The position numbers were made by a program, and so were the translations under genes. A stretch of DNA of 64,000 nucleotides from Microcoleus sp. FACHB-1515 (lineage in GTDB: Bacteria; Cyanobacteriota; Cyanobacteriia; Elainellales; Elainellaceae): assembly GCF_014696105.1 (NCBI RefSeq), contig NZ_JACJPO010000063.1, positions 1 through 64,000 on the forward strand. Reading direction: 5' to 3'. This document shows, one piece after another, positions 1 to 64,000 of this stretch; the first letter of the stretch is position 1; each line of letters opens with the position of its first letter. The notes under the pieces were generated by a model. That model was not told where the DNA came from and did no database searches. It saw only the letters and a program-made list of their open reading frames with translations.

Positions 1-53
1 CTACGGAAGTCAGGGACTTGCTTGAGCGCTTCAATCAAACTGGTCGGCTGCAT
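1..53 (-). CDS. Transposase, ISAs1/H-repeat-like, N-terminal fragment cut by window edge
   Basis: Only the first 17 codons are inside the window. They read from an ATG at 53 as MQPTSLIEALKQVPDFR. This resembles the start of ISAs1-family (H-repeat associated, DDE) transposases of cyanobacteria, which open with a similar Leu-Ile-Glu...Val-Pro-Asp-Phe-Arg stretch. The rest of the gene runs off the left edge, so the catalytic residues cannot be checked. Upstream (55-184) is a plausible element end with a terminal ACCCTAG at 178-184. The family call rests on a short peptide and is recognition rather than alignment. Confidence 0.5.
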   Translation of the reverse strand, partial: MQPTSLIEALKQVPDFR

Positions 54-54
54 G

Positions 55-184
55 GTCAAACAACGAGCAACCCTTTGATTATCATTTTTCTACAGCCAAC
101 GAATCAGCCCTGCTTAACAAGGGGGATTTAGGGGGATCTCCACAGGTCAAACAAACTACCAGCAGGTTTCTAGACACACCCTAG
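55..184. mobile_element. Probable IS end with cyanobacterial GC-rich repeat
   Basis: This is non-coding sequence upstream of the transposase fragment. It contains a C-rich block (107-138, on the minus strand GATCCCCCTAAATCCCCC then TTG) followed by a short inverted arm (AAGCAGGGCTG). It ends at 178-184 in ACCCTAG, preceded by ACAC, so read inward from the right end it begins CTAGGGTGTGT. The same C-rich block and the same CTAGGGTGT end recur in the MITE at 50230-50341. The right boundary at 184 is inferred from that match; the left end and any target duplication lie outside the window. Confidence 0.45.
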
Positions 185-249
185 CAGTAAAGCGATCGCT
201 TGCCTTTCCCAAGCGCGATCGCTTATAATTTTGCCACCCAAACTATTCC

Positions 250-411
250 ATGTCGCCACCCATGAAGCCCAGAATTCATGTTTGTCTTTCAATCGACATT
301 GAAAACGCCGTCACACTCGATCCGAATAAACCGGAAGAGCTAGAGGAAAACGTTCGGATTCTGTGTGACTTGCTTAATGACCTCAAAGCCTTGCTAATCC
401 GTCAAATCTAA
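250..411 (+). CDS. Small hypothetical protein (53 aa)
   Basis: An ATG at 250 opens a 53-codon frame ending in TAA at 409-411. The peptide is MSPPMKPRIHVCLSIDIENA and then an acidic helix-like part (residues about 28-40) ending in LKALLIRQI. A second ATG at residue 5 is an alternative start. It converges with the ribbon-helix-helix gene on the other strand and overlaps its 3' end by 18 bases. I do not recognise a family. Codon choice looks coding rather than random (balanced amphipathic helices), but the evidence is weak, and a spurious frame is possible. Confidence 0.35.
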   Translation: MSPPMKPRIHVCLSIDIENAVTLDPNKPEELEENVRILCDLLNDLKALLIRQI

Positions 412-627
412 TTTGTTCTCCACCATCGCCAAGCGAGATTCTGTTGCGGCAAGCCGAGATTCTAATGTTCTCAGCCGAACTTCCAGCGACGGCTGATCTT
501 CGCTGAGGTAGTAGCGGATGGCATCGTTGACGATTGCTGTAATCGATCGACTCGTTGTGTTGCTGTAAGCCTCTAGCAATGCCCAAACATCATCGTCATA
601 CCGAATGGTGCGTTTCTCGCGTGCCAT
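394..627 (-). CDS. Ribbon-helix-helix DNA-binding protein with coiled-coil tail
   Basis: This is a 77-residue protein. Residues 1-45 (starting MAREKRTIRYDDDVWALLE, with a Ser-Ile-Thr-Ala-Ile turn and an IVNDAIRYYL helix) fit the CopG/Arc-type ribbon-helix-helix fold: a basic beta strand that contacts DNA followed by two helices that dimerise. Residues 48-77 repeat RLRTLESRLAATESRLAMVE, a heptad pattern expected to form a coiled coil. Such proteins are usually small repressors or antitoxins. No toxin-like partner is visible beside it, so a free-standing regulator is as likely. The target is unknown. Confidence 0.6.
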   Translation of the reverse strand: MAREKRTIRYDDDVWALLEAYSNTTSRSITAIVNDAIRYYLSEDQPSLEVRLRTLESRLAATESRLAMVENKLDLTD

Positions 628-727
628 AACTCCTGTTGCCTACGACAGAGCGATCGTACCTCACAGCGATTCACCGCTTAGAGATTCGATTTCTGATTGG
701 CGCTGTTTTTGGCAGTTGGCGATCGTG

Positions 728-937
728 CTAATCCAACTTCAAAGCATTAACAGGCACTTCATCCCAGGTGGAAACCGTGCGGAGTCGAGCGATCCAGCCG
801 ATCGCCTTTTGCTGCTCAGTCAGATTTTGCTGAAACGATTCGTGACATTCTTGCGCCTGAGTTTGGTCGCAGCAGGCAATGCAGGACGAAATAATACCGG
901 ACGGATCAATCTGCTCATTCACCCAAATTGTTTTCAT
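728..937 (-). CDS. Conserved cyanobacterial small hypothetical protein (69 aa)
   Basis: This is a 69-residue protein starting MKTIWVNEQIDPSGII. A Cys-Cys pair within IACCDQ (residues 20-25) and a Cys at 31 (ECHESF) stand out, and it ends in a WDEVPVNALKLD segment. I recognise the sequence style as a short conserved cyanobacterial protein of unknown function. Some databases give such proteins enzyme names that I would not trust. It has no signal peptide or membrane segment. It lies alone between the RHH gene and the GNAT gene on the same strand. Confidence 0.55.
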   Translation of the reverse strand: MKTIWVNEQIDPSGIISSCIACCDQTQAQECHESFQQNLTEQQKAIGWIARLRTVSTWDEVPVNALKLD

Positions 938-1006
938 AACGGCCTCGATCGACGCTTCATTTTACTAATCTTGTAGCGGACGAAATGCCGCAATGCAAGC
1001 AGTTTT

Positions 1007-1993
1007 TCACGAATCGTCAAGCGATCCCGCAAGCTGCTTCAGCGCATCACCACCGAAACTACATAATCGCCACTCCTCCATCACGATCGCGCCAACGCGC
1101 TGGTACAGCCGCAGCGCATCGTGATTCCACGTGCGGACGCCCCACTCGACTCGTCCAAAGCTGCGATCGATCGCTTGCCGCGCCACCGCTGCGATCAACG
1201 CCGTTCCCAATCCACGCCCGCGAAACTGCGGCTTGACAAACAAATCTTCAATGTAGAGTCCGGGCTGCGTCAAAAAGGTGGAATAGCTGGTGAAATACAG
1301 CGCCAGTCCTGCAATTTCGCCGTCTTGCTCGATCACGATCGCTTCGGCAAACGCTTGATCCCCAAATAAATCTGCCTCTAGAACCTCTGACTGTCCATTA
1401 AATACGCTGCCATCGGCTTCGATGTTGGCGCGAATCAAGTCGTAAACAGCCTGAATATCCGCAGAAGTTGCAAGTCGGGCAGGACTCGATCGTGGCGTCC
1501 CGGAACGGGATTGATCCCCAAGCTGCTGCAAGGCATCACCTGTTAATCGACAGATTCGCATGTTCTCAACGATGTTGGCTCCGATCCGCTCGTAGAACTG
1601 GATTGCAGGCGTGTTCCAATCGAGTACTGACCAGTTGAGGCGATTCCACTGGCGATCGATCGCCTGCTTCGCCAATGTCGCCAGCAGCGCTCTTCCCACG
1701 CCCTGTCCGCGTGCACGCGGCTGGACAAACAGATCTTCGAGGTAAATTCCCGGTCGCAAAATCGTGGTTGAATAGCTACAGAAATACAAGGCAAAGCCAA
1801 CGGGATCGCCTGCAATTTCAGCAACTAGCGCTTCAATGCAGGGCTGATCCCCAAACAGATGCTTGTCGAGCGCGATCGTGCTTCCCGTCACTTCATGTCG
1901 CAACTTTTCGTAGTCGGCAAGGGCGCAAATCTGCTCAAAAATAATCGAAACATCTGCGGGCGTGGCCGATCGAATCGCTACCGAAGCTGTCAT
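1007..1993 (-). CDS. Tandem GNAT N-acetyltransferase (two SSAT-like domains)
   Basis: The 328-residue protein consists of two homologous GNAT domains, about residues 5-155 and 172-320. Each carries the acetyl-CoA pyrophosphate-binding loop (RGQGVG at 95-100 and RGRGLG at 258-263). Each also has ALYF-x-SYST and a G-Y-EDLFV strand just before the loop. The EDLFV signature and overall pattern resemble spermidine/diamine acetyltransferase (SSAT/PaiA-like) members, which move acetyl from acetyl-CoA to polyamines or small amines. The substrate is inferred only by resemblance. The start is an ATG at 1993; the gene lies 54 bases downstream of the sigma-factor gene on the same strand. Internal duplication is the notable point. 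Confidence 0.85.
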   Translation of the reverse strand: MTASVAIRSATPADVSIIFEQICALADYEKLRHEVTGSTIALDKHLFGDQPCIEALVAEIAGDPVGFALYFCSYSTTILRPGIYLEDLFVQPRARGQGVGRALLATLAKQAIDRQWNRLNWSVLDWNTPAIQFYERIGANIVENMRICRLTGDALQQLGDQSRSGTPRSSPARLATSADIQAVYDLIRANIEADGSVFNGQSEVLEADLFGDQAFAEAIVIEQDGEIAGLALYFTSYSTFLTQPGLYIEDLFVKPQFRGRGLGTALIAAVARQAIDRSFGRVEWGVRTWNHDALRLYQRVGAIVMEEWRLCSFGGDALKQLAGSLDDS

Positions 1994-2047
1994 TAGAAAT
2001 GGAAAAAATGCTGCCTCGTTAGTATAGCGATCGACTACCCGCAGCGC

Positions 2048-3214
2048 TTATTTCAGCCAGCCTTTCAGCCGTGCCGCCACTTGGGGACGCCGCAGCTTCC
2101 GCATTGCCTTGGTTTGAATTTGGCGGACGCGCTCCCGCGAAAGGTTGAACAGACCACCGACCTCTTCGAGCGTGTGCGGTTCTCCGGTGGTCAGGCCATA
2201 GCGCAGCGAGATGATGTCTTTTTCGCGCTCAGTCAGCACATCGCCCAGCACGCTGTAGATTTCCTGGCGCATCATTGTTTCGCTCATCTGCGCTTCCGGT
2301 GACTGCGTGCTGCTGTCTTCCAGCAGTTCCATCAGTTCCGTATCTTCCCCCTTGCCGACGCGATGATTGAGCGAGAGCGATCGCCTACGCACCTGCTGCA
2401 AGTTCCGCAACTGATCGGGTGTGATCTCCAGGGCGGCGGCCAGTTCTGCCTCGTTCGGATTGCGGTTAAGTTCTTTTCGCAAATCACGATGCGCTTTCTT
2501 GAGCTTGTTCAGCTTTTCAACGATGTGAATCGGCAGGCGAATGGTGCGAGCATCGTTCGCGATCGTCCGCGTGATCCCCTGGCGAATCCACCAGTACGCA
2601 TAGGTCGAGAACTTGTAGCCTTTGTCGGGATCAAACTTTTCTGTAGCGCGATTCAGCCCCAGTGCGCCTTCTTGAATCAAATCTAGGAACGGAACGCCGC
2701 GATTCAGGTAGCGCTTGGCGATCGACACAACCAGCCGCAGATTCGATCGAATCATTTTGCGCTTCGCCGTTCGACTGCGATAAAGCTTGTGTTCAAGCTG
2801 CCGCTCGGTCAGGTCGAGGTGAGCAGCGATTTCGGCTTTGCTGGCGGGGTGGCCGAGTTCTTCGCTCAGGCGCTCGCGCAACTGCTCAATTTCGCTCAAA
2901 AACTGGACACGCTTAGCCAGTTCGATTTCTTCGCTTGGCTTCAGCAGCGGGTAGCGAGCCATTTCTTTAAAGAACGCGCCTACTGCATCGTCTGAAACGG
3001 TTTTGCGATAGCCCGGAGCCGCTTCTGAAAAAATTGCTTCTGTCCCGTCTGCTTCGGGATCGCTAAATATATCGAGCGCCCCATCCAGCGCGTCGTTCAA
3101 AAGAGCAACGCCGTCCGCTGCATCCGCACCAAACAGTGCTTCCTCGGTGTTGAGCGAATCGATCGGGTCAGTAGAAACGTCGGCTTGAGATTTTTGATTA
3201 AACAGGGCTGTCAT
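2048..3214 (-). CDS. sigC: RNA polymerase sigma factor, RpoD-related group 2 (SigC-like)
   Basis: This is a 388-residue sigma-70 protein. After an acidic N-terminal part (1-75), region 1.2 starts DAVGAFFKEMARYPLL. Regions 2.1-2.4 follow (LDLIQEGALGLNRATEKFD then YKFSTYAYWWIRQ), contacting core enzyme and the -10 element. Region 3 comes next, and region 4.2 (LEEVGGLFNLSRERVRQIQ) holds the -35 helix-turn-helix. The N-terminal signature FFKEMARYPLL, rather than the SigA/SigB type of region 1.2, is what suggests the SigC branch of cyanobacterial group 2 factors. Group 2 members are non-essential and steer stress, nitrogen or stationary-phase transcription. The ATG at 3214 has no other start close by. 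A long intergenic region precedes it. Confidence 0.85.
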   Translation of the reverse strand: MTALFNQKSQADVSTDPIDSLNTEEALFGADAADGVALLNDALDGALDIFSDPEADGTEAIFSEAAPGYRKTVSDDAVGAFFKEMARYPLLKPSEEIELAKRVQFLSEIEQLRERLSEELGHPASKAEIAAHLDLTERQLEHKLYRSRTAKRKMIRSNLRLVVSIAKRYLNRGVPFLDLIQEGALGLNRATEKFDPDKGYKFSTYAYWWIRQGITRTIANDARTIRLPIHIVEKLNKLKKAHRDLRKELNRNPNEAELAAALEITPDQLRNLQQVRRRSLSLNHRVGKGEDTELMELLEDSSTQSPEAQMSETMMRQEIYSVLGDVLTEREKDIISLRYGLTTGEPHTLEEVGGLFNLSRERVRQIQTKAMRKLRRPQVAARLKGWLK

Positions 3215-4031
3215 AAGAGAACGGCTATCCTACTTGCAAGGTTGGGGTTTGTGCGTTTGAAAAGAAAAATGTGAATGCTAAAGATTCTATAAAATAAAAT
3301 CCAAAATTGCTTTCTTTCAAAATGGAGAGATTAGTGCAAATCGCAACTGCAAAAATCAATTTCAAACGGTCGAGCGATCGCCCGCAACTTAACTGAGAAT
3401 TGAGCAGCACGCGCTTTCAAAAGCAACTGCAAAAATGACTTTCTATTAAGTTACTAAAATTTTGACTTCTCGCTGTTGTCCTCACTACCAAACGCGATAA
3501 ACTCAACAAAATCAAGGTTTTGACAGGTCTCCAGCCCGACTGAGAGCGATCGTGAAGTTTCGTTTTTACCAGCCTAATCGGGATAACGGCACACGATCGC
3601 GACCAAAGAGAGTGCAGGCAATTCTTTTTTACAGCAGCCTGGGTCGTCATGTTGCCCAATAGAGCACCTGCTGATCAATTCGCAATTACGAAAGACCAAC
3701 AACCGCTTTCAACGCTGATAGCCTCCCATATTTGCAGTGAAAAGCAGCTCTACCAATGGGCAGAAAATTAGAAAAAGAATTGTGTTTTCTTCACTACAGT
3801 TTGTCAGCTCTACCAATTGATAGATCTATCTTGAAAGCGCCAAATTTCTAGAATCTTTAATATTTTCTTTCGTCACCTGCTGAAAGAAAGCATTTCCATT
3901 AAAGCTGGGTGGTTCGCGGCAAGCTCTTGTCTTGGCACATTGCGATCGCCCTAGCAGATCTTCCGAATCCGTTTCAGCAACGACTGGTTTAGACTAGGTG
4001 AGCAATCGCTGCCGCTGGCCTGTTTTGCTGC
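3215..4031. other. Long divergent intergenic region between sigC and priA
   Basis: About 800 bases contain no convincing gene. The short open frames here have no recognisable features and are AT-rich. The region must hold the promoters of both flanking genes. A perfect 13-base direct repeat, CAGCTCTACCAAT, occurs at 3745-3757 and 3805-3817, 60 bases apart, in otherwise AT-rich DNA. It is a candidate binding site for a regulator. No clear terminator or small RNA signal was found. Confidence 0.5.
3745..3817. repeat. Pair of 13-bp direct repeats (CAGCTCTACCAAT)
   Basis: Identical copies lie at 3745-3757 and 3805-3817, spaced 60 bases start to start (close to six helical turns). They sit in the sigC-priA divergent intergenic region, about 215-290 bases upstream of the priA start and 530-600 upstream of sigC. 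A tandem operator is possible; the match is exact but the function is unknown. Confidence 0.5.
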
Positions 4032-6521
4032 ATGAAAAACCTCGAAACGATCGACTACCCGCTGCTAAAAGCTGCTTCTGGACTGCATCTGGCAGAGGCC
4101 ACCGCTTCCCACTGGGAACAGCGTTACGTCGAGGTACTCGTAGACTGTCCTGGAGCGCAAGACCTCTACACCTATGCGCTTCCTGCCGATCTCAATGTGC
4201 AGCCTGGAGATATTTTGAGCGTGCCGTTTGGCTCGCAGCAAGTTGGTGGCATTGCGATTCGCCTGCTCGATCGTCGAACGGGTGACGTTGATCCCCATTC
4301 CATCCGACCTGTCGAAGATGTTGTCACTCAAGGATTTTTTCCCGCTCAATTTTGGCAACTGCTTCAGCGCGTTGCCGACTACTACCACACCCCCTTAATG
4401 TCTGTCGTGCGCGTTGCCCTGCCGCCCGGACTGCTGGGTCGATCGCAACGTCGCATTCGCCTCAAGCTTGACCTGCCACCACTCGATACCGCCCTGCTGC
4501 ATCCCGCCGCCCTGCAACTGCTGAATTTGTTGCAGCAGCAAAAAAGCCATGATTACGCTTGGCAGTATTTGCAGCGCCAGATTCGATCGGCCAATCGCGG
4601 TTTACGACAACTCTTGCAGCTTGGCTGGGTCGAAAGCTATCTGGAACCACCCGCCACCGTTCGTCCAAAGCAGCGGCAGGCCGTCATTCTCGTTGGCTCA
4701 ACCACTCAAGCGGGACTGAGTGCCCGTCAGCAAGAAGTCCTCGAAGTGCTGAGGCGGCGCGGCGGCGATATGTGGCTGCAAGAACTGCTTCAGGTTTGCA
4801 ACGCCAGTTCTTCGATCGTCAAAACCCTGGCGCAAAAAGGCTGCGTCGTCCTGCAACAGCGTGAAGTGCTGCGGGCAGACATGAGCGCCCTGCAAGCCAG
4901 CGATCGCCCTCAAACGCTCACTCCTGCTCAATCCGCCGCCTTAGACGCCATTCAGTCTAAACCTGGCTATCGCCAAATTCTGCTGCATGGCGTGACGGGA
5001 TCAGGCAAAACCGAAGTTTATTTGCAGGCGATCGCGCCCCTCCTGGCACAAGGCCAATCTGCCCTCGTTCTGGTTCCCGAAATTGGCCTGACGCCGCAAC
5101 TCACCGATCGCTTCCGTGCCCGCTTTGGCGAATCCGTCCGCGTCTACCACAGTGCCTTGTCGGACGGCGAACGCTACGACACTTGGCGGCAAATGCTGAG
5201 CGGGATGCCGCAGGTAATCATTGGAACGCGATCGGCTATCTTCGCGCCTTTGCCTCGGCTTGGTCTGATCGTCCTAGACGAAGAGCATGACGGCAGCTTT
5301 AAGCAAGACCAGCCCGCACCTTGCTATCATGCTCGCACTGTTGCCCAGTGGCGAGCCGAACTTGCCGACTGTCCGCTAATCCTGGGATCGGCCACGCCCG
5401 CACTCGAAACCTGGGCAAGTATGCAGTCAACCGAGCCGCCGACGCTTTACCTTTCGCTTCCCGATCGCGTCCAAGCTCGTCCGCTGCCTGCTGTGGAAGT
5501 GGTAGACATGCGCCAAGAGCTTCAGCAGGGCAATCGATCGATCTTCAGCCGCTCGCTTCAGGAGGCGATCGAAAATCTCAACGGTCAGCAGGGATTGCTG
5601 TTCATCCATCGGCGCGGCCACAGCACCTTTGTTTCCTGCCGCAGTTGTGGAACCGTGATGCAGTGTTCGCACTGCGACGTTTCGCTGGCTTATCATCAGG
5701 TGCAGATTGGCGGCAGCGAACTGTTGCGGTGTCACTACTGCGGCTATACGCGATCGCAGCCCAACCACTGCCCCGAATGCCAATCTCCCTATCTCAAGCA
5801 CTTTGGCAGCGGAACGCAGCGCGTCATGCAGGCGATCGTCTCTCAGTTCCCCAACCTCCGCGCCATTCGCTTCGACAGCGACACGACCCGCACCAAAGGC
5901 GCACATCGAACTTTGCTGACGCGCTTTGCTCGTGGTGAAGCCGATCTGCTGGTCGGAACGCAAATGCTCACAAAAGGAATCGACCTGCCGCAGGTGACGC
6001 TGGTGGGCGTGGTTGCTGCTGACGGACTGCTGCACATGGCCGACTATCGCGCCGGAGAACGCGCGTTGCAAACGCTGATTCAGGTGGCAGGCCGAGCCGG
6101 ACGCGGCGACGATCCCGGTCGCGTCATTTTGCAGACCTATTCGCCCGACCATCCCGTCATTGCGGCAGTTCAGCGACATGAATATGAGCCGTTTGCCCAG
6201 GCAGAATTGCAGCAGCGATCGCTGCTCAGCTACCCGCCCTATGGTCGTTTGATTCTGCTGCGTTTGAGTAGTCCGGATGCTTTTGCCGTTCGTCAAACGG
6301 CTGAACAGCTTGCTGAGGAACTGCGATCGATTGCTGATACCGACATCCTTGGTCCTGCTCCGGCTGCGATCGCACGAGTTGCTCGTCGCTATCGCTGGCA
6401 AATTTTGGTGAAAACGACGCTCGATGCAAAGACGGACTGGCTGGATCTAGCGGAATTGCGATCGCGCTGTCCGGCTACGGTGAGCTTGACGATCGACGTT
6501 GATCCGCTCAATTTGCTGTAA
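4032..6521 (+). CDS. priA: Primosomal protein N', replication restart helicase PriA
   Basis: The 829-residue protein matches PriA in length and order. The N-terminal 3'-DNA-binding domain (residues about 30-130) includes YVEVLVDCPG. A helicase core has Walker A GVTGSGKTE near residue 320 and a DEEHD box near 416. A zinc-binding insertion of four CxxC pairs lies at about 536-585 (CRSCG, CSHC, CHYC, CPEC). Helicase motifs then include GRAGRGDDPG. PriA recognises stalled forks and D-loops and loads the replicative helicase during restart. The ATG at 4032 leaves an N-terminal leader of about 30 residues before the conserved domain, so a slightly later start cannot be excluded. It converges with the ferredoxin operon. 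Confidence 0.97.
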   Translation: MKNLETIDYPLLKAASGLHLAEATASHWEQRYVEVLVDCPGAQDLYTYALPADLNVQPGDILSVPFGSQQVGGIAIRLLDRRTGDVDPHSIRPVEDVVTQGFFPAQFWQLLQRVADYYHTPLMSVVRVALPPGLLGRSQRRIRLKLDLPPLDTALLHPAALQLLNLLQQQKSHDYAWQYLQRQIRSANRGLRQLLQLGWVESYLEPPATVRPKQRQAVILVGSTTQAGLSARQQEVLEVLRRRGGDMWLQELLQVCNASSSIVKTLAQKGCVVLQQREVLRADMSALQASDRPQTLTPAQSAALDAIQSKPGYRQILLHGVTGSGKTEVYLQAIAPLLAQGQSALVLVPEIGLTPQLTDRFRARFGESVRVYHSALSDGERYDTWRQMLSGMPQVIIGTRSAIFAPLPRLGLIVLDEEHDGSFKQDQPAPCYHARTVAQWRAELADCPLILGSATPALETWASMQSTEPPTLYLSLPDRVQARPLPAVEVVDMRQELQQGNRSIFSRSLQEAIENLNGQQGLLFIHRRGHSTFVSCRSCGTVMQCSHCDVSLAYHQVQIGGSELLRCHYCGYTRSQPNHCPECQSPYLKHFGSGTQRVMQAIVSQFPNLRAIRFDSDTTRTKGAHRTLLTRFARGEADLLVGTQMLTKGIDLPQVTLVGVVAADGLLHMADYRAGERALQTLIQVAGRAGRGDDPGRVILQTYSPDHPVIAAVQRHEYEPFAQAELQQRSLLSYPPYGRLILLRLSSPDAFAVRQTAEQLAEELRSIADTDILGPAPAAIARVARRYRWQILVKTTLDAKTDWLDLAELRSRCPATVSLTIDVDPLNLL

Positions 6522-6528
6522 ACAAAAA

Positions 6529-6556
6529 GCTGGAGCCATCACCCGATGACTCCAGC
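6529..6556 (-). terminator. Intrinsic terminator of the ferredoxin operon (possibly bidirectional)
   Basis: GCTGGAG at 6529-6535 pairs with CTCCAGC at 6550-6556, with an additional ATC/GAT pair inside. On the minus strand the stem is followed directly by TTTTTGTTT, a good intrinsic terminator 21 bases past the ferredoxin stop. On the plus strand it follows the priA stop by about 7 bases with a weaker tail, so it may serve both. Confidence 0.75.
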
Positions 6557-6576
6557 CTTAATTAAAGCAATGGAAA

Positions 6577-7017
6577 CTAAGCGTTTTGGTTTTTCTGCCG
6601 CTGGACTCGCCGCTTCTGGCGACGCTGCAATGAAGCAATCACGGCTTTATCAATCGGAAATCCTGCAACGGGAATCACCTGGAATTTGCGATCGGTTTCA
6701 AGCTTCTTCAGCTCGGTGTAGTCTACCCAGTGGATGCAGTCCACCGGACAGGTATCGATCGCTTCCTGAATAATTTCTTCTGAATCGCCATCTTGCCGCA
6801 GAACGCGCGATCGCCCGTAGTCCGGTTCGATGTAGAACGTATTGCGGGCAACATGAGCGCAGTGCTTGCAGCCAATACAGACGATTTCATCGACGTAAAC
6901 GCCCTTTTGTCGCACCATGCCGCCGAGTTCAGGCTCGAAGCCTGTGCGATCGCCAGCATCACGCCAAATGCCGCCCAATTCAGGCGCAAAGTGAGCAGAA
7001 TCGTGAGGATCAATCAT
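6577..7017 (-). CDS. 4Fe-4S ferredoxin, cyanobacterial ycf35-associated type
   Basis: This 146-residue iron-sulfur protein has CIGCKHC at about residues 47-53 and CPVDC at about 90-94. That gives four or five cysteines placed as in single-cluster bacterial ferredoxins, although the usual fourth cysteine near the first motif is spaced oddly (CxxCxxC then Ala). The N-terminal 40 residues (MIDPHDSAHFAPELGGIWRD) are rich in Gly and acidic residues. The C-terminal tail is very basic (QRRQKRRVQRQK), possibly for docking to nucleic acid or an acidic partner. It is last in a three-gene operon after DUF2997 and ycf35, 27 bases behind the latter. The role is electron transfer; the partner is unknown. 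Confidence 0.85.
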   Translation of the reverse strand: MIDPHDSAHFAPELGGIWRDAGDRTGFEPELGGMVRQKGVYVDEIVCIGCKHCAHVARNTFYIEPDYGRSRVLRQDGDSEEIIQEAIDTCPVDCIHWVDYTELKKLETDRKFQVIPVAGFPIDKAVIASLQRRQKRRVQRQKNQNA

Positions 7018-7044
7018 GTTGCAACCCCCAATCCATCATCCGCT

Positions 7045-7431
7045 CTAAGCGCTCCAGCGTTGCAGAACCAGCCGAATTGAGCCGTCTTGATTTTGCTTTT
7101 GCTCAGTCAGTTGGAAGCCTTGCTTTTCCGTTTCTTTGACGACGGTGTGGTAGGCGTAGCGCTGCGTCACGCGATTCAGGAAGCCTTCAACCGTCAAGGG
7201 CTGCTGCCAGTACTGCAAATCCGCAACGAGTTCGTATTCGCGACCGTTCCAGCTAAAGCCGATGTCATAGCCGTTGTCTTGCTCGATCGCAACTTCGGCT
7301 TGGCGCGTCTGTCCGCGATAGCCGCGCACTTCCTGCGGCCCTGCTTTCCATTCCACGCCCAGATCGGTGAGTGCCGACTCCAGCGAGGTTAAGTCTTTGA
7401 TTTGCGTTTTGATTTGGCTAAAGTGCGACAT
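7045..7431 (-). CDS. ycf35: Ycf35 / DUF1257 family protein
   Basis: The 128-residue protein starts MSHFSQIKTQIKDL and contains LVADLQYW, then a C-terminal VTQRYAYHTVVKE helix and QNQDGSIRLVLQRW. I recognise these as the DUF1257 (Ycf35) family, encoded in cyanobacteria and many algal plastids. Its biochemical role is not established. In other genomes it is often beside a small DUF2997 protein and sometimes an AAA ATPase; here the partners are DUF2997 (57 bases upstream) and a ferredoxin (27 bases downstream), all on one strand, so a redox-linked complex is a reasonable inference. Confidence 0.88.
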   Translation of the reverse strand: MSHFSQIKTQIKDLTSLESALTDLGVEWKAGPQEVRGYRGQTRQAEVAIEQDNGYDIGFSWNGREYELVADLQYWQQPLTVEGFLNRVTQRYAYHTVVKETEKQGFQLTEQKQNQDGSIRLVLQRWSA

Positions 7432-7488
7432 GGGAGTTTTCTATATTGGGAGGTGAACAAGCGAAAATCCAGCGATCGCCGGATGCAT

Positions 7489-7695
7489 CTACCACTGACT
7501 AAACGTTTGCGTTGTCACAGTGGTAGACAAATGATTTTGCTGAGCGAAATACTCAGAAGTTTGCTCCTGGCTCATCACTTGACCGAGTTGCGCCTCGATC
7601 GCGGCTGTGACCTCGGCACAGGACGATCCAACGATGCCTGTGACCAGTTCCTGCACCCGACCGTCCGGGTAAATAACAAACTCTAGCGTTTCCAT
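7489..7695 (-). CDS. DUF2997 family small protein
   Basis: The 68-residue protein starts METLEFVIYPDGRVQELVTGIVGSSCAEVTAAIEAQLGQV and ends in a Thr/Gln-rich tail. The pattern (short beta strands EFVIYPDGRV, then GxxGxxC and an amphipathic helix) is the DUF2997 family, the standard neighbour of DUF1257. The single Cys (about residue 26) sits in the conserved GSSC position and could be a metal or persulfide ligand, which is inference. It is first gene of the operon with ycf35 and ferredoxin; the ATG at 7695 has no competing start. Confidence 0.8.
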   Translation of the reverse strand: METLEFVIYPDGRVQELVTGIVGSSCAEVTAAIEAQLGQVMSQEQTSEYFAQQNHLSTTVTTQTFSQW

Positions 7696-7898
7696 GCTTT
7701 CAAAATCTTTGTGATTCTTAATAAAAAGCTTAAGGCAGAAGCCGAGGCTATGGGGTATGGCTTGAGACAGAGTTCCTTCGCTACACCTTGGAGATGATTT
7801 TATTAAACTTTCTCAGATGTTTTGAATCCATGCAAGCAAAATCTTAATGAAATTTAGCAGTCGTAAAAGGACAGACTTTAATCGATCGCCCACTGCGC

Positions 7899-8519
7899 TT
7901 AATATTCAGCTTCATCCAGTGGATTGCTCAAAAACTCAAAATCTCCGTCACTTTCTGCGGGTTCAGCCGCTGATTCAGGCAAACTGCTCGCGATGAGCAT
8001 CTGCTCCACAAACGGCAGACTTGCGCCCTTCAGCCCCCGCTTGACTCGCATCGGCGTTTCAGGGAAAACGACAAACAGCGGAAACGTTTGCTCTGCTCCT
8101 TCGCTGAGAACGTGCTGGTGGCGGGGCGGAAGAATCCACTCGTATTCGCGGTTAAGCCACACCTGCGTTTGTCGCCAGCGTCCAAGTAAGTCTGAAAAAT
8201 CTTCTTCAGGGCGATGGATAAAGACGAAAATTTCAACACCCGTTTTAATCTTCCATTCGGGATCGCACATCAGCAGGCCGATTTCGCAAGGCAGGCGCAC
8301 TGCTTCGCCAGGATTCACCTGAAGCCGTTCAGCAACCGCTGTTGCCGCGCTGCGGATTCGCACGATCGGCAACGGAATGGAAATCACGCTTTCAAACGGA
8401 CGCCGCATACTCGGAATCATTTCCAGGTAGGGGCGAAACTGCTTGAGTAGGGCGATCGCACCTTGCGGTTCGCTGTATTCGGCCAGCAGTTCTTCATAGA
8501 CAAACGGCTGAATCGACAT
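7899..8519 (-). CDS. Conserved cyanobacterial hypothetical protein (206 aa)
   Basis: The protein starts MSIQPFVYEELLAEYSEPQGAIALL. It contains no signal peptide or membrane segment. The middle is a mixed alpha/beta domain with many Trp and Phe residues (LLGRWRQTQVWLNREYEWILPP), and the C-terminus is acidic. I do not recognise a named domain. It lies between the DUF2997 operon and pilC on the same strand with more than 130 bases on either side, so it is probably a single-gene unit. A soluble cytosolic protein is the only safe statement. Confidence 0.65.
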   Translation of the reverse strand: MSIQPFVYEELLAEYSEPQGAIALLKQFRPYLEMIPSMRRPFESVISIPLPIVRIRSAATAVAERLQVNPGEAVRLPCEIGLLMCDPEWKIKTGVEIFVFIHRPEEDFSDLLGRWRQTQVWLNREYEWILPPRHQHVLSEGAEQTFPLFVVFPETPMRVKRGLKGASLPFVEQMLIASSLPESAAEPAESDGDFEFLSNPLDEAEY

Positions 8520-8603
8520 GATTTCAATCGGTAAATTTCAATTGTTGCGACAAAAAGCAGGAGACAAAACTGTTTTTAACTGCAATTATTGCTGATTGTA
8601 ACA

Positions 8604-8633
8604 AAGCGAGCTAGCTGAAGAGCTAACTCGCTT
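8604..8633 (-). terminator. Intrinsic terminator after pilC
   Basis: AAGCGAGCTAGCT at 8604-8616 pairs with AGCTAACTCGCTT at 8621-8633 (one mismatch, GAAG loop). On the minus strand, 20 bases past the pilC stop, the stem is followed by TTGTTAC, a short T-rich tail. It fits the end of the pilB-pilT-pilC transcript. Confidence 0.6.
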
Positions 8634-8653
8634 CGATCGCGTTTAATTCGGTT

Positions 8654-9889
8654 TTATTGAATGGCATCCATAACAGAGAACATCGGCAGATACATCGCAA
8701 CCAGAATCGACCCGACCATGCCGCCCAAAACCACAATCATGATCGGCTCCATGATGCTGGTGAGCGCTTTCACCGCCTGTTCAACTTCATCTTCATAGAA
8801 GTCTGCTACCTTCATCAGCATCGTGTCAATTTCTCCGGTTTCTTCGCCAATGCTGATCATTTGAATTGCCATAACCGGAAAGACCTGCTCTTTTTGCAGC
8901 GCCAAGCTGATCATGCCTCCGGTTTGCACTTCGCGGCGAGCTTCATCGATCGCATTAGCGATCACCTGGTTTCCCGATGTGTCGCGGACGATTTCCAAAG
9001 CCGTTAAGATCGGCACACCCGATCGCGACAGCGAACCAAAGGTACGGCAAAAGCGAGCCGTTGCCGTTTTTTGAATGAGATCGCCAAACAGCGGCATCTT
9101 CAGAAAGAAGCGATCCATCGTTTCGCGGCCTGCTCGCGTTTTGTAATACTGGCGATAGGCAAATACCATGATGACAATCAGCAAAATCACGCCGCCAACA
9201 TACTGCGGCGTCCGCAGAATCTCGCTGATCGTCATCATCAACTGCGTAAACGGCGGCAGTTGAGCGTCAAGCTGGGCGAAAATATCGGCAAAGGTCGGCA
9301 GCAGAAAAACGGTCATGCCGATGAACACTGTCACAGCAATGACGCCCACCGCGATCGGATAGGCCATTGCCGATTTAATTTGGTTCTGCAAGCGGGCGAT
9401 ATCTTCAAGCAGCGTAGACAGGCGGTTCATCACTTCGTCTAACACACCGCCCACCTCGCCTGCTTCCACCATTGCCGTGTAGAGGTTGTCAAAGCAGGAC
9501 GGATGTTTTCGCATGGCGTCGGATAGGTTTGTGCCCTGCTGCACATCCGCGCTAATTTCTTGAAGCGCCTTTTTCAGCTTTGGATTTGGGCACTGGTCAG
9601 ACAGCACGCCCAAGCCGCGCACCATTGCAACGCCTGCATTGATCAGCACGGCAAACTGACGAGAGAACACTGCTTTGTCTTTGACCGTGACGCTGGCGAA
9701 CGAGCTTTGCACGTCCTTCAGGTCAATCTTGCTCAGGTTGTCAATCAGGCCGCGATCTTCGGTGAGTTCTTGCACAAACAAGCCGCGCTCGCGCAGCAGC
9801 GTTCGCGCTTCGGCAGGACTGTTTGCAGTGACTTTTTGCCTTCTGGGGTTGCCTTTAGCATCCCTGGCGCGAACAACGTAGGTCGTCAT
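8654..9889 (-). CDS. pilC: Type IV pilus inner-membrane platform protein PilC
   Basis: This 411-residue protein has the two repeated GspF/PilC domains, about residues 72-195 and 275-400. Each ends in a long hydrophobic helix (YPIAVGVIAVTVFIGMTVFLLPTF near 180, IMEPIMIVVLGGMVGSILVAMYLP near 385), and a third membrane segment lies near 230. The start MTTYVVRARDAKGNPRRQKV is the usual cytoplasmic opening. PilC links the extension and retraction ATPases to the growing pilus in the inner membrane. It follows pilT by 83 bases and pilB further upstream, the standard cyanobacterial order, and a hairpin terminator follows. Confidence 0.95.
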   Translation of the reverse strand: MTTYVVRARDAKGNPRRQKVTANSPAEARTLLRERGLFVQELTEDRGLIDNLSKIDLKDVQSSFASVTVKDKAVFSRQFAVLINAGVAMVRGLGVLSDQCPNPKLKKALQEISADVQQGTNLSDAMRKHPSCFDNLYTAMVEAGEVGGVLDEVMNRLSTLLEDIARLQNQIKSAMAYPIAVGVIAVTVFIGMTVFLLPTFADIFAQLDAQLPPFTQLMMTISEILRTPQYVGGVILLIVIMVFAYRQYYKTRAGRETMDRFFLKMPLFGDLIQKTATARFCRTFGSLSRSGVPILTALEIVRDTSGNQVIANAIDEARREVQTGGMISLALQKEQVFPVMAIQMISIGEETGEIDTMLMKVADFYEDEVEQAVKALTSIMEPIMIVVLGGMVGSILVAMYLPMFSVMDAIQ

Positions 9890-9972
9890 GGCGAGTACCC
9901 AAATGAAAGAAAATCAATTGCTTAAAGCCTCTGCTGCGAGGGGGCGATTGCACAGAGGCCGTTGACAAAATC

Positions 9973-11091
9973 TTAGCGAGTGGCAGCCGCACCCGGACGG
10001 CGATCGCTCATCACGGGCCCACTGCCGATCAAGCGCTGCAATTCGTCGGGACGCGAGGTTTTTGCCATCGCGGACTCAAACGAGATGACGCCCGCCTTGT
10101 AGAGATCGGCCATTACTTTCTCTAGCGTTACCATTCCCAGTTTACCGCCCGTTTGAATGGCCGAATAAATCTGCGAGGTTTTGCCTTCGCGAATCAGGTT
10201 GGCGATCGCAGGCGTGACGACCATGATTTCTTGCGCCATCTGCCGACCAAATTCATTGGGTTTCGGGTTCTTCTTGGGAACCAGCGTTTGACTGAAGACG
10301 GCAACCAGCGAGTTAGAGAGCTGGACGCGCACCTGCTGCTGACGCTCAGCCGGAAACACGTCGATCATCCGGTCAACCGTTTGGGCGGCAGAACTCGTGT
10401 GCAGCGTTGCGAAGACCAAGTGTCCGGTTTCTGCGGCAGAAATCGCCAGCGAAATCGTTTCCAGGTCGCGCATTTCCCCGACCAGAATGATGTCTGGGTC
10501 TTCTCGCAAAGCGGCGCGGAGCGCGTTGGCAAAGCTCTTGGTGTCTTCGCCAAGCTGTCGCTGGTGGATCAAGCTTTTGATCGGTTCGTAGACGAATTCG
10601 ATCGGATCTTCGATCGTCAGAATATGCTCGGCTCTCGTCCGGTTGATCAAGTCAATCATCGCGGCCAGAGTTGTCGTTTTACCCGATCCGGTCGGTCCGG
10701 TAACGAGAATCAAGCCTCTGGGCTTTTCGGACATTTCGCGCACCACGTCGGGTAGGCCGAGCTTGTCGAAGTTGGGAATTTTAGAACTAAGTGCCCGCAA
10801 ACAGGCAGCATAGGTTCCGCGATCTTTGTAGACGTTGACGCGGAAGCGAGCTAGCCCTTTAACGCCGTAGGAGCAGTCTAATTCCCAGTTTTGCTCTAGA
10901 TTTTTGCGCTGCGTGTTGTTGAGCATACTGAAGATCAAGCGCTGGCACTGCTCAGAGGTCAGCGGTTCATCTCCGATCGGTGTTAGATGTCCACTGAGGC
11001 GAAAATACGGCGGCAATCCGGCGGAAAGGTGCAGGTCAGAGCCGCCCATTTCGATCAGTTGCTCCATCAAGTCTTCGATCATCATTTCCAT
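9973..11091 (-). CDS. pilT: Type IV pilus retraction ATPase PilT
   Basis: This 372-residue ATPase has Walker A GPTGSGKTTTLA (about 130-141), an Asp box IEDPIEFVYEP, the AIRALREDPD-type Walker B region (here LRAALREDPDIILVGEMRD), and the HLVFATLHTSSAAQTVDR histidine box characteristic of PilT. The C-terminal region (MVVTPAIANLIREGKTSQIYSAIQTG) resembles the PilT-specific AIRNLIRE retraction motif. It powers pilus retraction for twitching motility and DNA uptake. Start ATG at 11091; two further ATGs directly behind it are possible alternatives. It is co-directional with pilB (102 bases upstream) and pilC. Confidence 0.96.
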   Translation of the reverse strand: MEMMIEDLMEQLIEMGGSDLHLSAGLPPYFRLSGHLTPIGDEPLTSEQCQRLIFSMLNNTQRKNLEQNWELDCSYGVKGLARFRVNVYKDRGTYAACLRALSSKIPNFDKLGLPDVVREMSEKPRGLILVTGPTGSGKTTTLAAMIDLINRTRAEHILTIEDPIEFVYEPIKSLIHQRQLGEDTKSFANALRAALREDPDIILVGEMRDLETISLAISAAETGHLVFATLHTSSAAQTVDRMIDVFPAERQQQVRVQLSNSLVAVFSQTLVPKKNPKPNEFGRQMAQEIMVVTPAIANLIREGKTSQIYSAIQTGGKLGMVTLEKVMADLYKAGVISFESAMAKTSRPDELQRLIGSGPVMSDRRPGAAATR

Positions 11092-11193
11092 GTGGTCTGC
11101 TCCTTGGGGTTCGATCGCGGGTTGGGAAAATCAAAAAATGGCTGATCGCAAGGTTGCCCCTTTTGGGAACGGTTGCGATCGCCTGTGTACAAA

Positions 11194-13191
11194 TTAATCG
11201 TGGAAGCGCGGCGTCATGCAGTAGGGGCAGTCGAACCAGTCTTGCTGAAGTTCAGCCGTGCAAGTGCGGCACGACAGCGAACTTTTTCGCTTGGCTTTCA
11301 GTTCTGCTTCCAATCCGGTATCAGTGAACGTCACTCGTTCGACTTCTTCCAAGGTGGTTGCGCCTTCACGCACCAGATTCAAGCTGTAGGCCAACAGCGT
11401 CACCATGCCTTCTTCGACCGCGACTTCTTTAATCCGCTCGGTCGGTGCGCCCTCGGTGATCAGCGTTTGCAGCGGCTCGGTAATCCGCATCACTTCATAC
11501 ACCCCGCAGCGTCCTTTGTAGCCAATGCCGCTGCAAGTGGGGCAAAGCTCGTTGACTTCTTTCGCCGCCTGCGTTTCTTCGAGGGTGAGCGTGTTGGCGC
11601 GGTAGAAGGTGACATCCGCTTCGCCCGATGCGGACATTCCGAAGCGAGCGAGTTCTTCAGGCGTGGGAATGTAAGGAATCCGGCAGGTCGAGCAAACGCG
11701 CCGCATCAAGCGCTGTGCCAAAACGCCGATCAGCGAACTCGACACCATGAACGGCTCGATGCCCATTTCGTCAAGACGAGCGATCGCGCTTGCAGCATCG
11801 TTCGTGTGCAGCGTGGTTAACACCAAGTGTCCGGTCAACGCGGCTTCGATCGCGGTCTTGGCTGTTTCCTTGTCGCGCGTTTCACCCACCAGAATCACGT
11901 CCGGGTCTTGCCGGAGAAACGCCCGCAAGATCAAGGCAAAGTCCACACCTTTTTCGCGGATCACCTGCACCTGTGTGAGGCCAGGAAGCGAATATTCGAT
12001 CGGGTCTTCTGCCGTGCTGATGTTCAATCCTGGATCGTTGCGTTCAGCCAGGGCGGAATACAACGTCGTTGTTTTACCAGAACCAGTTGGCCCCGTGACC
12101 AAGATCAAACCAAAGGGACGCGCCACCATGTCTTGCACAACCTGGAGCGTTTCAGGATTCGTGATCAGTTTGTCGAGTCCAAGCTGTGTGGCGGAGTTGT
12201 CGAGAATCCGCAGTACCACCTTTTCGCCGTAGCGACTGGGCAAGGTGCTGACGCGAAAGTCAACTTTGCGACTGTTAAAAATCCGGCGAATCCGGCCATC
12301 TTGGGGCAGCCGCCGCTCGGCAATGTCGAGGTTGGCAATCACCTTGAAGCGAGCCGTCACTGCGGGCGTGATCTTTTTGGGGAGGCGATCGAACGCTTCA
12401 CGCAGCACGCCGTCTTTACGAAAGCGGATGCGTAAAAATTCTTCTTGCGGCTCGATGTGAATATCTGAAATGCCTTCTTGCAGCGCTTTCACCATCACCT
12501 TGTTGACCAGAGCGATGATTGGCGCGGCTTCGGCATCTTCCAGGGCAGTATCCAGGTTAGCTTCGAGGTCTTCGACGTCTTCGGCCAGTTCTAGATAGCC
12601 CAAGCCTTCAAGATCGCCTCGGACATCCACCTTGGCCTGAAAATCAAGCTGCTTTTGGCGTTCGACCTGCTCGTCGAGGTAGGTGGAAATGATGCGCTGG
12701 AAGTCTTCAGCCGTGATTACCATCCGCTGAAGGGCAAGCCCTTGGGGACGCAAAATCCGATTGAGGTCATCTTGGGCGGCGAGATCGTCCGGATCAACCA
12801 TTGCGATCAAGACAGAGGGCGGATCTTCGCTGCGCGAAAGCGGCACGAGTCGATAGCGGCGGCACAGATCAACCGGGATTAACGTGTCAATGAGCTGGCT
12901 GACCTGACTGGCTGAAATTTGGCTAATTTCCGGGTCGAGCGATTCCACGCCGTAGAGAATTTTTAGCTCGAATAGCTGCTGCTTTTTGTACTGCCGCAGC
13001 AGATCGGGTGGAAGGGCTTGACCTGTGATCAGTTCGAGAATTTCGGTGAGCGGCTTACCGGATTTACGGCTATCGACTAGCGCTTGCTGCATTTGCTCGT
13101 TGTTGACATATCCCGACTGCACCAGCTTGTTGCTGAATGGGGAAAAGTTGTGCTGAACGATCAAAGCGCGTCTTTGAGAAGAGTTAGCCAT
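11194..13191 (-). CDS. pilB: Type IV pilus assembly (extension) ATPase PilB
   Basis: I place the start at ATG 13191 (MANSSQRRALIVQHNFSPFS), giving 665 residues, close to the usual cyanobacterial PilB length. A longer GTG start at 13356 would add 55 non-conserved residues. Domains: the N-terminal T2SSE_N/MshEN-like part (about 20-200), the AAA core with Walker A GPTGSGKTTTLY, Asp box STAEDPIEYSLPG, the RQDPDVILVGETRD Walker B and TTLHTNDAASAIARL. A tetracysteine zinc site follows (CSTC...CPTC). An extra C-terminal CxxC pair (CRTC, CPYC) forms a zinc-ribbon-like tail. PilB drives pilus polymerisation. It is first gene of the pilB-pilT-pilC operon. Confidence 0.95.
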   Translation of the reverse strand: MANSSQRRALIVQHNFSPFSNKLVQSGYVNNEQMQQALVDSRKSGKPLTEILELITGQALPPDLLRQYKKQQLFELKILYGVESLDPEISQISASQVSQLIDTLIPVDLCRRYRLVPLSRSEDPPSVLIAMVDPDDLAAQDDLNRILRPQGLALQRMVITAEDFQRIISTYLDEQVERQKQLDFQAKVDVRGDLEGLGYLELAEDVEDLEANLDTALEDAEAAPIIALVNKVMVKALQEGISDIHIEPQEEFLRIRFRKDGVLREAFDRLPKKITPAVTARFKVIANLDIAERRLPQDGRIRRIFNSRKVDFRVSTLPSRYGEKVVLRILDNSATQLGLDKLITNPETLQVVQDMVARPFGLILVTGPTGSGKTTTLYSALAERNDPGLNISTAEDPIEYSLPGLTQVQVIREKGVDFALILRAFLRQDPDVILVGETRDKETAKTAIEAALTGHLVLTTLHTNDAASAIARLDEMGIEPFMVSSSLIGVLAQRLMRRVCSTCRIPYIPTPEELARFGMSASGEADVTFYRANTLTLEETQAAKEVNELCPTCSGIGYKGRCGVYEVMRITEPLQTLITEGAPTERIKEVAVEEGMVTLLAYSLNLVREGATTLEEVERVTFTDTGLEAELKAKRKSSLSCRTCTAELQQDWFDCPYCMTPRFHD

Positions 13192-13678
13192 AACGGATGC
13201 AGGGGTTGTCCTTTTGTCGGTGGGTAGTGATCGCTGTTTGAGGGTAGCCGTTATCAGATGAAATGAGGCCAGAGCAATCGCGGAGTTGATCAATTGCCTG
13301 CTAGCAACTGCAAGAGCAAGGGCGATCGCCCCTCTTCCAGCTTGGCCGAGCGCCACTTTATACTTTCCCTAATGAAAGCTAAAAATTGCACATCGAAATG
13401 GCGCGGCTAGATCACCAGCCCTAGTTGAAAGCTTTAAGGAAAATGAGTGCATGGTGTCGGGGAAAAGGATTGTGTCGGTACTGTTCCAGGACGCTGCGAT
13501 CGCGCCTGTCTCGGCCTAAACCCAAGTTGATGCGAAGTCGCCTTTACAGATGATATCCTCTCGATCGCAATCGCAGCCCCGTAAAAGCACTTTCAGCAAT
13601 CGAATTTTACTGAAAGTCAGTTCGGAGCTTGGCTTTCAGTAGCAATGAGTACAAAACTGGCTCAAATCAACGTTGACC
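13192..13678. other. Intergenic region upstream of pilB, downstream of gun4
   Basis: About 490 bases without a convincing gene; it must contain the pilB promoter. It includes AT-rich DNA near 13365-13395 and several CGATCG sites. A perfect 9-base inverted repeat (TACTGAAAG at 13608-13616, CTTTCAGTA at 13633-13641) lies 40 bases beyond the gun4 stop. A third related CACTTTCAG occurs at about 13589. Confidence 0.5.
13608..13641. repeat. 9-bp perfect inverted repeat between gun4 and pilB
   Basis: TACTGAAAG and CTTTCAGTA are separated by 16 bases. Neither strand shows a T-run after the stem, so it is a weak terminator at best. It could be a transcription-factor operator for the pil operon or an end-of-message stabilising hairpin for gun4. 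Confidence 0.4.
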
Positions 13679-14350
13679 TTAGCTTGTCCAAGCGGGATGC
13701 GCCATCAGCGCGGCGATCGTGCGGACGCCGCGAAGCTGATTGGACAGCGGCAAATGTCCGCGAGGGGCAGACAAATTCCAGGTAAATTCTTGCGGATAGC
13801 GCGTCCAGGTGTTGCCCGATCGCCAGCCGATTTTGTCCCAAACCAAATCCCAATTTTTTCCAGTGCTCAGCCAGATTTCGCGCTGAACGGAAAAGCCGAA
13901 TTTGCCTTCGGAGTGGAGCCGCCACAGCGCATCGATCGTCTGCAAATCGACGGTTGGAAAACGTTCAACTTCGGTGAAATACAGCCACTTGCGCTGAACA
14001 GCGGCAGATCCGGCCAGCTCACACATTTTTTGCAGCGTCAGGCGATCGGCAGCCTCAAACTCCTGTTGAGCAAGCAACTGTTGCAGCGGCCAGTAGTCCA
14101 CGTTGCGATCGCTGTTGAGCGGCACGACGCCTTGGGGAAAATGAGTTTGCAAAAAGGCGATCGTTTCGGGTTGATTCGCTGCAAACAAAACTTGATAGGC
14201 TTTTCCAGCCGCCAAATCGATCGAACCGCGCCGCTCTAGCAGAAAGGCTTGCAGTGCGTCGAATCCCTCACGGCCAGCGGCAGCAAGTTCGTCAATGAGC
14301 CGGAGTTGATCTTTTGCAGATGCGGAAGTGAGCGATCGAAAATCGAGCAT
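13679..14350 (-). CDS. gun4: GUN4 domain protein
   Basis: The protein is 223 residues from ATG 14350 (MLDFRSLTSASAKDQLRLID); a TTG five codons upstream is less likely. The N-terminal helical bundle (1-75) resembles the extra domain of cyanobacterial Gun4. The core (about 80-220) has the GUN4 signatures DYWPLQQLLAQQEFEAADRLT, WLYFTEVERFPTVDLQTID, KFGFSVQREIW and GNTWTRYPQEFTWNLSAP. Gun4 binds protoporphyrin IX and Mg-protoporphyrin and activates magnesium chelatase for chlorophyll synthesis. Some cyanobacteria carry several GUN4-domain proteins, so whether this is the chelatase cofactor or a paralogue is not settled here. Confidence 0.9.
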   Translation of the reverse strand: MLDFRSLTSASAKDQLRLIDELAAAGREGFDALQAFLLERRGSIDLAAGKAYQVLFAANQPETIAFLQTHFPQGVVPLNSDRNVDYWPLQQLLAQQEFEAADRLTLQKMCELAGSAAVQRKWLYFTEVERFPTVDLQTIDALWRLHSEGKFGFSVQREIWLSTGKNWDLVWDKIGWRSGNTWTRYPQEFTWNLSAPRGHLPLSNQLRGVRTIAALMAHPAWTS

Positions 14351-14461
14351 GGTGTTTTGGCGCAAAGCAGGTCAACGAAACAACCTTGCTGCCGACCCTG
14401 CAAGTCAACAGCAATCGCAGCGCAAAAACGCCACACTCTATCTACTTTAGCGGCATCGTGC

Positions 14462-14956
14462 TTACGATCGTGCGGCAAGAATGCGATCAACAATGCCCGA
14501 TGTGGAACTGGGAATTTCGATCGACACCAATTCCACCTGTCCGCCGTACTGGTGAACGATCGCCGCTTCCGGCAAAGTCGCAATTTGATAGTCACCGCCT
14601 TTGACGTAGATATCCGGTTGCAGAGCGGCAATTAATTCGCTAGCGGTTTTCTGCGGAAAAATCACGACGCCATCAACGGCTTTGAGCGCAGCAAGCACCT
14701 CGGCTCGCTGGTCTTCCGGCACGATCGGACGCGGCGGCATTCCCATCGGAACAGGTTTAATGGAGCGGACAGAAGCGTCGCTGTTGAGTCCCACAATTAG
14801 CGATCGCCCCAGCAGTTTTGCCGCATTCAGGTAGCGCACATGTCCAGCATGAAGCAGGTCAAAGCAGCCATTGGTGAACACAAGCGGACGCCAGCGATCG
14901 GGATGGGCGGCGATCGCGTCTTGTAGTTCTTCTAAACCATAAACGCCAGCAATCAT
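14462..14956 (-). CDS. rfaE2: D-glycero-beta-D-manno-heptose 1-phosphate adenylyltransferase (RfaE domain II-like)
   Basis: The 164-residue cytidylyltransferase-fold protein has the nucleotide-binding sequence VFTNGCFDLLHAGHVRYL, with the HxGH motif at about residues 38-41. VGLNSDASVRSIK and a DIYVKGGDY segment follow, all as in RfaE/HldE domain II. It would transfer AMP from ATP to a heptose 1-phosphate, making nucleotide-activated heptose for surface polysaccharide. The kinase half (domain I) is not fused here. The start overlaps the upstream response-regulator stop as TGATG, so the two are translationally coupled, an odd pairing of a regulator and a sugar-activating enzyme. Confidence 0.88.
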   Translation of the reverse strand: MIAGVYGLEELQDAIAAHPDRWRPLVFTNGCFDLLHAGHVRYLNAAKLLGRSLIVGLNSDASVRSIKPVPMGMPPRPIVPEDQRAEVLAALKAVDGVVIFPQKTASELIAALQPDIYVKGGDYQIATLPEAAIVHQYGGQVELVSIEIPSSTSGIVDRILAARS

Positions 14957-15630
14957 CAGGTTTCCTGCATATTTTCAATCACTTCAGGCGGCGGACGATG
15001 GCCGCGCTCAAACGCATAGCGAATCAGTTGCGATCGATTTTCCAGTTGCAGCTTGCCCAAAATGTTGCTCAGATGCGTTTGCACAGTGCGCGGACTGACG
15101 AAAAGGCGATCGCCAATTTGCTTGTTGGTGAACCCCTGAATCACTTCCCAAAACACTTTTTCTTCAGCAGGCGTCAGCGGCAGCGGATTGGGAGCGGTGA
15201 CGGGCGCTTCGGCTGCCGCAGTCGGACGCTGCATCAGGCGAATAATTTCGGTGTGGATGCGGCGCGATCGCTCTAGCTGGGCTTCGATTTTGGCAACGAG
15301 TTCGCGCGGCTCAAACGGCTTGACAAGATAGTCGTCTGCGCCCATCTTGTGACCCTGGACGCGATCGTCCACTTCTCGGCGGCTCGACAGAAAAATAAAC
15401 GGCACAAGCTGACCCGATCGCGTTGCTCTGAGGCGGCGACAAAACTCTAGCCCGTCCATCTCCGGCATCAGCACATCCGAAACCACCAGATCCGGCGTAT
15501 CCTGCTCAAACACTGCCAACCCTTCAACGCCACTGCTGGCATCTTGAACCGCATAGCCACGATTTTCCAAGTAGCGCGTCAGGGCAGTTCTTAAGGTGAT
15601 GTCATCATCGACAATCAAAATCTTTTTCAT
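14956..15630 (-). CDS. Response regulator, REC plus LuxR-type HTH (Ycf29/NarL-like)
   Basis: This 224-residue regulator has a receiver domain at 1-125 (MKKILIVDDD acidic pocket, LVVSDVLMPEMDG with phospho-acceptor Asp near 53, and YLVKPF Lys near 105). After a Pro/Ala linker a LuxR/FixJ helix-turn-helix follows at about 150-215 (LTPAEEKVFWEVIQG, IGDRLFVSPRTVQTHLSNIL). It resembles the Ycf29/TctD-like regulators of cyanobacteria and plastids, with NarL-type DNA binding. No sensor kinase is adjacent. The ATG at 15630 is the natural start. It is coupled by TGATG overlap to the nucleotidyltransferase gene. Confidence 0.9.
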   Translation of the reverse strand: MKKILIVDDDITLRTALTRYLENRGYAVQDASSGVEGLAVFEQDTPDLVVSDVLMPEMDGLEFCRRLRATRSGQLVPFIFLSSRREVDDRVQGHKMGADDYLVKPFEPRELVAKIEAQLERSRRIHTEIIRLMQRPTAAAEAPVTAPNPLPLTPAEEKVFWEVIQGFTNKQIGDRLFVSPRTVQTHLSNILGKLQLENRSQLIRYAFERGHRPPPEVIENMQET

Positions 15631-15929
15631 CTTGTCACCCGCTTGTCATCTGCCAATTAAAGGAACCCTTGTTCCTGTGAACCGTAGACCCAGTAAGATG
15701 ACTCTGACTAGGATGGCGTGACCGCATTCGATCGCTAGACTCGCAACGATTGCCACAAGCTAGCTTGTCACGCCGCAATCGCAATCCAACCTGCGACATC
15801 GAGTTTTCCCAATTTTAAAGGGATTCGTTCATGATTTGGCGATCGACCCTGCGACGATTCACTTTCCGCTATGCATTCGCACAGCAATCCGTCATGCTAG
15901 ACGTGTGAAATTTCAGTTAGGAGCAGGGA
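15631..15929. other. Divergent promoter region, response regulator / rpiA
   Basis: About 300 non-coding bases. A small hairpin AGGAAC-CCTT-GTTCCT lies at 15661-15676, in what would be the leader or promoter of the response regulator gene. The rpiA side has a strong ribosome-binding site (TTAGGAG, about 12 bases before the ATG). Nothing else recognisable was seen. Confidence 0.45.
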
Positions 15930-16637
15930 ATGACTTCAGCAGATGCCGTGAAATTGATGAAGCAGCAGGTCGGCAAAGCCGCCGCCGATCGCGTGCAGTC
16001 CGGGTCGATCGTCGGACTCGGAACCGGATCAACCACCGCATTCACGATTCAGTTTTTGGGCGATCGCCTCAAGTCTGGTGAACTCAAAGACATCAAAGGC
16101 GTGCCCACTTCATTTCAAGCCTCTGTCCTTGCCAAACAGTACGGCATTCCGCTGACGACGCTGGACGAAATCGATCGCATCCACATCGCGATCGACGGAG
16201 CCGACGAAGTTGACCCGCAAAAAAATCTGATCAAAGGCGGCGGTGCAGCCCACACTCGCGAAAAAATCATCGATTCACTCGCCGATGAATTCATCGTCGT
16301 TGTTGATAGCTCGAAGCTGGTCGATCGCCTCGGCTCTACTTTTCCGCTGCCCGTCGAAGTGCTGCCGCTGGCGGTTGCTCCCGTGACGCGAGCGATCGAG
16401 CAGCTTGGCGGCAAACCAGAACTGCGGATGGGCGTCAAAAAAGATGGTCCCGTGATTACCGACCAAGGCTTGATGGTGCTGGACGTGGATTTTGGGGCGA
16501 TCGACAATCCGGCAGAACTCGAAAAAACGCTCAACAACATTCCTGGCGTTCTCGAAAACGGCTTGTTCATTGGTGTGGCGGATGTGGTGCTGATCGGCGA
16601 AATTCAAAACGACCAGCCGATCGTGCGGGAAATGTAG
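15930..16637 (+). CDS. rpiA: Ribose-5-phosphate isomerase A
   Basis: The 235-residue protein has the RpiA motifs [11 protein letters not shown] (residues about 28-38, phosphate-binding), [11 protein letters not shown] (about 89-99, catalytic Asp) and [12 protein letters not shown] (about 103-114, catalytic Lys/Glu region). [11 protein letters not shown] and LPVEVLP follow. It interconverts ribose 5-phosphate and ribulose 5-phosphate in the Calvin cycle and pentose phosphate pathway, in the cytosol. The ATG follows a strong GGAG ribosome-binding site. It is a single-gene unit divergent from the response regulator. Confidence 0.96.
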
Positions 16638-16649
16638 CGGTTTGCATTG

Positions 16650-16675
16650 TAGGGGCAGGGCACGCCGTGCCCCTA
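16650..16675. repeat. Dispersed-type palindrome (TAGGGGCA...TGCCCCTA)
   Basis: A near-perfect palindrome, TAGGGGCAGGGC then ac then GCCGTGCCCCTA, lies 13 bases after the rpiA stop. It resembles a GC-rich palindrome that is scattered between genes in many cyanobacteria. It forms a strong hairpin between two convergent genes, though with no T-run. Its right end overlaps the stop codon (CTA on the plus strand, 16673-16675) of the minus-strand gene, so it supplies that gene's last codon. Confidence 0.6.
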
Positions 16676-17326
16676 GCGCATTTGTCGCCGCCGCAGTTGC
16701 CGACTTACATACAGAAACGCATCACGCCGCAAATATGGATAGTCGCTGACCCACAAATTGTGGTCGGGCAGGTAAATGTCTGAGAGTTTGGAGATGCGGC
16801 TGAGGTCTTCCCGGTTGGACATCACGATCATCTCGGCAATGTCGCCGCGCCGAATCACCTTGTGCGATCGCACCAGCGGCACTTGCGTTTGAGTGGTGAA
16901 GCCGCTTTCGTCTCCCACTTCCAAATTCAGGCAGCGTTCTCGGTTCTCGACAATCACCAGATCGCCTTTGCTGTTGACGGTTTCTTCTTTGCCGATCAGT
17001 TCTTCGGTGACATACACATCCAGCACTTCGCCCTGCCAAAAACCACCATATTGATACTTACGGCATTCGGCGTTGCGGCGGCTGGCGCGATAGGCAGGCT
17101 CCCACAGCCAGTAGAGTCCGGCAATCAGACCCAAGCCAAACGTGATGATCGCGAAGCTTTCGCCCAAAACCAATTCAATGATGACGGCGATCACGATCGC
17201 AATCACCGAAACTAGCAATCGCTGCAAAAAGTCGCGGGGTTTGCCCCAGCAGTAGCGATATTGTTCGCCCGTACCCACTGGCGGAATTATCTCTTCAAAT
17301 TTTTTGCGCGTCAGAGGAATGAGCAT
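16673..17326 (-). CDS. Conserved cyanobacterial membrane-anchored hypothetical protein
   Basis: From ATG 17326 (MLIPLTRKKFEEIIPPVGTG) the protein has 217 residues; a longer frame to 17395 runs into the upstream gene and is unlikely. Two hydrophobic segments at about 35-75 (LLVSVIAIVIAVIIEL and FAIITFGLGLIAGLYWLW) make a hairpin anchor. The soluble C-terminal part (90-217) contains GFWQGEVLDVYVTEELIG and HNLWVSDYPYLRRD, typical of a cyanobacteria-wide family of unknown function, sometimes mislabelled as a transport permease. It lies 7 bases behind the following gene, so it forms an operon with it. Confidence 0.7.
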   Translation of the reverse strand: MLIPLTRKKFEEIIPPVGTGEQYRYCWGKPRDFLQRLLVSVIAIVIAVIIELVLGESFAIITFGLGLIAGLYWLWEPAYRASRRNAECRKYQYGGFWQGEVLDVYVTEELIGKEETVNSKGDLVIVENRERCLNLEVGDESGFTTQTQVPLVRSHKVIRRGDIAEMIVMSNREDLSRISKLSDIYLPDHNLWVSDYPYLRRDAFLYVSRQLRRRQMR

Positions 17327-17333
17327 CGATTCA

Positions 17334-17741
17334 TCACAGCAGGCGATTATGTTCGAGCCTAGCATTTTCGGGTAAAGGCTGCGACGACGGCACATCCTGC
17401 CGATCGCTGAGCATCGATCGAATCGTTTGGAGTTCGGTCAGAATCGATCGCAGCAATTCCTGTGTCACCGTTGCTACAGGCTCTTGCACCTGAATCGTCA
17501 CGGGCTTGATCCCCAGCACGTCGCGAGCAAATCGGGCGACTTCGTTGGGATGAAACAGCAAAACGGCATCTTTGTCGGTACGCAGTTCAGGGTTGAGCCG
17601 CTGCGGATCGTAAGGCGGATTGAGCGAATCGGGCGACGTGTTGGCATAACGATAAACCGAAGCTCTAGAGCGATTCAGCACTTTCTGGACAGCTTCGATC
17701 GACAGCAACCCTTGGTAATTGTCGGTTTGAACGTCAATCAT
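17334..17741 (-). CDS. Conserved cyanobacterial protein with helix-turn-helix-like N-terminus
   Basis: The 135-residue protein has a region (residues 11-35) reading GLLSIEAVQKVLNRSRASVYRYA that looks like a MerR/excisionase-type winged helix recognising DNA. NPPYDPQRLNPELR and FHPNEVARFARDVLGI follow, with a variable C-terminal tail. It is a cyanobacterial family of unknown role; a small DNA-binding protein is inferred from the helix pattern only. It is co-transcribed with the membrane-anchored gene 7 bases downstream, so the two may act together. Confidence 0.65.
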   Translation of the reverse strand: MIDVQTDNYQGLLSIEAVQKVLNRSRASVYRYANTSPDSLNPPYDPQRLNPELRTDKDAVLLFHPNEVARFARDVLGIKPVTIQVQEPVATVTQELLRSILTELQTIRSMLSDRQDVPSSQPLPENARLEHNRLL

Positions 17742-17867
17742 AATCTCATCATGCTCAAATTGAGACTCAACAATATCATAGCTAGCCTCGATCGCAGCAC
17801 GAGCATCAGAAAATATTGACTAACCCAATGAAAATGCAATCTGCAAACGCTTTTTCGCTGCTTCAGA

Positions 17868-18743
17868 TTAATCCAACTTCGATCGATTCAGCCAAAATCT
17901 TGTCAGACGGTTGGAAGCAGGTTGAGTCAAAATGCCTTGCGAAGGACTAAACAGCAAAGCCAGCAAAAATAGGCTAGACGACACCAGCACGATCGCCGGA
18001 CCAGAAGGCACATTTTGGTAGTAGCTAATGTAGATACCTGTGACGCTTGCAAACATGCCGATCGCCGCGCCTAATATCATCATCTGGTGCAGTTCTTTGA
18101 CCAGTAAATAAGCCGTTAGCGCTGGTCCAACTAACATTGAAATCACCAAAATTACGCCGACTGCCTGCATACTGGCAATGATCGTCAGCGTAATTGCTGC
18201 CATGAAGCCAAAGTAAATCGCATTGATGGGCAAACCGATCGCTTGCGCCCCAGTTTTGTCAAATGTATAGAACAAAAGCTCTTTATAAAATAGCTTGACT
18301 GCCGAAAGAATGAAGACCGCAATGATCAGCGATCGCTGAATATCAGTGGGAGTCACACCCAGAATATCGCCGAACAAAAAGCTATCAAGATCCAACCGAT
18401 TGCGTAAAACGGTAATCAGCAAAATGCCCAGCGCAAAGAAGGTTGAGAACGTCAAAGCCATTGCAGAATCGACCTTGACGCGAGACTGCGATCGAATCCA
18501 GGCAATCAAAAATGCGCCTAAAATACCTGAACTAAACGCCCCGATTAAGATATCGGTTCCCAGAAAAAATGAAATTGATAATCCAGGCAAAACGCAGTGA
18601 GCAATTACGTCACCAAGCAGAGCCATTCGCTGCACAATGAGGTAGCTGCCCACAACCGGACACAACACGCCAACGATCAGCCCGATCGTGATCGCATTAC
18701 GCATAAATTCATAGTCGAGCGGGGCAAACAGCAGATCGAACAT
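17868..18743 (-). CDS. znuB: Zinc ABC transporter permease ZnuB-like
   Basis: This 291-residue permease of the ABC-3 (ZnuB/MntB) family has about eight membrane segments beginning after MFDLLFAPLDYEFMRNAI. Landmarks are GSYLIVQRMALLGDVIAHCVLPGL (the family coupling and metal-path region with an early His) and the late VISMLVGPALTAYLL. It moves the metal across the inner membrane, driven by the ATPase encoded 20 bases upstream. Zinc rather than manganese is inferred from the His-rich binding protein encoded by the divergent gene and the Zur-like box between them. Confidence 0.85.
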   Translation of the reverse strand: MFDLLFAPLDYEFMRNAITIGLIVGVLCPVVGSYLIVQRMALLGDVIAHCVLPGLSISFFLGTDILIGAFSSGILGAFLIAWIRSQSRVKVDSAMALTFSTFFALGILLITVLRNRLDLDSFLFGDILGVTPTDIQRSLIIAVFILSAVKLFYKELLFYTFDKTGAQAIGLPINAIYFGFMAAITLTIIASMQAVGVILVISMLVGPALTAYLLVKELHQMMILGAAIGMFASVTGIYISYYQNVPSGPAIVLVSSSLFLLALLFSPSQGILTQPASNRLTRFWLNRSKLD

Positions 18744-18762
18744 GAGTCAGTCGCAAAATGAA

Positions 18763-19509
18763 TTAGCAGAATAAATTTGTTTCGAGATCTGCTTGTCGAG
18801 CAGATTGCAGATATGTTCCATAGGCTTGTTGTAGATTTTCAGCCGTCATCACCTGCTGTGGTGAACCTTCGGCAATCAACGATTGATTCAGCAGCAACAA
18901 GCGATCGAGCTGATGCAAAGATTGTCCCCATTCATGCGTACTGAGCAGAAGAATTTTGCCTTGCGATCGCAACTCTTCAAACACTTCGAGCATGATGGCT
19001 TCGGTTTTTTTGTCAACGCCTGTGAAGGGTTCATCAAATAAAAATAAATCGGCTTGCTGTGCCAGTGCTCGTGCCAAAAAGACGCGCTGCTGCTGTCCGC
19101 CCGACAATTCTCCGATGCGGCGATCGCGCAAATTAAACATCTCGACTCGCTCTAGCGCGGCTCGAACAATGTCTCTGGTGGCGCGACCGGGACTGCGAAA
19201 CCAGCCAAGCTGACGAGTCCGCGCCATCATGACGACGCTCCAAACCGTAATCGGATAGTCCCAGTCGATTTGCGATCGCTGCGGAATGTAGGCGACTTTT
19301 TCAAGCTGCTGATGCAGCGGACAGGCGCAATACTTCACCACGCCGCTTGCTTTGGGCACCAAACCCAAGAGCGCCTTTAACAGCGTGCTTTTTCCGGCTC
19401 CGTTTGGACCAATAATTCCGACAAGCTGACCCGGTTCAACCTGAAAGCTGACTGCATCGAGTCCACGCACACCTCGGTAATTGACAGCAAGCTGTTGAAC
19501 CTCTAACAT
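18763..19509 (-). CDS. znuC: Zinc ABC transporter ATP-binding protein ZnuC-like
   Basis: The 248-residue ATPase has Walker A GPNGAGKSTLLK (about 35-46), Q-loop PQRSQIDWDYPITVW, signature LSGGQQQRVFLARAL (about 138-152), Walker B LFLFDEPFTGVD and the switch His in STHEW. It is the nucleotide-binding subunit of the metal importer. The start ATG at 19509 sits 61 bases from the divergent znuA ATG, with a Zur-like box in between. It is in an operon with znuB, 19-20 bases apart. Confidence 0.88.
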   Translation of the reverse strand: MLEVQQLAVNYRGVRGLDAVSFQVEPGQLVGIIGPNGAGKSTLLKALLGLVPKASGVVKYCACPLHQQLEKVAYIPQRSQIDWDYPITVWSVVMMARTRQLGWFRSPGRATRDIVRAALERVEMFNLRDRRIGELSGGQQQRVFLARALAQQADLFLFDEPFTGVDKKTEAIMLEVFEELRSQGKILLLSTHEWGQSLHQLDRLLLLNQSLIAEGSPQQVMTAENLQQAYGTYLQSARQADLETNLFC

Positions 19510-19521
19510 GAAAAGTCAAAT

Positions 19522-19540
19522 TGAAAACGATTATCATTAT
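19522..19540. promoter_or_regulatory. Candidate Zur/Fur-type operator
   Basis: TGAAAACGATTATCATTAT lies in the 61-base gap between znuC and znuA, close to both start codons. It resembles the AT-rich palindromic Zur/Fur box, with GAtAAtgATTATC-like halves; one half is perfect (ATTATCATTA), the other (GAAAACGA) is degenerate. In cyanobacteria zinc-replete Zur represses such uptake operons. Fur is an alternative because the boxes are similar. Confidence 0.6.
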
Positions 19541-19570
19541 ACTCAGCGATCGTAACACTCGCAAAAGCCA

Positions 19571-20641
19571 ATGAAGATTTTTACCCCTTGGAGATTTGGC
19601 CTGCTCGCCCTGACTGCCAGTCTAGTCGCCTGCAACGCTTCAACGTCAACGAATCAGGCTGGCTCCAGCCCCACTGCTCAATCGCCTGCCGCAACGGAAA
19701 CGCTCAAAGTTGTGGCAACAGGAAGCGTCTTGTGCGATCTGGCTGAGACGATCGCGGCTGAAACGATCGACCTCACCTGCCTCGTTCAAGCCGGAGTTGA
19801 TCCGCACGTCTATGAGCCAACGCCTGCCGATCGAAGGGCGATCGAAGATGCCGAAGTGATTTTGTATTTTGGCTACGATTTTGAACCGAGCCTAATCCGC
19901 CTGATCGAAGCGTCCTCCAGTGCAATTCCGAAAGTGGCGGTTGGGGAAGAAGCCGTTCCCAATCCGCTGATGGGCGAACACAGTCACGCGCATGGCGAGG
20001 AAAAGGATGAAGAACATGGACATGACCACGCCGAAGGCGAAGCGCATGACCATGCCGAAGACGAAGCCCATGCGGAAGGCGAAACTCCTGATCCGCATGT
20101 TTGGCACAGTGCTGAAAACGGCATTCGCATGGTGGAAGTGATTGAAAATACGCTGTCTGAAGCTGCGCCCGCCAATGCGGAACTCTACGCCCGCAATGCC
20201 GAAGCGCTGACGACCGAATTGACGCAGATCAACGACTGGATCAAAGCTCAAGTGGCGACGATTCCCGCGAATTCCCGTAAGCTTGTCACCACGCACGACG
20301 CGCTCGGCTACTTTGCGGAAGCTTACGGCATTCCGGTTGAGGGCGCACTGCAAGGACTCAGCACAGATGAACAGCCGACAGCCGCACGAGTGCGCGAACT
20401 GACCGAGGAAATTCAAGCGTCTCAGGTTCCGACAATTTTTGCAGAAGCAACCGAAAATACTCAACTGCTGGAGACCGTTGCCAAAGAAGCTAATGTCAAA
20501 ATTTCCGATCGCGAACTGTTTGCCGATGGGCTAGGCGAAGCAGGCAGCGCAGGCGACACCTACCCAAAAATGCTAATCGCCAACACTCAAGCGATCGTTG
20601 AAGGTTTGGGCGGACAGTTCACTCCCTTTCAACCTCAATAG
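19571..20641 (+). CDS. znuA: Zinc-binding lipoprotein ZnuA-like
   Basis: The 356-residue protein has a lipoprotein signal (MKIFTPWRFGLLALTASLVAC, lipobox with Cys at about 21). Metal-site His motifs are GVDPHVYEPTP (about 76-86) and PDPHVWHS (after the loop), and a THDALGYFAEAYG segment follows. Between the first two lies a charged loop of about 45 residues with 10 or more His (HSHAHGEE, HGHDHAEGEAHDHAEDEAH), the mark of zinc-type cluster A-I binding proteins as opposed to manganese-type. It captures Zn2+ in the periplasm. It is divergent from znuCB across a Zur-like box. Confidence 0.9.
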   Translation: MKIFTPWRFGLLALTASLVACNASTSTNQAGSSPTAQSPAATETLKVVATGSVLCDLAETIAAETIDLTCLVQAGVDPHVYEPTPADRRAIEDAEVILYFGYDFEPSLIRLIEASSSAIPKVAVGEEAVPNPLMGEHSHAHGEEKDEEHGHDHAEGEAHDHAEDEAHAEGETPDPHVWHSAENGIRMVEVIENTLSEAAPANAELYARNAEALTTELTQINDWIKAQVATIPANSRKLVTTHDALGYFAEAYGIPVEGALQGLSTDEQPTAARVRELTEEIQASQVPTIFAEATENTQLLETVAKEANVKISDRELFADGLGEAGSAGDTYPKMLIANTQAIVEGLGGQFTPFQPQ

Positions 20642-20666
20642 CCTTTGAATCCGGGCGATCGAGCGT

Positions 20667-22106
20667 TCACCCACTACAGCCGCCGCAGCCGCCGCAGCCA
20701 CCGCAACCCGCGCCGCCACAGCCTGCCGCTGTCCCGCTGTCGGTACTGAGACTGGTGGAGGTGGACTGTGGAGCCGCTTGCCACAGCGCAGCAAGACTGC
20801 TGCCTGCAAGTACCGATCGCCCATCAAGCGCAAACCTCAGCAAGAAAGCGTCGAGATCATCAGGATTCAACGATCGCAGTTCCACCTGCTCTCGCAGCGT
20901 TTGGAGATAGCGATCGCCGCTAGGAGTCGATCGCGGCAGTTCCAGCAGTGTCCAGCCCAACATCGCCGTTAGCCAGCACAAGCCCATCAGATAGCCAACA
21001 GGTTTATCGCGACTGATTCCCACGCCAATTTTGACGATTCCCAGCAGCAAAACCGCTGCGATCGGCAGCATTGTCAGGCGCAGCAGGCGCACTTGCTGGT
21101 TTGTAATCAAAAGCGTGAGCTGCTGGAGGTGCTGCGCGATCGCTGCCGTTGCCGCTTGTGCAGCCGATTCCGTTCGCCAGCGAAGCGCCCAAACAGGGCG
21201 ATCGGGATCTTCTTCTAAACTGCTGATCACGGCAGCTTCCAGCGGATGCGCCGTAGCCAAGAGCGGTGTGCGGACTGCAACTCGACCTGATTCCTCGACA
21301 GGCTGTAGATGCTGTCGCTGAATTAAGCTGGCGATCGATGTGGCGATCGCTCGTTCTGCACTACTCGCCAGATAAGCGACTTCATAGGGGTGCAGATTTG
21401 ACTCGACGGATTCAACTGTGGATCTCCACACCCGCGATCGCCACAGCCACGTGACTCCAAACGCACTCACCACCGCGATCGTGTAGAACAGCAAAAACTG
21501 CCAGCCTACGAAATTGAGCGGATTCGGCAAGGTTGCAGCAGTGCAGCTTGTGAGCAGAACGGCGATCGCTATCCATCCGATCGCCGCTGGCAGCGACCCA
21601 AATTGCTGTTGAAGTGCAGACCAGTCAGGCTTGGGGATCACCCAATTTTGCTGAGTGTTGAGCCGGACAAAGCGGCAATCGCGCCCAAAGCGCAGATGTG
21701 GCGCAGGCCACAAATCAGCAGGCGGCGTACCAAAGAAAGTTCTGTAGCTGGCGATCGTCCGGGCATACAAATCGTTGAACTTGTTTTGTTCTTGCGCTCC
21801 GCCTTTGGTGGGACCGTGATGCAGCGGCATTTGCAAAACCTGTGGACAAAACTCGTCCCAGTACGATCGCGTGTAGGTGAGATGCAGATGCCACACTTGA
21901 TCTACCTGATCGGAGGGCGTGACCGGATGACCAGCGATCACTGCAAGAAACGCAAACTTTTTGTATTCCTCGATCGCCCGCTTCGCAAACGCGATCGACC
22001 AGTTGTTTTCGTGAGCGAGCCGCGCACTAAAGGGAAAATCCGCTTTGGCCTCATCCAGTGCAAATGCCTGAAGACGCTGATAGAGTTCAATCTGCTGCGT
22101 GTTCAT
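20667..22106 (-). CDS. TIGR04222-like membrane protein with Cys/Gly-rich tail
   Basis: The protein has 479 residues. The N-terminal domain (1-150) has DQVDQVWHLHLTYTRSYWDEF, the conserved WHxH region of glycine-rich-domain proteins. Membrane segments follow at about 175-225 and 355-400 (AIGWIAIAVLLTSC, FLLFYTIAVVSAFGVTWLW, LPIAAVLLLGIVKIGV). The tail ends GCGGAGCGGCGGCGGCSG, with six Cys, as in TIGR04222-domain proteins. The tail could bind metal, be modified, or anchor in a protein complex; none of these is shown. It converges with znuA at 25 bases. No partner gene is identifiable. Confidence 0.7.
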   Translation of the reverse strand: MNTQQIELYQRLQAFALDEAKADFPFSARLAHENNWSIAFAKRAIEEYKKFAFLAVIAGHPVTPSDQVDQVWHLHLTYTRSYWDEFCPQVLQMPLHHGPTKGGAQEQNKFNDLYARTIASYRTFFGTPPADLWPAPHLRFGRDCRFVRLNTQQNWVIPKPDWSALQQQFGSLPAAIGWIAIAVLLTSCTAATLPNPLNFVGWQFLLFYTIAVVSAFGVTWLWRSRVWRSTVESVESNLHPYEVAYLASSAERAIATSIASLIQRQHLQPVEESGRVAVRTPLLATAHPLEAAVISSLEEDPDRPVWALRWRTESAAQAATAAIAQHLQQLTLLITNQQVRLLRLTMLPIAAVLLLGIVKIGVGISRDKPVGYLMGLCWLTAMLGWTLLELPRSTPSGDRYLQTLREQVELRSLNPDDLDAFLLRFALDGRSVLAGSSLAALWQAAPQSTSTSLSTDSGTAAGCGGAGCGGCGGCGGCSG

Positions 22107-22294
22107 CGATCGCTCCTAGTAGTCTGCCGCAACGATTATGACAAGGTAGAAGTTGGATAAAGCCGCTTGAATTTTAGCTGCACAGCCGTCCAGCTTGCAC
22201 ACCATTTCTCATGATCGGCGGCTGTATATGAACTTAATCAACGTTCAAGTCTCTACAAACGGTTGTAACAACAAGTGCATAAAATCCGATCGCT

Positions 22295-25159
22295 TTACTG
22301 AATCAAAGACCTGACGACTTCAATAAGCACTTCAGGATCAACTGGCTTGGAGATATGTTTTTGGAATCCAGCGGCGATCGCTTGCTGTCGATCGAATTCT
22401 CCCGCATAGGCAGTTACGGCAATCGCTGGAACTTGTTTGGCTAATTTCGATTCCCGCACCTGTTGCAGCAGCACATAGCCGTTCATGTCGGGCATTCCAA
22501 CATCGCTAACAATTAGATCAAGAGGAGATCGATCGATTTGGTGAAGTGCTTCCGCTCCGGAGGCAGCAGCCGTTACGATTGCGCCCGCTTGCTCCAGCGC
22601 AAAGGCAACAAATTCGCGAGAGTCTGTTTCATCATCGACGACTAAAATGCGAATGCCAGTTAAATCATCGGTTGCAGTTGAAGTGGACGCTGAAGACGGC
22701 GATCGACTTGATGCAGGCGCAAGGGGAAGTTGCACTGTGAAAATAGCTCCTTGTCCTTCTCCTCGATTTTCTGCACTAATCTGGCCGCCGTGCATCTCAA
22801 CAATTTGACGAGCGATCGCTAATCCTAATCCCAATCCTCCAAACTTGCGCGTGGTCGAGCTGTCTTCCTGGCGAAAATACTCAAACACATGCGGTAGAAA
22901 ATGAGGAGAAATTCCTTTTCCAGTGTCAATCACTCGAATTTGAGCGAAATAATCGAGTTGTTGCAGTTCGACGGTAATTTGTCCGCCGCTGGGTGTGAAT
23001 TTGACGGCATTCGAGAGCAGATTCCACACAATCTGCTGCAACCGTCCAGCATCGCCGTTGACAGTCACGACGGTGGGCGGAAGCGTAGTTTGAATCTGAA
23101 CAGATTTGGCTTCGATTGCTAGGTGAACCGTTTCCAACGCCGCTAGGATGACTGCGCCCAAATCAACAGGCATTGCTTCGAGATTCAGCTTGCCGCGCAG
23201 AATGCGAGAAATGTCTAACAAATCGCTGATCAGTTGAGATTGAAGCTGAGCGTTGCGCTCGATCGCGGCAAGGGCATTCGCCGTTTTGGTTGCATCCAGT
23301 TTTCCCTGCTGCAACAGCTTTGACCAGCCCAAAATCGGATTGAGCGGCGATCGCAATTCATGCGACAGCACAGCTAAAAATTCATCTTTAATTCGATTCG
23401 CGGTTTCTGCTTGTTCACGGGCAGCTTGCTCTCGTTCTAGCAAAGCTTGCCGCTGCTGTTCAAGTTGTTTTTGGGCTTCAATATCCGTCGCTGTGCCAAA
23501 CCATTTAACCACCTCACCCTGCTCCCGCAGCGGAATTGCCTCATGCAAATGCCAGCAGTAGGCTCCATCTGCCCGACGTATTCGACCTTCAGCCCGATAA
23601 TAGCCCTCTTGTTGAGCTACTTCCCACTTGTGGTTGAGCGTTGCAATATCGTCTGGATGCACGATCGCCTCCCAGCCTTCTGTTTGAGCTTGCGCCAGCG
23701 TCAAACCCGTAAAGTCTGACCAGCGCTGATTAATATCAATCAGGACACCGTTTGCATTCGCCGTCCAGACCAACTGCGGAATAGTTTCAACCAGATACCG
23801 ATAACGTTCTTCGCTTTGCTGCAAAGCTGCTTCTGCCTGCTTGCGATCGGTGATATCTCGCTGCGATCCCCAAGCGCGTACCAGCTTTCCATCCTCGATA
23901 ATTCCAATCAAATTATTCACAAAAATCTTGGGATTTCCTTGTTGATCAAGCTCATAAGACTCAGCATCAACCAGCCGATAATTCGATCGAATAAACGCCC
24001 GCAAATATTCCAAATTGCGCGGGTCAGATGGCACTAATAGATCAGCGAGCCGCACCCCAATTAAATCTTCGGGAGCGCAAACGCCATACATTTGAGCCAT
24101 CACCTGATTACATTCAAATAAGTAACCATGCTGATAGAAATGCTGAATTTGTTCGTCTTCCGGATAGTCGATCGAGATGGGAGCAACTTCAAAGCACCAA
24201 ATGCCTTCTGAGCTTTGCTGCACAAATGCTCGGTATCGCTCTTCACTTGCCTGTAGCGCTTGTTCTGCTTGCTTGCGATCGTCAATATCAACACAGCCGC
24301 CAACCCATTCGACAATTTGCCCGTCACCGTCGCGAACGGGCAAGCCACGACTGAGCAGCCAGCGATAAGTGCCATCGGCTTTGCGGAAGCGGCACTCCAT
24401 CTCATAAGCTTCGCCGGAATGCACCGCCTGCATCCAAGTCGCTAAAGCGCGATCGCGATCGTCTGGATAAATGCACTCCGCCCAGCCTTGATTTAGCAGT
24501 TCGTCACCCAGTCCGGTGTATTCCTGGGCGAAACGGTTGACATAGGTGATGCTGCCGTCTGGTCGCGCTGCAAAGACAATATGCGGCAGCGAGTCCGCCA
24601 GTTGACGAAATCGCTGTTCGCTGCGATCGATGACTGGTCGATCGGTGATTGGCAGCAATGAAGCTGCATTGGCAACCGGGCTGAACGTGGTCACTACTGC
24701 ATCAGGCGTGCTGGCATTCGACTGAAACAGCGGTGTGGCATTGAAGCAAATCCACACTCGCTCACCTGTTGGCTTCTGGAAGCCCAACACATTGCGGCAG
24801 GGCTGACCCGACTGCAACGCGACGATCGCTGGAAAATCATCTGGGGCAATTGCTGACCCATTTGGGCAAATCATTCTGCCCATGAAATCCGCGATCGTCA
24901 TTTCGACAAGCTGCTGGGTGCTGTAGCCTAATAGTTGCTCTGCTACGCGATCGCAAGCCTGGATGCTGCCGCCTGCCGAGTGAAACAGCGTGCCCGTTTC
25001 GTCCGCCACGCTAGATGAATTGCCGTTGTGCAGGTTGTTTGCCAGTTGAGCCATTGAAAAGTCCTGCTCGTATGCATCAGTTCCAGCAGTTGACTCAACT
25101 GCCAAACTAGCATATTCGCACTCGCATCTTGACGTGCTTGATCGGCCAAGTGACTCCAT
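22295..25159 (-). CDS. Hybrid sensor histidine kinase with several PAS domains
   Basis: The protein has 954 residues from ATG 25159; an ATG at 25054 (MAQLANN) with an AGGA site 8 bases upstream is a good alternative. The first 35 residues look unconserved. Four PAS/PAC units follow (about 45-170, 185-300, 300-445, 445-570), with FRQLADSLPHIVFAARPDGSI and YLVETIPQLVWTANANG as their starts. Then HisKA (KDEFLAVLSHELRSPLNPILGW), HATPase (NLLSNAVKF N box, DTGKGISPHFLPHVFE, GLGLGLAIARQ) and a C-terminal receiver (IRILVVDDETDS, VSDVGMPDMNG). No transmembrane segment, so it senses a cytosolic cue; the signal is unknown. It is divergent from arfB. Confidence 0.93.
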   Translation of the reverse strand: MESLGRSSTSRCECEYASLAVESTAGTDAYEQDFSMAQLANNLHNGNSSSVADETGTLFHSAGGSIQACDRVAEQLLGYSTQQLVEMTIADFMGRMICPNGSAIAPDDFPAIVALQSGQPCRNVLGFQKPTGERVWICFNATPLFQSNASTPDAVVTTFSPVANAASLLPITDRPVIDRSEQRFRQLADSLPHIVFAARPDGSITYVNRFAQEYTGLGDELLNQGWAECIYPDDRDRALATWMQAVHSGEAYEMECRFRKADGTYRWLLSRGLPVRDGDGQIVEWVGGCVDIDDRKQAEQALQASEERYRAFVQQSSEGIWCFEVAPISIDYPEDEQIQHFYQHGYLFECNQVMAQMYGVCAPEDLIGVRLADLLVPSDPRNLEYLRAFIRSNYRLVDAESYELDQQGNPKIFVNNLIGIIEDGKLVRAWGSQRDITDRKQAEAALQQSEERYRYLVETIPQLVWTANANGVLIDINQRWSDFTGLTLAQAQTEGWEAIVHPDDIATLNHKWEVAQQEGYYRAEGRIRRADGAYCWHLHEAIPLREQGEVVKWFGTATDIEAQKQLEQQRQALLEREQAAREQAETANRIKDEFLAVLSHELRSPLNPILGWSKLLQQGKLDATKTANALAAIERNAQLQSQLISDLLDISRILRGKLNLEAMPVDLGAVILAALETVHLAIEAKSVQIQTTLPPTVVTVNGDAGRLQQIVWNLLSNAVKFTPSGGQITVELQQLDYFAQIRVIDTGKGISPHFLPHVFEYFRQEDSSTTRKFGGLGLGLAIARQIVEMHGGQISAENRGEGQGAIFTVQLPLAPASSRSPSSASTSTATDDLTGIRILVVDDETDSREFVAFALEQAGAIVTAAASGAEALHQIDRSPLDLIVSDVGMPDMNGYVLLQQVRESKLAKQVPAIAVTAYAGEFDRQQAIAAGFQKHISKPVDPEVLIEVVRSLIQ

Positions 25160-25274
25160 GCGCCTCCACCTGATTCTTGAAGCGCAGCCCTAGTTGTCAA
25201 ATTGCCGCTGCGGGCAGATTCACCACTCGACTACACCGTTTTATTTTGGGATCGATCGCGCTTTTGATGAAATC

Positions 25275-25691
25275 ATGCTGCAAATTACGAATACGGTCAG
25301 CATTCCTGACGATGAGATTGAAATTCGGGCGGTGCGATCGCAAGGCGCAGGCGGGCAAAACGTGAACAAGGTCGCTACGGCAATTCAGTTGCGCTTTGAC
25401 ATTCAGGCCTCATCCCTGCCCGATGTCTACAAGCAGCGGTTGCTCAAGCTTTCAGATCACCGCATCACTCAAGACGGCGTAATTGTCCTCAAGGCACAGG
25501 AACATCGCACCCAGGCGCAAAATCGCCAAGCCGCCCTCGATCGACTGCAAACGCTGATTCAGCGATCGATCGTGCGCCCGAAGCTGCGGCAGGCCAGTCG
25601 GCCCACTCGCACTTCTCAAGTCAAGCGGCTCGATCGCAAAAGCAAACGCGGACAGATCAAGGCGCTGCGCGGCAAAGTGAGCGAAGAATGA
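25275..25691 (+). CDS. arfB: Alternative ribosome-rescue factor ArfB (YaeJ)
   Basis: Starting at ATG 25275 (MLQITNTVSIPDDEIEI), the protein has 138 residues, like E. coli ArfB; an upstream in-frame extension to 25194 lacks homology. The catalytic GGQ motif is in SQGAGGQNVNKVATAI (about residues 23-38). The C-terminal tail is basic (KRLDRKSKRGQIKALRGK), inserting into the empty mRNA channel of stalled ribosomes. It hydrolyses peptidyl-tRNA on non-stop complexes. It sits between the PAS histidine kinase (divergent) and the chemosensory cheA (convergent), unrelated to either. Confidence 0.92.
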   Translation: MLQITNTVSIPDDEIEIRAVRSQGAGGQNVNKVATAIQLRFDIQASSLPDVYKQRLLKLSDHRITQDGVIVLKAQEHRTQAQNRQAALDRLQTLIQRSIVRPKLRQASRPTRTSQVKRLDRKSKRGQIKALRGKVSEE

Positions 25692-25761
25692 AGCGTCGTG
25701 AGAAGTCAGTTCATTGGGTATCTGGTTCCTAAAATTTGGGACAACCCCTGTCTTTGAGGAC

Positions 25762-28700
25762 TTAAAGCGATCGACTCAGAATTTCCCGAATCTCGCCGAG
25801 AAATTCTTGCTCTAGGAACGGCTTGGTGAAGTAGGCGGTTGCGCCGAGCTGTCGGGCGAGCCAGTTGTGTTTGTCGTTGCTGCGCGAAGTGAGCATAACG
25901 ACGGGAATTGTTGCAAGCTGATTGTCTTGGCGGCGATGGCTGAGAAATTCAAAGCCGTTCATGTTCGGCATTTCAATGTCGCAGACGATCAGCTTCACAA
26001 ACGGATTTTTCTGAAGCTGGGCGATCGCTTCTCGTCCATCTCGCGCTTGCAGAACGCGAAAGCCGTTTCGCTCAAGCGATAGGGCGAGCGTGCGCCGCAG
26101 CGTCACGGCATCATCCACAACGAGAATGGTGGGAACCTGTGGCGTAGGAAGGTGAGTTGGTGGCCGTTGCGGAGCTTGGGTCTGCACCTGATTGAAATTG
26201 AGCAGCATCACTGCATCGACGATCGGAACGAGGCTGCCGTCTGCCAAAATCGTGCAGCCATACAGATAGTTCGGTGGCGCGATCGTGCTGCCAAATGGTT
26301 TGATCACCAGTTCTTGCTCGGTGATGAGGCGATCGACTTCGAGGGCGAAAAGCTGCTGATCCTGTCGGAGAATCAGCACGGGCAAAGCCCAATCTGTCGG
26401 AGTCGGAACGCTGACGAAAGCTTTGCTCAGCGGCATTTCTAGCTGTGGGCAGCCATAAGCAAGCAGATCGCCCAGTCGATAGACCGGAAGCATTTGGTCG
26501 TGCCAAGCGAGCAACCGCTCAGCGCCAGACTGTTTCACCTGAGTCGGCTGGGGCGTCAAAATTTCTTCGATGCTGTCAGCCGGAAGCGCCAGCGCAGCAG
26601 AACCAACTAGGCAAACAATCAACTTTGTAATCGTGAGCGTCAGAGGAAGCGCGAGCGTAAACGTGGTGCCCTGACCCGGCACAGAGCGAACCGTTACCGC
26701 GCCCTTCACCGATCGAAGTTGCGAGCGAACAATATCGAGTCCGACGCCACGTCCCGATAGTTCACTGACGCGATCGACAGTGGAAAATCCCGGTTCAAAA
26801 ATAAATTCAAGCAGCTGCTCTGGCTGCATCAGCATCAGTTGTTCGGGTGAAAGCAAGCCGAGTTGCAAAATCCGAACGCGGATGCGATCTAGATTAATTC
26901 CTTGCCCATCATCTCGAATTTCAATAATCGTTTGACTGCCACGATGATAAGCACGAATTTCAATTTGTCCCTGCTCTGATTTACCCTGCTCCAGCCTGCG
27001 ATCGATCGATTCGATGCCGTGATCAAATGCATTTCGCAGCAAATGCAGCAGTGGCGCATGTAGTTTTTCTAAAATTGCTTTTTCAACCAGTACATCTGCC
27101 CCAGTTAGCGTGAGCTGAACTGGCTTTCCGTAGTTGGTTGAAAGGTCGCGCAGCATTCGAGGAAATCGATCGACCACTTCGCTCAACGGCAGCATTCGTG
27201 CCCAAATGATTTCGTCTTGCAACTGGCTGAGGCGATTGCGCTGCTGGTCGAGCAATTGATTCGACTGTCTGGCGAATAAAGTAATGTCATCAATGCTTTC
27301 TTCAAGCTGCACTAGATTTTCTAGAATCTCTTGAAACTGCGGGTGAAGCGCTCCATATCGATCCATTTCTAGCGGATCAAATTCCGCTGTTGTTGCTGAC
27401 GGAATTGCCGGGTAAACGATCGCTGCTGCCTCTGGCATTTTGCTAGTTATCGTTGCAGCATAGCCATAACGCTCTGGAGCAATTAACATCTGATCCGAAA
27501 TTTCTCGCAACTGTCCGACCATTGCTTGAAATCGTTCAAATCGACTCAATAGTTGACGGGAAATTGCCTGTAGCTGATCGTTTTGAAGGGACAACGCATC
27601 GCGATTAATTGCTAGTTCACCGACTAAATTATTCATCTTCTCTAATCGAGACGAATCCACTCGAACGGTAAGATGGCTGGCTGATGCTTGACGCGATCGC
27701 CCCTTTTGCGCTTGACGACTAGAACGCTGAACTGGTTGAAGGGCTGGTAATAATTTATCCTCTTCCAGCAAAGGTAAGGCTGGAGCAACTGATTCAGTCA
27801 AAGAACGATCGACTGATGCTGTTTCGATCGCCTCCGTTACTTCAAGATCAATCAGCGGATGAGAATTAGAAGCAGTTTCAATTTCAGTGACAAAGCTGCT
27901 CTCATCGATTTGAGATGAAACAGCAAAATTTTGAGCTAATTCTGTCTCAGCTTGACTGAATTCTGAAGCCAAATCCAAAGCTGAATCTTCATATTCAATT
28001 TCTGATTCGATCGCTTCAATTTCTGCGTCATCAAATAAGTTTTCTAGCGCGATCGCAGCGGTTAATTCTAATGATCCTGCTGTGAAAGCTTCGATCGATT
28101 CTTCAACCTTTTGTGGTGAGTCATCGACCGACACAGGCTGTTCGATCGCATCTCCAAAAATTTTCTCAAGACCATCAAGCTGTAACAGTGCCGCTTCGAG
28201 ATCTGCACCCTCGACTGCGGTAATAGGCGGATCGTCAATCTCAATCGGTACTGCTTCAATAGCAACCGAAGCAGGTTTTTCACTGGAGCGACGTTTGCTG
28301 AGAACCGCTTGCCGACAAGCTTCAAATTCAACGATCGCTCGCTTCGCAAGTTCTAAAGCATCGGACGAAGTGTCTAAAGCCTGTTCGATCGATTGAGCGA
28401 TCGCGCCAAATTCTGGTAGATTTAACAGCTCAGCAAATCCAGCGAACACTTCAATTTGCGCTCGCAGTTCTCCTGCAATTTCATGATTTTCTGGATTGGC
28501 GACTGCTGCCGCGAGGCGATCGAGTCCTTCAGCAACATCCACCTCAAAAATTGACGCCACCATATCAACGCCCATATCTTCGGAAGTCGGAATATAGGTT
28601 CGCGTTTGCGTCAAGGCATCGCCACAAACCGCCTCAATTTCCTGAAAGACTGGCTCTGCGATCGCGAATGCTTGTTCGACATCAAGATTTCCGGTCGTAA

Positions 28701-29022
28701 TCTGCTCCATCAGCGGCAGACGCAAGCAATCATAAGCCTGAAGCAGATGGCTAACGAGAGCTGAATTAATATCAATGCTATCGCTATAAAGCGCCTTAAA
28801 AATATTCTCCAAACGGTGAGCGATCGCTGCAATTGTTTCTAAGCCAACGCTCGCTGCTCCACCTTTGAGCGAGTGCGCTGACCGCATCAAAACGTGAATT
28901 TGTGCGGTACTGCGCTCGGAATGAAGCGTCAGCAATTCTGCTTCGATCGCCTGTAAAAGCTCAGGCGCTTCTTCCACAAAAAATTGATAGGCTTGGTCGC
29001 GGATGTCAGAATTCATTGCCAT
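25762..29022 (-). CDS. CheA-type hybrid histidine kinase of a Pil/Pix chemosensory system
   Basis: The 1086-residue protein has an N-terminal HPt with RSAHSLKGGAASVGL (phospho-His about 50). A second degenerate helical region and a long acidic linker (about 250-430) follow. A P3 dimerisation domain (about 450-640) precedes the HATPase (LLHLLRNAFDHGIES, DDGQGINLDRI, LSGRGVGLDIVRS), a CheW-like domain (about 830-960) and a C-terminal receiver (ILVVDDAVTLRR, VCDIEMPNMNGFEF, YFTKPF). This is the PilL/PixL-like layout. It is the kinase receiving signals from the MCP (31384-34218) through CheW. It follows the permease gene by 126 bases, the widest gap in the cluster, so a separate promoter is possible. 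Confidence 0.9.
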   Translation of the reverse strand: MAMNSDIRDQAYQFFVEEAPELLQAIEAELLTLHSERSTAQIHVLMRSAHSLKGGAASVGLETIAAIAHRLENIFKALYSDSIDINSALVSHLLQAYDCLRLPLMEQITTGNLDVEQAFAIAEPVFQEIEAVCGDALTQTRTYIPTSEDMGVDMVASIFEVDVAEGLDRLAAAVANPENHEIAGELRAQIEVFAGFAELLNLPEFGAIAQSIEQALDTSSDALELAKRAIVEFEACRQAVLSKRRSSEKPASVAIEAVPIEIDDPPITAVEGADLEAALLQLDGLEKIFGDAIEQPVSVDDSPQKVEESIEAFTAGSLELTAAIALENLFDDAEIEAIESEIEYEDSALDLASEFSQAETELAQNFAVSSQIDESSFVTEIETASNSHPLIDLEVTEAIETASVDRSLTESVAPALPLLEEDKLLPALQPVQRSSRQAQKGRSRQASASHLTVRVDSSRLEKMNNLVGELAINRDALSLQNDQLQAISRQLLSRFERFQAMVGQLREISDQMLIAPERYGYAATITSKMPEAAAIVYPAIPSATTAEFDPLEMDRYGALHPQFQEILENLVQLEESIDDITLFARQSNQLLDQQRNRLSQLQDEIIWARMLPLSEVVDRFPRMLRDLSTNYGKPVQLTLTGADVLVEKAILEKLHAPLLHLLRNAFDHGIESIDRRLEQGKSEQGQIEIRAYHRGSQTIIEIRDDGQGINLDRIRVRILQLGLLSPEQLMLMQPEQLLEFIFEPGFSTVDRVSELSGRGVGLDIVRSQLRSVKGAVTVRSVPGQGTTFTLALPLTLTITKLIVCLVGSAALALPADSIEEILTPQPTQVKQSGAERLLAWHDQMLPVYRLGDLLAYGCPQLEMPLSKAFVSVPTPTDWALPVLILRQDQQLFALEVDRLITEQELVIKPFGSTIAPPNYLYGCTILADGSLVPIVDAVMLLNFNQVQTQAPQRPPTHLPTPQVPTILVVDDAVTLRRTLALSLERNGFRVLQARDGREAIAQLQKNPFVKLIVCDIEMPNMNGFEFLSHRRQDNQLATIPVVMLTSRSNDKHNWLARQLGATAYFTKPFLEQEFLGEIREILSRSL

Positions 29023-29147
29023 CGTTCATCACTCATGCGTTACAGTCGCGATCGAGATTTGCTGCATCAAGAGAATGTCATCGATTTCGAGCGGAGCAGC
29101 GATCGAACTCAAAATACAAACGAAGCGTAGGCTAACTATTCATGACG

Positions 29148-30557
29148 CTAATCGCTGAGTTGTCCTTCGGCTACATCATCACGCTCAATGTTCTTAATGA
29201 TTTGAGCGCGATGACTTAGCGTTGAGAACAGCCAACCTCCAGCCGCAAGGTAGAGCAAGAAGAAATAGGGAAAGATATTGAAGGGGAAGGATGGAACCGG
29301 GTAGAAGCTGCCTGCAACTGGAATTAACATAAAGAATCCAGCCAGAATGGAGATGATTAAATGGTGCGATCGAAGTTCTCCACGCTGCGATAGATAAACG
29401 GGAGCCGCGATCGAAACGAGCAGATAAGCAGTCAAAAATCCATAAGTTGAAATGGTTCCCAAGTAGCCATAAATTTCGGTGGGCGCCATGCCAAATAGCA
29501 GCATTGAACCCGGAATCAAAAATGCCAGCAGCGCACTGATCGAAACCGCAATATGAGGAGTTCGATTGCGTGTATGAGCGACGCCGAGCGGCGTAGGAAA
29601 GAAGCTGTGTCGAGCTAGCGCATAAGCAATTCTGGAGGCCGCATTGATGCTCGCAAGACAGCAGCTAAAGCAGCTAAAAGCAATGCCAACCGTTAAGCCG
29701 ACGCCTAATAGATCCGCTCGAACTAAGTCAGCCAAAACATTGATGGGAGAAGCTGCTTCATTCAAGGGTGTTTCGTTACTGCGAAAGCCCAGTACTTCAG
29801 AGTAGGACAAGAGCATAAAGAAAAGGCCAATTAAGAGTGCGCTCCAAACCAGAGAGCGCGGGATCGATCGCGTTGGCGATTTAGCTTCATCCCCTAAAGT
29901 TGCTGCACTTTCAAAACCAACAAAGCTGAAGATGGCGATTACCATTCCCAAACTGATACCGCCTGGCGTTGTGCCAGCCAGCGTCAACTGCTCAACATCT
30001 GGGCGAAAACCATGATGTCCTAAAATCAAAAACGCCAGCAGCAAAATAAAGCTCATTGCCACAACTTCGATGATGATCATGAGCATCGCCGCAAGTTGAA
30101 TGTCGGTATAGGCGTAGTACCAGGCAAAGCCGACGCAGAGCACACACAATAAGAGCGAAGGAACCTGAAGTCCAAACTCAGTTAGCACAATACCAGCATA
30201 TTCTGCAAAGCCCACTGAAACCGCCGCTGCAACCAGCAGGTAGGCAAGCGTCAGTGCCCAACCGCAAACGATTCCCACTGTTGAACCTAATCCTTTCGCA
30301 ACGTAAAGATAGAGTGCGCCAGCAGAAGCAGAACGACGTGCAAACTGATTGATGTTGAGGCTAACTAGCACAAGTCCGATCGTGGCAAGTGTAAATGCTA
30401 ACCACGCACCGTTACCCGCACTTGCAAACACTAAAGGAATATTCAATGCAATGCCGATCGAAGGTGCAGCCAGTGAAACAGACTGACTCAAAACATCCGC
30501 AAACGACAAACAGTTTGGACGCAAGCTTGCAGATTTTTTTGTAGGATAGGTTGCCAT
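29148..30557 (-). CDS. APC-superfamily amino-acid/amine permease
   Basis: The 469-residue transporter has 12 predicted membrane segments. The N-terminal part (LSFADVLSQSVSLAAPSIGIALNIPLVFASAGNGAW) is the APC signature region, with a Gly-rich unwound helix 1. GFAEYAGIVL and FSFVGFESAATLGDEAKSP (helix 6 region, the FxGFE motif of APC amino-acid permeases) follow. The substrate is not deducible: amino acid, amine or polyamine. The gene lies inside a chemosensory cluster, 56 bases after the stand-alone sensor gene and 126 before cheA, all on the same strand. Confidence 0.85.
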   Translation of the reverse strand: MATYPTKKSASLRPNCLSFADVLSQSVSLAAPSIGIALNIPLVFASAGNGAWLAFTLATIGLVLVSLNINQFARRSASAGALYLYVAKGLGSTVGIVCGWALTLAYLLVAAAVSVGFAEYAGIVLTEFGLQVPSLLLCVLCVGFAWYYAYTDIQLAAMLMIIIEVVAMSFILLLAFLILGHHGFRPDVEQLTLAGTTPGGISLGMVIAIFSFVGFESAATLGDEAKSPTRSIPRSLVWSALLIGLFFMLLSYSEVLGFRSNETPLNEAASPINVLADLVRADLLGVGLTVGIAFSCFSCCLASINAASRIAYALARHSFFPTPLGVAHTRNRTPHIAVSISALLAFLIPGSMLLFGMAPTEIYGYLGTISTYGFLTAYLLVSIAAPVYLSQRGELRSHHLIISILAGFFMLIPVAGSFYPVPSFPFNIFPYFFLLYLAAGGWLFSTLSHRAQIIKNIERDDVAEGQLSD

Positions 30558-30612
30558 GTTTTCCTAATAATGAACGTTCTACAATCACGGCGGCATCCTG
30601 ATTTTGTGGTGT

Positions 30613-31344
30613 TTAACTACCCGTGAAAACCGCTTTTTTATCAAAGGCGGCTGCGGCAATTCTGCCGTATGCAGAAATCCACTTGAACAAATTTGCTGTA
30701 TCGCGCGGAATGCTAACTTTGGCAAACAAGATGATGGCAAACAAATTGCCAGAAGGCAGCATTCCACCAAAACCCAAAATCGATCGAATTCCATAGGGAA
30801 TCACGAAATCTTTTTGTGCAGGGATGTAAGCACTTCCTAATGCTTCAGGAATGTAGAACACGTTGAACGTTGTTCTTTCCAGATCAACCAGCACTTCAGG
30901 AGTTGGTTCCAAAACGGTGCTGATCTCTAGGCCAAACTGTTGAATGAGTTGCGAGATCATCGGGGCGCGATCGATAAAGTCTTTGTCGATCAGCGGAATT
31001 GCTTTGTGACCGCTTGATTCATGCCTGGAGTTCCAGTGTGGTTCGTCGCCTGCGGTTGCCAACAGCGTCAGGCATTTTGTTCCAAGAGGAATCGATCGAC
31101 CGCCGATGAGATCGCGAGCATACTCTTGAAGATCACCATTGAGATCTCGATAGGAATAAGTTCTGAAAAACCGCACCAAAGCGCAAGCAGGTTCACCCGT
31201 TTCTGGGTTAACAAGCTGCTCATAAAGATAGCGAACCATGCGATTTGCGACCTCTTCCATACTCTGGGCGTTGGCATCCATGTTGCGAAGAGCGATCGCG
31301 CAACTTTGCATCTGGCTGTTCGAGAATGACGTTAAATCGTACAT
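30613..31344 (-). CDS. Stand-alone GAF-like cyanobacterial sensor domain protein
   Basis: From ATG 31344 (MYDLTSFSNSQMQSC), with AAGGAA 3-8 bases upstream, the protein has 243 residues; a frame extending to 31371 is unlikely. Features: SMEEVANRMVRYLYEQL, TGEPACALVRFFRTYSY, TLLATAGDEPHWNSRHESSGHKAIPL and GFGGMLPSGNLFAIILFAK. I recognise this domain from the N-termini of cyanobacterial signalling proteins, where it precedes kinase or receiver parts; here nothing follows it. A ligand-binding GAF-like fold is inferred. It sits 39 bases after the MCP gene and 56 before the permease gene. Confidence 0.7.
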   Translation of the reverse strand: MYDLTSFSNSQMQSCAIALRNMDANAQSMEEVANRMVRYLYEQLVNPETGEPACALVRFFRTYSYRDLNGDLQEYARDLIGGRSIPLGTKCLTLLATAGDEPHWNSRHESSGHKAIPLIDKDFIDRAPMISQLIQQFGLEISTVLEPTPEVLVDLERTTFNVFYIPEALGSAYIPAQKDFVIPYGIRSILGFGGMLPSGNLFAIILFAKVSIPRDTANLFKWISAYGRIAAAAFDKKAVFTGS

Positions 31345-31383
31345 GGGTTCCTTGTTCAATTGACACGACACGGTTTGGTCTAA

Positions 31384-34218
31384 CTAGCTCACCTTGAACT
31401 GGTTGACGCTTTTTTGCAGCGTTTGAGCGACCTGTTGAAGCTGCTCAAAGGCCGATGACACCTGACTGGTTTCAGTCGAAGTTTTCTCAGCGATCGCTGC
31501 CACATCTTTCATCGTTTGCGTCACCACCTCAGAAGCTTGAGACTGCATAACGGTGGACTGCGCGATCGCTTCGACCAGCTTGCTAATTTGAGCGCTGACG
31601 GCAGTGATGTTGTTCAAACTTTGGCGAGTTTCATCGACCAGTTTGGTTCCGGTAACAACCTGCTCGATCCCCGCTTCCATGGCGGCCACCACTTCATTCG
31701 TTTCAGACTGAATGCTGGAAATCAAGCTGCGAATTTCCTCGGTTGCCTCGGCAGACTGTCGCGCCAAGCCGCGCACTTCGTTGGCAACAACAGCAAAGCC
31801 TCGGCCTTCTTCACCCGCACGAGACGCTTCGATCGAAGCGTTCAGCGCCAGCATGTTCGTTTGGGCAGCAAAAGCACTAATCAGCTCAACGACCTTCGAG
31901 ATCTTCTGAGAAGATTCGCCGAGGTGTTTCACTTTCTTTGCGGTGTCGGCAACCGTTGCTCGAATGCCCTGAATGCCAACAACGGTGCGGTTCATCGTTT
32001 CGTCACCGACTTCGACCGTTTGGGCGGCTTGCTGAACGGCCATTTCTGCCTCAGCCGCGCTGTGGGCGACGGTTTGCACGGCTTCGGCCATCTCCTGCAC
32101 CAGGCTGAGCGCGATCGAAATTGATTTTGCCTGCTCCAGCGCTTCAGCCGACAGCGTTTGAATCGAAGCTTCGTTGGTGTAAGTCGTTGTTGCGACCTGG
32201 TTGGCCGCATCTTGCACCTGCAACACAATCTGCCGCAGATTATCGACCGTCACGTTGTAGGAGTCCGCGATCGTTCCAATTTCATCCGCCGTCACTTTGG
32301 CGCGAGTCGTCAGGTCGCCTCGGCTAATCGGATCGACTTCCTGAAGCAGCTCTAGCGCTCGCATTTGCAGCCCTTCTTTGATTTGCCGCTGCTCTTCGGC
32401 CAGATTCGTAGTTTGCTCCAGCAGTTCAACCCGATAGATCGTCAAGGCCAGTTCACTGCCGAGCCGCTTGAGCAGGTTGATTTCAACTTCTTCCCACTGG
32501 TGCGGCTTTGAGCAGGAATGTCCAATCAGCAGACCATAGAGGCGATCGCTCCCTACGATCGGCACAACCAGATTCGCCTTGACTTGCAGGCGCTCCATAA
32601 GCTGCATGTAGTCTGGATTCCATTCAGCCTCAGCGCTATCAGGCGTCGCAACCACTCGTCCCTGACGATAGGCTTCCCGCAGTTCGGTGGGAATGCAAGA
32701 ATCCTTCACGCCTTCTTCTAATGCGCTCGGCCAGCCTGCTGCTGCTGATTCGGCCACGATGCCGTGACCTGAATCGCCCTCAAAGCGGTAGATAACGACG
32801 CGATCGAGGTTGAGCAGCGTGCGTGCGCCTTCAACGGCCTGATTAAAAATTTCTTGCAGTTCTGCTCGACCGAGAACTCCCGATCCTTTTGCTGTCGTCA
32901 GCAGGCGTTCCTGTGCGGCTTCAAAGGTTTGGGCAGCCAGCAGCGTTTGAAGCTGCGCGGCCATGTTGTTGATGTTGGTTCCCAAAGCGGAAATTTCGTC
33001 TCGTCCACCAACTTCGAGGCGAGCATCGAGATCGCCTTCTCCAATTTTCTTGACTGCCTCGGCTGCATCCAAAATTGGGTAGGTGGCGCGATCAGCCAAA
33101 TACGTTGCCAGCGCAGAAACGACCATTGCAGTGAGGCCAAGTCCCAAAACGAGCGCTAGCAAAAGCTGACGTTGGGCAGCCGAAGCGATGGCGCTATCTT
33201 CTGCAACCAAAATGCCCCAATCGAGATCGGGTAGCTGCGCCGTTTCTTTCAGCGGTGCGTAGCTCAGCAAATATTCTTCGTTGTCGATCGCGTTTCGGCT
33301 GCGGGTTGCTTCGGCGCGATCGGCCTCAGCAAGCTGCGTAAAAGTCGGAAAGAATTTGTTCAACGGCTGCTCAATTTCTTCGGCATTGGAAGAAACAAAG
33401 ATTTCTCCTTCGTCATCAGCAATGTAGTAGTTGGTCTTTTGATCTTCGCCGACTAACTCAGCACGAGCCTTAATGCTCGCCTGAATTCGATCGCTGATGT
33501 AGCTTGTTGAGGTGCGCGTGCGGATGACATAGAGAAGTTCACCACTTTGGCGATCGAAAACAGGTGCAGCAGCCAGAAATGACAAATCATTGGTGGCTTT
33601 TGAACGGCGCACCGGAGCGATCGCGGGCTGCTTGGTTTGAATGACTGCTTGAAAGTAGTCAATGTCGTTGAAGTTGGGAAAAGTTGCTGCTTGATCGGGC
33701 GATCGCGCCTCCACCAAAGCATCTCCCGTCTTTGCATTGATAACAACAATACTGTTAACGCCCTGCGTGAGAAACTGCTCAAAATATTGCTGCTGCTGCT
33801 GAGTAGAAGTCTCATTCCGCAACTGAGCATCTGTGAGAAACGGAGTTTGCGCTAAAGCTTGAACCGTCTGATATCGTTCTGCCGCAATTCCCGCAACATC
33901 CTGGCTGACGGCGATCGCTCGTGCTTTTTGCTCTCGACGCACGTTGGCTTCGAGGGCACGAATCGCAAAATATTCTGAGGCTCCAGTCACGACTAGCACG
34001 GGAACTACGCCCAGAGCGATCGCCAGGACGGTTGCCTTGCGGCGAATGCTGATACTTTGCCACCAGCGCAGCAGTTTCAGGTGCGGAGCCTGCGAGTGTC
34101 TTGATCCAGAAGAAGCAGGTTGTGCAGGCGAGGAGGCCGTCCAGTTCGACGCATCGCTGATTTCCTCAAATTCAGGATAGACGTTGGAGGCAGTAGGCTT
34201 AGAAGGAACTTGAGTCAT
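31384..34218 (-). CDS. Methyl-accepting chemotaxis protein (PilJ/PixJ-like)
   Basis: This 944-residue membrane receptor begins with a cytosolic N-terminus (1-55) and a TM helix ([25 protein letters not shown]). A large periplasmic double-Cache-like domain (about 90-345) and a second TM (about 350-375) follow. HAMP ([28 protein letters not shown]), a GAF domain (about 430-610), a second HAMP-like region and the signalling tip ([27 protein letters not shown]) complete it. Cache domains sense small ligands such as amino acids. The GAF position equivalent to the bilin-binding Cys of PixJ-type photoreceptors is Asp ([21 protein letters not shown]), so canonical bilin attachment looks absent. The 944-residue length suits PilJ/PixJ. 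Confidence 0.92.
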
Positions 34219-34374
34219 GAGTTGAACTCCGTCATCAACAGTAATAGATTGCTGCTCGGAAAAAGCTGAATGGGGAAATAGCGGGTCAGTTTTCGATTTT
34301 CGATCGCGGTTTAATCTGATGAGAAAAATTGCAATCTTTCCCTGTTAAAAAATCAATGAGCGTGATGGAAACAA

Positions 34375-34929
34375 TTAGGCTGGCATGGCTGCAATCACCG
34401 CTGCTCCATCCAGAACGGCCAAAGCTTCACCGTTTGGTTTGCACCAGTAGCCTTGAATTAATGAAGCCAGTTTGCTTGTCACAGCCGTGAAAGGCTGAAT
34501 TTGATTAGGATCGCACCATTCAATTTCTTCAATTTTGCTAACGACTAGCCCCAGCGTTTTTGGTTTTGCATCTTCAGCCATTTGCAAAACAGCAACCGAA
34601 TGAATTGACGTATGCGATTGTTGATACCAGGGAGTCAAACCGCCTAAGTGTCCAACATCGAGCATCCAAAGAATTTCGCCGCGCCAGTTGTAAATACCCA
34701 TCACCCAACTGGGCAAATGGGGAATTGGCACGATTTGATGCGTTTCGATCGTCAAAACTTCTGCAAGCTGATGAACAGGCAGCAGCACGGTTGTTCCTGC
34801 CACAAGCTGTAGTCGCAAAAACTGTTCACTGCTGCCTGATTCTTCGATCGCAACTTCAATAGGTGCGGAGGTTGAATCAATAACGGAGACATCAGACATG
34901 AAGATATCGGACACGGATACATCAGCCAT
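34375..34929 (-). CDS. CheW-like adaptor (PilI/PixI)
   Basis: The 184-residue protein has a CheW domain in residues 30-175. It contains FLRLQLVAGTTVLLPVHQLAEVLTI, the PIPHLPSWVMGIYNWRGEILWMLD region (the VxGxxNxRGxxxxxxD CheW signature) and LGLVVSKIEEIEWC. CheW couples the receptor to the CheA kinase. The first 25 residues (MADVSVSDIFMSDVSVIDS) are an unconserved extension. It sits 13 bases downstream of the CheY gene and 157 before the MCP gene. Confidence 0.9.
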   Translation of the reverse strand: MADVSVSDIFMSDVSVIDSTSAPIEVAIEESGSSEQFLRLQLVAGTTVLLPVHQLAEVLTIETHQIVPIPHLPSWVMGIYNWRGEILWMLDVGHLGGLTPWYQQSHTSIHSVAVLQMAEDAKPKTLGLVVSKIEEIEWCDPNQIQPFTAVTSKLASLIQGYWCKPNGEALAVLDGAAVIAAMPA

Positions 34930-34941
34930 AGTTGCTTCAAA

Positions 34942-35307
34942 CTAATTTTGAATGAGCTGTTTCACAGTGCGAACAAATTGTTCTTGATCGATCGGCTTTG
35001 GCAAATAGGCATCTGCGCCTTGCTTCATGCCCCAAAATTTATCCATCTCGCCTCCCTTGGTCGAACAAATCACAACTGGAATGTTGCTAGTGTCGGCTTC
35101 AGCCTTCAGCTTGCGGCAAACTTCAAATCCACTACAGCCCGGAAGGACAACATCCAAAACAACTGCATCTGGCTTTTGAGTTGTAGCAGTGGCGATCGCT
35201 TCTTCACCGCTTTGGGCAACCAAAACGTTCAGGCCACCCTGCTGCAAACAGTGAATTAAAATCTGCATATCGGTCATTGAATCTTCAACTACTAGCACGG
35301 TGCTCAT
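34942..35307 (-). CDS. CheY-like response regulator (PilH/PixH)
   Basis: Starting at ATG 35307 (MSTVLVVEDSMTDMQIL) with the ribosome-binding site AGGAGG 7 bases upstream, the protein has 121 residues; a GTG 21 bases upstream lies inside the ribosome-binding region and is rejected. It has one receiver domain: DAVVLDVVLPGCSGFEVC (phospho-Asp about 54), ICSTKGG and AYLPKPID. It is the diffusible output regulator; with the kinase CheA it forms the phosphorelay. It lies 32 bases downstream of the PatA-like gene and 12 before the CheW gene. Confidence 0.92.
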   Translation of the reverse strand: MSTVLVVEDSMTDMQILIHCLQQGGLNVLVAQSGEEAIATATTQKPDAVVLDVVLPGCSGFEVCRKLKAEADTSNIPVVICSTKGGEMDKFWGMKQGADAYLPKPIDQEQFVRTVKQLIQN

Positions 35308-35339
35308 GTCATTTCCTCCTAGAAACACAAATCAAACTA

Positions 35340-36668
35340 TCAGACAAACTCGGTTTTGAGATACTTCTGAATCACGTTGAGAACAGCTTCAGCATCTAAA
35401 GGTTTTGTCAAAAAGTCAGACGCTCCTACAAAATTCGATCGCAGTCGATTGGCGTAGCCATCATTCCCCGTCAAGATGACAATTGGCGTTTGGTGAAACT
35501 GTGAAAGCTTCCGAAGCTGCTGACAAATTTCATACCCGTTGGCGTTTGGCATCACCAAATCCAAAAAGATCAAATCGGGTTTTTGAGCAATCAAAATGCC
35601 GATCGATCGCAGCGGATCGCTGATGCCCGTGAACTCATAGCCCGCAGAAGTTAGCAGCCCTTTCATCATGTTTTGCACCAAACTACTGTCATCAACGCAG
35701 GCAATCTTTGCTGCTTTTTTTTGAATCGATATGGATGGAGCTTCTAGGACATCTTGACGAAACAGCGGAACAGGAAAGTCAACCACCTGAATGAGTTCGA
35801 CCCAACCCAACTGCACACAGGGCAGCAGCGAAGCCGCAACTTCAACGACATCTCGCTGCATCTGTGTTGCTAACTCATAAAGTGTGTGCTGACCGTTCAG
35901 GCGACTGCTCAAGCTTTGATAGAGCTTTGGCAGATGATTCCTCATCGGTTCTGCCTGCCGAATCAGCGGTGCTGTATGAGGAGAACAGCGATCGAGCTTG
36001 GCGGTTTGCCACGACTGCCAGCGCAATTGCGCTTCTTCGATCGCATCCGCAATACTGACAGAAACAGCTTCGGTGTCACCCAAAAATGCTGCTAGAGCAG
36101 GTAGCTTTGACTCTGGCTGAGTCTGTTCGGTGACAGTCCCAACTTGGGCGACATCGAACAAAATCTCGACCGCGATCGAGTGAATTAATTTCGCGGTTTG
36201 CTCATCTGTAATTTTTTGTTTTGCTCTCCATAAATTCAACAGCGCATACTCCCAGCCCATTCCAAATGATTCAGCCGCAAGATTGCCCAAATCGAAATAC
36301 CAAAGCATTCGATGCCTTGCCATTTGCGGACAGTAGAGTGCTACGTTTCTTCGCCATCTTCTAACAGGATGCTCACCTCCTGTTGCATAGTAGATTCGTC
36401 CCTGTGATAGATAGAAGCTCCATTGCGATCCGGCTGAAGATGCTTGAAGGAGTTGCCCGCTAAATCGAACTGCTTCTAGCGTTTTGAGCAATTGACTTGA
36501 TTTCAAATCAGAAAATCCTCGCACAGGAAATAACGCGATCGACTCAGAGCGATCGCAGCAACGAATTCGATGCACCAATACAAATGGTTCAGGTAGATCA
36601 CGAAGCAGAACAGCTTGCAAACGATCGCGATTCGATGAACCTTTGATTGCGATCGCAGCGATGCACAT
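35340..36668 (-). CDS. PatA/PixG-like response regulator with PATAN domain
   Basis: The 442-residue protein has an N-terminal DUF4388/PATAN-type region (about 40-240) and a C-terminal receiver domain at about 310-440 (KIACVDDSSLVQNMMKG, LIFLDLVMPNANGYEIC, VILTGND, DFLTKPLD). This is the architecture of PatA, PilG and PixG, which adjust pilus activity or heterocyst pattern downstream of the kinase. The ATG at 36668 (MCIAAIAIKGSSNRDRL) is the farthest upstream start. It is first gene of the chemosensory cluster, so the main promoter should lie in 36669-37012. Confidence 0.88.
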   Translation of the reverse strand: MCIAAIAIKGSSNRDRLQAVLLRDLPEPFVLVHRIRCCDRSESIALFPVRGFSDLKSSQLLKTLEAVRFSGQLLQASSAGSQWSFYLSQGRIYYATGGEHPVRRWRRNVALYCPQMARHRMLWYFDLGNLAAESFGMGWEYALLNLWRAKQKITDEQTAKLIHSIAVEILFDVAQVGTVTEQTQPESKLPALAAFLGDTEAVSVSIADAIEEAQLRWQSWQTAKLDRCSPHTAPLIRQAEPMRNHLPKLYQSLSSRLNGQHTLYELATQMQRDVVEVAASLLPCVQLGWVELIQVVDFPVPLFRQDVLEAPSISIQKKAAKIACVDDSSLVQNMMKGLLTSAGYEFTGISDPLRSIGILIAQKPDLIFLDLVMPNANGYEICQQLRKLSQFHQTPIVILTGNDGYANRLRSNFVGASDFLTKPLDAEAVLNVIQKYLKTEFV

Positions 36669-37012
36669 TCAAACGCTGTCAAGCAATTCTTAGGCAGAAG
36701 TGCCGACAAACTAAAAGCTAAGCAGAGAATAAAACCTGGTAGATACAGTGCTTTGCGGAGCAGAAGCAACTGGAAAAGTGTACGGTTCAGCGGAACAGCA
36801 ATCCTAGAAGGCCCTGTAGTAGCGGTAGATGGCTCTAGGTGAAACTCAGCACGATCGCTAAAGTAATCTAGCTGTTATATTGTGCTGCATCGATCGAGAC
36901 TGTGCAACTCCTACCGTGCCAATTAACTCAGTCTTTTCAAAAATGAAATCTTGAAGAAGTTTAGGTAAATTCAACAATAGGCACAAATCGCCGCCTGAGC
37001 CGATCAAGGAAT
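36669..37012. other. Upstream region of chemosensory operon
   Basis: About 340 bases without a credible gene. It is probably the promoter region of the PatA-cheY-cheW-MCP cluster, reading left. It is AT-rich near 36860-36890 (TATATTGTGC) and 36940-36980. The upstream portion of the decayed oxygenase gene would have lain here but no Rieske motif remains. Confidence 0.4.
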
Positions 37013-37627
37013 TTGTACGAATGTGCCTCAACTCGATCGCGGTGCAGCGATTCCCAAGAGCTATCGCGTGCTGCCTTTGACAATGCCCACTTCAGCATTG
37101 TTCATGCGGCATCTTTTGGTGTGGAAGAGCAGCCTCAGCCCGCCCAGTCTGACCTTGTGCCCCTGGAGTTGGGAAAGGTTTACGCGACAGTGCCTGTAGG
37201 GAATCCACCTAGCCAGCAGCAGAACCTCAACATTCCAGATAGCCTGACGGTGCGATAGGTGGAATCGACCTGGTACGCCCCCTTTTGCTGCACGCTCAAA
37301 ATCATCTATCCCAACGGGCTGATGCATTTGATTTTCACCGCCGCGACTCCGGTGAGCGATCGCACGTCGCAAATCATCCAGTTCTGCATTCGCAACGACA
37401 CCGAAGCAGACGCCAGCACCGAGTCAATTATTGCCTTCGATCGCCAAGTGGTGAATGAAGACAAAGTGGTGCTGGCGTCTACCGACTGCGACACGCCCCT
37501 GGATATCACTGCCGAGCAACACATGCCCTCAGATCAGCCAGGAATTATCATGCATCGCCAGTTAGCAGCCCTGATTAAAATTCAGGCGAAGTCGCAGGAA
37601 GAGGCTTGTTGCGCTGCCGAAGTGTAA
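37013..37627 (+). pseudogene. Decayed Rieske-type aromatic-ring-hydroxylating oxygenase, C-terminal part
   Basis: The frame from about 37013 reads AFDNAHFSIVHAASFG, PLELGKVYATVPVGN and NIPDSLTVR, then TAG at 37256-37258. It continues in the same frame VESTWYAPFCCTLKI, IYPNGLMHLIFTAATPV, IIQFCIRNDTEADA, IIAFDRQVVNEDKVVLAS and SDQPGIIMHRQLAAL. This is the catalytic-domain end of a Rieske oxygenase alpha subunit (DNAHFSIVHAASFG carries metal-ligand His residues). The N-terminal Rieske CxH/CxxH half is absent and one in-frame stop interrupts the gene, so it is a pseudogene. It ends in TAA at 37625-37627, directly before a second decayed gene. Confidence 0.7.
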
Positions 37628-37639
37628 GGGGCGATCGCT

Positions 37640-38498
37640 TTCCACCGCTGTCACCGTCAACCTCGAATCCTTGTATGCAAACTCTCATCGTTTCATGACC
37701 CCGATCGAGGAATTTACGTCGGGCTGGGAGCTACCGGATTTCACCGCTGCACGGATGCGCTGCTCCAAGGCTGTGCCCAACTGAGCGATCGCCACCAGCT
37801 TTGCTACCCACCTGCTTGAAACCCGCACTCAGCACCGTCTAGCTCAAGAACGCTACAGCATCAGTGCCGTCCAGCATCTTCACAATCTGGGCTGCTTGAG
37901 TCCGCGCACTTCTCTGGCTCACAGCGTCTGGATAGACGATGCAGACATTGCGCTGATCGCCACCACTGGGGCAACTTTGATACTCAATCCGGTGAGCAAT
38001 CTGCGTTTGGGCAGCGGTTTAGCTCTTATTCTTAAGTGTCTGAAAGCAAGGCTGAATGTGTTCTTTGGCTGCGACGGGGCAGCGAGTAACGATGCTCAAA
38101 ATCTGCTCGAAGCGATTAAGCTGGGCACGATTTTACATACGGTTTCTGATGGCGACTACGAAAACTGGATTACGCCTGAACGGGCGATCGAAATGGCAAC
38201 AGTCGGAGGAGCAAAGGGCGTGAATTTGAGCGATCGCACTGGCACGATCGCGGCTGGAATGGAAGCCGACCTGGTACTCTATAACCTCAACCATCCCTCG
38301 ATGCTGCCCCGCACAAATCCGCTGCAACTGTTGGTGCTGGGACGACCGACTGAAGTAGTTGAATCGGTGTGGATTCGGGGACAGCAAATTGCCGATCGAG
38401 GGCGAGTGCTGACGGTGGACACGGACGCTCTACATCAAGCGTTGAGACAGCATTCCTTAGATTTAGAACGTGCAAAGTTTCAGCATCGATTCGGTTGA
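37640..38498 (+). pseudogene. Decayed amidohydrolase (cytosine/guanine/chlorohydrolase-like deaminase)
   Basis: Three frames are needed to read it. Frame one gives TVNLESLYANSHRF up to about 37698. After a one-base loss, HDPDRGIYVGLGATGFHRCTD and LLQGCAQLSDRHQL follow to about 37800. After a second shift FATHLLETRTQHRLAQERY continues to the end (SLAHSVWIDDADIALIATT, LNPVSNLRLGSG, FFGCDGAASNDAQNLLEAIKLGT, GTIAAGMEADLVLYNLNHPS). The THLLET, LAHSVW and GCDGAASND motifs are those of metal-dependent amidohydrolases. The N-terminal metal-binding HxH region is gone. The last part, from about 37896, reads 200 residues without a stop, but without its N-terminus it is inactive. Confidence 0.75.
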
Positions 38499-38773
38499 AT
38501 CTCCTTATTGAACGGTGATGCTGAGCAGCTAAGGTGAAATTGTTCCGCGTCATTGTCTCCACCGACTCTCGGCGAAGTTTATCGTCACCAACAACCTGAC
38601 TCAAAATTCAACACATGGCACACAAAAAGCGTATGCCGTATGTTGGAAGATTGAGCAGTTTCAGCCTTGAAGTCAAATAAACAACGGGCATTGAAGCGTA
38701 TCACTTGCCCTAACCTCCACCTGCGTAAGCCCTGGCACTATTGAAGAGGCATCTTACTTTGCTACCTGAACGT
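38499..38773. other. Intergenic region between decayed amidohydrolase and giant RTX gene
   Basis: About 275 bases with no gene; two genes converge here. No strong terminator hairpin was seen. Confidence 0.4.
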
Positions 38774-41700
38774 TCAGGCGAAGAAGGTTTCAATGTTGAG
38801 GCTTCCGGCAGCGATCGACTCCATGCCCGTAATATGAACGACCAGATCGTGGCGAGGTGAAAAATTTGCGCCTGAAGCCGTTCTGGAACGGAGACTACTA
38901 TCATTGACAGCTAGGAAAGTTCGGCCTCTCCAAGTTAGAAATGCCGCTTCGTTGGCTCTGAGTGGTTGCTTGCCACGTCGTCGCTGATTCTTGTCTGCAA
39001 AAGCGGATTGAATCGCATCCCGCAGGCTACGAGTTCGTTGACGACCTGCATTGAATAAGCCGCTCGGTCGCTCGATCGAAGCCCAATTGCCGTCAAAATC
39101 AAGCTGGATGCGATCGCCCTCAGTCACATTGAAGTCCGTGATGCGATCGCGATTAATCACTGTAGAGTCACGTACTCTTGCCACGCCTCCCGTACTGTAG
39201 ATAAAACGGTCTGCGCCAGTACCACCGCTCAAGGTGTCTCTGCCTGCGCTACCCACAAGGCGATCGTCTCCCCCATTGCCCAGCAGAACATCATTGCCCG
39301 CCATTCCCAGCAGAATATCCGCCTCATGACTGCCCTCAAGTGTGTCCGCTTGACTAGTTCCCCTTTGCATTTGTGGAAGTCGCGAAACAGGCGGGTGGTT
39401 GCTTAGATCAGGGCTGCCGCTGATGCTGAAGTTGCGATCGCCCAGATCGCTGCCAGTCGCGCTATCGCTGGTGCTACCATTGCCGGAACTGCCTGTGCTG
39501 CCACCTGGAGCGAAGTTATTATCGGCGATCGCGATTGCAAACACATCGCTGGCCGTTGCACCCGCGCTGTCCGTCGCGATGACCTTGACGCTGAGATGAC
39601 TTGCACTTGCTTGGGGTGGTGTGCCGTTGAAGGTGCGTGTGTCCGCATCAAAGCTTAACCATTGCGGCAACGCATTGCCATTTACGAGCGTGGCGCGGTA
39701 GCTGAGGCGATCGTTTGCATCGTTATCCGCAAAGGTATCCGCCGCGATCGTGAAGCGGAAAGCGGTTGCTTCAGTAGCGGTCTGGTCGGCGATCGCTTGT
39801 CTGAGGAGTGGAGTTTGATTAGGGCGAATCGCGATCGCTGCACTGCCGCCAATGCCTTGGGTGGCAAAGACAAACATATCGATGCGGCCATTGGTGTCGC
39901 CGCCCACTAAATTGCTGGCCGTTGAGTAGAACACCACCGACTGCCCATCGGGAGCGATCATCGGTGCGTAAGAATCCCCGTTGCCTTGTGTTCCGTTGTC
40001 TGAGAGGCGAGTGAGGACTTCAGTTTGGCGATCGTATCTGAAAATATCGGTGCGATTGTTCGTGTCGCCCTCGACTAAGTTGCTGGCATCCGAGGCAAAC
40101 GTGATGTAGCGTCCGTCGGCTGAAATCACCGGATCAAAAGAATTGGCATTGCCAAAATTTCCGGCTGCACTGGTCGAAACACCCGTTGTTTCTCCGGTTT
40201 GGCGATCGTGCACAAAAATATCAACTCGGCTGTTCGTATCGCCGACTGCCAAGTTGCTCGCTTCCGACTCAAACACCACATAGCGGCCATCCGCAGAGAG
40301 CATCGGATCAAGCGAGTCACGATTGCCGAACACCCCTTGGAAACTACGCGAAACCGCGCTGGTTTGCCCTGTGACGCGATCGAAGACAAACACATCATAG
40401 TGATTGTTTGTATCGCCGCTCACGAAGCTGTTGGTATTGGAGTGGAAGGCGACATAGCGACCATTACCGGAAATGTGGGGAAACCGAGACAGGCCATACC
40501 CTTGCTTGCCATTGGAATCGATCGAGACGCGAGTGGTTTGACGAGTTTCGCGATCGAAGACAAATACGTCGCGCTCAAAATTCGTATCGCCGCTTACCAA
40601 GTTGGACGCGAATGAGGAGTAAGCCACATAGCGGCCATCCGCCGAGATGGTTGTGCCATAAGAACCGCCATTGCCCTGAATGCCATTGGAGTCGATCGAA
40701 ATGCGTGTGGTTTCTCCCGTTTGGCGATCGTGTACAAACGCATCGGCAACCTGATTGGTGTCGTTCTCAACGAGATTGTCGGCCTCCGACCAAAACGCGA
40801 CATAGCGACCATCGGCTGAGATCGAAGGACTGTCAGAAAGCCTGTTGCTCTGGGTGCCATCGGAGGCGATCGAAACGCGAGTCGTCTGGAACGTTTCGCG
40901 GTCGAACACAAAAATATCGCGCTGATGATTGGTATCGCCAACGACTAGATCATTCGCGCTCGAAGCGTAGGTGACAAAGCGGCCATCGGCTGACAGTCCG
41001 GGTGTCGTTAATTCAGCGGTTGGATACCAATCACCCCTCGTTTGATTGCCACTGGGGTCAACTGAAATGCGGCTGACAAAATTGCCGTCTGAAACTGTGA
41101 AGTCAAAGCGATCGATTGACGCATCTGTGTGATTGAAATACGTAAGGTTGCCGCTGTTAATATCCGTTTGAGTAAAAGTGTCGTTGATTCCCAAGAGTCG
41201 ATTATTGAGTCGCAATACACCACTGGCAGGCAAGCTAGTGAGTGTGTAAGTCAGTTGCTCAGGATCGCTGTCGGGATCACGCACCTGTAACATTTCACTC
41301 GTAATTCTTACGGCTCTACCTGTTTGCGCCAAGATGCTAACATTCGCCAAGGCGGGTGCGTCATTCACGCCGCTGATGTTGATGCTGCGGATGGCGAGCG
41401 AGCTATCCATCACCCCATCATTGACTTGAAATCGAATAGTTTGAACCGCAGTCGGACTGTCGTTGCTGCTGGCGTAAGTAATCGATCGCAGTGCCACTTG
41501 ATAAGCACTGAGAGCAGCCAAACCTGTGAGCGTTAAAACTCCGGTTGTCTCGTCAAAACGCCCCGTAATTCCGTTTTGATCGGTAAAGTTGAGCTGTTCT
41601 TGACTGGAATAGTTTTCGATCGCAACAGTCGCACTGATCAGGCTATTACTATCTCCAGAAGTGATGCGAAGTCCGCTGTCAATGATGATAGCGGCTGCGT

Positions 41701-43354
41701 TCTCGGTATAGGAAAGTGGCGTACTCGAAGCAAGAATGGTTGCGCCATCGCGAACAGGTTGAATGGCGATCGATGCGCTACCAAAAATTGCACCCGCATC
41801 ATAAACAAACGTGTCCAGTGATTCATTGGTATCTCCACTTACCAAATCACTTGACCAGGAGCCAAAAGCAATGTAACGACCATCCGCAGAAATGGTCGGG
41901 CTAGGCTCAGTAATCGGAGAAGTGCCAATATCCGTACTTTGAGTGCCCGTTGCAGTGACAGAAACGAGAGTGGTGCTTCCTGTGAGGCGATCGTGAACAT
42001 ACACGCCACCGCCGCCGCTTCTATCGTTGCCCACTAAGTTGCGAGCGGATGAGATGAAAGTAACATAGCGACCATCGGCTGAAATGCCAGGATTGGTCGA
42101 GTTACTATCTCCCGGTGTGCCATCCGAGGCGATCGAAACCCGTGAAGTTTCTCCGGTTTGGCGATCGTGAACAAAGATATCAGAGGAACCCCAAATCCGA
42201 TCACCAGGCACAAGATTACTTGAATCCGACTCAAACGCAACGTAGCGACCATCGGCTGAAATTACAGACCTTAGCTCGGTAAATGAAAAAAACGCTGGCC
42301 GATTTCTTTGGCTGCCATCGGAGGCGATCGAAACGCGAGTAGTTTGTTTCGTTTGACGATCGTGAACAAACAAATCTGCAAGGCTGTTGGTGTCACCTTC
42401 AACCAGGTTGGTCGCAGATGAAGTAAACGCGATATAACGACCATCGGCAGAAATTGAAGCTCCAAAAGAGCTGTTGTTGGCTTGAATTCCATTTGTAGCG
42501 ATCGAAACGCGCTCAGTTAATCCAGTGAGGCGATCGTAAACAAAAATGTCAGAAGAATTGTTGGTGTCGTCGCTCACAAAATTATTGGATGCGGATGAAA
42601 ACACGACATAGCGACCATCCGCAGAAATGGCCGGATCGTCTGACCAGCTATTTCCTTGAACTCTACCTGCACCCGCTGAAACACGAGTGGTTTCTTTGGT
42701 TTGGCGATCGTGAACAAACACATCAATGCTTTGATTGGTATCACCACTCACCAAGTTGCTGGCAAATGATTCAAAGGCAATATAGCGACCATCGGCAGAA
42801 ATAGAAGCGCGATAAGAGTTGTCATTGGTCTGAATTCCACCTGTGGCGATCGAAACCCGCTCGGTTTTTTCCGTTTCGCGATCGTGAACAAACAAATCTC
42901 GCCGATTGTTGGTATCACCCTCTACTAGATTGCTGGCAAGCGCATCGAACAACACATACCGACCATTTGCAGAAATTTGGGTGAGATAGTGGATATATGG
43001 GCTGCGCTCACTTTGGGAACCGTCGCTGGCAACCGAAACACGAGTCATCAGACCAGGGCTATCAGACACGACAAAGCTGAATTGGTCACTGATCGTATCG
43101 CTGCTGTTGTGCCAATAGGTGAGGCGACCATTGTTAATATCAGCTTGTGTGAAGGTGCTGCCAACTGCGATCGCATTGCCGTTGAACTTCAGCAAGCCTT
43201 CGTTCGGCAGGGCTGAGATTCGGTAAACAATTTGGGCAGAATTACTGTCATCACTCACCTGCAACATGGCGCTTGTAATGACGACTTCTTCGCCTTCATT
43301 AACAAAAATTTCAGCACTGGTTGTCAAACGAGGACGATCGTTCAAGCTGCTCAT
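38774..43354 (-). CDS. Giant RTX protein with two cadherin-like plus seven-bladed PD40 propeller modules
   Basis: The protein has 1526 residues. It is a duplicated module: a CSPG/cadherin-like repeat (about 10-100, FTQADINNGRLTYWHN; second about 665-745, FTQTDINSGNLTYFNH) leads into seven blades of ISADGRYVAF-x-SxASNLVxGDTN-xxxDIFVHDRQTGETTRVS type (about 104-515 and 745-1150). A VNDGVMDSSLAIRSINISGVND cadherin-like stretch lies between. After a He_PIG/dystroglycan-type domain (about 1165-1255) come RTX calcium nonapeptides (DTLEGSHEADILLGMAGND, GNGGDDRLVG) at about 1335-1395 and a C-terminal tail typical of type I secretion. It has no N-terminal signal peptide, consistent with that route. 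Probably a secreted or surface-attached adhesin; no ligand is deducible. Confidence 0.85.
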   Translation of the reverse strand: MSSLNDRPRLTTSAEIFVNEGEEVVITSAMLQVSDDSNSAQIVYRISALPNEGLLKFNGNAIAVGSTFTQADINNGRLTYWHNSSDTISDQFSFVVSDSPGLMTRVSVASDGSQSERSPYIHYLTQISANGRYVLFDALASNLVEGDTNNRRDLFVHDRETEKTERVSIATGGIQTNDNSYRASISADGRYIAFESFASNLVSGDTNQSIDVFVHDRQTKETTRVSAGAGRVQGNSWSDDPAISADGRYVVFSSASNNFVSDDTNNSSDIFVYDRLTGLTERVSIATNGIQANNSSFGASISADGRYIAFTSSATNLVEGDTNSLADLFVHDRQTKQTTRVSIASDGSQRNRPAFFSFTELRSVISADGRYVAFESDSSNLVPGDRIWGSSDIFVHDRQTGETSRVSIASDGTPGDSNSTNPGISADGRYVTFISSARNLVGNDRSGGGGVYVHDRLTGSTTLVSVTATGTQSTDIGTSPITEPSPTISADGRYIAFGSWSSDLVSGDTNESLDTFVYDAGAIFGSASIAIQPVRDGATILASSTPLSYTENAAAIIIDSGLRITSGDSNSLISATVAIENYSSQEQLNFTDQNGITGRFDETTGVLTLTGLAALSAYQVALRSITYASSNDSPTAVQTIRFQVNDGVMDSSLAIRSINISGVNDAPALANVSILAQTGRAVRITSEMLQVRDPDSDPEQLTYTLTSLPASGVLRLNNRLLGINDTFTQTDINSGNLTYFNHTDASIDRFDFTVSDGNFVSRISVDPSGNQTRGDWYPTAELTTPGLSADGRFVTYASSANDLVVGDTNHQRDIFVFDRETFQTTRVSIASDGTQSNRLSDSPSISADGRYVAFWSEADNLVENDTNQVADAFVHDRQTGETTRISIDSNGIQGNGGSYGTTISADGRYVAYSSFASNLVSGDTNFERDVFVFDRETRQTTRVSIDSNGKQGYGLSRFPHISGNGRYVAFHSNTNSFVSGDTNNHYDVFVFDRVTGQTSAVSRSFQGVFGNRDSLDPMLSADGRYVVFESEASNLAVGDTNSRVDIFVHDRQTGETTGVSTSAAGNFGNANSFDPVISADGRYITFASDASNLVEGDTNNRTDIFRYDRQTEVLTRLSDNGTQGNGDSYAPMIAPDGQSVVFYSTASNLVGGDTNGRIDMFVFATQGIGGSAAIAIRPNQTPLLRQAIADQTATEATAFRFTIAADTFADNDANDRLSYRATLVNGNALPQWLSFDADTRTFNGTPPQASASHLSVKVIATDSAGATASDVFAIAIADNNFAPGGSTGSSGNGSTSDSATGSDLGDRNFSISGSPDLSNHPPVSRLPQMQRGTSQADTLEGSHEADILLGMAGNDVLLGNGGDDRLVGSAGRDTLSGGTGADRFIYSTGGVARVRDSTVINRDRITDFNVTEGDRIQLDFDGNWASIERPSGLFNAGRQRTRSLRDAIQSAFADKNQRRRGKQPLRANEAAFLTWRGRTFLAVNDSSLRSRTASGANFSPRHDLVVHITGMESIAAGSLNIETFFA

Positions 43355-43943
43355 TTTGAATACCTAGGTAACGCACACAACCGAGACTGGTTTAGTTATA
43401 TACGGTAGCAGGCTGATAAAGAATCGAGAATTTGCGGAAATTGTATGATGTTTCTACCTTGAAAAATTTTGGTTTAAGAAGATTTTGTAAAGCTGACAAG
43501 AAAGCTTTTTGAAAGGAAGATTAAGCTGCTATAAAGCGATCGCTTTGAGGCAAATCTAGCTTTGCTCTAAGCATCTATAGAAGAGCTTCGCAGTTTCACG
43601 GAGATTGCTCACTTCTCCTAATTTCTTCTAATAAATTAAGTGCGACAAGTGAAATAGTTTGTTGAAACAGATGAACCCGATCGCTCCCTCATCACCCGCT
43701 TGCTCAAGTTCAGACAGGTTAAAGTACATAAAAATTTGATGTTCGATGAAGTAAAACAGAGAGCATCGAATCTTTTAGAGCAAGCTGAAAATGTTTGCTA
43801 CTGTCAATTCATTTTTCTGAGTGTTGTTACTAAATCACTTGCAGCAACGCCTCGCTGAGTTAAGAGGAATCAGTAGAAGTACGGTCATATTCTTGCGCTT
43901 TCAAGTTTACTTTCGATGTGATTTCTTTCTAAGTAAGTGAACG
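43355..43943. other. AT-rich intergenic region between RTX genes
   Basis: About 590 bases, clearly AT-richer than the neighbours, with no credible gene on either strand. It contains the promoters of two divergent RTX genes. No repeats longer than about 10 bases were noticed. Confidence 0.45.
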
Positions 43944-44740
43944 ATGGCTGTCAAGCATCGCCCCGCCAAACGAAACCTGCTACGAGGCACCAAGAAAAAC
44001 GATCGACTGCATGGAAAATCGAGCAACAATCAGCTATTTGGACTGCTCAGCAATGATGTTTAATCGGAGGCAAGGGCGATGATCTGCTCGATGGTGGGCA
44101 GGGAAAAGATCAGTTGAACGGCGGCCAAGGAAATGATACTTATCTAATTGACTATGCAGGCGATCGCATTGTCGAACAAGCCAACCAGGGAATTGATACC
44201 GTCCGCTCAACTGTAAGCTGGGTGCTGAGCGCAAATCTGGAAAACTTAGTGCTCAGCAGTACAAACAACATTAATGCAACCGGAAATGCGCTCGACAATA
44301 CGCTAGTTGGCAATGCTGGCAATAATATTTTGAGCGGCGGTGGTCACGATTTGCTCAATGGGGGTGCGGGCAATGACATCTTGCAAAGCAGTGGGGGCGC
44401 GGCTGGAGAAATTGACACGCTCACAGGTAATAGCGGCGCAGATCTGTTCATCCTGGGAACGACAGCAGGAGCACTGTATAACGACACCCATTCTGCTACA
44501 GCAGGAACGGGTGACTATGCGCTGATTACAGACTTCAGCGCGATCGAAGACCTGATTCAACTGCACGGATGGCAAACCGACTACACACTCGCCGCCAGTC
44601 CCACAGGTTTACCCACCGGAACGGCAATCTATCGCGTTGTGCCCACAGGCCAACTCAACGAACTGATCGCGATTCTGGGCAACCGCACGATCGCGACCGT
44701 ACCTTTTTTGCGGATAAATTCAATTTTGTCTACGAATTAG
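43944..44740 (+). pseudogene. Frameshifted RTX calcium-binding protein
   Basis: The ATG at 43944 opens MAVKHRPAKRNLLRGTKKND, continues RLHGKSSNNQLFG, then ends at TAA 44061-44063. Shifting one base back (codon TTA at 44060) gives an uninterrupted reading to 44740. It reads LIGGKGDDLLDGG, LNGGQGNDTYLIDYAGDRI, VRSTVSWVLSANLENLVLS, GNALDNTLVGNAGNNILSGGG, LLNGGAGND and an ADLFILG tail. The total length, 797 bases, is one base short of a multiple of three, as for a lost T in GTTTTA. The repeats are RTX nonapeptides. It is either a pseudogene or a frameshifted one; programmed frameshifting is possible but no slippery heptamer or clear stimulator was seen. Confidence 0.75.
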
Positions 44741-45537
44741 ACGGAGGTTTTTTGCTTTGACCAGACGCCGCGATCGTCTTCTTCATACTGCTGATGCACA
44801 GCATCCCAAGCGGCACGTTCTGCTTTTGCTTCGTCGCTATCTTCTTTTAAGGCGGCGTTGTAGCGATCGATAAAAGTTTGTTGCGCTGCTTCAGATAGGT
44901 GCGATCGCACTTCGGGTGCAAGCTGGCTAGCGTCGGTAATTTCACCTTGGCCTTGACGAGGTAAAGCGGATTCGAGCGTGGAAACTTCTTCACCGCCAGT
45001 GCTTTCCAGCAGCAGTTGAATTTCGCCTGTTTTGTTGCTTGGCGTTTCCACCATGAGTAGAAAATCGCCCGCTTCTACGCGAGTTTGATAGATGGCAGCT
45101 TTGTCTTCTGGCATTCCCAAGGCGACAAAGGCCGACACCAATCCGGCTCCGGCTGAACCTGCGATCGCACCGCTGGCCGCACCCAGCAGCAACGCGCCAA
45201 TCGGTCCTGCTGCAACGATCGTGCCGACGAACGGTACAAACAGCACGCCCACGCCAGTCAGCAGACCTAAGATGGAGCCAAAGAACGAGCCGAACGCCGC
45301 GCCCTGCTTCAATCCACCGAGAATCACGTCGCGTTTGGTGATGAATCCGGCGATGCGGGTTTCGCTGTGAAAATTTTTGCCGATAACCGAGATATGGTCG
45401 CGAGAAATGCCGCGATCGATGAGGCGGCGAATGACATCATCAATTTGATTGCGCTCTTTGAAAACAGCAGAGACAGTGCGTTCTGGCGCTTCGACAGACG
45501 AATTAAGGTTGCGATCGGTGTCACCAGCAACGGTCAT
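44737..45537 (-). CDS. YflT/general-stress-like plus ChaB-like protein
   Basis: The 266-residue protein contains a YflT/DUF1269-like N-terminal domain ([25 protein letters not shown], residues about 20-70). A Gly/Ala-rich segment follows (about 70-140, [23 protein letters not shown] and [25 protein letters not shown]) that probably inserts in a membrane or packs tightly. The C-terminal half holds a charged ChaB-like helical region ([23 protein letters not shown]) ending in WSKQKTSV. Such proteins are induced by stress. The ATG is preceded by TAGGAG. The 3' end overlaps the end of the frameshifted RTX gene by four bases, tail to tail. Confidence 0.7.
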
Positions 45538-45836
45538 ACAGTTCTCCTAAAATGCGATTTTGCTAATCAAATGCGAGCAGTTTAACTGTAGCAAAGGTAA
45601 CAAATAGGAATAGAGTTACATCGTTCTCAAGGATGATTCAGGTCGTTTCATAAGTTGTTTTACAGGTCTTTTCATCAGTGCTTCGAATGACAGTAGTTAA
45701 CAGAACTTAACCTATCAAAAGGCAGGGGCCAGAGCATTCCTTTTGATTGAACACCCGCCCAACTGCGATCGCTACGATGAGGGCATAACAAATAAAACTT
45801 TTGTTATCCAACTTTGAGGATTTGAGGAAAAAAACA
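45538..45836. other. Upstream region of the Hlip gene
   Basis: About 300 bases with no gene. Inverted repeat ATAACAA/TTGTTAT (45785-45791, 45801-45807) sits 30 bases before the Hlip ATG. A second, GTAAC/GTTAC (45597-45601, 45615-45619), carries one GTTACAT half that resembles half an HLR1 site, but I see no clean HLR1 tandem. The region is AT-rich. Confidence 0.4.
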
Positions 45837-46061
45837 ATGCAAACTCAAGAAAAGCGCTCTAGCACCGATCTACCTCCTGTTGCTTCTGAATACAATGGCG
45901 TCGATCGCAATGCCTTTTTGTTCGGATGGACTCCCCAAGCTGAACTGTGGAATGGCCGTCTAGCCATGATCGGTTTCACTGCCTATCTGCTTTGGGATTT
46001 GGCTGGTTACAGCGTCCTGCGTGACGTGCTGCATCTAGTTTCCTATGCAGTTGGCCGCTAA
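45837..46061 (+). CDS. High light-inducible protein (Hlip / one-helix LHC-like protein)
   Basis: Starting at ATG 45837, the protein is 74 residues (MQTQEKRSSTDLPPVASEYNG), with GAGGA and a T-rich stretch upstream; a longer TTG-started frame is less likely. The single membrane helix has the chlorophyll-binding motif AELWNGRLAMIGFTAYLLWDL (E, N, R ligands, residues about 36-56). It binds chlorophyll and carotenoid in the thylakoid membrane and dissipates excess energy or aids photosystem II assembly. It is monocistronic, bounded by a strong terminator. Confidence 0.92.
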   Translation: MQTQEKRSSTDLPPVASEYNGVDRNAFLFGWTPQAELWNGRLAMIGFTAYLLWDLAGYSVLRDVLHLVSYAVGR

Positions 46062-46076
46062 TCCTTTCGCCTTTTG

Positions 46077-46120
46077 AAAAATGCTTCCCTGGGTAGGATG
46101 TACCGAGGGAAGCATTTTTA
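46077..46120 (+). terminator. Strong intrinsic terminator of the Hlip gene
   Basis: AAAATGCTTCCCT (46077-46090) pairs with AGGGAAGCATTTTT (46106-46119), leaving a 15-base loop (46091-46105), and the stem runs into a T-run. It begins 16 bases past the stop at 46061 and fits factor-independent termination for the Hlip gene. Confidence 0.85.
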
Positions 46121-46188
46121 TACGCTGACAATTAAATCAGTAGCAATGCTGTTGGTATTTACGCTGCAATTTTATTTGAGGAAAAAAG

Positions 46189-46383
46189 ATGGCGTTGAAG
46201 CTAACGGTTCCTAGTATGACGAGCGAAGATGTGGCAAAGTCGATCGTGGAAACGATTAAAACCACTGAACCCGATGCCAAAGTGGATGTGGATTTGGATG
46301 CAAAAACGATCACGATCGAATCTGCTGCATCCGAGGAAACCATGAAACAGTTGATCACAGCGACGGGACATTCGATCGAGTAA
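46189..46383 (+). CDS. HMA-fold protein lacking the metal-binding CxxC
   Basis: The 64-residue protein MALKLTVPSMTSEDVAKSI... has the length and strand-helix order of heavy-metal-associated (Atx1/CopZ-type) domains: VPSM at residues 7-10, a helix EDVAKSIVETIKT and strands VDVDLD, KTITIES, with a final TGHSIE. In metal-binding members the loop after VPSM is C-x-x-C; here it is TSED, so no Cys is present. It cannot bind Cu(I) or Zn in the usual way. Possible roles are protein-protein contact or a relic paralogue. A GAGGAAAAA site precedes the ATG. A good terminator follows. Confidence 0.7.
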   Translation: MALKLTVPSMTSEDVAKSIVETIKTTEPDAKVDVDLDAKTITIESAASEETMKQLITATGHSIE

Positions 46384-46408
46384 TTTTCACCTTTCAATTG
46401 AATTTAAG

Positions 46409-46443
46409 AGCAGCCTTGCAAAGTTATCAGGGCTGCTTTTTTT
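46409..46443 (+). terminator. Intrinsic terminator of the HMA-fold gene
   Basis: AGCAGCC at 46409-46415 pairs with GGCTGCT at 46431-46437, followed by a TTTTTTT run. It lies 26 bases after the stop. Confidence 0.82.
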
Positions 46444-46603
46444 AATGGCAATAGATTTCTAGCGGATGGAAGGGGCGATCGAGCCTCACCAAATCTTCAT
46501 TTTAGCTAGACAACATTTACGAGAAAAAACGGATACTTCAAGCAGATAGTTTTGGGTATTTTCGGATCAAACCACAACATCTGAAAATCGCTTGAGAGCT
46601 TTT

Positions 46604-48424
46604 ATGTCTTATTCACGCGCTTTGCAAATCGTGCTTTCAATGACTCAGAACTGGCTGAACCTCCTTGTTGAAAACCCAAATTTTTTTAGTGTATTTACAC
46701 AGGCGTTTGGCAACGGAATCGATCGCGCTGAAGTCGAGGCGATCGTGTGGCGATGGCGAATTGGTGATTTGAGTGATTGGCCTGAGATTAAAGTTTTGAC
46801 TGAAAATCCCTTTGAACGGGCAAGCGGCGGGTACGTCGAAAGCACCAACACAATCTATCTCCATCTGCCCAAAGAAGCTTATGAAGATCCCTGGACTCAT
46901 ACAATTGCAACTGACGAAGTTCTTTTAGAAGCGGTTGGTCATTTTCTTGATGCCCAATTAAATGCCACTGATTCTCCCGGTGATGAGGGTGCAATCTTTT
47001 CTGCGCTTATGCGAGGGGAAGTCTTAAGTGAAAGGCGACAGCAGCAACTAAGGGCAGAAGACAGCAGATTGACCCTCGTGCTTGATGGTCAACCTGTTTC
47101 AATCGAGCAAGCGAATCTTGAAGGGCGCGATGATGCTGACGATAAGCTCATCGGCTCTATTACTGCTGATTATCTGCGAGGTTACGCAGGTAATGATCGC
47201 ATTTCCTCTCAGGAAGGTAATGACATTATCGATGGAGGTGAGGGGGACGATCTCCTTGTTGGTCATGCCGGAGACGATACTCTTTTCGGAGGCGACGGAA
47301 TTGATGAAATTCATGGTGGCGATGGAAATGACACGATCGATGCTGGAGCGGGTGATGAGAAGTGGATTCTAGGTGGCAAGGGCAACGACACCATTTACAC
47401 AGGCGACGGAGATGATGTTGGTATGGGCGAAGCCGGAGATGACGTCATATTTGGTGGAAATGGTTGGGATACCCTCTTTGGTGGTGATGGTGATGACACT
47501 CTTTACGGCGGCGACGGTTATGACGTTCTCTACAGTGAAGCAGGAAATGACACTTTGATTGGAGGATCTGGAAGAAATAATCTTATTGGAGGAGAAGGAA
47601 ACGACACCTATATAATCGGTGACTCTAACGAGAGCAGCGTTATTATTTTCGATGCTGCTGGTACTGATACTCTACAGTTCGCAAATGTTTCTCCGGTTCC
47701 AAGACTCCTTGCTCCTGGTGTGATGGGGTTCTACCGCTCTGCTGAATCTTTGGTAATAGACTCCAATCAAAATGGCGAGGCAGATGGCGATGTTGTATGG
47801 ATTACTCGCTTTTTTGCTGACTCAATTACCAATTCTCCTGGTGTTGGTTTTATTGAAACCATTGGCGATTTTTCTGGTACTGATATTCTCAAACTCAACT
47901 TCTCTAGAATTGTTCTTGGAGGTGACAAAGACGATGCTCTCTCTGGAAAAGCAACCAATGACACGCTAATCGGTGGAGCGGGAGACGATCGCCTCAATGG
48001 TGGAGGCGGAAACGACACAATTAGCGGTGGAACAGAAGCAGATCTGATTGTTGGCGGCACAGGAGCCGATTTGCTGACAGGTGGAGAAGGCGCAGATGAT
48101 TTTCAGTTTGGTGATGTTTCTCGTAGCAGAACGAGATCGACCGGACGGATGAGCATCGATCGCATCACTGATTTTGAGCGTGGCGAAGACTCGATCGTAT
48201 TGAGCAGATCCGCTTTTGGCAATGTGAAGCGATCGGATTTCAAGCGGGTGAACACGATCGCGCAGGCGCGAAACAGCACTGCCGAAATCACCTACATTCG
48301 GAAAACAGGCGCACTGTTTTACAACCAAAATGGAGCCGCAAAAGGATTTGGATCGGGTGGTCAGTTTGCCGATCTAACGGATGGATTGCGGCTGACGACG
48401 AGTGATTTTTCGATCGCTCGATAA
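46604..48424 (+). CDS. RTX calcium-binding protein with conserved cyanobacterial N-terminal domain
   Basis: From ATG 46604 (MSYSRALQIVLSMTQNWLNLL) the protein has 606 residues. The N-terminal domain (about 1-180) contains TFERASGGYVESTNTIYLH-like sequence (here PFERASGGYVESTNTIYLHLP) and LLEAVGHFLDAQLNATDSPGDEGAIF, a pattern resembling a degenerate metallopeptidase-like domain found in other cyanobacterial RTX proteins. RTX nonapeptides GGDGNDTI, GEGDDLLVG, GGKGNDTIY and others run from about 215 to 345 and again at about 448-500. A C-terminal domain (SIVLSRSAFGNV) ends the protein as in type I secretion substrates. Probably secreted. No transporter genes are nearby. Confidence 0.8.
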   Translation: MSYSRALQIVLSMTQNWLNLLVENPNFFSVFTQAFGNGIDRAEVEAIVWRWRIGDLSDWPEIKVLTENPFERASGGYVESTNTIYLHLPKEAYEDPWTHTIATDEVLLEAVGHFLDAQLNATDSPGDEGAIFSALMRGEVLSERRQQQLRAEDSRLTLVLDGQPVSIEQANLEGRDDADDKLIGSITADYLRGYAGNDRISSQEGNDIIDGGEGDDLLVGHAGDDTLFGGDGIDEIHGGDGNDTIDAGAGDEKWILGGKGNDTIYTGDGDDVGMGEAGDDVIFGGNGWDTLFGGDGDDTLYGGDGYDVLYSEAGNDTLIGGSGRNNLIGGEGNDTYIIGDSNESSVIIFDAAGTDTLQFANVSPVPRLLAPGVMGFYRSAESLVIDSNQNGEADGDVVWITRFFADSITNSPGVGFIETIGDFSGTDILKLNFSRIVLGGDKDDALSGKATNDTLIGGAGDDRLNGGGGNDTISGGTEADLIVGGTGADLLTGGEGADDFQFGDVSRSRTRSTGRMSIDRITDFERGEDSIVLSRSAFGNVKRSDFKRVNTIAQARNSTAEITYIRKTGALFYNQNGAAKGFGSGGQFADLTDGLRLTTSDFSIAR

Positions 48425-48447
48425 AGTTCAATGTTGTTAGAAGCAGC

Positions 48448-48474
48448 GCGATCGATCTGCGAAAAATCGATCGC
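48448..48474. repeat. HIP1-containing inverted repeat between convergent genes
   Basis: GCGATCGAT (48448-48456) and ATCGATCGC (48466-48474) form a 9-base stem with a 9-base loop between the ends of the RTX gene and the convergent hypothetical gene. It has no T-run of length; it may act as a weak bidirectional terminator. Confidence 0.5.
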
Positions 48475-48488
48475 ACTGTTGATTAGTT

Positions 48489-48875
48489 TTAGGGATTGCG
48501 ATCGCGTCGCGCTCCCGGAACGGTATCGAGCGGAATGCGTTTAGTCAGAAGCCGCATGAACTCACCAGGATTCGGCGTTGGCAGCAACCGACTCCACTCG
48601 TTGAACTGCACAATTCCCGCTTGGTGCAGCCGATGCACGAAGATGTTCACCACTGTTCGCGACCCCACTGCCAGCACCCGCAGCACTTCCGGGTCATCGA
48701 CGGGCGGCAAAAACTCGGCTCTTGGTGGCGGCGCGTGCCTGTGTTGCATGGACTTGATGCTGGGGTTGGGCAGGCTGATGAACGACACGTCCTCATCCAA
48801 CGTTTCATCCTCCAAGTCTTCATCGTCCATGCAGTCTTCATCGTTCATGCAGGTTTGCGGCATGAATTCTGGCAT
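48489..48875 (-). CDS. Conserved cyanobacterial hypothetical protein (128 aa)
   Basis: From ATG 48875 (MPEFMPQTCMNDEDCMDDED), with TAGGAG 8 bases upstream, the protein is 128 residues. The N-terminal part is acidic with Cys residues. The C-terminal domain (residues about 60-128) has PEVLRVLAVGSRTVVNIFVHRLHQAGIV, EWSRLLPTPNPGEFMRLLTKRI, a recognisable conserved cyanobacterial motif of unknown function. A longer frame to 48956 crosses a strong hairpin in the leader and is less likely. Its leader contains a 35-base hairpin (48910-48944). Confidence 0.65.
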   Translation of the reverse strand: MPEFMPQTCMNDEDCMDDEDLEDETLDEDVSFISLPNPSIKSMQHRHAPPPRAEFLPPVDDPEVLRVLAVGSRTVVNIFVHRLHQAGIVQFNEWSRLLPTPNPGEFMRLLTKRIPLDTVPGARRDRNP

Positions 48876-48909
48876 GATTGTTGCTCCTATTTTTGTGTAT
48901 GGGAAAGAA

Positions 48910-48944
48910 GCAGAGAACCAGTCAAACATGACTGGATTCTCTGC
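48910..48944. other. Stable hairpin in the leader of the 48489-48875 gene
   Basis: GCAGAGAACCAGTC (48910-48923) pairs with GACTGGATTCTCTGC (48930-48944), with a small internal mismatch and a 6-base loop. On the plus strand it is followed by CA-rich single-stranded-looking DNA (ACCACACCTCACACACG) and then a second stem AGCCGC/GCGGCT. As read on the minus strand it lies about 35 bases upstream of the ATG and could sequester or expose it. It also resembles, only loosely, the hairpin-CA-rich-hairpin layout of the cyanobacterial sRNA Yfr1. Confidence 0.4.
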
Positions 48945-48956
48945 ACCACACCTCAC

Positions 48957-49325
48957 ACACGAAGCCGCCTCACTGAAAACAGCAAGAGCGGCTAGCGGAG
49001 TACAATCAGGCTAGCCTTCAAGCTGGAGTGATCAGTTTTGAGGGTTAGTCCTTCGGGGGTGCTGGATACACTTTCCCGAAGGACGTGGTTCTAGCCTCGT
49101 GAGCTAAGAGTGATGCTTGAGCCTACAACGGCTAGAAAAATTTTGCAAGAGGGTGAGTTGATCAATTTGAATGCTGTTGCGATCGCCGCTCAATTGCAAC
49201 TCAAAAATAGCAATGCGATCGACAATTTTTAATGCGATCGATCGATTTGTTTCAATGGGATAATCGATGCACGAAATGAATTTCTGGCGCATTGTTCAGA
49301 TGAAAATTCACTCAGTTGCAATTTG
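48957..49325. other. Structured intergenic region before the GNAT gene
   Basis: About 370 bases without a gene. It contains the 10-base perfect stem GTCCTTCGGG (49048-49057)/CCCGAAGGAC (49075-49084). An outer stem CTAGCC-TTCAAGC (49011-49023) can pair with GCTTGA (49115-49120) plus GGCTAG (49130-49135). A second CTAGCC at 49091-49096 can compete for that GGCTAG. Two additional GGCTAG copies lie at 48990 and 49009. The region ends AAAAATTTT. It could be a structured RNA or leader, or a regulatory element; I do not recognise a named family. Confidence 0.4.
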
Positions 49326-50186
49326 ATGATTCACATTCGTCCGACGACAACGGCTGACATTGAAGCTTGCGGTCAAATTATTTTTGATGCGTTTCAAGAT
49401 TTTGCCGATCGCTACGGCTTTCCCTCGGAATTTCCCACCCTGAAATTTTCGATCGACGTTGCCAAATTTGGCATTCAAGACCCACAGGTTTACAGCATCG
49501 TGGCAGTGGAGGGCGATCAAATTGTCGGCGTCAATTTTCTCGACGCCTGCAATCCGATCTACAGCGTGGGGCCGATCGCCGTCGCGCCCGATTGTCAAAA
49601 GCGCGGCATTGGGCGACTGCTGATGGAGGCGGTTTTGGAGCGCGGCAAAGGTGCGATCGGGATTCGGCTGACGCAAGATACCGTCAACGCGGCCACGCTG
49701 TCTCTCTATCCCGCTGTCGGATTTGACATTCAAGAACTGCTGGTTTTAGTAACGGGCAAGCCCAAAAGTCCGCCGACTGCCGAAATCGAAGTGCGCGACT
49801 TGACGCTGGACGATCTCGCAGCCTGTGGCGAACTGTGTCAGCAAATCTATGGATTCGATCGCACCGGGGAACTGAAGCGCGGCATTGCATTGGGCTTTTT
49901 CAAACCGATCGTCGCCCTGCGAAACAACCGCATCACCGCCTACGCCACGACGTTTGAACTGTGGGGGCACGGCGTCGCCCAAACCGAAATCGACATGCAG
50001 GCACTCCTTTTGGCAGCAGGCGATCGCAGCCCGAATCCGCTGACGTTCATTTTGCCGACTGTGCCCGGAAGCTGGTATCGCTGGTGTTTGCAAGAAGGCT
50101 TTCGCGTGATCAAGCCTGTGACGCTGATGTCGATCGGAGTTTATCATCGGCCTCGCGGCGTTTATTTTCCTTCAGCGGCTTATTAG
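49326..50186 (+). CDS. GNAT family acetyltransferase with C-terminal GNAT-like half
   Basis: From ATG 49326 the protein has 286 residues. The N-terminal GNAT domain (1-140) shows VGVNFLDACNPIYSVGPIAVAP and CQKRGIGRLLMEAVLE, the acetyl-CoA binding loop QKRGIGR at about 91-97. The second half (150-280) resembles another GNAT fold (RDLTLDDLAACGELCQQIYGFDR) but its acetyl-CoA loop is not conserved, so only the first half is probably catalytic. The substrate is unknown. It follows a structured intergenic region and precedes a MITE. Confidence 0.8.
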   Translation: MIHIRPTTTADIEACGQIIFDAFQDFADRYGFPSEFPTLKFSIDVAKFGIQDPQVYSIVAVEGDQIVGVNFLDACNPIYSVGPIAVAPDCQKRGIGRLLMEAVLERGKGAIGIRLTQDTVNAATLSLYPAVGFDIQELLVLVTGKPKSPPTAEIEVRDLTLDDLAACGELCQQIYGFDRTGELKRGIALGFFKPIVALRNNRITAYATTFELWGHGVAQTEIDMQALLLAAGDRSPNPLTFILPTVPGSWYRWCLQEGFRVIKPVTLMSIGVYHRPRGVYFPSAAY

Positions 50187-50229
50187 GTGTCGGGGGCGTG
50201 TTTGCAAAGCGCTAGCAGAAGCGGAAAGT

Positions 50230-50341
50230 CTAGGGTCGATCCCCCTAAATCCCCCTTGAGAACCCGGACTTTGAGCGGTGGTTCGACTCCCTCCTTGCTA
50301 AGGAGGGCTGGGGAGGATCGATGGCTGTTAATACACCCTAG
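50230..50341. mobile_element. 112-bp MITE with CTAGGGT inverted ends and 4-bp target duplication
   Basis: The element begins CTAGGGT (50230-50236) and ends ACCCTAG (50335-50341). It is flanked by AAGT at 50226-50229 and 50342-50345, a 4-base target-site duplication. Inside, an imperfect inverted repeat of about 20 bases runs from GATCCCCCTAAATCCCCC (from 50238) to GAGGGCTGGGGAGGATC (ending 50319). The C-rich arm is identical to the block beside the transposase at the left edge of the window, and the right end CTAGGGTGT matches the element end near 184. It carries no open frame, so it is a non-autonomous element, possibly mobilised by the IS at the left edge. Confidence 0.7.
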
Positions 50342-50344
50342 AAG

Positions 50345-50785
50345 TTAGGACGATCGCGCGATCGCAGTCGGTGCGCCGAAGATGGGACTGGGATCAAGTC
50401 CGGTGATCTGCTGAAATTGGGCGGGGGTGATTGTGCTAGCGATCGATCCGGCGTCCCAACCTTTGAGTTTGTCGTGAACCTGCTTGAGAAAAGCCAAGCC
50501 GCGCACAAGCGGAACGGCTGCCCAGCCATCGACCAAAGTTTCAACGAGGGCAAGCTCGATCAGGGGCAGCGGATAGCTGTGCAGCAGCGCATCGAGACAG
50601 GGAACAAACTGCACCTCGTCCTGTCCGGCAAGCTGGTAGCTGCTGACGATGTGCTTCACACGCTGTCGATCGATTTGTTCGCGAATGCTCATGAACGGCT
50701 TCAGCCCTAAATGTGGCGTTGAGATTTCTACGATTAAAGCATCAATTGATTGCTGTGCTTTTTCAAATTTGGAGCAGTTAAGCAT
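50345..50785 (-). CDS. Conserved cyanobacterial hypothetical protein, coupled to P450 gene
   Basis: The 146-residue protein from ATG 50785 overlaps the P450 stop by 8 bases (ATGCTTAA), suggesting translational coupling; an ATG at 50692 (MSIREQIDRQRVKHIVSSYQLAG) marks where conservation probably begins. Other features: EVQFVPCLDALLHSYPLPLIELALVETLVDGW, PLVRGLAFLKQVHDKLKGW and TPAQFQQITGLDPSPIFG. I recognise it as a cyanobacterial family of unknown function. A MITE inserted four bases beyond its stop. Confidence 0.65.
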   Translation of the reverse strand: MLNCSKFEKAQQSIDALIVEISTPHLGLKPFMSIREQIDRQRVKHIVSSYQLAGQDEVQFVPCLDALLHSYPLPLIELALVETLVDGWAAVPLVRGLAFLKQVHDKLKGWDAGSIASTITPAQFQQITGLDPSPIFGAPTAIARSS

Positions 50786-52181
50786 TCGTTACAGCCCGAT
50801 CGCGCCGTTTTGAGGGTTCAGACCGCAATTCGATCGCTTTTAAGCGCAAATGGCGAGACGGCGCGATCGTCAAACCGCGCCGCACAGGTTCGATCGGGCG
50901 ATCGCTTGCCAGCGCAAAACGGCGATCGCGCAGCAGCGTTGCTAACACTAACTTCATTTCATAAAGGGCAAACGCCAAGCCGATGCAGCGGCGATCGCCA
51001 CCGCCAAACGGCAAGAATTCATAAGGTGAAAATTGACGTTCCAAAAAGCGATCGGGGCGAAACTGTTTCGGATTGGCGAACACCGATTTGCGCTGGTGAG
51101 CAAGATAGATGGAGGGAATGATCACCGTGCCGACGGGCAAATCGTAACCGTCGATCGTCATGGGCTGCTTGACCACGCGCGGAAACGCATTGATGGCGAT
51201 CGGATAGAGCCGCAGCGTTTCCTGACAAACCGCATTCAGGTAGGGCAGTCGGGCGATGGCGGCGGGTTCAGCTTCGGCTGGCAGCGCATTGAGTTCAGCT
51301 AACAGCTTGGTTTGCACGTCGGGCAATTTGTGAATCCAGCAGAGCGCCCAAGCGATCGCGGAAGCCGTCGTTTCGTGTCCGGCAAACAGCAGCGTCAGCA
51401 GTTCATCGCGAATTTCGCGATCGCTCATCGGCTGACCTTCGCCATCTTTGGCGGCAAGCAGCAGCGAGAGAATATCTTCGCGATCGGCAGATTGCGATCG
51501 ACGAGTCTGTTCCAGCAGCGCTTTGCGATCGGCAATTTCGGCATAGAGGAGGCGATCGATCTGAGCGCGGCGGCGCAAAAATTTTCCCCAGGGACTCCAC
51601 GCGCCCCAGTCCTGCTGCAACTTGGGATAGAACAGCAAAAACGAACTGAGGGGCGAATTAAATGTTTCGAGCAAATCGCTGAGCAGTTGCCGCAGTTGCT
51701 CAAATCGTTCTCCTTCGTGCAGGCCAAATACAGCGGTGAGAATCACCCGCAGCGAAATTTCTTGAACCGCAGGCCGCACGGCAAACGCTTGATTTAGCTC
51801 GTACTGCTGCATCACCTGCCGCGTCAGGTCGATCATCAGTTGCCCGTAGGCTCGCATTCGATCGCCATGAAACGGCGGCATCAAAAGCTGTCGCTGTCGC
51901 TGATGCGGTTCACCGCCCAGCAAAATCAGCGAAAATTCACCCAGCAGCGGCAGCAACACGCGATTGCTCTCGGACGAATCAAGCTGGTTCGCTCCTGCGG
52001 TAAAAATCGTTTGCAGCGCAGTCGGACTGCTGAAGTAGATCAGCGGCGGCTCCTGCTTGCCCAACGCGCGAAAGCAATCGCCAAACTGCTGCGATCGCGC
52101 ATCCAGCACATCGATCGGGCGCAAAATCCAGTTGATCGTTTGCAGAAAAGCTGGCGTCGAGGAACCGTTAGGAAGCCGCAT
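50778..52181 (-). CDS. Cytochrome P450 (CYP110-like)
   Basis: The 467-residue P450 has the oxygen-activation I-helix LLFAGHETTAS (about residues 265-275), the K-helix ETLRLYP, and the haem loop PFGGGDRRCIGLAFALYEMKLV (Cys about 406). These are the expected residues in a soluble class, and overall it resembles the cyanobacterial CYP110 family, which hydroxylates fatty acids or terpenoid and alkane substrates. The exact substrate is unknown. The start ATG at 52181 precedes MRLPNGSSTPAF. It overlaps and is probably coupled to the downstream hypothetical gene. Confidence 0.93.
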   Translation of the reverse strand: MRLPNGSSTPAFLQTINWILRPIDVLDARSQQFGDCFRALGKQEPPLIYFSSPTALQTIFTAGANQLDSSESNRVLLPLLGEFSLILLGGEPHQRQRQLLMPPFHGDRMRAYGQLMIDLTRQVMQQYELNQAFAVRPAVQEISLRVILTAVFGLHEGERFEQLRQLLSDLLETFNSPLSSFLLFYPKLQQDWGAWSPWGKFLRRRAQIDRLLYAEIADRKALLEQTRRSQSADREDILSLLLAAKDGEGQPMSDREIRDELLTLLFAGHETTASAIAWALCWIHKLPDVQTKLLAELNALPAEAEPAAIARLPYLNAVCQETLRLYPIAINAFPRVVKQPMTIDGYDLPVGTVIIPSIYLAHQRKSVFANPKQFRPDRFLERQFSPYEFLPFGGGDRRCIGLAFALYEMKLVLATLLRDRRFALASDRPIEPVRRGLTIAPSRHLRLKAIELRSEPSKRRDRAVTNA

Positions 52182-52292
52182 CGCGTTTATCCGGTGGAGA
52201 GCAGATTTCTATTATCGCAAATAGGTTTTGGGGTGAAGGGACACGAGATCTCGCGTCTTTACTGGGTGAGGGGTGAGCCGACACCCGACACC

Positions 52293-53090
52293 TTAGTCTG
52301 GCGGCAATTGCACGCTGAAGCTGCCGTCGGGCTGCGGCACGATTTGGCCGCCAAGCTGCTGAATGCGATCGATCGCGGTTTGGCGAGTGCGATCGTCCGG
52401 TGCACTGCCCAGCACAAGCACCCATGCGCCAATTTGTGCCTGTCTGCTGTCGGGATTGCGATCGAGCGTTTGCGCGGTTTGTTCTGAAAGGCGGGCGACG
52501 TTTTCGGCTTCTGGCAGGCCAGAGGCTCGCGCCCATTCTGCCGCTTTCAAAAACGACTGGCGGGCGGCTTGGGCATCACCGAGAAACAGCAGTTCATCGA
52601 TCGCTTTGTTGCGCCAAACGTAAAAAGAACCGGGGGGAATCGTCGGCGTCATCGACTGCAAGCCTTGGTTCATCAGCGCGATCGATCGCTCTGGCTGGGC
52701 AGCAAACAGCGCAGTGCTGCTCGACAAAAATGGATAGGTCTGCAAGAAGCGGGGATCGCGATCGATCACCACGTCAAAAAATTCGGGACTGAGGCGATAG
52801 TCAGTGGCAAGTCGAGCAGGCTGGTCGCCGAAATACTGCAAAAAACTTAAGAACGTCCAGTCTGCCACCAAATTGTCAAAGCCAAACGTCGGCGCTTTTT
52901 CTAACAGATTCAGCCGTGCAGTTTGAATAATTGTGTCGCGCTGAATTTGGGCGGGGTTGGGCGTTTCACTGGCCGCTTGAATCTGACGCAGCAGCGGCAA
53001 TTGCAGCAGCACGATCGCCACCACGCCCAAAACGACGAGTCCAACTGTGATGAAGGGCGCGATCGATCGCGCCTGCCGAGTCAAAGTCAT
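52293..53090 (-). CDS. Conserved cyanobacterial membrane-anchored protein with helical repeats
   Basis: From ATG 53090 (MTLTRQARSIAPFITVGLVVLG), with AAGGAG upstream, the protein is 265 residues. It has an N-terminal membrane anchor (about residues 10-34), then a helical domain with FDNLVADWTFLSFLQYFGDQPAR and YRLSPEFFDVVIDRDPRFLQTYPFL, in the style of TPR-like repeats (WARASGLPEAENVARLSEQ). It is a family that I recognise as cyanobacterial but not as functionally defined. Location is inferred as periplasmic or lumenal, anchored by one helix. Confidence 0.7.
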   Translation of the reverse strand: MTLTRQARSIAPFITVGLVVLGVVAIVLLQLPLLRQIQAASETPNPAQIQRDTIIQTARLNLLEKAPTFGFDNLVADWTFLSFLQYFGDQPARLATDYRLSPEFFDVVIDRDPRFLQTYPFLSSSTALFAAQPERSIALMNQGLQSMTPTIPPGSFYVWRNKAIDELLFLGDAQAARQSFLKAAEWARASGLPEAENVARLSEQTAQTLDRNPDSRQAQIGAWVLVLGSAPDDRTRQTAIDRIQQLGGQIVPQPDGSFSVQLPPD

Positions 53091-53234
53091 CCCCCCTCTC
53101 CTTCCCAATTGGACGACAATTCAGTGATGATTCGATCGCTGCCTGGGTACTCTCTAGCATAATTGCCCCGTCCTCAATTTGAGGATGTCTCAACCTGCCA
53201 GCCGGGATGCTAGCAGATCGCTTTTGGAAAGGAA

Positions 53235-54800
53235 ATGATGACTACCACTTTTGTTGATGTCCTCGATGGTTACTGGCAGTATGTGCAGCAGCGCTGTCCG
53301 CAAGTCACGCCCGCCCAAATTGAAGCGACGATCGCCACTGCCGCCACGACACGCTGGGACGAGCCGGAAACCGCAGTTGAATTCAACAATATTGCCGTCT
53401 TGTCGCTGATCGAAGCGGAACAGTGTGACGATCCGCTGATGCGATCGATGCAGCTTGAAATGGCGATCGCCGCGTTGGAAGAAGGTGAGGCGGTTGCTTC
53501 GCAGTCCGGAGATAGCGGCCACCCGCTTTGCGCGGCGCATTTGGCCATTGTCCGCAGGCTGACGGGCGACCTCACCGGGGCAACACAGGCCGCATTTGGC
53601 AGCTTGATCAACGGCTTGCCTGCTGCCTGCCTGAATTCGCCCGCTCCGCTCGGTTTGATCTATCTGCCTCCCGCTGCCGTGGAAAGCGATGTGCTGCTGC
53701 ATCTGCTGCAAGCCTCGGACGGTTCGATGCAGGCGCAGCAGTTGCTCGCTGAAGTGCTGACGCGATCGCAGCTTGCCTTTTACAACAGCAACGGCCTCAG
53801 ATTTTTGCAGCTTGCCGCTCAACTGCTGCCCGCCTCGTTTGACGTGCAGCTAAGGCTGGGCTTGGCGAAACTCAATCACCACCACTGGGAAGGAATTTGG
53901 CATCTCCAGCAGGCACATCAAATCGCAAGCGATCGCCCCAACGTTTTGCAAGCGCTTTGGCTGGTCTATCAGCATCAGCCGGAAGTGGCTCAGGTTTGGC
54001 GAGAAATGGCGCGATCGATCGCAACGGACGAACTGGCGTGGCACTGGGCGAACTATCCAGCCGATCGCTTCACGATTGTCCCGTTTGACAATTTGGGGCT
54101 GGCGATCGAACCGAGTTTTGAGAGCAAAGTGACGAGCGTTTTGATTGCCGAGGGCGATTGGTTTGAAGCGGAACTGGAATTTTGGCGCGACAGTTTGCAA
54201 CCGGGAATGACCGTGATTGATGTCGGCGCAAACGTCGGTGTTTACAGCTTCAGTGCGGCACAAAAAGTCGGTAAATCCGGGCGCGTGTTCGCGATCGAAC
54301 CGTTCTCCACTTGCGTTCAGCTTTTGCAGCAAACCTGTCAGCTTAATCAGCTTACTCAAGTAATCGTGTGTGCAGGCGCGGCCAGCGATCGCAACGGCGA
54401 AGCCAAACTCGCGCTTCATGCCGCCAGCGAACTGAATGAAATTGTCACTGACGACACGAGCGATCGCCCCACCGAGACAATCGCCTGCTTCACGCTCGAC
54501 AGTTTGCTCGACAGGCACCAGCTTCAGCGCGTGGACTGGCTGAAAATCGATGCCGAAGGCCACGAGATGCAGGTTTTGCAAGGCAGCGATCGCCTGTTGC
54601 AGCAGTTCCAGCCCGCCATTCTTTACGAAAATATTGGCGGCACCAAAGGCAGCAATTTAGCAGTGGCCGACTATTTGCGATCGATCGGCTATCAGCTTTT
54701 CCGCTATCAGCCCTTCCTGAAAAACCTCGTTCCGCTCAGCGATCCCGCTGATTTTGCCGATAGCCTCAACATCATCGCCCTGCCGCCAGCCCATTCCTGA
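53235..54800 (+). CDS. FkbM-family SAM-dependent methyltransferase with N-terminal TPR-like region
   Basis: The 521-residue protein has a helical N-terminal part (1-280), with FNNIAVLSLIEAEQCDDPLMRSMQLEMAIAALEEGEA suggesting TPR-like repeats. The FkbM methyltransferase domain follows (about 300-490): TVIDVGANVGVYSFSAAQKVG (SAM loop I about 324-334), GRVFAIEPFSTCVQLL, DWLKIDAEGHEMQVLQG (the FkbM WLKIDxEGxE motif). FkbM enzymes O-methylate sugars or other hydroxyl groups on glycans or polyketides. The repeats may hold the substrate or partner. A GGAAAGGA site precedes the double ATG start. Confidence 0.88.
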   Translation: MMTTTFVDVLDGYWQYVQQRCPQVTPAQIEATIATAATTRWDEPETAVEFNNIAVLSLIEAEQCDDPLMRSMQLEMAIAALEEGEAVASQSGDSGHPLCAAHLAIVRRLTGDLTGATQAAFGSLINGLPAACLNSPAPLGLIYLPPAAVESDVLLHLLQASDGSMQAQQLLAEVLTRSQLAFYNSNGLRFLQLAAQLLPASFDVQLRLGLAKLNHHHWEGIWHLQQAHQIASDRPNVLQALWLVYQHQPEVAQVWREMARSIATDELAWHWANYPADRFTIVPFDNLGLAIEPSFESKVTSVLIAEGDWFEAELEFWRDSLQPGMTVIDVGANVGVYSFSAAQKVGKSGRVFAIEPFSTCVQLLQQTCQLNQLTQVIVCAGAASDRNGEAKLALHAASELNEIVTDDTSDRPTETIACFTLDSLLDRHQLQRVDWLKIDAEGHEMQVLQGSDRLLQQFQPAILYENIGGTKGSNLAVADYLRSIGYQLFRYQPFLKNLVPLSDPADFADSLNIIALPPAHS

Positions 54801-54851
54801 CCGGACGCGATTGACTCGGCCACTCGCGCCAAATTGCGGTAGGGTAAACTC

Positions 54852-56381
54852 ATGATTTTTCCTGACTTTGCTCAATTTGCCGCGATTGCTTCCCAGGGAA
54901 ATTTCGTCCCGGTCTATCAAGAATGGGTTGCCGATCTCGAAACTCCAGTGTCCGCCTGGTACAAGGTTTGTGCCGGACAGCCCTACAGCTTTTTGCTGGA
55001 ATCAGTTGAGGGTGGTGAAAAGATTGGCCGCTACAGCTTTTTGGGCTGCGATCCACAGTGGGTGCTGGAGGCACGGAGCGATCGCGCTACACAAACGCAC
55101 CGCGATGGCACAACCCAGGTTTTTGAGGGCGATCCCTTCGCTGCCCTCAGCGCTTGCCTGGAGCCATATCACCCGGTCAAGCTGCCAAATCTGCCGCCCG
55201 GAATCGGCGGACTGTATGGCTTTTGGGGCTATGAACTGATTTCATGGATCGAACCTCGCGTTCCCGTTTATGCGCTGACTGCCGACGATCCACCGGATGG
55301 CCTGTGGATGCAGATCGATCAACTGCTAATTTTTGATCAGGTGCAGCGGAAAATCTGGGCGATCGCCTATGCTGACCTGCGGAATCCCGCAGTGGATTTG
55401 CAGCAGGCGTATCAGCAAGCTTGCGATCGCGTTGATCAAATGGTCGCCAAGCTTCAGTTGCCTTTGTCGGGACGCGACACGGTGCTGGAATGGACGCCGC
55501 CCTCGAGCAGCGATCGTCCCCCCGTTCAGTACACCAGCAATACGACGAAAGAAGAGTATTGTGCGAATGTCGATCGCGCCAAAGCCCTGATTCGCGCTGG
55601 AGACATTTTTCAGGTCGTGATTTCGCAGCGGCTTTCGACTGAGTATCGTGGCGATCCGTTTGCCTTGTATCGATCGCTCCGACTGGTCAACCCCTCGCCC
55701 TACATGGCCTATTTCCACTTTCAAGACTGGCAGATCATCGGGTCGAGTCCGGAAGTGATGGTGAAGGCGGAGCATTTAGGTGAAGCGGATCTAACGGCGA
55801 CCGTGAGGCCGATCGCCGGAACAAGGCCACGCGGCAAAACCAATTCGGAAGATGCTGCCTACGCTGCCGATTTGCTGCAAGACCCAAAAGAAATTGCCGA
55901 ACACGTGATGCTGGTCGATTTGGGACGCAACGATCTCGGTCGCGTCTGTACGAGCGGTACGGTGACGGTCGATGAACTGATGGTGATCGAGCGCTATTCG
56001 CACGTCATGCACATCGTCAGCAACGTGATCGGCAAGCTGGGAGCGGGTAAGACGGCTTGGGATCTGCTCAAGGCTTGCTTTCCCGCCGGAACGGTCAGCG
56101 GCGCACCGAAAATTCGCGCAATGGAAATCATTCACGACCTGGAACCTTGTCGGCGCGGCGTTTATTCCGGCGTCTATGGCTACTACGACTTTGAAGGGCA
56201 GTTGAATACGGCGATCGCCATCCGCACAATGGTCGTTCGCACTCAGCCCGACGGTTCTCACTTGGTCAGTGTTCAGGCTGGGGCCGGACTGGTCGCCGAT
56301 TCGCAGCCGGAACTGGAATATCAAGAAACGCTCAACAAAGCCAAAGGAATGCTCGAAGCCATTCGCTGTTTGGGGTCATGA
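54852..56381 (+). CDS. trpE: Anthranilate synthase component I
   Basis: The 509-residue protein has the regulatory N-terminal LLESVEGGEKIGRYSFLG motif (about 48-64; LLES is the tryptophan-binding site for feedback inhibition). The chorismate-utilising domain has FQVVISQRLS, SPSPYMAYF-like NPSPYMAYFHF, TVRPIAGTRPRG, LQDPKEIAEHVMLVDLGRNDLGRV, FPAGTVSGAPKIRAMEII and GAGLVADSQPELEYQET. It makes anthranilate from chorismate with ammonia from TrpG. The LLES motif marks TrpE over PabB. No trpG is adjacent. The stop overlaps the next gene's ATG by 4 bases. Confidence 0.93.
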   Translation: MIFPDFAQFAAIASQGNFVPVYQEWVADLETPVSAWYKVCAGQPYSFLLESVEGGEKIGRYSFLGCDPQWVLEARSDRATQTHRDGTTQVFEGDPFAALSACLEPYHPVKLPNLPPGIGGLYGFWGYELISWIEPRVPVYALTADDPPDGLWMQIDQLLIFDQVQRKIWAIAYADLRNPAVDLQQAYQQACDRVDQMVAKLQLPLSGRDTVLEWTPPSSSDRPPVQYTSNTTKEEYCANVDRAKALIRAGDIFQVVISQRLSTEYRGDPFALYRSLRLVNPSPYMAYFHFQDWQIIGSSPEVMVKAEHLGEADLTATVRPIAGTRPRGKTNSEDAAYAADLLQDPKEIAEHVMLVDLGRNDLGRVCTSGTVTVDELMVIERYSHVMHIVSNVIGKLGAGKTAWDLLKACFPAGTVSGAPKIRAMEIIHDLEPCRRGVYSGVYGYYDFEGQLNTAIAIRTMVVRTQPDGSHLVSVQAGAGLVADSQPELEYQETLNKAKGMLEAIRCLGS

Positions 56382-56782
56382 TCGGCGGCTGCTTGTGTGG
56401 CGCGGTGCGCTATCGCGTGACGGGTGAACCGAAAGCGATCGCTCACTGTCACTGCCGGATCTGCCAGCGATCGAGCGGAGCCGCCTTTGTGACTTGGGCA
56501 ACCTATGCGCCGGAGCAGGTCGAGTGGACGCAGGGCAAACTGAAGATCTTTGCGTCTTCCGAAAATGCCGATCGCGGCTTTTGTCCAAATTGCGGCACTC
56601 CGATCGCCTTTTTCACATTTGAGAACCGCAGCGATCGCCGTGAACTGAGTGAAATTGATTTGACGGTATGCAGCCTCGATCGACCAGACAGCCTAGCGCC
56701 GCAATTTCACATCTGGACAAGCAGTCAGAGAAAGTGGATTCATTTGCATGATTTGCTACCGCATCATCCAGAAGATGCCTAG
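56378..56782 (+). CDS. GFA-domain protein (glutathione-dependent formaldehyde-activating-like)
   Basis: The 134-residue zinc protein has CLCGAVRY (residues 5-12), CHCRICQRSSGAAF (about 24-37) and FCPNCGTPIAFF (about 68-79): the Cys set of the GFA/Mss4-like zinc fold. Members conjugate glutathione with formaldehyde or have unknown roles. Its ATG overlaps the trpE stop in ATGA, so it is translationally coupled to it; the metabolic reason is not clear. Confidence 0.88.
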   Translation: MIGGCLCGAVRYRVTGEPKAIAHCHCRICQRSSGAAFVTWATYAPEQVEWTQGKLKIFASSENADRGFCPNCGTPIAFFTFENRSDRRELSEIDLTVCSLDRPDSLAPQFHIWTSSQRKWIHLHDLLPHHPEDA

Positions 56783-57020
56783 CGATCGAACTCAATCACT
56801 TGCCGCCTGCATTTCACCGCACAAGCGCGATTTAAAAGTCGGTGGTATCCTATCAAAGACAGAGCGCTAAAGTTCAAGTGTTCTGATTGTTCGAGCTAGC
56901 GACCGGATGCAACTGCCTACTTTTGAGCAAATTTCCGCTGCATTCTCCTCACCTGTTCTCGATCGCTGTGATGATTCGGCGGTTGTCGGCGCTCGCTGCT
57001 AACTTCACCCCTCGATCGCT

Positions 57021-60000
57021 ATGCTCGCCTTTGTCGAATTTTTCATCAAGCGGCCAGTCTTCTCAACGGTTTTTGCGCTGATTGTGCTGCTGCTCGGTGC
57101 GATCAGCATTCCGACCTTGCCGATCGCTCAGTTTCCCGAAATCGCGCCGCCGACCGTCACCGTCACTTCGATCTACACCGGAGCGGATGCCGAAGCGGTC
57201 GAAAGCAGCGTCACGAACATCCTGGAGCGCGAAATCAACGGCGTACAGGGCTTGCGCTACATGACATCCAGCAGCAGCAACAGCGGCACGAGTACGATTA
57301 CAGCCACGTTTGACAGTACGCGCAACGTCGATTTGGCCGCTGTGGATGTGCAAAATCGCGTTTCGGTCGCGCAGCCGCAACTGCCACAATCCGTGCAGCG
57401 AACCGGAGTCGTCGTCAACAAAGAATCAAGCAATTTTCTGATGGCGATCGGGCTGTTTACCGAAGACGATCGCTATGACCCGATTTTTCTGAGCAACTAC
57501 ACGGATCTCTACATTGCCGATGCGATCAAGCGAATTCGCGGCGTCGGCAACGTGATCATCTTTGGCGAACGCCAGTATGCGATGCGGATGTGGCTCGATC
57601 CGGCGCGACTCGCCAGCCGCAGTCTAACACCGCAAGATGTCGTCAACGCCCTCAATTCGCAAAATTTGCAGGCCGGAATCGGACGATTAGGTCAGCAGCC
57701 CGCCGACAGCGAGCAGCTTTTTCAGCTTGATTTGCGGGCAGAAAGTCGGCTCAAAGATCCGGCTGAGTTTGAAGAAATTGTGCTGCGTACCGAGGCAGAC
57801 GGCACATTGATTAAGTTCAAAGATGTCGGACGGGTGGAACTGGGCGCGGAAGATTACAATTCGTTTTTGCGCTTTCGCGGTAAAGAAGCCGTCGGATTGG
57901 GAATTACGCAGCTACCGGGCAGCAATGCGCTGGAAACGGCTGAAGCCGTCAAAGCAGAACTGGAGCGGCTGAAAGGCACTTTTCCACCGGGCTTGGAATA
58001 TCGGATCGCCTTTGACACAACGGCATTTGTGGAAGTGTCGATCGAAGAATTGGTCTACAACCTGTTCGTTTCGATCGCCCTCGTCGTTCTGGTCATCTTC
58101 GTCTTTCTACAAGACTGGCGCACCACGCTGATTCCGTTCATCACCATTCCGACCACGCTGATCGGCACGTTCGCCTTTGTCAAACTGTTTGGCTTTTCGC
58201 TCAACATTCTGACGCTGTTTGGCCTCACCTTGTCTACAGGTTTGGTCGTGGATGACGCGATCATCGTCGTCGAAGATGTCAGCCGCAAAATTCAGGACGG
58301 CATGAGTCCCAGACAGGCGGCGATCGAATGTATGCGCGAACTCGCCAGCGCGATCGTCGCCACGTCACTAGTGCTGATTGCCGTCTTCGTTCCGGTCGCC
58401 TTTTTTCCCGGCACAACGGGCGCGATCTACCGCCAGTTCGCCCTGACGATCGCGTTTGCCATCTTCGTTTCCAGTACGCTTGGCTTGACACTGACGCCTT
58501 CGCTGTGCGCCTTGATTTTGCGGCGAGGACAGGAAACAGGCGGACTGTTGGGCAGAGTGTTCGATCGCTTCAATCGCGGCGTGGACTGGACAAGAGAGCG
58601 GTATGCCCGCTTGCTCGGCGGACTGGTGCGGTTCAAGTCGATCGTCGTCGGTCTGTTCATCGTCTCGCTTGGCCTCACCGCCTGGCTCTATACCAGCGTC
58701 CCGACCGGATTTTTGCCCGAAGAAGACCAAGGCTATTTCATTACGGTCGTCCAAGCTCCCGAAGGCGTGTCGCTCAGCTACACCGATCGCGTCATGCGCC
58801 AGATCGAGCAGGAGTTGCTGAGCCTGCCGGAAGCAGTCGGCGTGTTTACGGTTGGCGGCTTCAGCTTGGGCAGCGGCAACACGGCCAACAGCGGCGTTGT
58901 CTTCACCACGCTGACGCCTTGGGCAGAACGGACACGCCCGGATCAATCGGTGCAGGCGATCGTCGGCAAGCTGTTCGGCGCATTTTCGCAAATCACCGAT
59001 GCCCGCGTCTTTCCCATCAATCCGCCTGCCATTCAAGGCTTGGGCAACTTTGGCGGCTTCACGTTTCAACTGCAAGACCGTCGGGGCAACAGCGACATCA
59101 ATTCTCTGGTGCAGGCGATGGGGCAAATGCTCGGACAGGCGAATCAAAATCCAGACTTGCAGGCGGTGTTTAGCACCTACGCCGCCAGCACGCCGCAAAT
59201 GCTGGTCGAAGTGAATCGCGACGCTGCCGAAGCATTGCAGGTGTCGATCGAAGATATCTTCTCAACGCTGCAAACGGCGATCGGGTCGGAATACGTCAAC
59301 GACTTTACGCTGGGAACCCGCAACTATCGCGTTTATGTGCAGGCCGATCAAGCATTTCGATCGAAACCCGAAGATGTCGGCCAGCTTTATGTGCGATCGG
59401 CCAGAGACGAAATGATTCCGCTCAGCAGTTTGGTGACGCTGACGCCGCGAACCGGAGCGCAAACGATCAACCACTACAACCTGTATCGATCGGTCGAAAT
59501 TAACGGCACTCCCGCCATCGGATCGAGTTCGGGAGATGCGATCGCCGCAATGGAAAGTGTCGCCGCGCAAGTGCTGCCGCAAGGATTCGGCTATGAATGG
59601 TCGGGCACATCGCTGGAAGAAATCGAATCGGGTGGACAGGCTCCCCTCATTTTTGGTTTGGGAATTGTCTTCGTCTTCCTCGTGCTGGCGGCACAATATG
59701 AAAACTACATCGACCCGCTGATCATTCTGCTGGCCGTGCCGCTGGCTGTCTTTGGAGCGCTGATTACGCAGTCGATGCGCGGCTTAGTGAATGATGTCTA
59801 TTGCCAGATCGGACTGGTGATGCTGATTGGCTTGGCAAGCAAAAACTCGATTTTGATTGTGGAGTTTGCCAATCAGCTTCGCGAAACCGGACTGCCAACG
59901 GTCAAAGCGGTCGTCCAAGCTTCGCAAGAACGTCTCCGCCCGATTTTGATGACTTCGTTTTCGGCTTTGGCGGGCAACATTCCTCTCCTTGTTGCAACCG

Positions 60001-60161
60001 GAGCCGGAGCCGGAAGCCGCCTTTCGCTCGGTACAGCCGTGACGGGCGGACTAGTCGTCTCGACCTTCCTCAGCTTGTTTGTCGTCCCAATTCTCTACAT
60101 CGTGATTTCTGGACTGCGCGATCGCTTCAGCAAACGCTTTGGTGCTCGTCCCCAAGCATAA
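57021..60161 (+). CDS. RND efflux pump permease (HAE1/AcrB-like)
   Basis: The 1046-residue protein has the classical start FVEFFIKRPVFSTVFALIVLLLG, 12 membrane helices in two sets (near 10, 340-540 and 855-1030), and two large periplasmic loops. The proton-relay Asp pair is present in GLVVDDAIIVVED (about 409-421, D-D). It also has the IQSxxxxV-type region and the final SRLSLGTAVTGGLVVSTFLSLFVVPILY. It expels hydrophobic compounds by proton exchange. Neither a membrane-fusion protein nor an outer-membrane channel is encoded beside it, so partners must be elsewhere. Start ATG at 57021. Confidence 0.92.
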   Translation: MLAFVEFFIKRPVFSTVFALIVLLLGAISIPTLPIAQFPEIAPPTVTVTSIYTGADAEAVESSVTNILEREINGVQGLRYMTSSSSNSGTSTITATFDSTRNVDLAAVDVQNRVSVAQPQLPQSVQRTGVVVNKESSNFLMAIGLFTEDDRYDPIFLSNYTDLYIADAIKRIRGVGNVIIFGERQYAMRMWLDPARLASRSLTPQDVVNALNSQNLQAGIGRLGQQPADSEQLFQLDLRAESRLKDPAEFEEIVLRTEADGTLIKFKDVGRVELGAEDYNSFLRFRGKEAVGLGITQLPGSNALETAEAVKAELERLKGTFPPGLEYRIAFDTTAFVEVSIEELVYNLFVSIALVVLVIFVFLQDWRTTLIPFITIPTTLIGTFAFVKLFGFSLNILTLFGLTLSTGLVVDDAIIVVEDVSRKIQDGMSPRQAAIECMRELASAIVATSLVLIAVFVPVAFFPGTTGAIYRQFALTIAFAIFVSSTLGLTLTPSLCALILRRGQETGGLLGRVFDRFNRGVDWTRERYARLLGGLVRFKSIVVGLFIVSLGLTAWLYTSVPTGFLPEEDQGYFITVVQAPEGVSLSYTDRVMRQIEQELLSLPEAVGVFTVGGFSLGSGNTANSGVVFTTLTPWAERTRPDQSVQAIVGKLFGAFSQITDARVFPINPPAIQGLGNFGGFTFQLQDRRGNSDINSLVQAMGQMLGQANQNPDLQAVFSTYAASTPQMLVEVNRDAAEALQVSIEDIFSTLQTAIGSEYVNDFTLGTRNYRVYVQADQAFRSKPEDVGQLYVRSARDEMIPLSSLVTLTPRTGAQTINHYNLYRSVEINGTPAIGSSSGDAIAAMESVAAQVLPQGFGYEWSGTSLEEIESGGQAPLIFGLGIVFVFLVLAAQYENYIDPLIILLAVPLAVFGALITQSMRGLVNDVYCQIGLVMLIGLASKNSILIVEFANQLRETGLPTVKAVVQASQERLRPILMTSFSALAGNIPLLVATGAGAGSRLSLGTAVTGGLVVSTFLSLFVVPILYIVISGLRDRFSKRFGARPQA

Positions 60162-60186
60162 GTGCCCAAACACAAGTGAAAGATGA

Positions 60187-60227
60187 CAGGAGCGATCGCT
60201 TGCTGAAGGCGATCGCTCCTGCTTTTT
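60187..60227 (+). terminator. Intrinsic terminator with a stem made of HIP1 octamers
   Basis: CAGGAGCGATCGC (60187-60199) pairs perfectly with GCGATCGCTCCTG (60209-60221), 13 base pairs, followed by a CTTTTT run. It lies 25 bases after the RND stop. The two HIP1 GCGATCGC sites form the centre of the stem. Confidence 0.85.
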
Positions 60228-60242
60228 AGGAGTTGTGATGAT

Positions 60243-60566
60243 TCACACACTAGCGAGGTTCAGTCCCAGCACGATCAAGCCCACTAATCCAATTAAGCCG
60301 AGTGCTCGACGGAAATAGTTAACTCCCTCAAAAAGTTCTTGCCATGCCCAAGTGAATAAAGCACCAAATGCTACTAAACCTAATGCTGTTTGAATTCTTC
60401 CACTTGGAAGCACGAATTGAAGCAAGGTTGCTGTTAACCCAACCAGAACTGGTAGATTGGGCATTTGAGCAATAACAATATTGCCCTCGCTGTCTCGAAA
60501 AGTGCGATCGAACAATGTAGGTTCCTTCACCGCTTCCTTTGGATCACGATTGAGTTGAGATGTCAT
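60243..60566 (-). CDS. Small integral membrane protein of unknown function (107 aa)
   Basis: The protein is MTSQLNRDPKEAVKEPTLFD (cytosolic N-terminus, 1-32) followed by three hydrophobic segments (LPVLVGLTATLLQFVLPSG, IQTALGLVAFGALFTWAW, ALGLIGLVGLIVLGLNLA). It has no catalytic motif. I do not recognise a characterised family. It converges with the RND pump and its terminator and is separated from it by about 80 bases, so it is an independent unit. A role in membrane complexes is possible but not shown. Confidence 0.6.
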   Translation of the reverse strand: MTSQLNRDPKEAVKEPTLFDRTFRDSEGNIVIAQMPNLPVLVGLTATLLQFVLPSGRIQTALGLVAFGALFTWAWQELFEGVNYFRRALGLIGLVGLIVLGLNLASV

Positions 60567-60693
60567 TTGCTCTGGCTTAAATACGACTGAAAAGTAATGT
60601 TAATTTGTTCTACCCAACAGAACCTATATCAAACGTTAGATTAACTAGGTTCGTTCGCAGTTTTTGAAATTGAGGAATTTAGCCAATTTTGCA

Positions 60694-60978
60694 ATGCATT
60701 GGCGATCGCTTGGGCTACTCATACCAGCACTGTTCATTGTGGTGCTGTTAGTTTATCAACCTGCTTACGCTCAAACGCAATCAACAAAACGCAGATTTTT
60801 GGGCAATCTTGGTGCATTGGTTAAAGTTATTGCTGGCGTAGTTGCTGTTACAGCAATTCTTGGTATACCCGTTGCATTTCTGCAAATTCATAAAACAATT
60901 GTAGAAATCCGCAAGACTGAATTATTTGCTATTTCTTCAACTTCGATCGCCGCTCATCCAACCACTGCTGCAAAATAA
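60694..60978 (+). CDS. Possible small exported or membrane protein
   Basis: From ATG 60694 (MHWRSLGLLIPALFIVVLLVYQPAYAQTQ) there is a clear signal-peptide-like start with an AYA cleavage site. A second hydrophobic segment (IAGVVAVTAILGIPVAFLQI) and a short tail follow, 94 residues in all. A TTG ten codons upstream is an alternative. The last 50 bases overlap the 3' end of ruvX on the other strand. I see no homology, so it could be spurious, although the signal peptide argues for a real gene. Confidence 0.4.
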   Translation: MHWRSLGLLIPALFIVVLLVYQPAYAQTQSTKRRFLGNLGALVKVIAGVVAVTAILGIPVAFLQIHKTIVEIRKTELFAISSTSIAAHPTTAAK

Positions 60979-61357
60979 TTGCGGCGGCTTTGCGATCGAT
61001 CAGTCCTTTCTCATGCCGAAGCGATCGCCCCTGCGAAATCATTTGCTCCTCGGCTTCGTAGGACGTGAGGCGTTCATCGACAAATTCGATCGGCAGTTGC
61101 AGCGCAGACGCCAGCCGATTCGCGAATTTTTGCGTTTGCAAAGCGTGCTGATTCAGTTCACCGTTCATCAGGTAGGGCAACCCGACGACGAGAACTTCGG
61201 CGCGACGGTCTTGGGCGATTTGGCGCAGTTGTTCGATCGTTTGATTGAAAGAGCGGTGTTCGATCGTCGTCAGTCCGGTTGCAATCAGGCCAAGGCCGTC
61301 ACAGCCTGCAACGCCGATGCGCTTTTTGCCAATGTCGAGCGCGATCGCAGAAATCAT
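60929..61357 (-). CDS. ruvX: Putative pre-16S rRNA nuclease / RuvX (YqgF)
   Basis: The 142-residue RNase H-like nuclease has MISAIALDIGKKRIGVAGCD (catalytic Asp in DIG), VVGLPYLMNGELNQHALQTQKFANRL, IEFVDERLTSYEAEEQM (DER) and LIDRKAAAIILQQWLDER. The family processes the 5' end of 16S rRNA. The ATG overlaps the stop of the upstream GNAT gene by 4 bases, so the two are coupled. Its 3' end overlaps a small gene on the plus strand. Confidence 0.93.
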   Translation of the reverse strand: MISAIALDIGKKRIGVAGCDGLGLIATGLTTIEHRSFNQTIEQLRQIAQDRRAEVLVVGLPYLMNGELNQHALQTQKFANRLASALQLPIEFVDERLTSYEAEEQMISQGRSLRHEKGLIDRKAAAIILQQWLDERRSKLKK

Positions 61358-62502
61358 GAAGCAGGTGGCTGTTCGTCCGACTTAGGTGCTTCGGGCTTCG
61401 GCGGCTGCATCGAGTCGAGCAGCGTAAAGCGGCTGGGAATCGGCTTGCGGGCAGGCTGGAGACCTTGCAGCATTTCGGCAAGCTGAAGTCCTTCGAGCGA
61501 AACAGGCTTTGACTCGCGCAGCTTGTGCCAAACCGATCGCGACATCATCAGCGTGTGTTCGGTGCGAGTTGCGCCAAACTGCTCCAAATATTCTTCGCGC
61601 TCCGGCTGATAGTCCGACGAGGCAAGCTGAATTGCCTGCGTGGGAAAGCCCTGCACCATCCGCCCCATCTGCGTTAGCAGTTCGGGATACAGCCAGGTAT
61701 AAGCGGGATGAACGGTGAGATCAGCGGTGTGAGGGCGATCGCCTTTGCGATTGAGATGCAGCTTGAAGTAGCCGATCGCGGCTTTGCGCTGCGGCTCAAA
61801 CACATAGCGGCAGACGACCTCACGTCGATTTGCCCAGCGGTTCACGCTGCCTGTTGTTGCCTGAAACAGATTCGTTTTGAAGTCGGCAATTTGGCGATCG
61901 AACACCTGACGCACCAAGGGCGGCATCGAGACGGTATCCAACTGGTGCAGCAGGCAGGCGTCGGCATTGCTGACGGGCATCAGATTGGGCAGATCGGGTT
62001 CGCGTTCAGCCAGCGTCTGGAGAAGTTCAGGGGCGATCGTCCAGTAGGTCATGTGGGCGAGCGGCTGAAATCCGTTTTGGCGATAGAGTGCGAGTGCGCT
62101 GGCATCGTTGACGTTGACTTCAGTGAGCCAGGTTCGCGCCTGCCAAATGGTTTGCAAACAGTGGCGCAGCAGTTGCGTTCCGACTTCGGCTGGCGATTGG
62201 TCTTCCGCAACGGCAACGCGATCGACCCGCCAAGTGCTGTGCGTGCTGTTAAACGGCGAAACGTGAATTGCACCGCAGATTGCATCGTTTTCTGCGACAT
62301 AGGTGCGAAACAGATTTTGCAGCGGATTGGGAAACCAGCTTAGGCTTTTCAGCAGACCATACCAGCGCTGCAAGTTTTGGGCGGGGTGCGGCTGATCGGC
62401 TTGCTCCTGCGCGAAGAGACGGGCGATCGCCTCCAGATCGCGATATTGCGAAGCCCGGATCGTCAAATTCGATTGTTCAAGCGCAGGAGCCATAGTGTGC
62501 AT
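61354..62502 (-). CDS. GNAT-domain protein (382 aa), coupled to ruvX
   Basis: The N-terminal GNAT domain (about 12-160) has RDLEAIARLFAQEQ and WRVDRVAVAEDQSPAEVGTQLLRHCL; the acetyl-CoA loop is atypical (QSPAEVGTQL instead of R/QxxGxG/A), so activity is uncertain. The second half (170-325) is a long domain with LLHQLDTVSMPPLVRQVFDRQ and a GNAT-like ADLTVHPAYTWLYPELLTQMGRM. A C-terminal tail is proline-rich. It starts at ATG 62502; an ATG three codons in is an alternative. It shares an ATGA overlap with ruvX. Confidence 0.75.
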   Translation of the reverse strand: MHTMAPALEQSNLTIRASQYRDLEAIARLFAQEQADQPHPAQNLQRWYGLLKSLSWFPNPLQNLFRTYVAENDAICGAIHVSPFNSTHSTWRVDRVAVAEDQSPAEVGTQLLRHCLQTIWQARTWLTEVNVNDASALALYRQNGFQPLAHMTYWTIAPELLQTLAEREPDLPNLMPVSNADACLLHQLDTVSMPPLVRQVFDRQIADFKTNLFQATTGSVNRWANRREVVCRYVFEPQRKAAIGYFKLHLNRKGDRPHTADLTVHPAYTWLYPELLTQMGRMVQGFPTQAIQLASSDYQPEREEYLEQFGATRTEHTLMMSRSVWHKLRESKPVSLEGLQLAEMLQGLQPARKPIPSRFTLLDSMQPPKPEAPKSDEQPPAS

Positions 62503-62536
62503 TGCCCACTAATTACACTCTTAGTGTATCTGCTTT

Positions 62537-63703
62537 CTATGTTGCAGGACGAATCAGCACGATCGGCGTTTGCTCATCGGCATTGCCTGCGGGATTGCTC
62601 AGCAAGGCTTTCTCTAGCAGTCCGGGCGGAATTTTAGATGAACCTGCTAGAACTTTGACGGCTTTGAGGTCGTTCACATCGACGATCGCCGCCAACAGTC
62701 CGGTTTCCCGTTCAATCTCGTCCACGACTTCTTGAGGATTCTCTGGCCCCAACACAATGAACTGATCGTAAGGCGGCAGCGTTCCCGTCACGTCGTCAAT
62801 CAGCCGCGCCTGCTCTCCGGCCAGCTGATAGAAAACGCCGGGCTTGCCGAGAACTTTGGCGATCGCTCCCACCGCAAACGCGCCAAACACCCGCCACGCG
62901 CCGACAATATCCACCAAGGTTTGCATTCCACAAGCCGTTGCCAAGCTCGATGTCGGCAAAAAGTAGTAGCACAAACGTTTCGCCAGCCATCCGGGGTTGA
63001 CCGTTGTGGGGTGATGGAAGCGCTCTTGCATGATGGCGATCGGTGTTTCTCCGATCGTCACCACGTCTCCGGGTTTGGCATGAGGCGACACGTAGCGCTG
63101 CACAACCGACACGGGATCGTCTAGATGCGTCAGCAGATGCGTGTAGATTGGCATCACGTCGCCCGCTTCGGTCGATCGCCACTTTTCCGGCGCATCGGGA
63201 TCGGGAAACTTCAGCGGCACGATCGCATGACGGGTTTTGGGAATGCGGCCTTCTGGCCCATAGGTGATGTAGTGAATTTGAATCCAGGCGGTTTGAAGCT
63301 GGTCAAGCTGGTCGCCTGTCAGGTCGATCGCCACTTCCAGCTTGGTTGTCTTCCGCAATTTGACGATGTAGGCAAACCAGTAGCCATCCGGTCTTGCAGC
63401 AGCGTCAGGATGATGAGGTGTGATTTGCACCTGAGTTTTGATTCCGTCGATGCTGGCGCGAGAGAGCAGCGTTACTTTGGCTTCAACTTCAGGAATAAAA
63501 ATTTCTTGGCGCGGAGTGCGGTTTTGCAGTTCCAGCTTTCCGACCAGCCGATAGTGACGGGGATCGCTGGAGTCAAGCTGCCAGTCGCCCGCTGTCATGT
63601 GCAGATCGTTTCCGGGACGCTGCCGATATTGCCGCTCGATCAGGGCAACGCTGCCGCCTGCGAGTGCAACTGCGATCGCCAGTCCCGTCGCTACTATGCT
63701 CAC
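62537..63703 (-). CDS. F420-0:gamma-glutamyl ligase-like membrane-anchored protein
   Basis: A GTG at 63703 (MSIVATGLAIAVALAGGSVALIE), with AAGG upstream, gives 388 residues; a TTG-started extension to 63766 is less likely. An N-terminal hydrophobic anchor (3-22) precedes a beta-rich domain (25-170, WQLDSSDPRHYRLVGKLELQN). A C-terminal region (about 205-385) follows with HAKPGDVVTIGETPIAIMQERF, PGWLAKRL and TACGMQTLVD, as in the F420_ligase family. Cyanobacteria often have such anchored relatives of F420-glutamyl ligase; the substrate is unclear. Confidence 0.75.
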   Translation of the reverse strand: MSIVATGLAIAVALAGGSVALIERQYRQRPGNDLHMTAGDWQLDSSDPRHYRLVGKLELQNRTPRQEIFIPEVEAKVTLLSRASIDGIKTQVQITPHHPDAAARPDGYWFAYIVKLRKTTKLEVAIDLTGDQLDQLQTAWIQIHYITYGPEGRIPKTRHAIVPLKFPDPDAPEKWRSTEAGDVMPIYTHLLTHLDDPVSVVQRYVSPHAKPGDVVTIGETPIAIMQERFHHPTTVNPGWLAKRLCYYFLPTSSLATACGMQTLVDIVGAWRVFGAFAVGAIAKVLGKPGVFYQLAGEQARLIDDVTGTLPPYDQFIVLGPENPQEVVDEIERETGLLAAIVDVNDLKAVKVLAGSSKIPPGLLEKALLSNPAGNADEQTPIVLIRPAT

Positions 63704-64000
63704 CTGCTCACCCTTATTGTGAAACTGCTCTCTAGCCAGACTACCGGACTCGTGGCGCGTGTGCAAAAAGTTTAAGAGATTCTATTTTTATCGCGTTTGG
63801 GGCAAATCGAATGGAGAAATCGATCGTACCCTCTAGAGTTTTTAGTAATACTTTGTAACAATAATACGGGTAATCCTGCAAACAAAAGTTTTCGCGATCG
63901 GCTTTAGCCCCTACACTAGACACCAGCTAAAGCTCTCAGCAGTAACGGCTGCTTGCAGGCATATTCGATCGGTTTGAAACTCTGCGGTGGAGCGGGTTGT
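63704..64000. other. Right-edge intergenic region
   Basis: About 297 bases with no recognisable gene or start; the sequence ends before any feature can be decided. It probably holds the promoter of the F420-ligase-like gene. Confidence 0.4.

Follow-up and report, generated by a model that had tools for sequence, protein, structure and literature searches.

The stretch of DNA analysed here, called the window below, comprises 64,000 nucleotides (positions 1 to 64,000 of contig NZ_JACJPO010000063.1, Microcoleus sp. FACHB-1515). It contains a set of seven chemosensory and accessory genes, all on the minus strand. In operon order these encode a PatA-like (PATAN) response regulator (35340..36668; PF14332 DUF4388 and PF00072 receiver), CheY (34942..35328; PF00072 receiver, E 2e-24, 78-81% identity with the CheY of sister operons), CheW (34375..34929; PF01584, E 7.6e-21), an MCP with the domain matches dCache_1-HAMP-GAF-HAMP-MCPsignal (31384..34218), a stand-alone protein of 243 aa with a predicted GAF fold, placed by family alignment in an unnamed cyanobacterial family (30613..31344), an APC-superfamily permease of 469 aa (29148..30557; PF13520, E 3.1e-33), and a hybrid CheA with matches to Hpt, dimerisation, HATPase, CheW and receiver domains (25762..29022). 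The gene set, strand, coordinates and families given in an earlier note on this DNA were all confirmed. The intergenic gaps, from the PatA-like gene to CheA, are 11, 12, 156, 39, 55 and 125 bases. The sensor gene should start at ATG 31344 and not at GTG 31371, as indicated by a conserved MYDL start in the family alignment. Homologues of the PatA-like protein align only from about residue 35-60 onward, so its true start probably lies downstream of 36668, the annotated one being too far upstream.

A convergent release-factor-like gene (25194-25691) lies close to the end of CheA at 25762. At the other end of the operon, the PatA-like gene is preceded only by gene remnants, which lie on the opposite strand. 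Pieces of a vanillate-demethylase-type oxygenase C-terminus (PF19112) and of an amidohydrolase (PF01979) lie at 37259-38498 on the plus strand; both are truncated at the N-terminus and have the look of genes in decay. A minus-strand gene at 38774-43354 encodes a 1526-aa repeat protein with cadherin-like, PD40 propeller, Ig-like and RTX calcium-binding repeats. A scan of the operon for promoters and terminators gave matches at chance level, and co-transcription is therefore deduced from spacing only. The Rfam scan was empty.

The genes for the PATAN regulator, CheY, CheW, MCP and CheA are clustered on one strand, as in tax-type operons. PATAN regulators are present in all three tax operons of Synechocystis, where the signals of tax2 and tax3 are not known (PMC5812497). 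The operon is of the tax/pix type and, by analogy with the published homologues (PMC5812497), would steer type IV pilus motility through the PATAN-CheY regulator. Pix phototaxis systems carry an MCP with a bilin-binding Cys-His GAF domain; inspection of the sequence of the MCP GAF domain (residues 453-594; 32437..32862) revealed no Cys-His pair. A role as bilin photosensor was rejected for this domain and for the stand-alone protein alike, as no Cys-His site was seen in either. The genome (G000; 5.79 Mb, 96 contigs) encodes four MCPs, each on a separate contig and in its own cluster with CheW/CheA-type genes, and this operon is thus one of four pathways of this Leptolyngbyaceae cyanobacterium. 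Another of the chemosensory clusters of this genome (C32:283543-291236) combines three CheW-type domains, an MCP and CheB within 8 kb.

Other genomes were surveyed for the gene order on which the earlier note had built its proposal. MCP-GAF-APC-CheA was found in 6 of 36 genomes of the order (G000, G005, G007, G008, G016, G019). The observation of the earlier note, which would have fallen had no other genome kept the two genes in this place, therefore stands. Five genomes of the order have MCP-GAF-CheA without the permease (G011, G012, G013, G014, G023), and six have MCP-APC-CheA without the GAF gene, three of them in the order (G001, G002, G006) and three in another family (G165, G279, G114). 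Absences are less certain in G006 and G008 (incomplete drafts), G001 (contig ending inside CheA) and G019 (frameshifts). About 14 orthologous operons in the order have neither gene, as does the majority of operons of this type. Since the full arrangement recurs in five further genomes, with operon proteins ~50-65% identical in four of them, and parts of it recur in eleven more, it is judged not to be due to chance. On a tree of the che backbone the presence of each accessory gene needs three changes, which may be gains or losses. The earlier note had taken an MCP next to CheA as the normal state; this is indeed common, but runs of two or three consecutive MCPs are also seen, and the neighbour of CheA in many operons from other families is a second or third MCP. 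In the sister operons of G009 and G017 an NMT1-type solute-binding protein gene (L116 2572-3642; L121 9262-10305) is located between CheW and MCP instead. The best-supported description is that the gap between MCP and CheA is an accessory slot, filled in this lineage by a soluble GAF-fold sensor and an APC permease.

The 243-aa protein matched no Pfam family, no NCBIfam family and no PDB sequence. The Pfam GAF profile matched neither the window protein nor any of 12 relatives, and a 12-sequence profile of the family matched no PDB chain. The AlphaFold2 model (pLDDT 85.8, pTM 0.86) retrieved GAF domains of cyanobacteriochromes and phytochromes in Foldseek with probability 1.00 and a best E-value of 1.3e-4, with TM scores by target of 0.50-0.65 against single GAF domains. 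The "GAF-like" label of the earlier note is thereby borne out by predicted structure only, and the predicted fold is that of a GAF domain. Members of the family were found in 22 of the 36 genomes of the order and in 60 of 390 of the class. The approximately 60 loci inspected fall into three contexts: within this che operon (11 genomes), immediately before a PAS-HisKA histidine kinase gene (~20 loci), and alone. Reading of the open frames assigned fusions with a histidine kinase (L096 9605-11428; L100 8583-10328) and with a PP2C/SpoIIE-type phosphatase (L094 9614-11311), and in Nostocales (L014-L017) the GAF-fold protein carries a C-terminal tail of pentapeptide repeats. A coiled coil after the sensor part is common to the proteins fused to kinase or phosphatase and to the free kinases. 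These contexts support the view of the family as a portable cyanobacterial input module.

The family tree splits, with 100% SH-aLRT, into a clade of kinase-linked copies and one that unites the solitary, che-linked and pentapeptide forms; the window protein belongs to the latter. The earlier proposal that the sensor feeds the kinase is therefore upheld only in part: the family does stand next to, or fused to, kinases, but the che-linked copies sit in the clade without kinase partners. Outside the operon, the nearest relatives of the protein are solitary genes that have no neighbour in common, as would be expected if it did something unrelated, or served a different partner in trans, and had simply been carried along by the operon. 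This is improbable, given that the gene holds the same place on the same strand in all 11 che operons that have it and was kept across deep divergence, in a GAF-only clade and in two GAF+APC groups. Moreover, close orthologues of the linked PAS-HisKA kinase are found only in genomes having a kinase-linked GAF copy, and G000 has none. A shared in-trans kinase was rejected for this reason, and CheA/MCP are the only co-encoded signalling partner seen for the GAF protein. The plasmids searched contained no relative of it. An action of the GAF protein on this CheA/MCP may thus be inferred from place, conservation and family history.

The extracellular dCache_1 domain of the MCP (residues 87-337; 33208..33960) was modelled with pLDDT 75, and its predicted fold is closest to the amino-acid receptor domains and TlpA (PctA, Mlp37, TlpA). 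In an alignment with PctA, a profile match (E 3e-6) whose register is likely but not certain, D173 is replaced by Arg, W128 by Tyr and Y144 by a non-aromatic residue. D173 of PctA is strict in both the amino-acid and the amine dCache motifs (PMC11245519). The suggestion that the MCP has a Cache domain of the amino-acid- or amine-binding kind was consequently rejected: the fold resembles that of PctA, but the motif residues are replaced. Between sister operons the Cache domain is 26% identical and the signalling part of the MCP 77-79%, with 65-77% for the stand-alone GAF protein and 59-65% for the permease. In three of three operon comparisons the GAF protein was conserved at least as well as the permease, the MCP and the whole CheA. 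Probably the outside ligand changed while the inside parts stayed. Because the Cache domain has diverged so much further than the GAF protein and the permease, a single ligand common to Cache and permease appears unlikely.

The permease belongs to AA_permease_2, with a PF13520/PF00324 match that passes the cut-off over its full length, and is an ordinary protein without an extra domain. Among solved structures it is closest to GkApcT, a bacterial CAT homologue (6f34, 5oqt; 2e-12 to 6f34), and to CAT transporters. The closest APC paralogues in the order (56-58% identity) adjoin a gene for a haem-dependent oxidative N-demethylase; others adjoin glutamine-synthetase-like enzymes, a copper amine oxidase and a PLP decarboxylase. 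At L138 6194-10622 and L135 78-3869, close APC paralogues flank the N-demethylase gene (PF11927) on either side, hinting at methylated amines as candidate substrates. The substrate class named in the earlier note, amino acids or small amines, thus agrees with what these paralogue neighbourhoods point to, without the substrate being fixed by them. The permeases of the operons form two separate, well-supported clades, and a single clade was rejected (AU p = 4.5e-11; p = 0.0025 with the first set of rows). An APC permease therefore took up the position upstream of cheA at least twice, or else a distant paralogue took over from the resident one; in both cases selection for a permease at the slot is implied. 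Together with the conserved place of both genes in other genomes, this recruitment bears out the view that sensor and permease belong to the operon. A strict link between MCP type and permease was rejected, since an MCP with Cache and GAF domains is found in all APC operons but also without APC; the association is suggestive only.

A serious rival, though one that is tentative at best, is that the permease, and perhaps the GAF protein, is co-expressed with the taxis genes while neither touches the signalling complex, the cells that move to a nutrient simply importing it as well. The ordinary, full-length permease speaks for this, and so do the six operons with APC and no GAF gene and the very different rates at which Cache and APC evolve. 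Co-regulation of this kind does not readily account for the sensor fold of the small protein and the record of its family as an input to kinases, nor for the fact that APC was inserted in front of cheA on two occasions and not at the end of the operon.

GAF folds are able to bind small molecules, and in 6 of the 7 operons with type-1 APC the GAF gene is present too. The permease might import the very ligand that is bound by the GAF protein and signalled by it to CheA. Such a relay, which the earlier note had put forward as a possibility, is possible but less favoured, since each of the two genes also occurs without the other: five operons have the GAF gene without APC and six APC without the GAF gene, among them five operons of type 2. 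The GAF family is also present in genomes without a close APC homologue. A fixed transfer of ligand from permease to sensor is thus unlikely. A further, improbable reading is that the permease is itself an array receptor, its transport cycle being read by the GAF protein and/or the MCP and passed to CheA, in a multi-protein chemotactic transceptor reporting amine/amino-acid flux.

The best explanation as a whole, to which a probability of about 0.5 is given, is a tax-type pathway with an accessory slot, in which a cytosolic GAF input and a permease are under common control. The GAF protein would sense a cytosolic small molecule and bias the MCP-CheA complex from the cytosolic side; the signal read by the Cache domain would be a different one, from outside. 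The permease, under the same control, would import an amino acid or small amine, so that the cell may move towards, import and internally monitor nitrogenous solutes. GAF protein and permease would be modules working in parallel, with no obligatory relay between them. The slot survey, the two APC clades, the links of the GAF family to kinases, the lack of a close orthologue of the linked kinase in G000, the PATAN regulators of the Synechocystis tax operons, the conservation of the GAF protein, the neighbours of the APC paralogues and the NMT1-type variants of the slot count in favour of this explanation. The clustering of the che-linked GAF proteins with solitary copies, the large share of operons without accessories and the chance level of the promoter and terminator scans count against it.

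That related bacteria kept the extra genes in place, and that APC entered at least twice, suggests that uptake and movement are controlled together. The slot repeatedly takes in nutrient permeases, solute-binding proteins, additional receptors or a soluble GAF sensor, which suggests that nitrogenous nutrients are involved and that the cell measures internally as well as externally. The contents of the slot thereby give a pointer to the signals of the cyanobacterial non-light taxis operons (tax2, tax3 and their relatives). The GAF input module is shared by histidine kinases, a PP2C phosphatase and one chemotaxis operon, so that knowledge of its ligand would explain many systems in one step.

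A literature search in which few subscription journals were covered turned up no permease described within an operon of this kind, and no account of the accessory arrangement, the repeated recruitment of APC or the unnamed GAF module. The chemosensory core is an ordinary one, already known from tax operons (PMC5812497): the order of PATAN regulator, CheY, CheW, MCP and hybrid CheA is the same as in the tax1-tax3 (tax/pix/hmp-type) operons of Synechocystis, whereas here two non-chemotaxis genes stand between MCP and CheA. In contrast to PixJ, the MCP combines a dCache and a GAF domain with no visible bilin site. Its predicted Cache fold is like that of the dCache_1AA/dCache_1AM receptors PctA and PctD, but differs at PctA D173, W128 and Y144. 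The stand-alone protein shares its predicted fold with the GAF domains of phytochromes and cyanobacteriochromes, at 6-13% identity and with neither a Pfam GAF match nor a visible Cys-His bilin motif. The permease has PF13520 in common with GkApcT and the CAT permeases but is encoded inside a chemosensory operon. The idea of a coupling between uptake and kinase is shared with SBP-linked sensors and with the CbrA (SLC5-STAC kinase) transceptor (PMC11113362; PMC7096432). Unlike in CbrA, the transporter is not fused to the kinase but encoded by a separate open reading frame (29148-30557 and 25762-29022, respectively), belongs to another permease family, and is accompanied by a soluble CheA.
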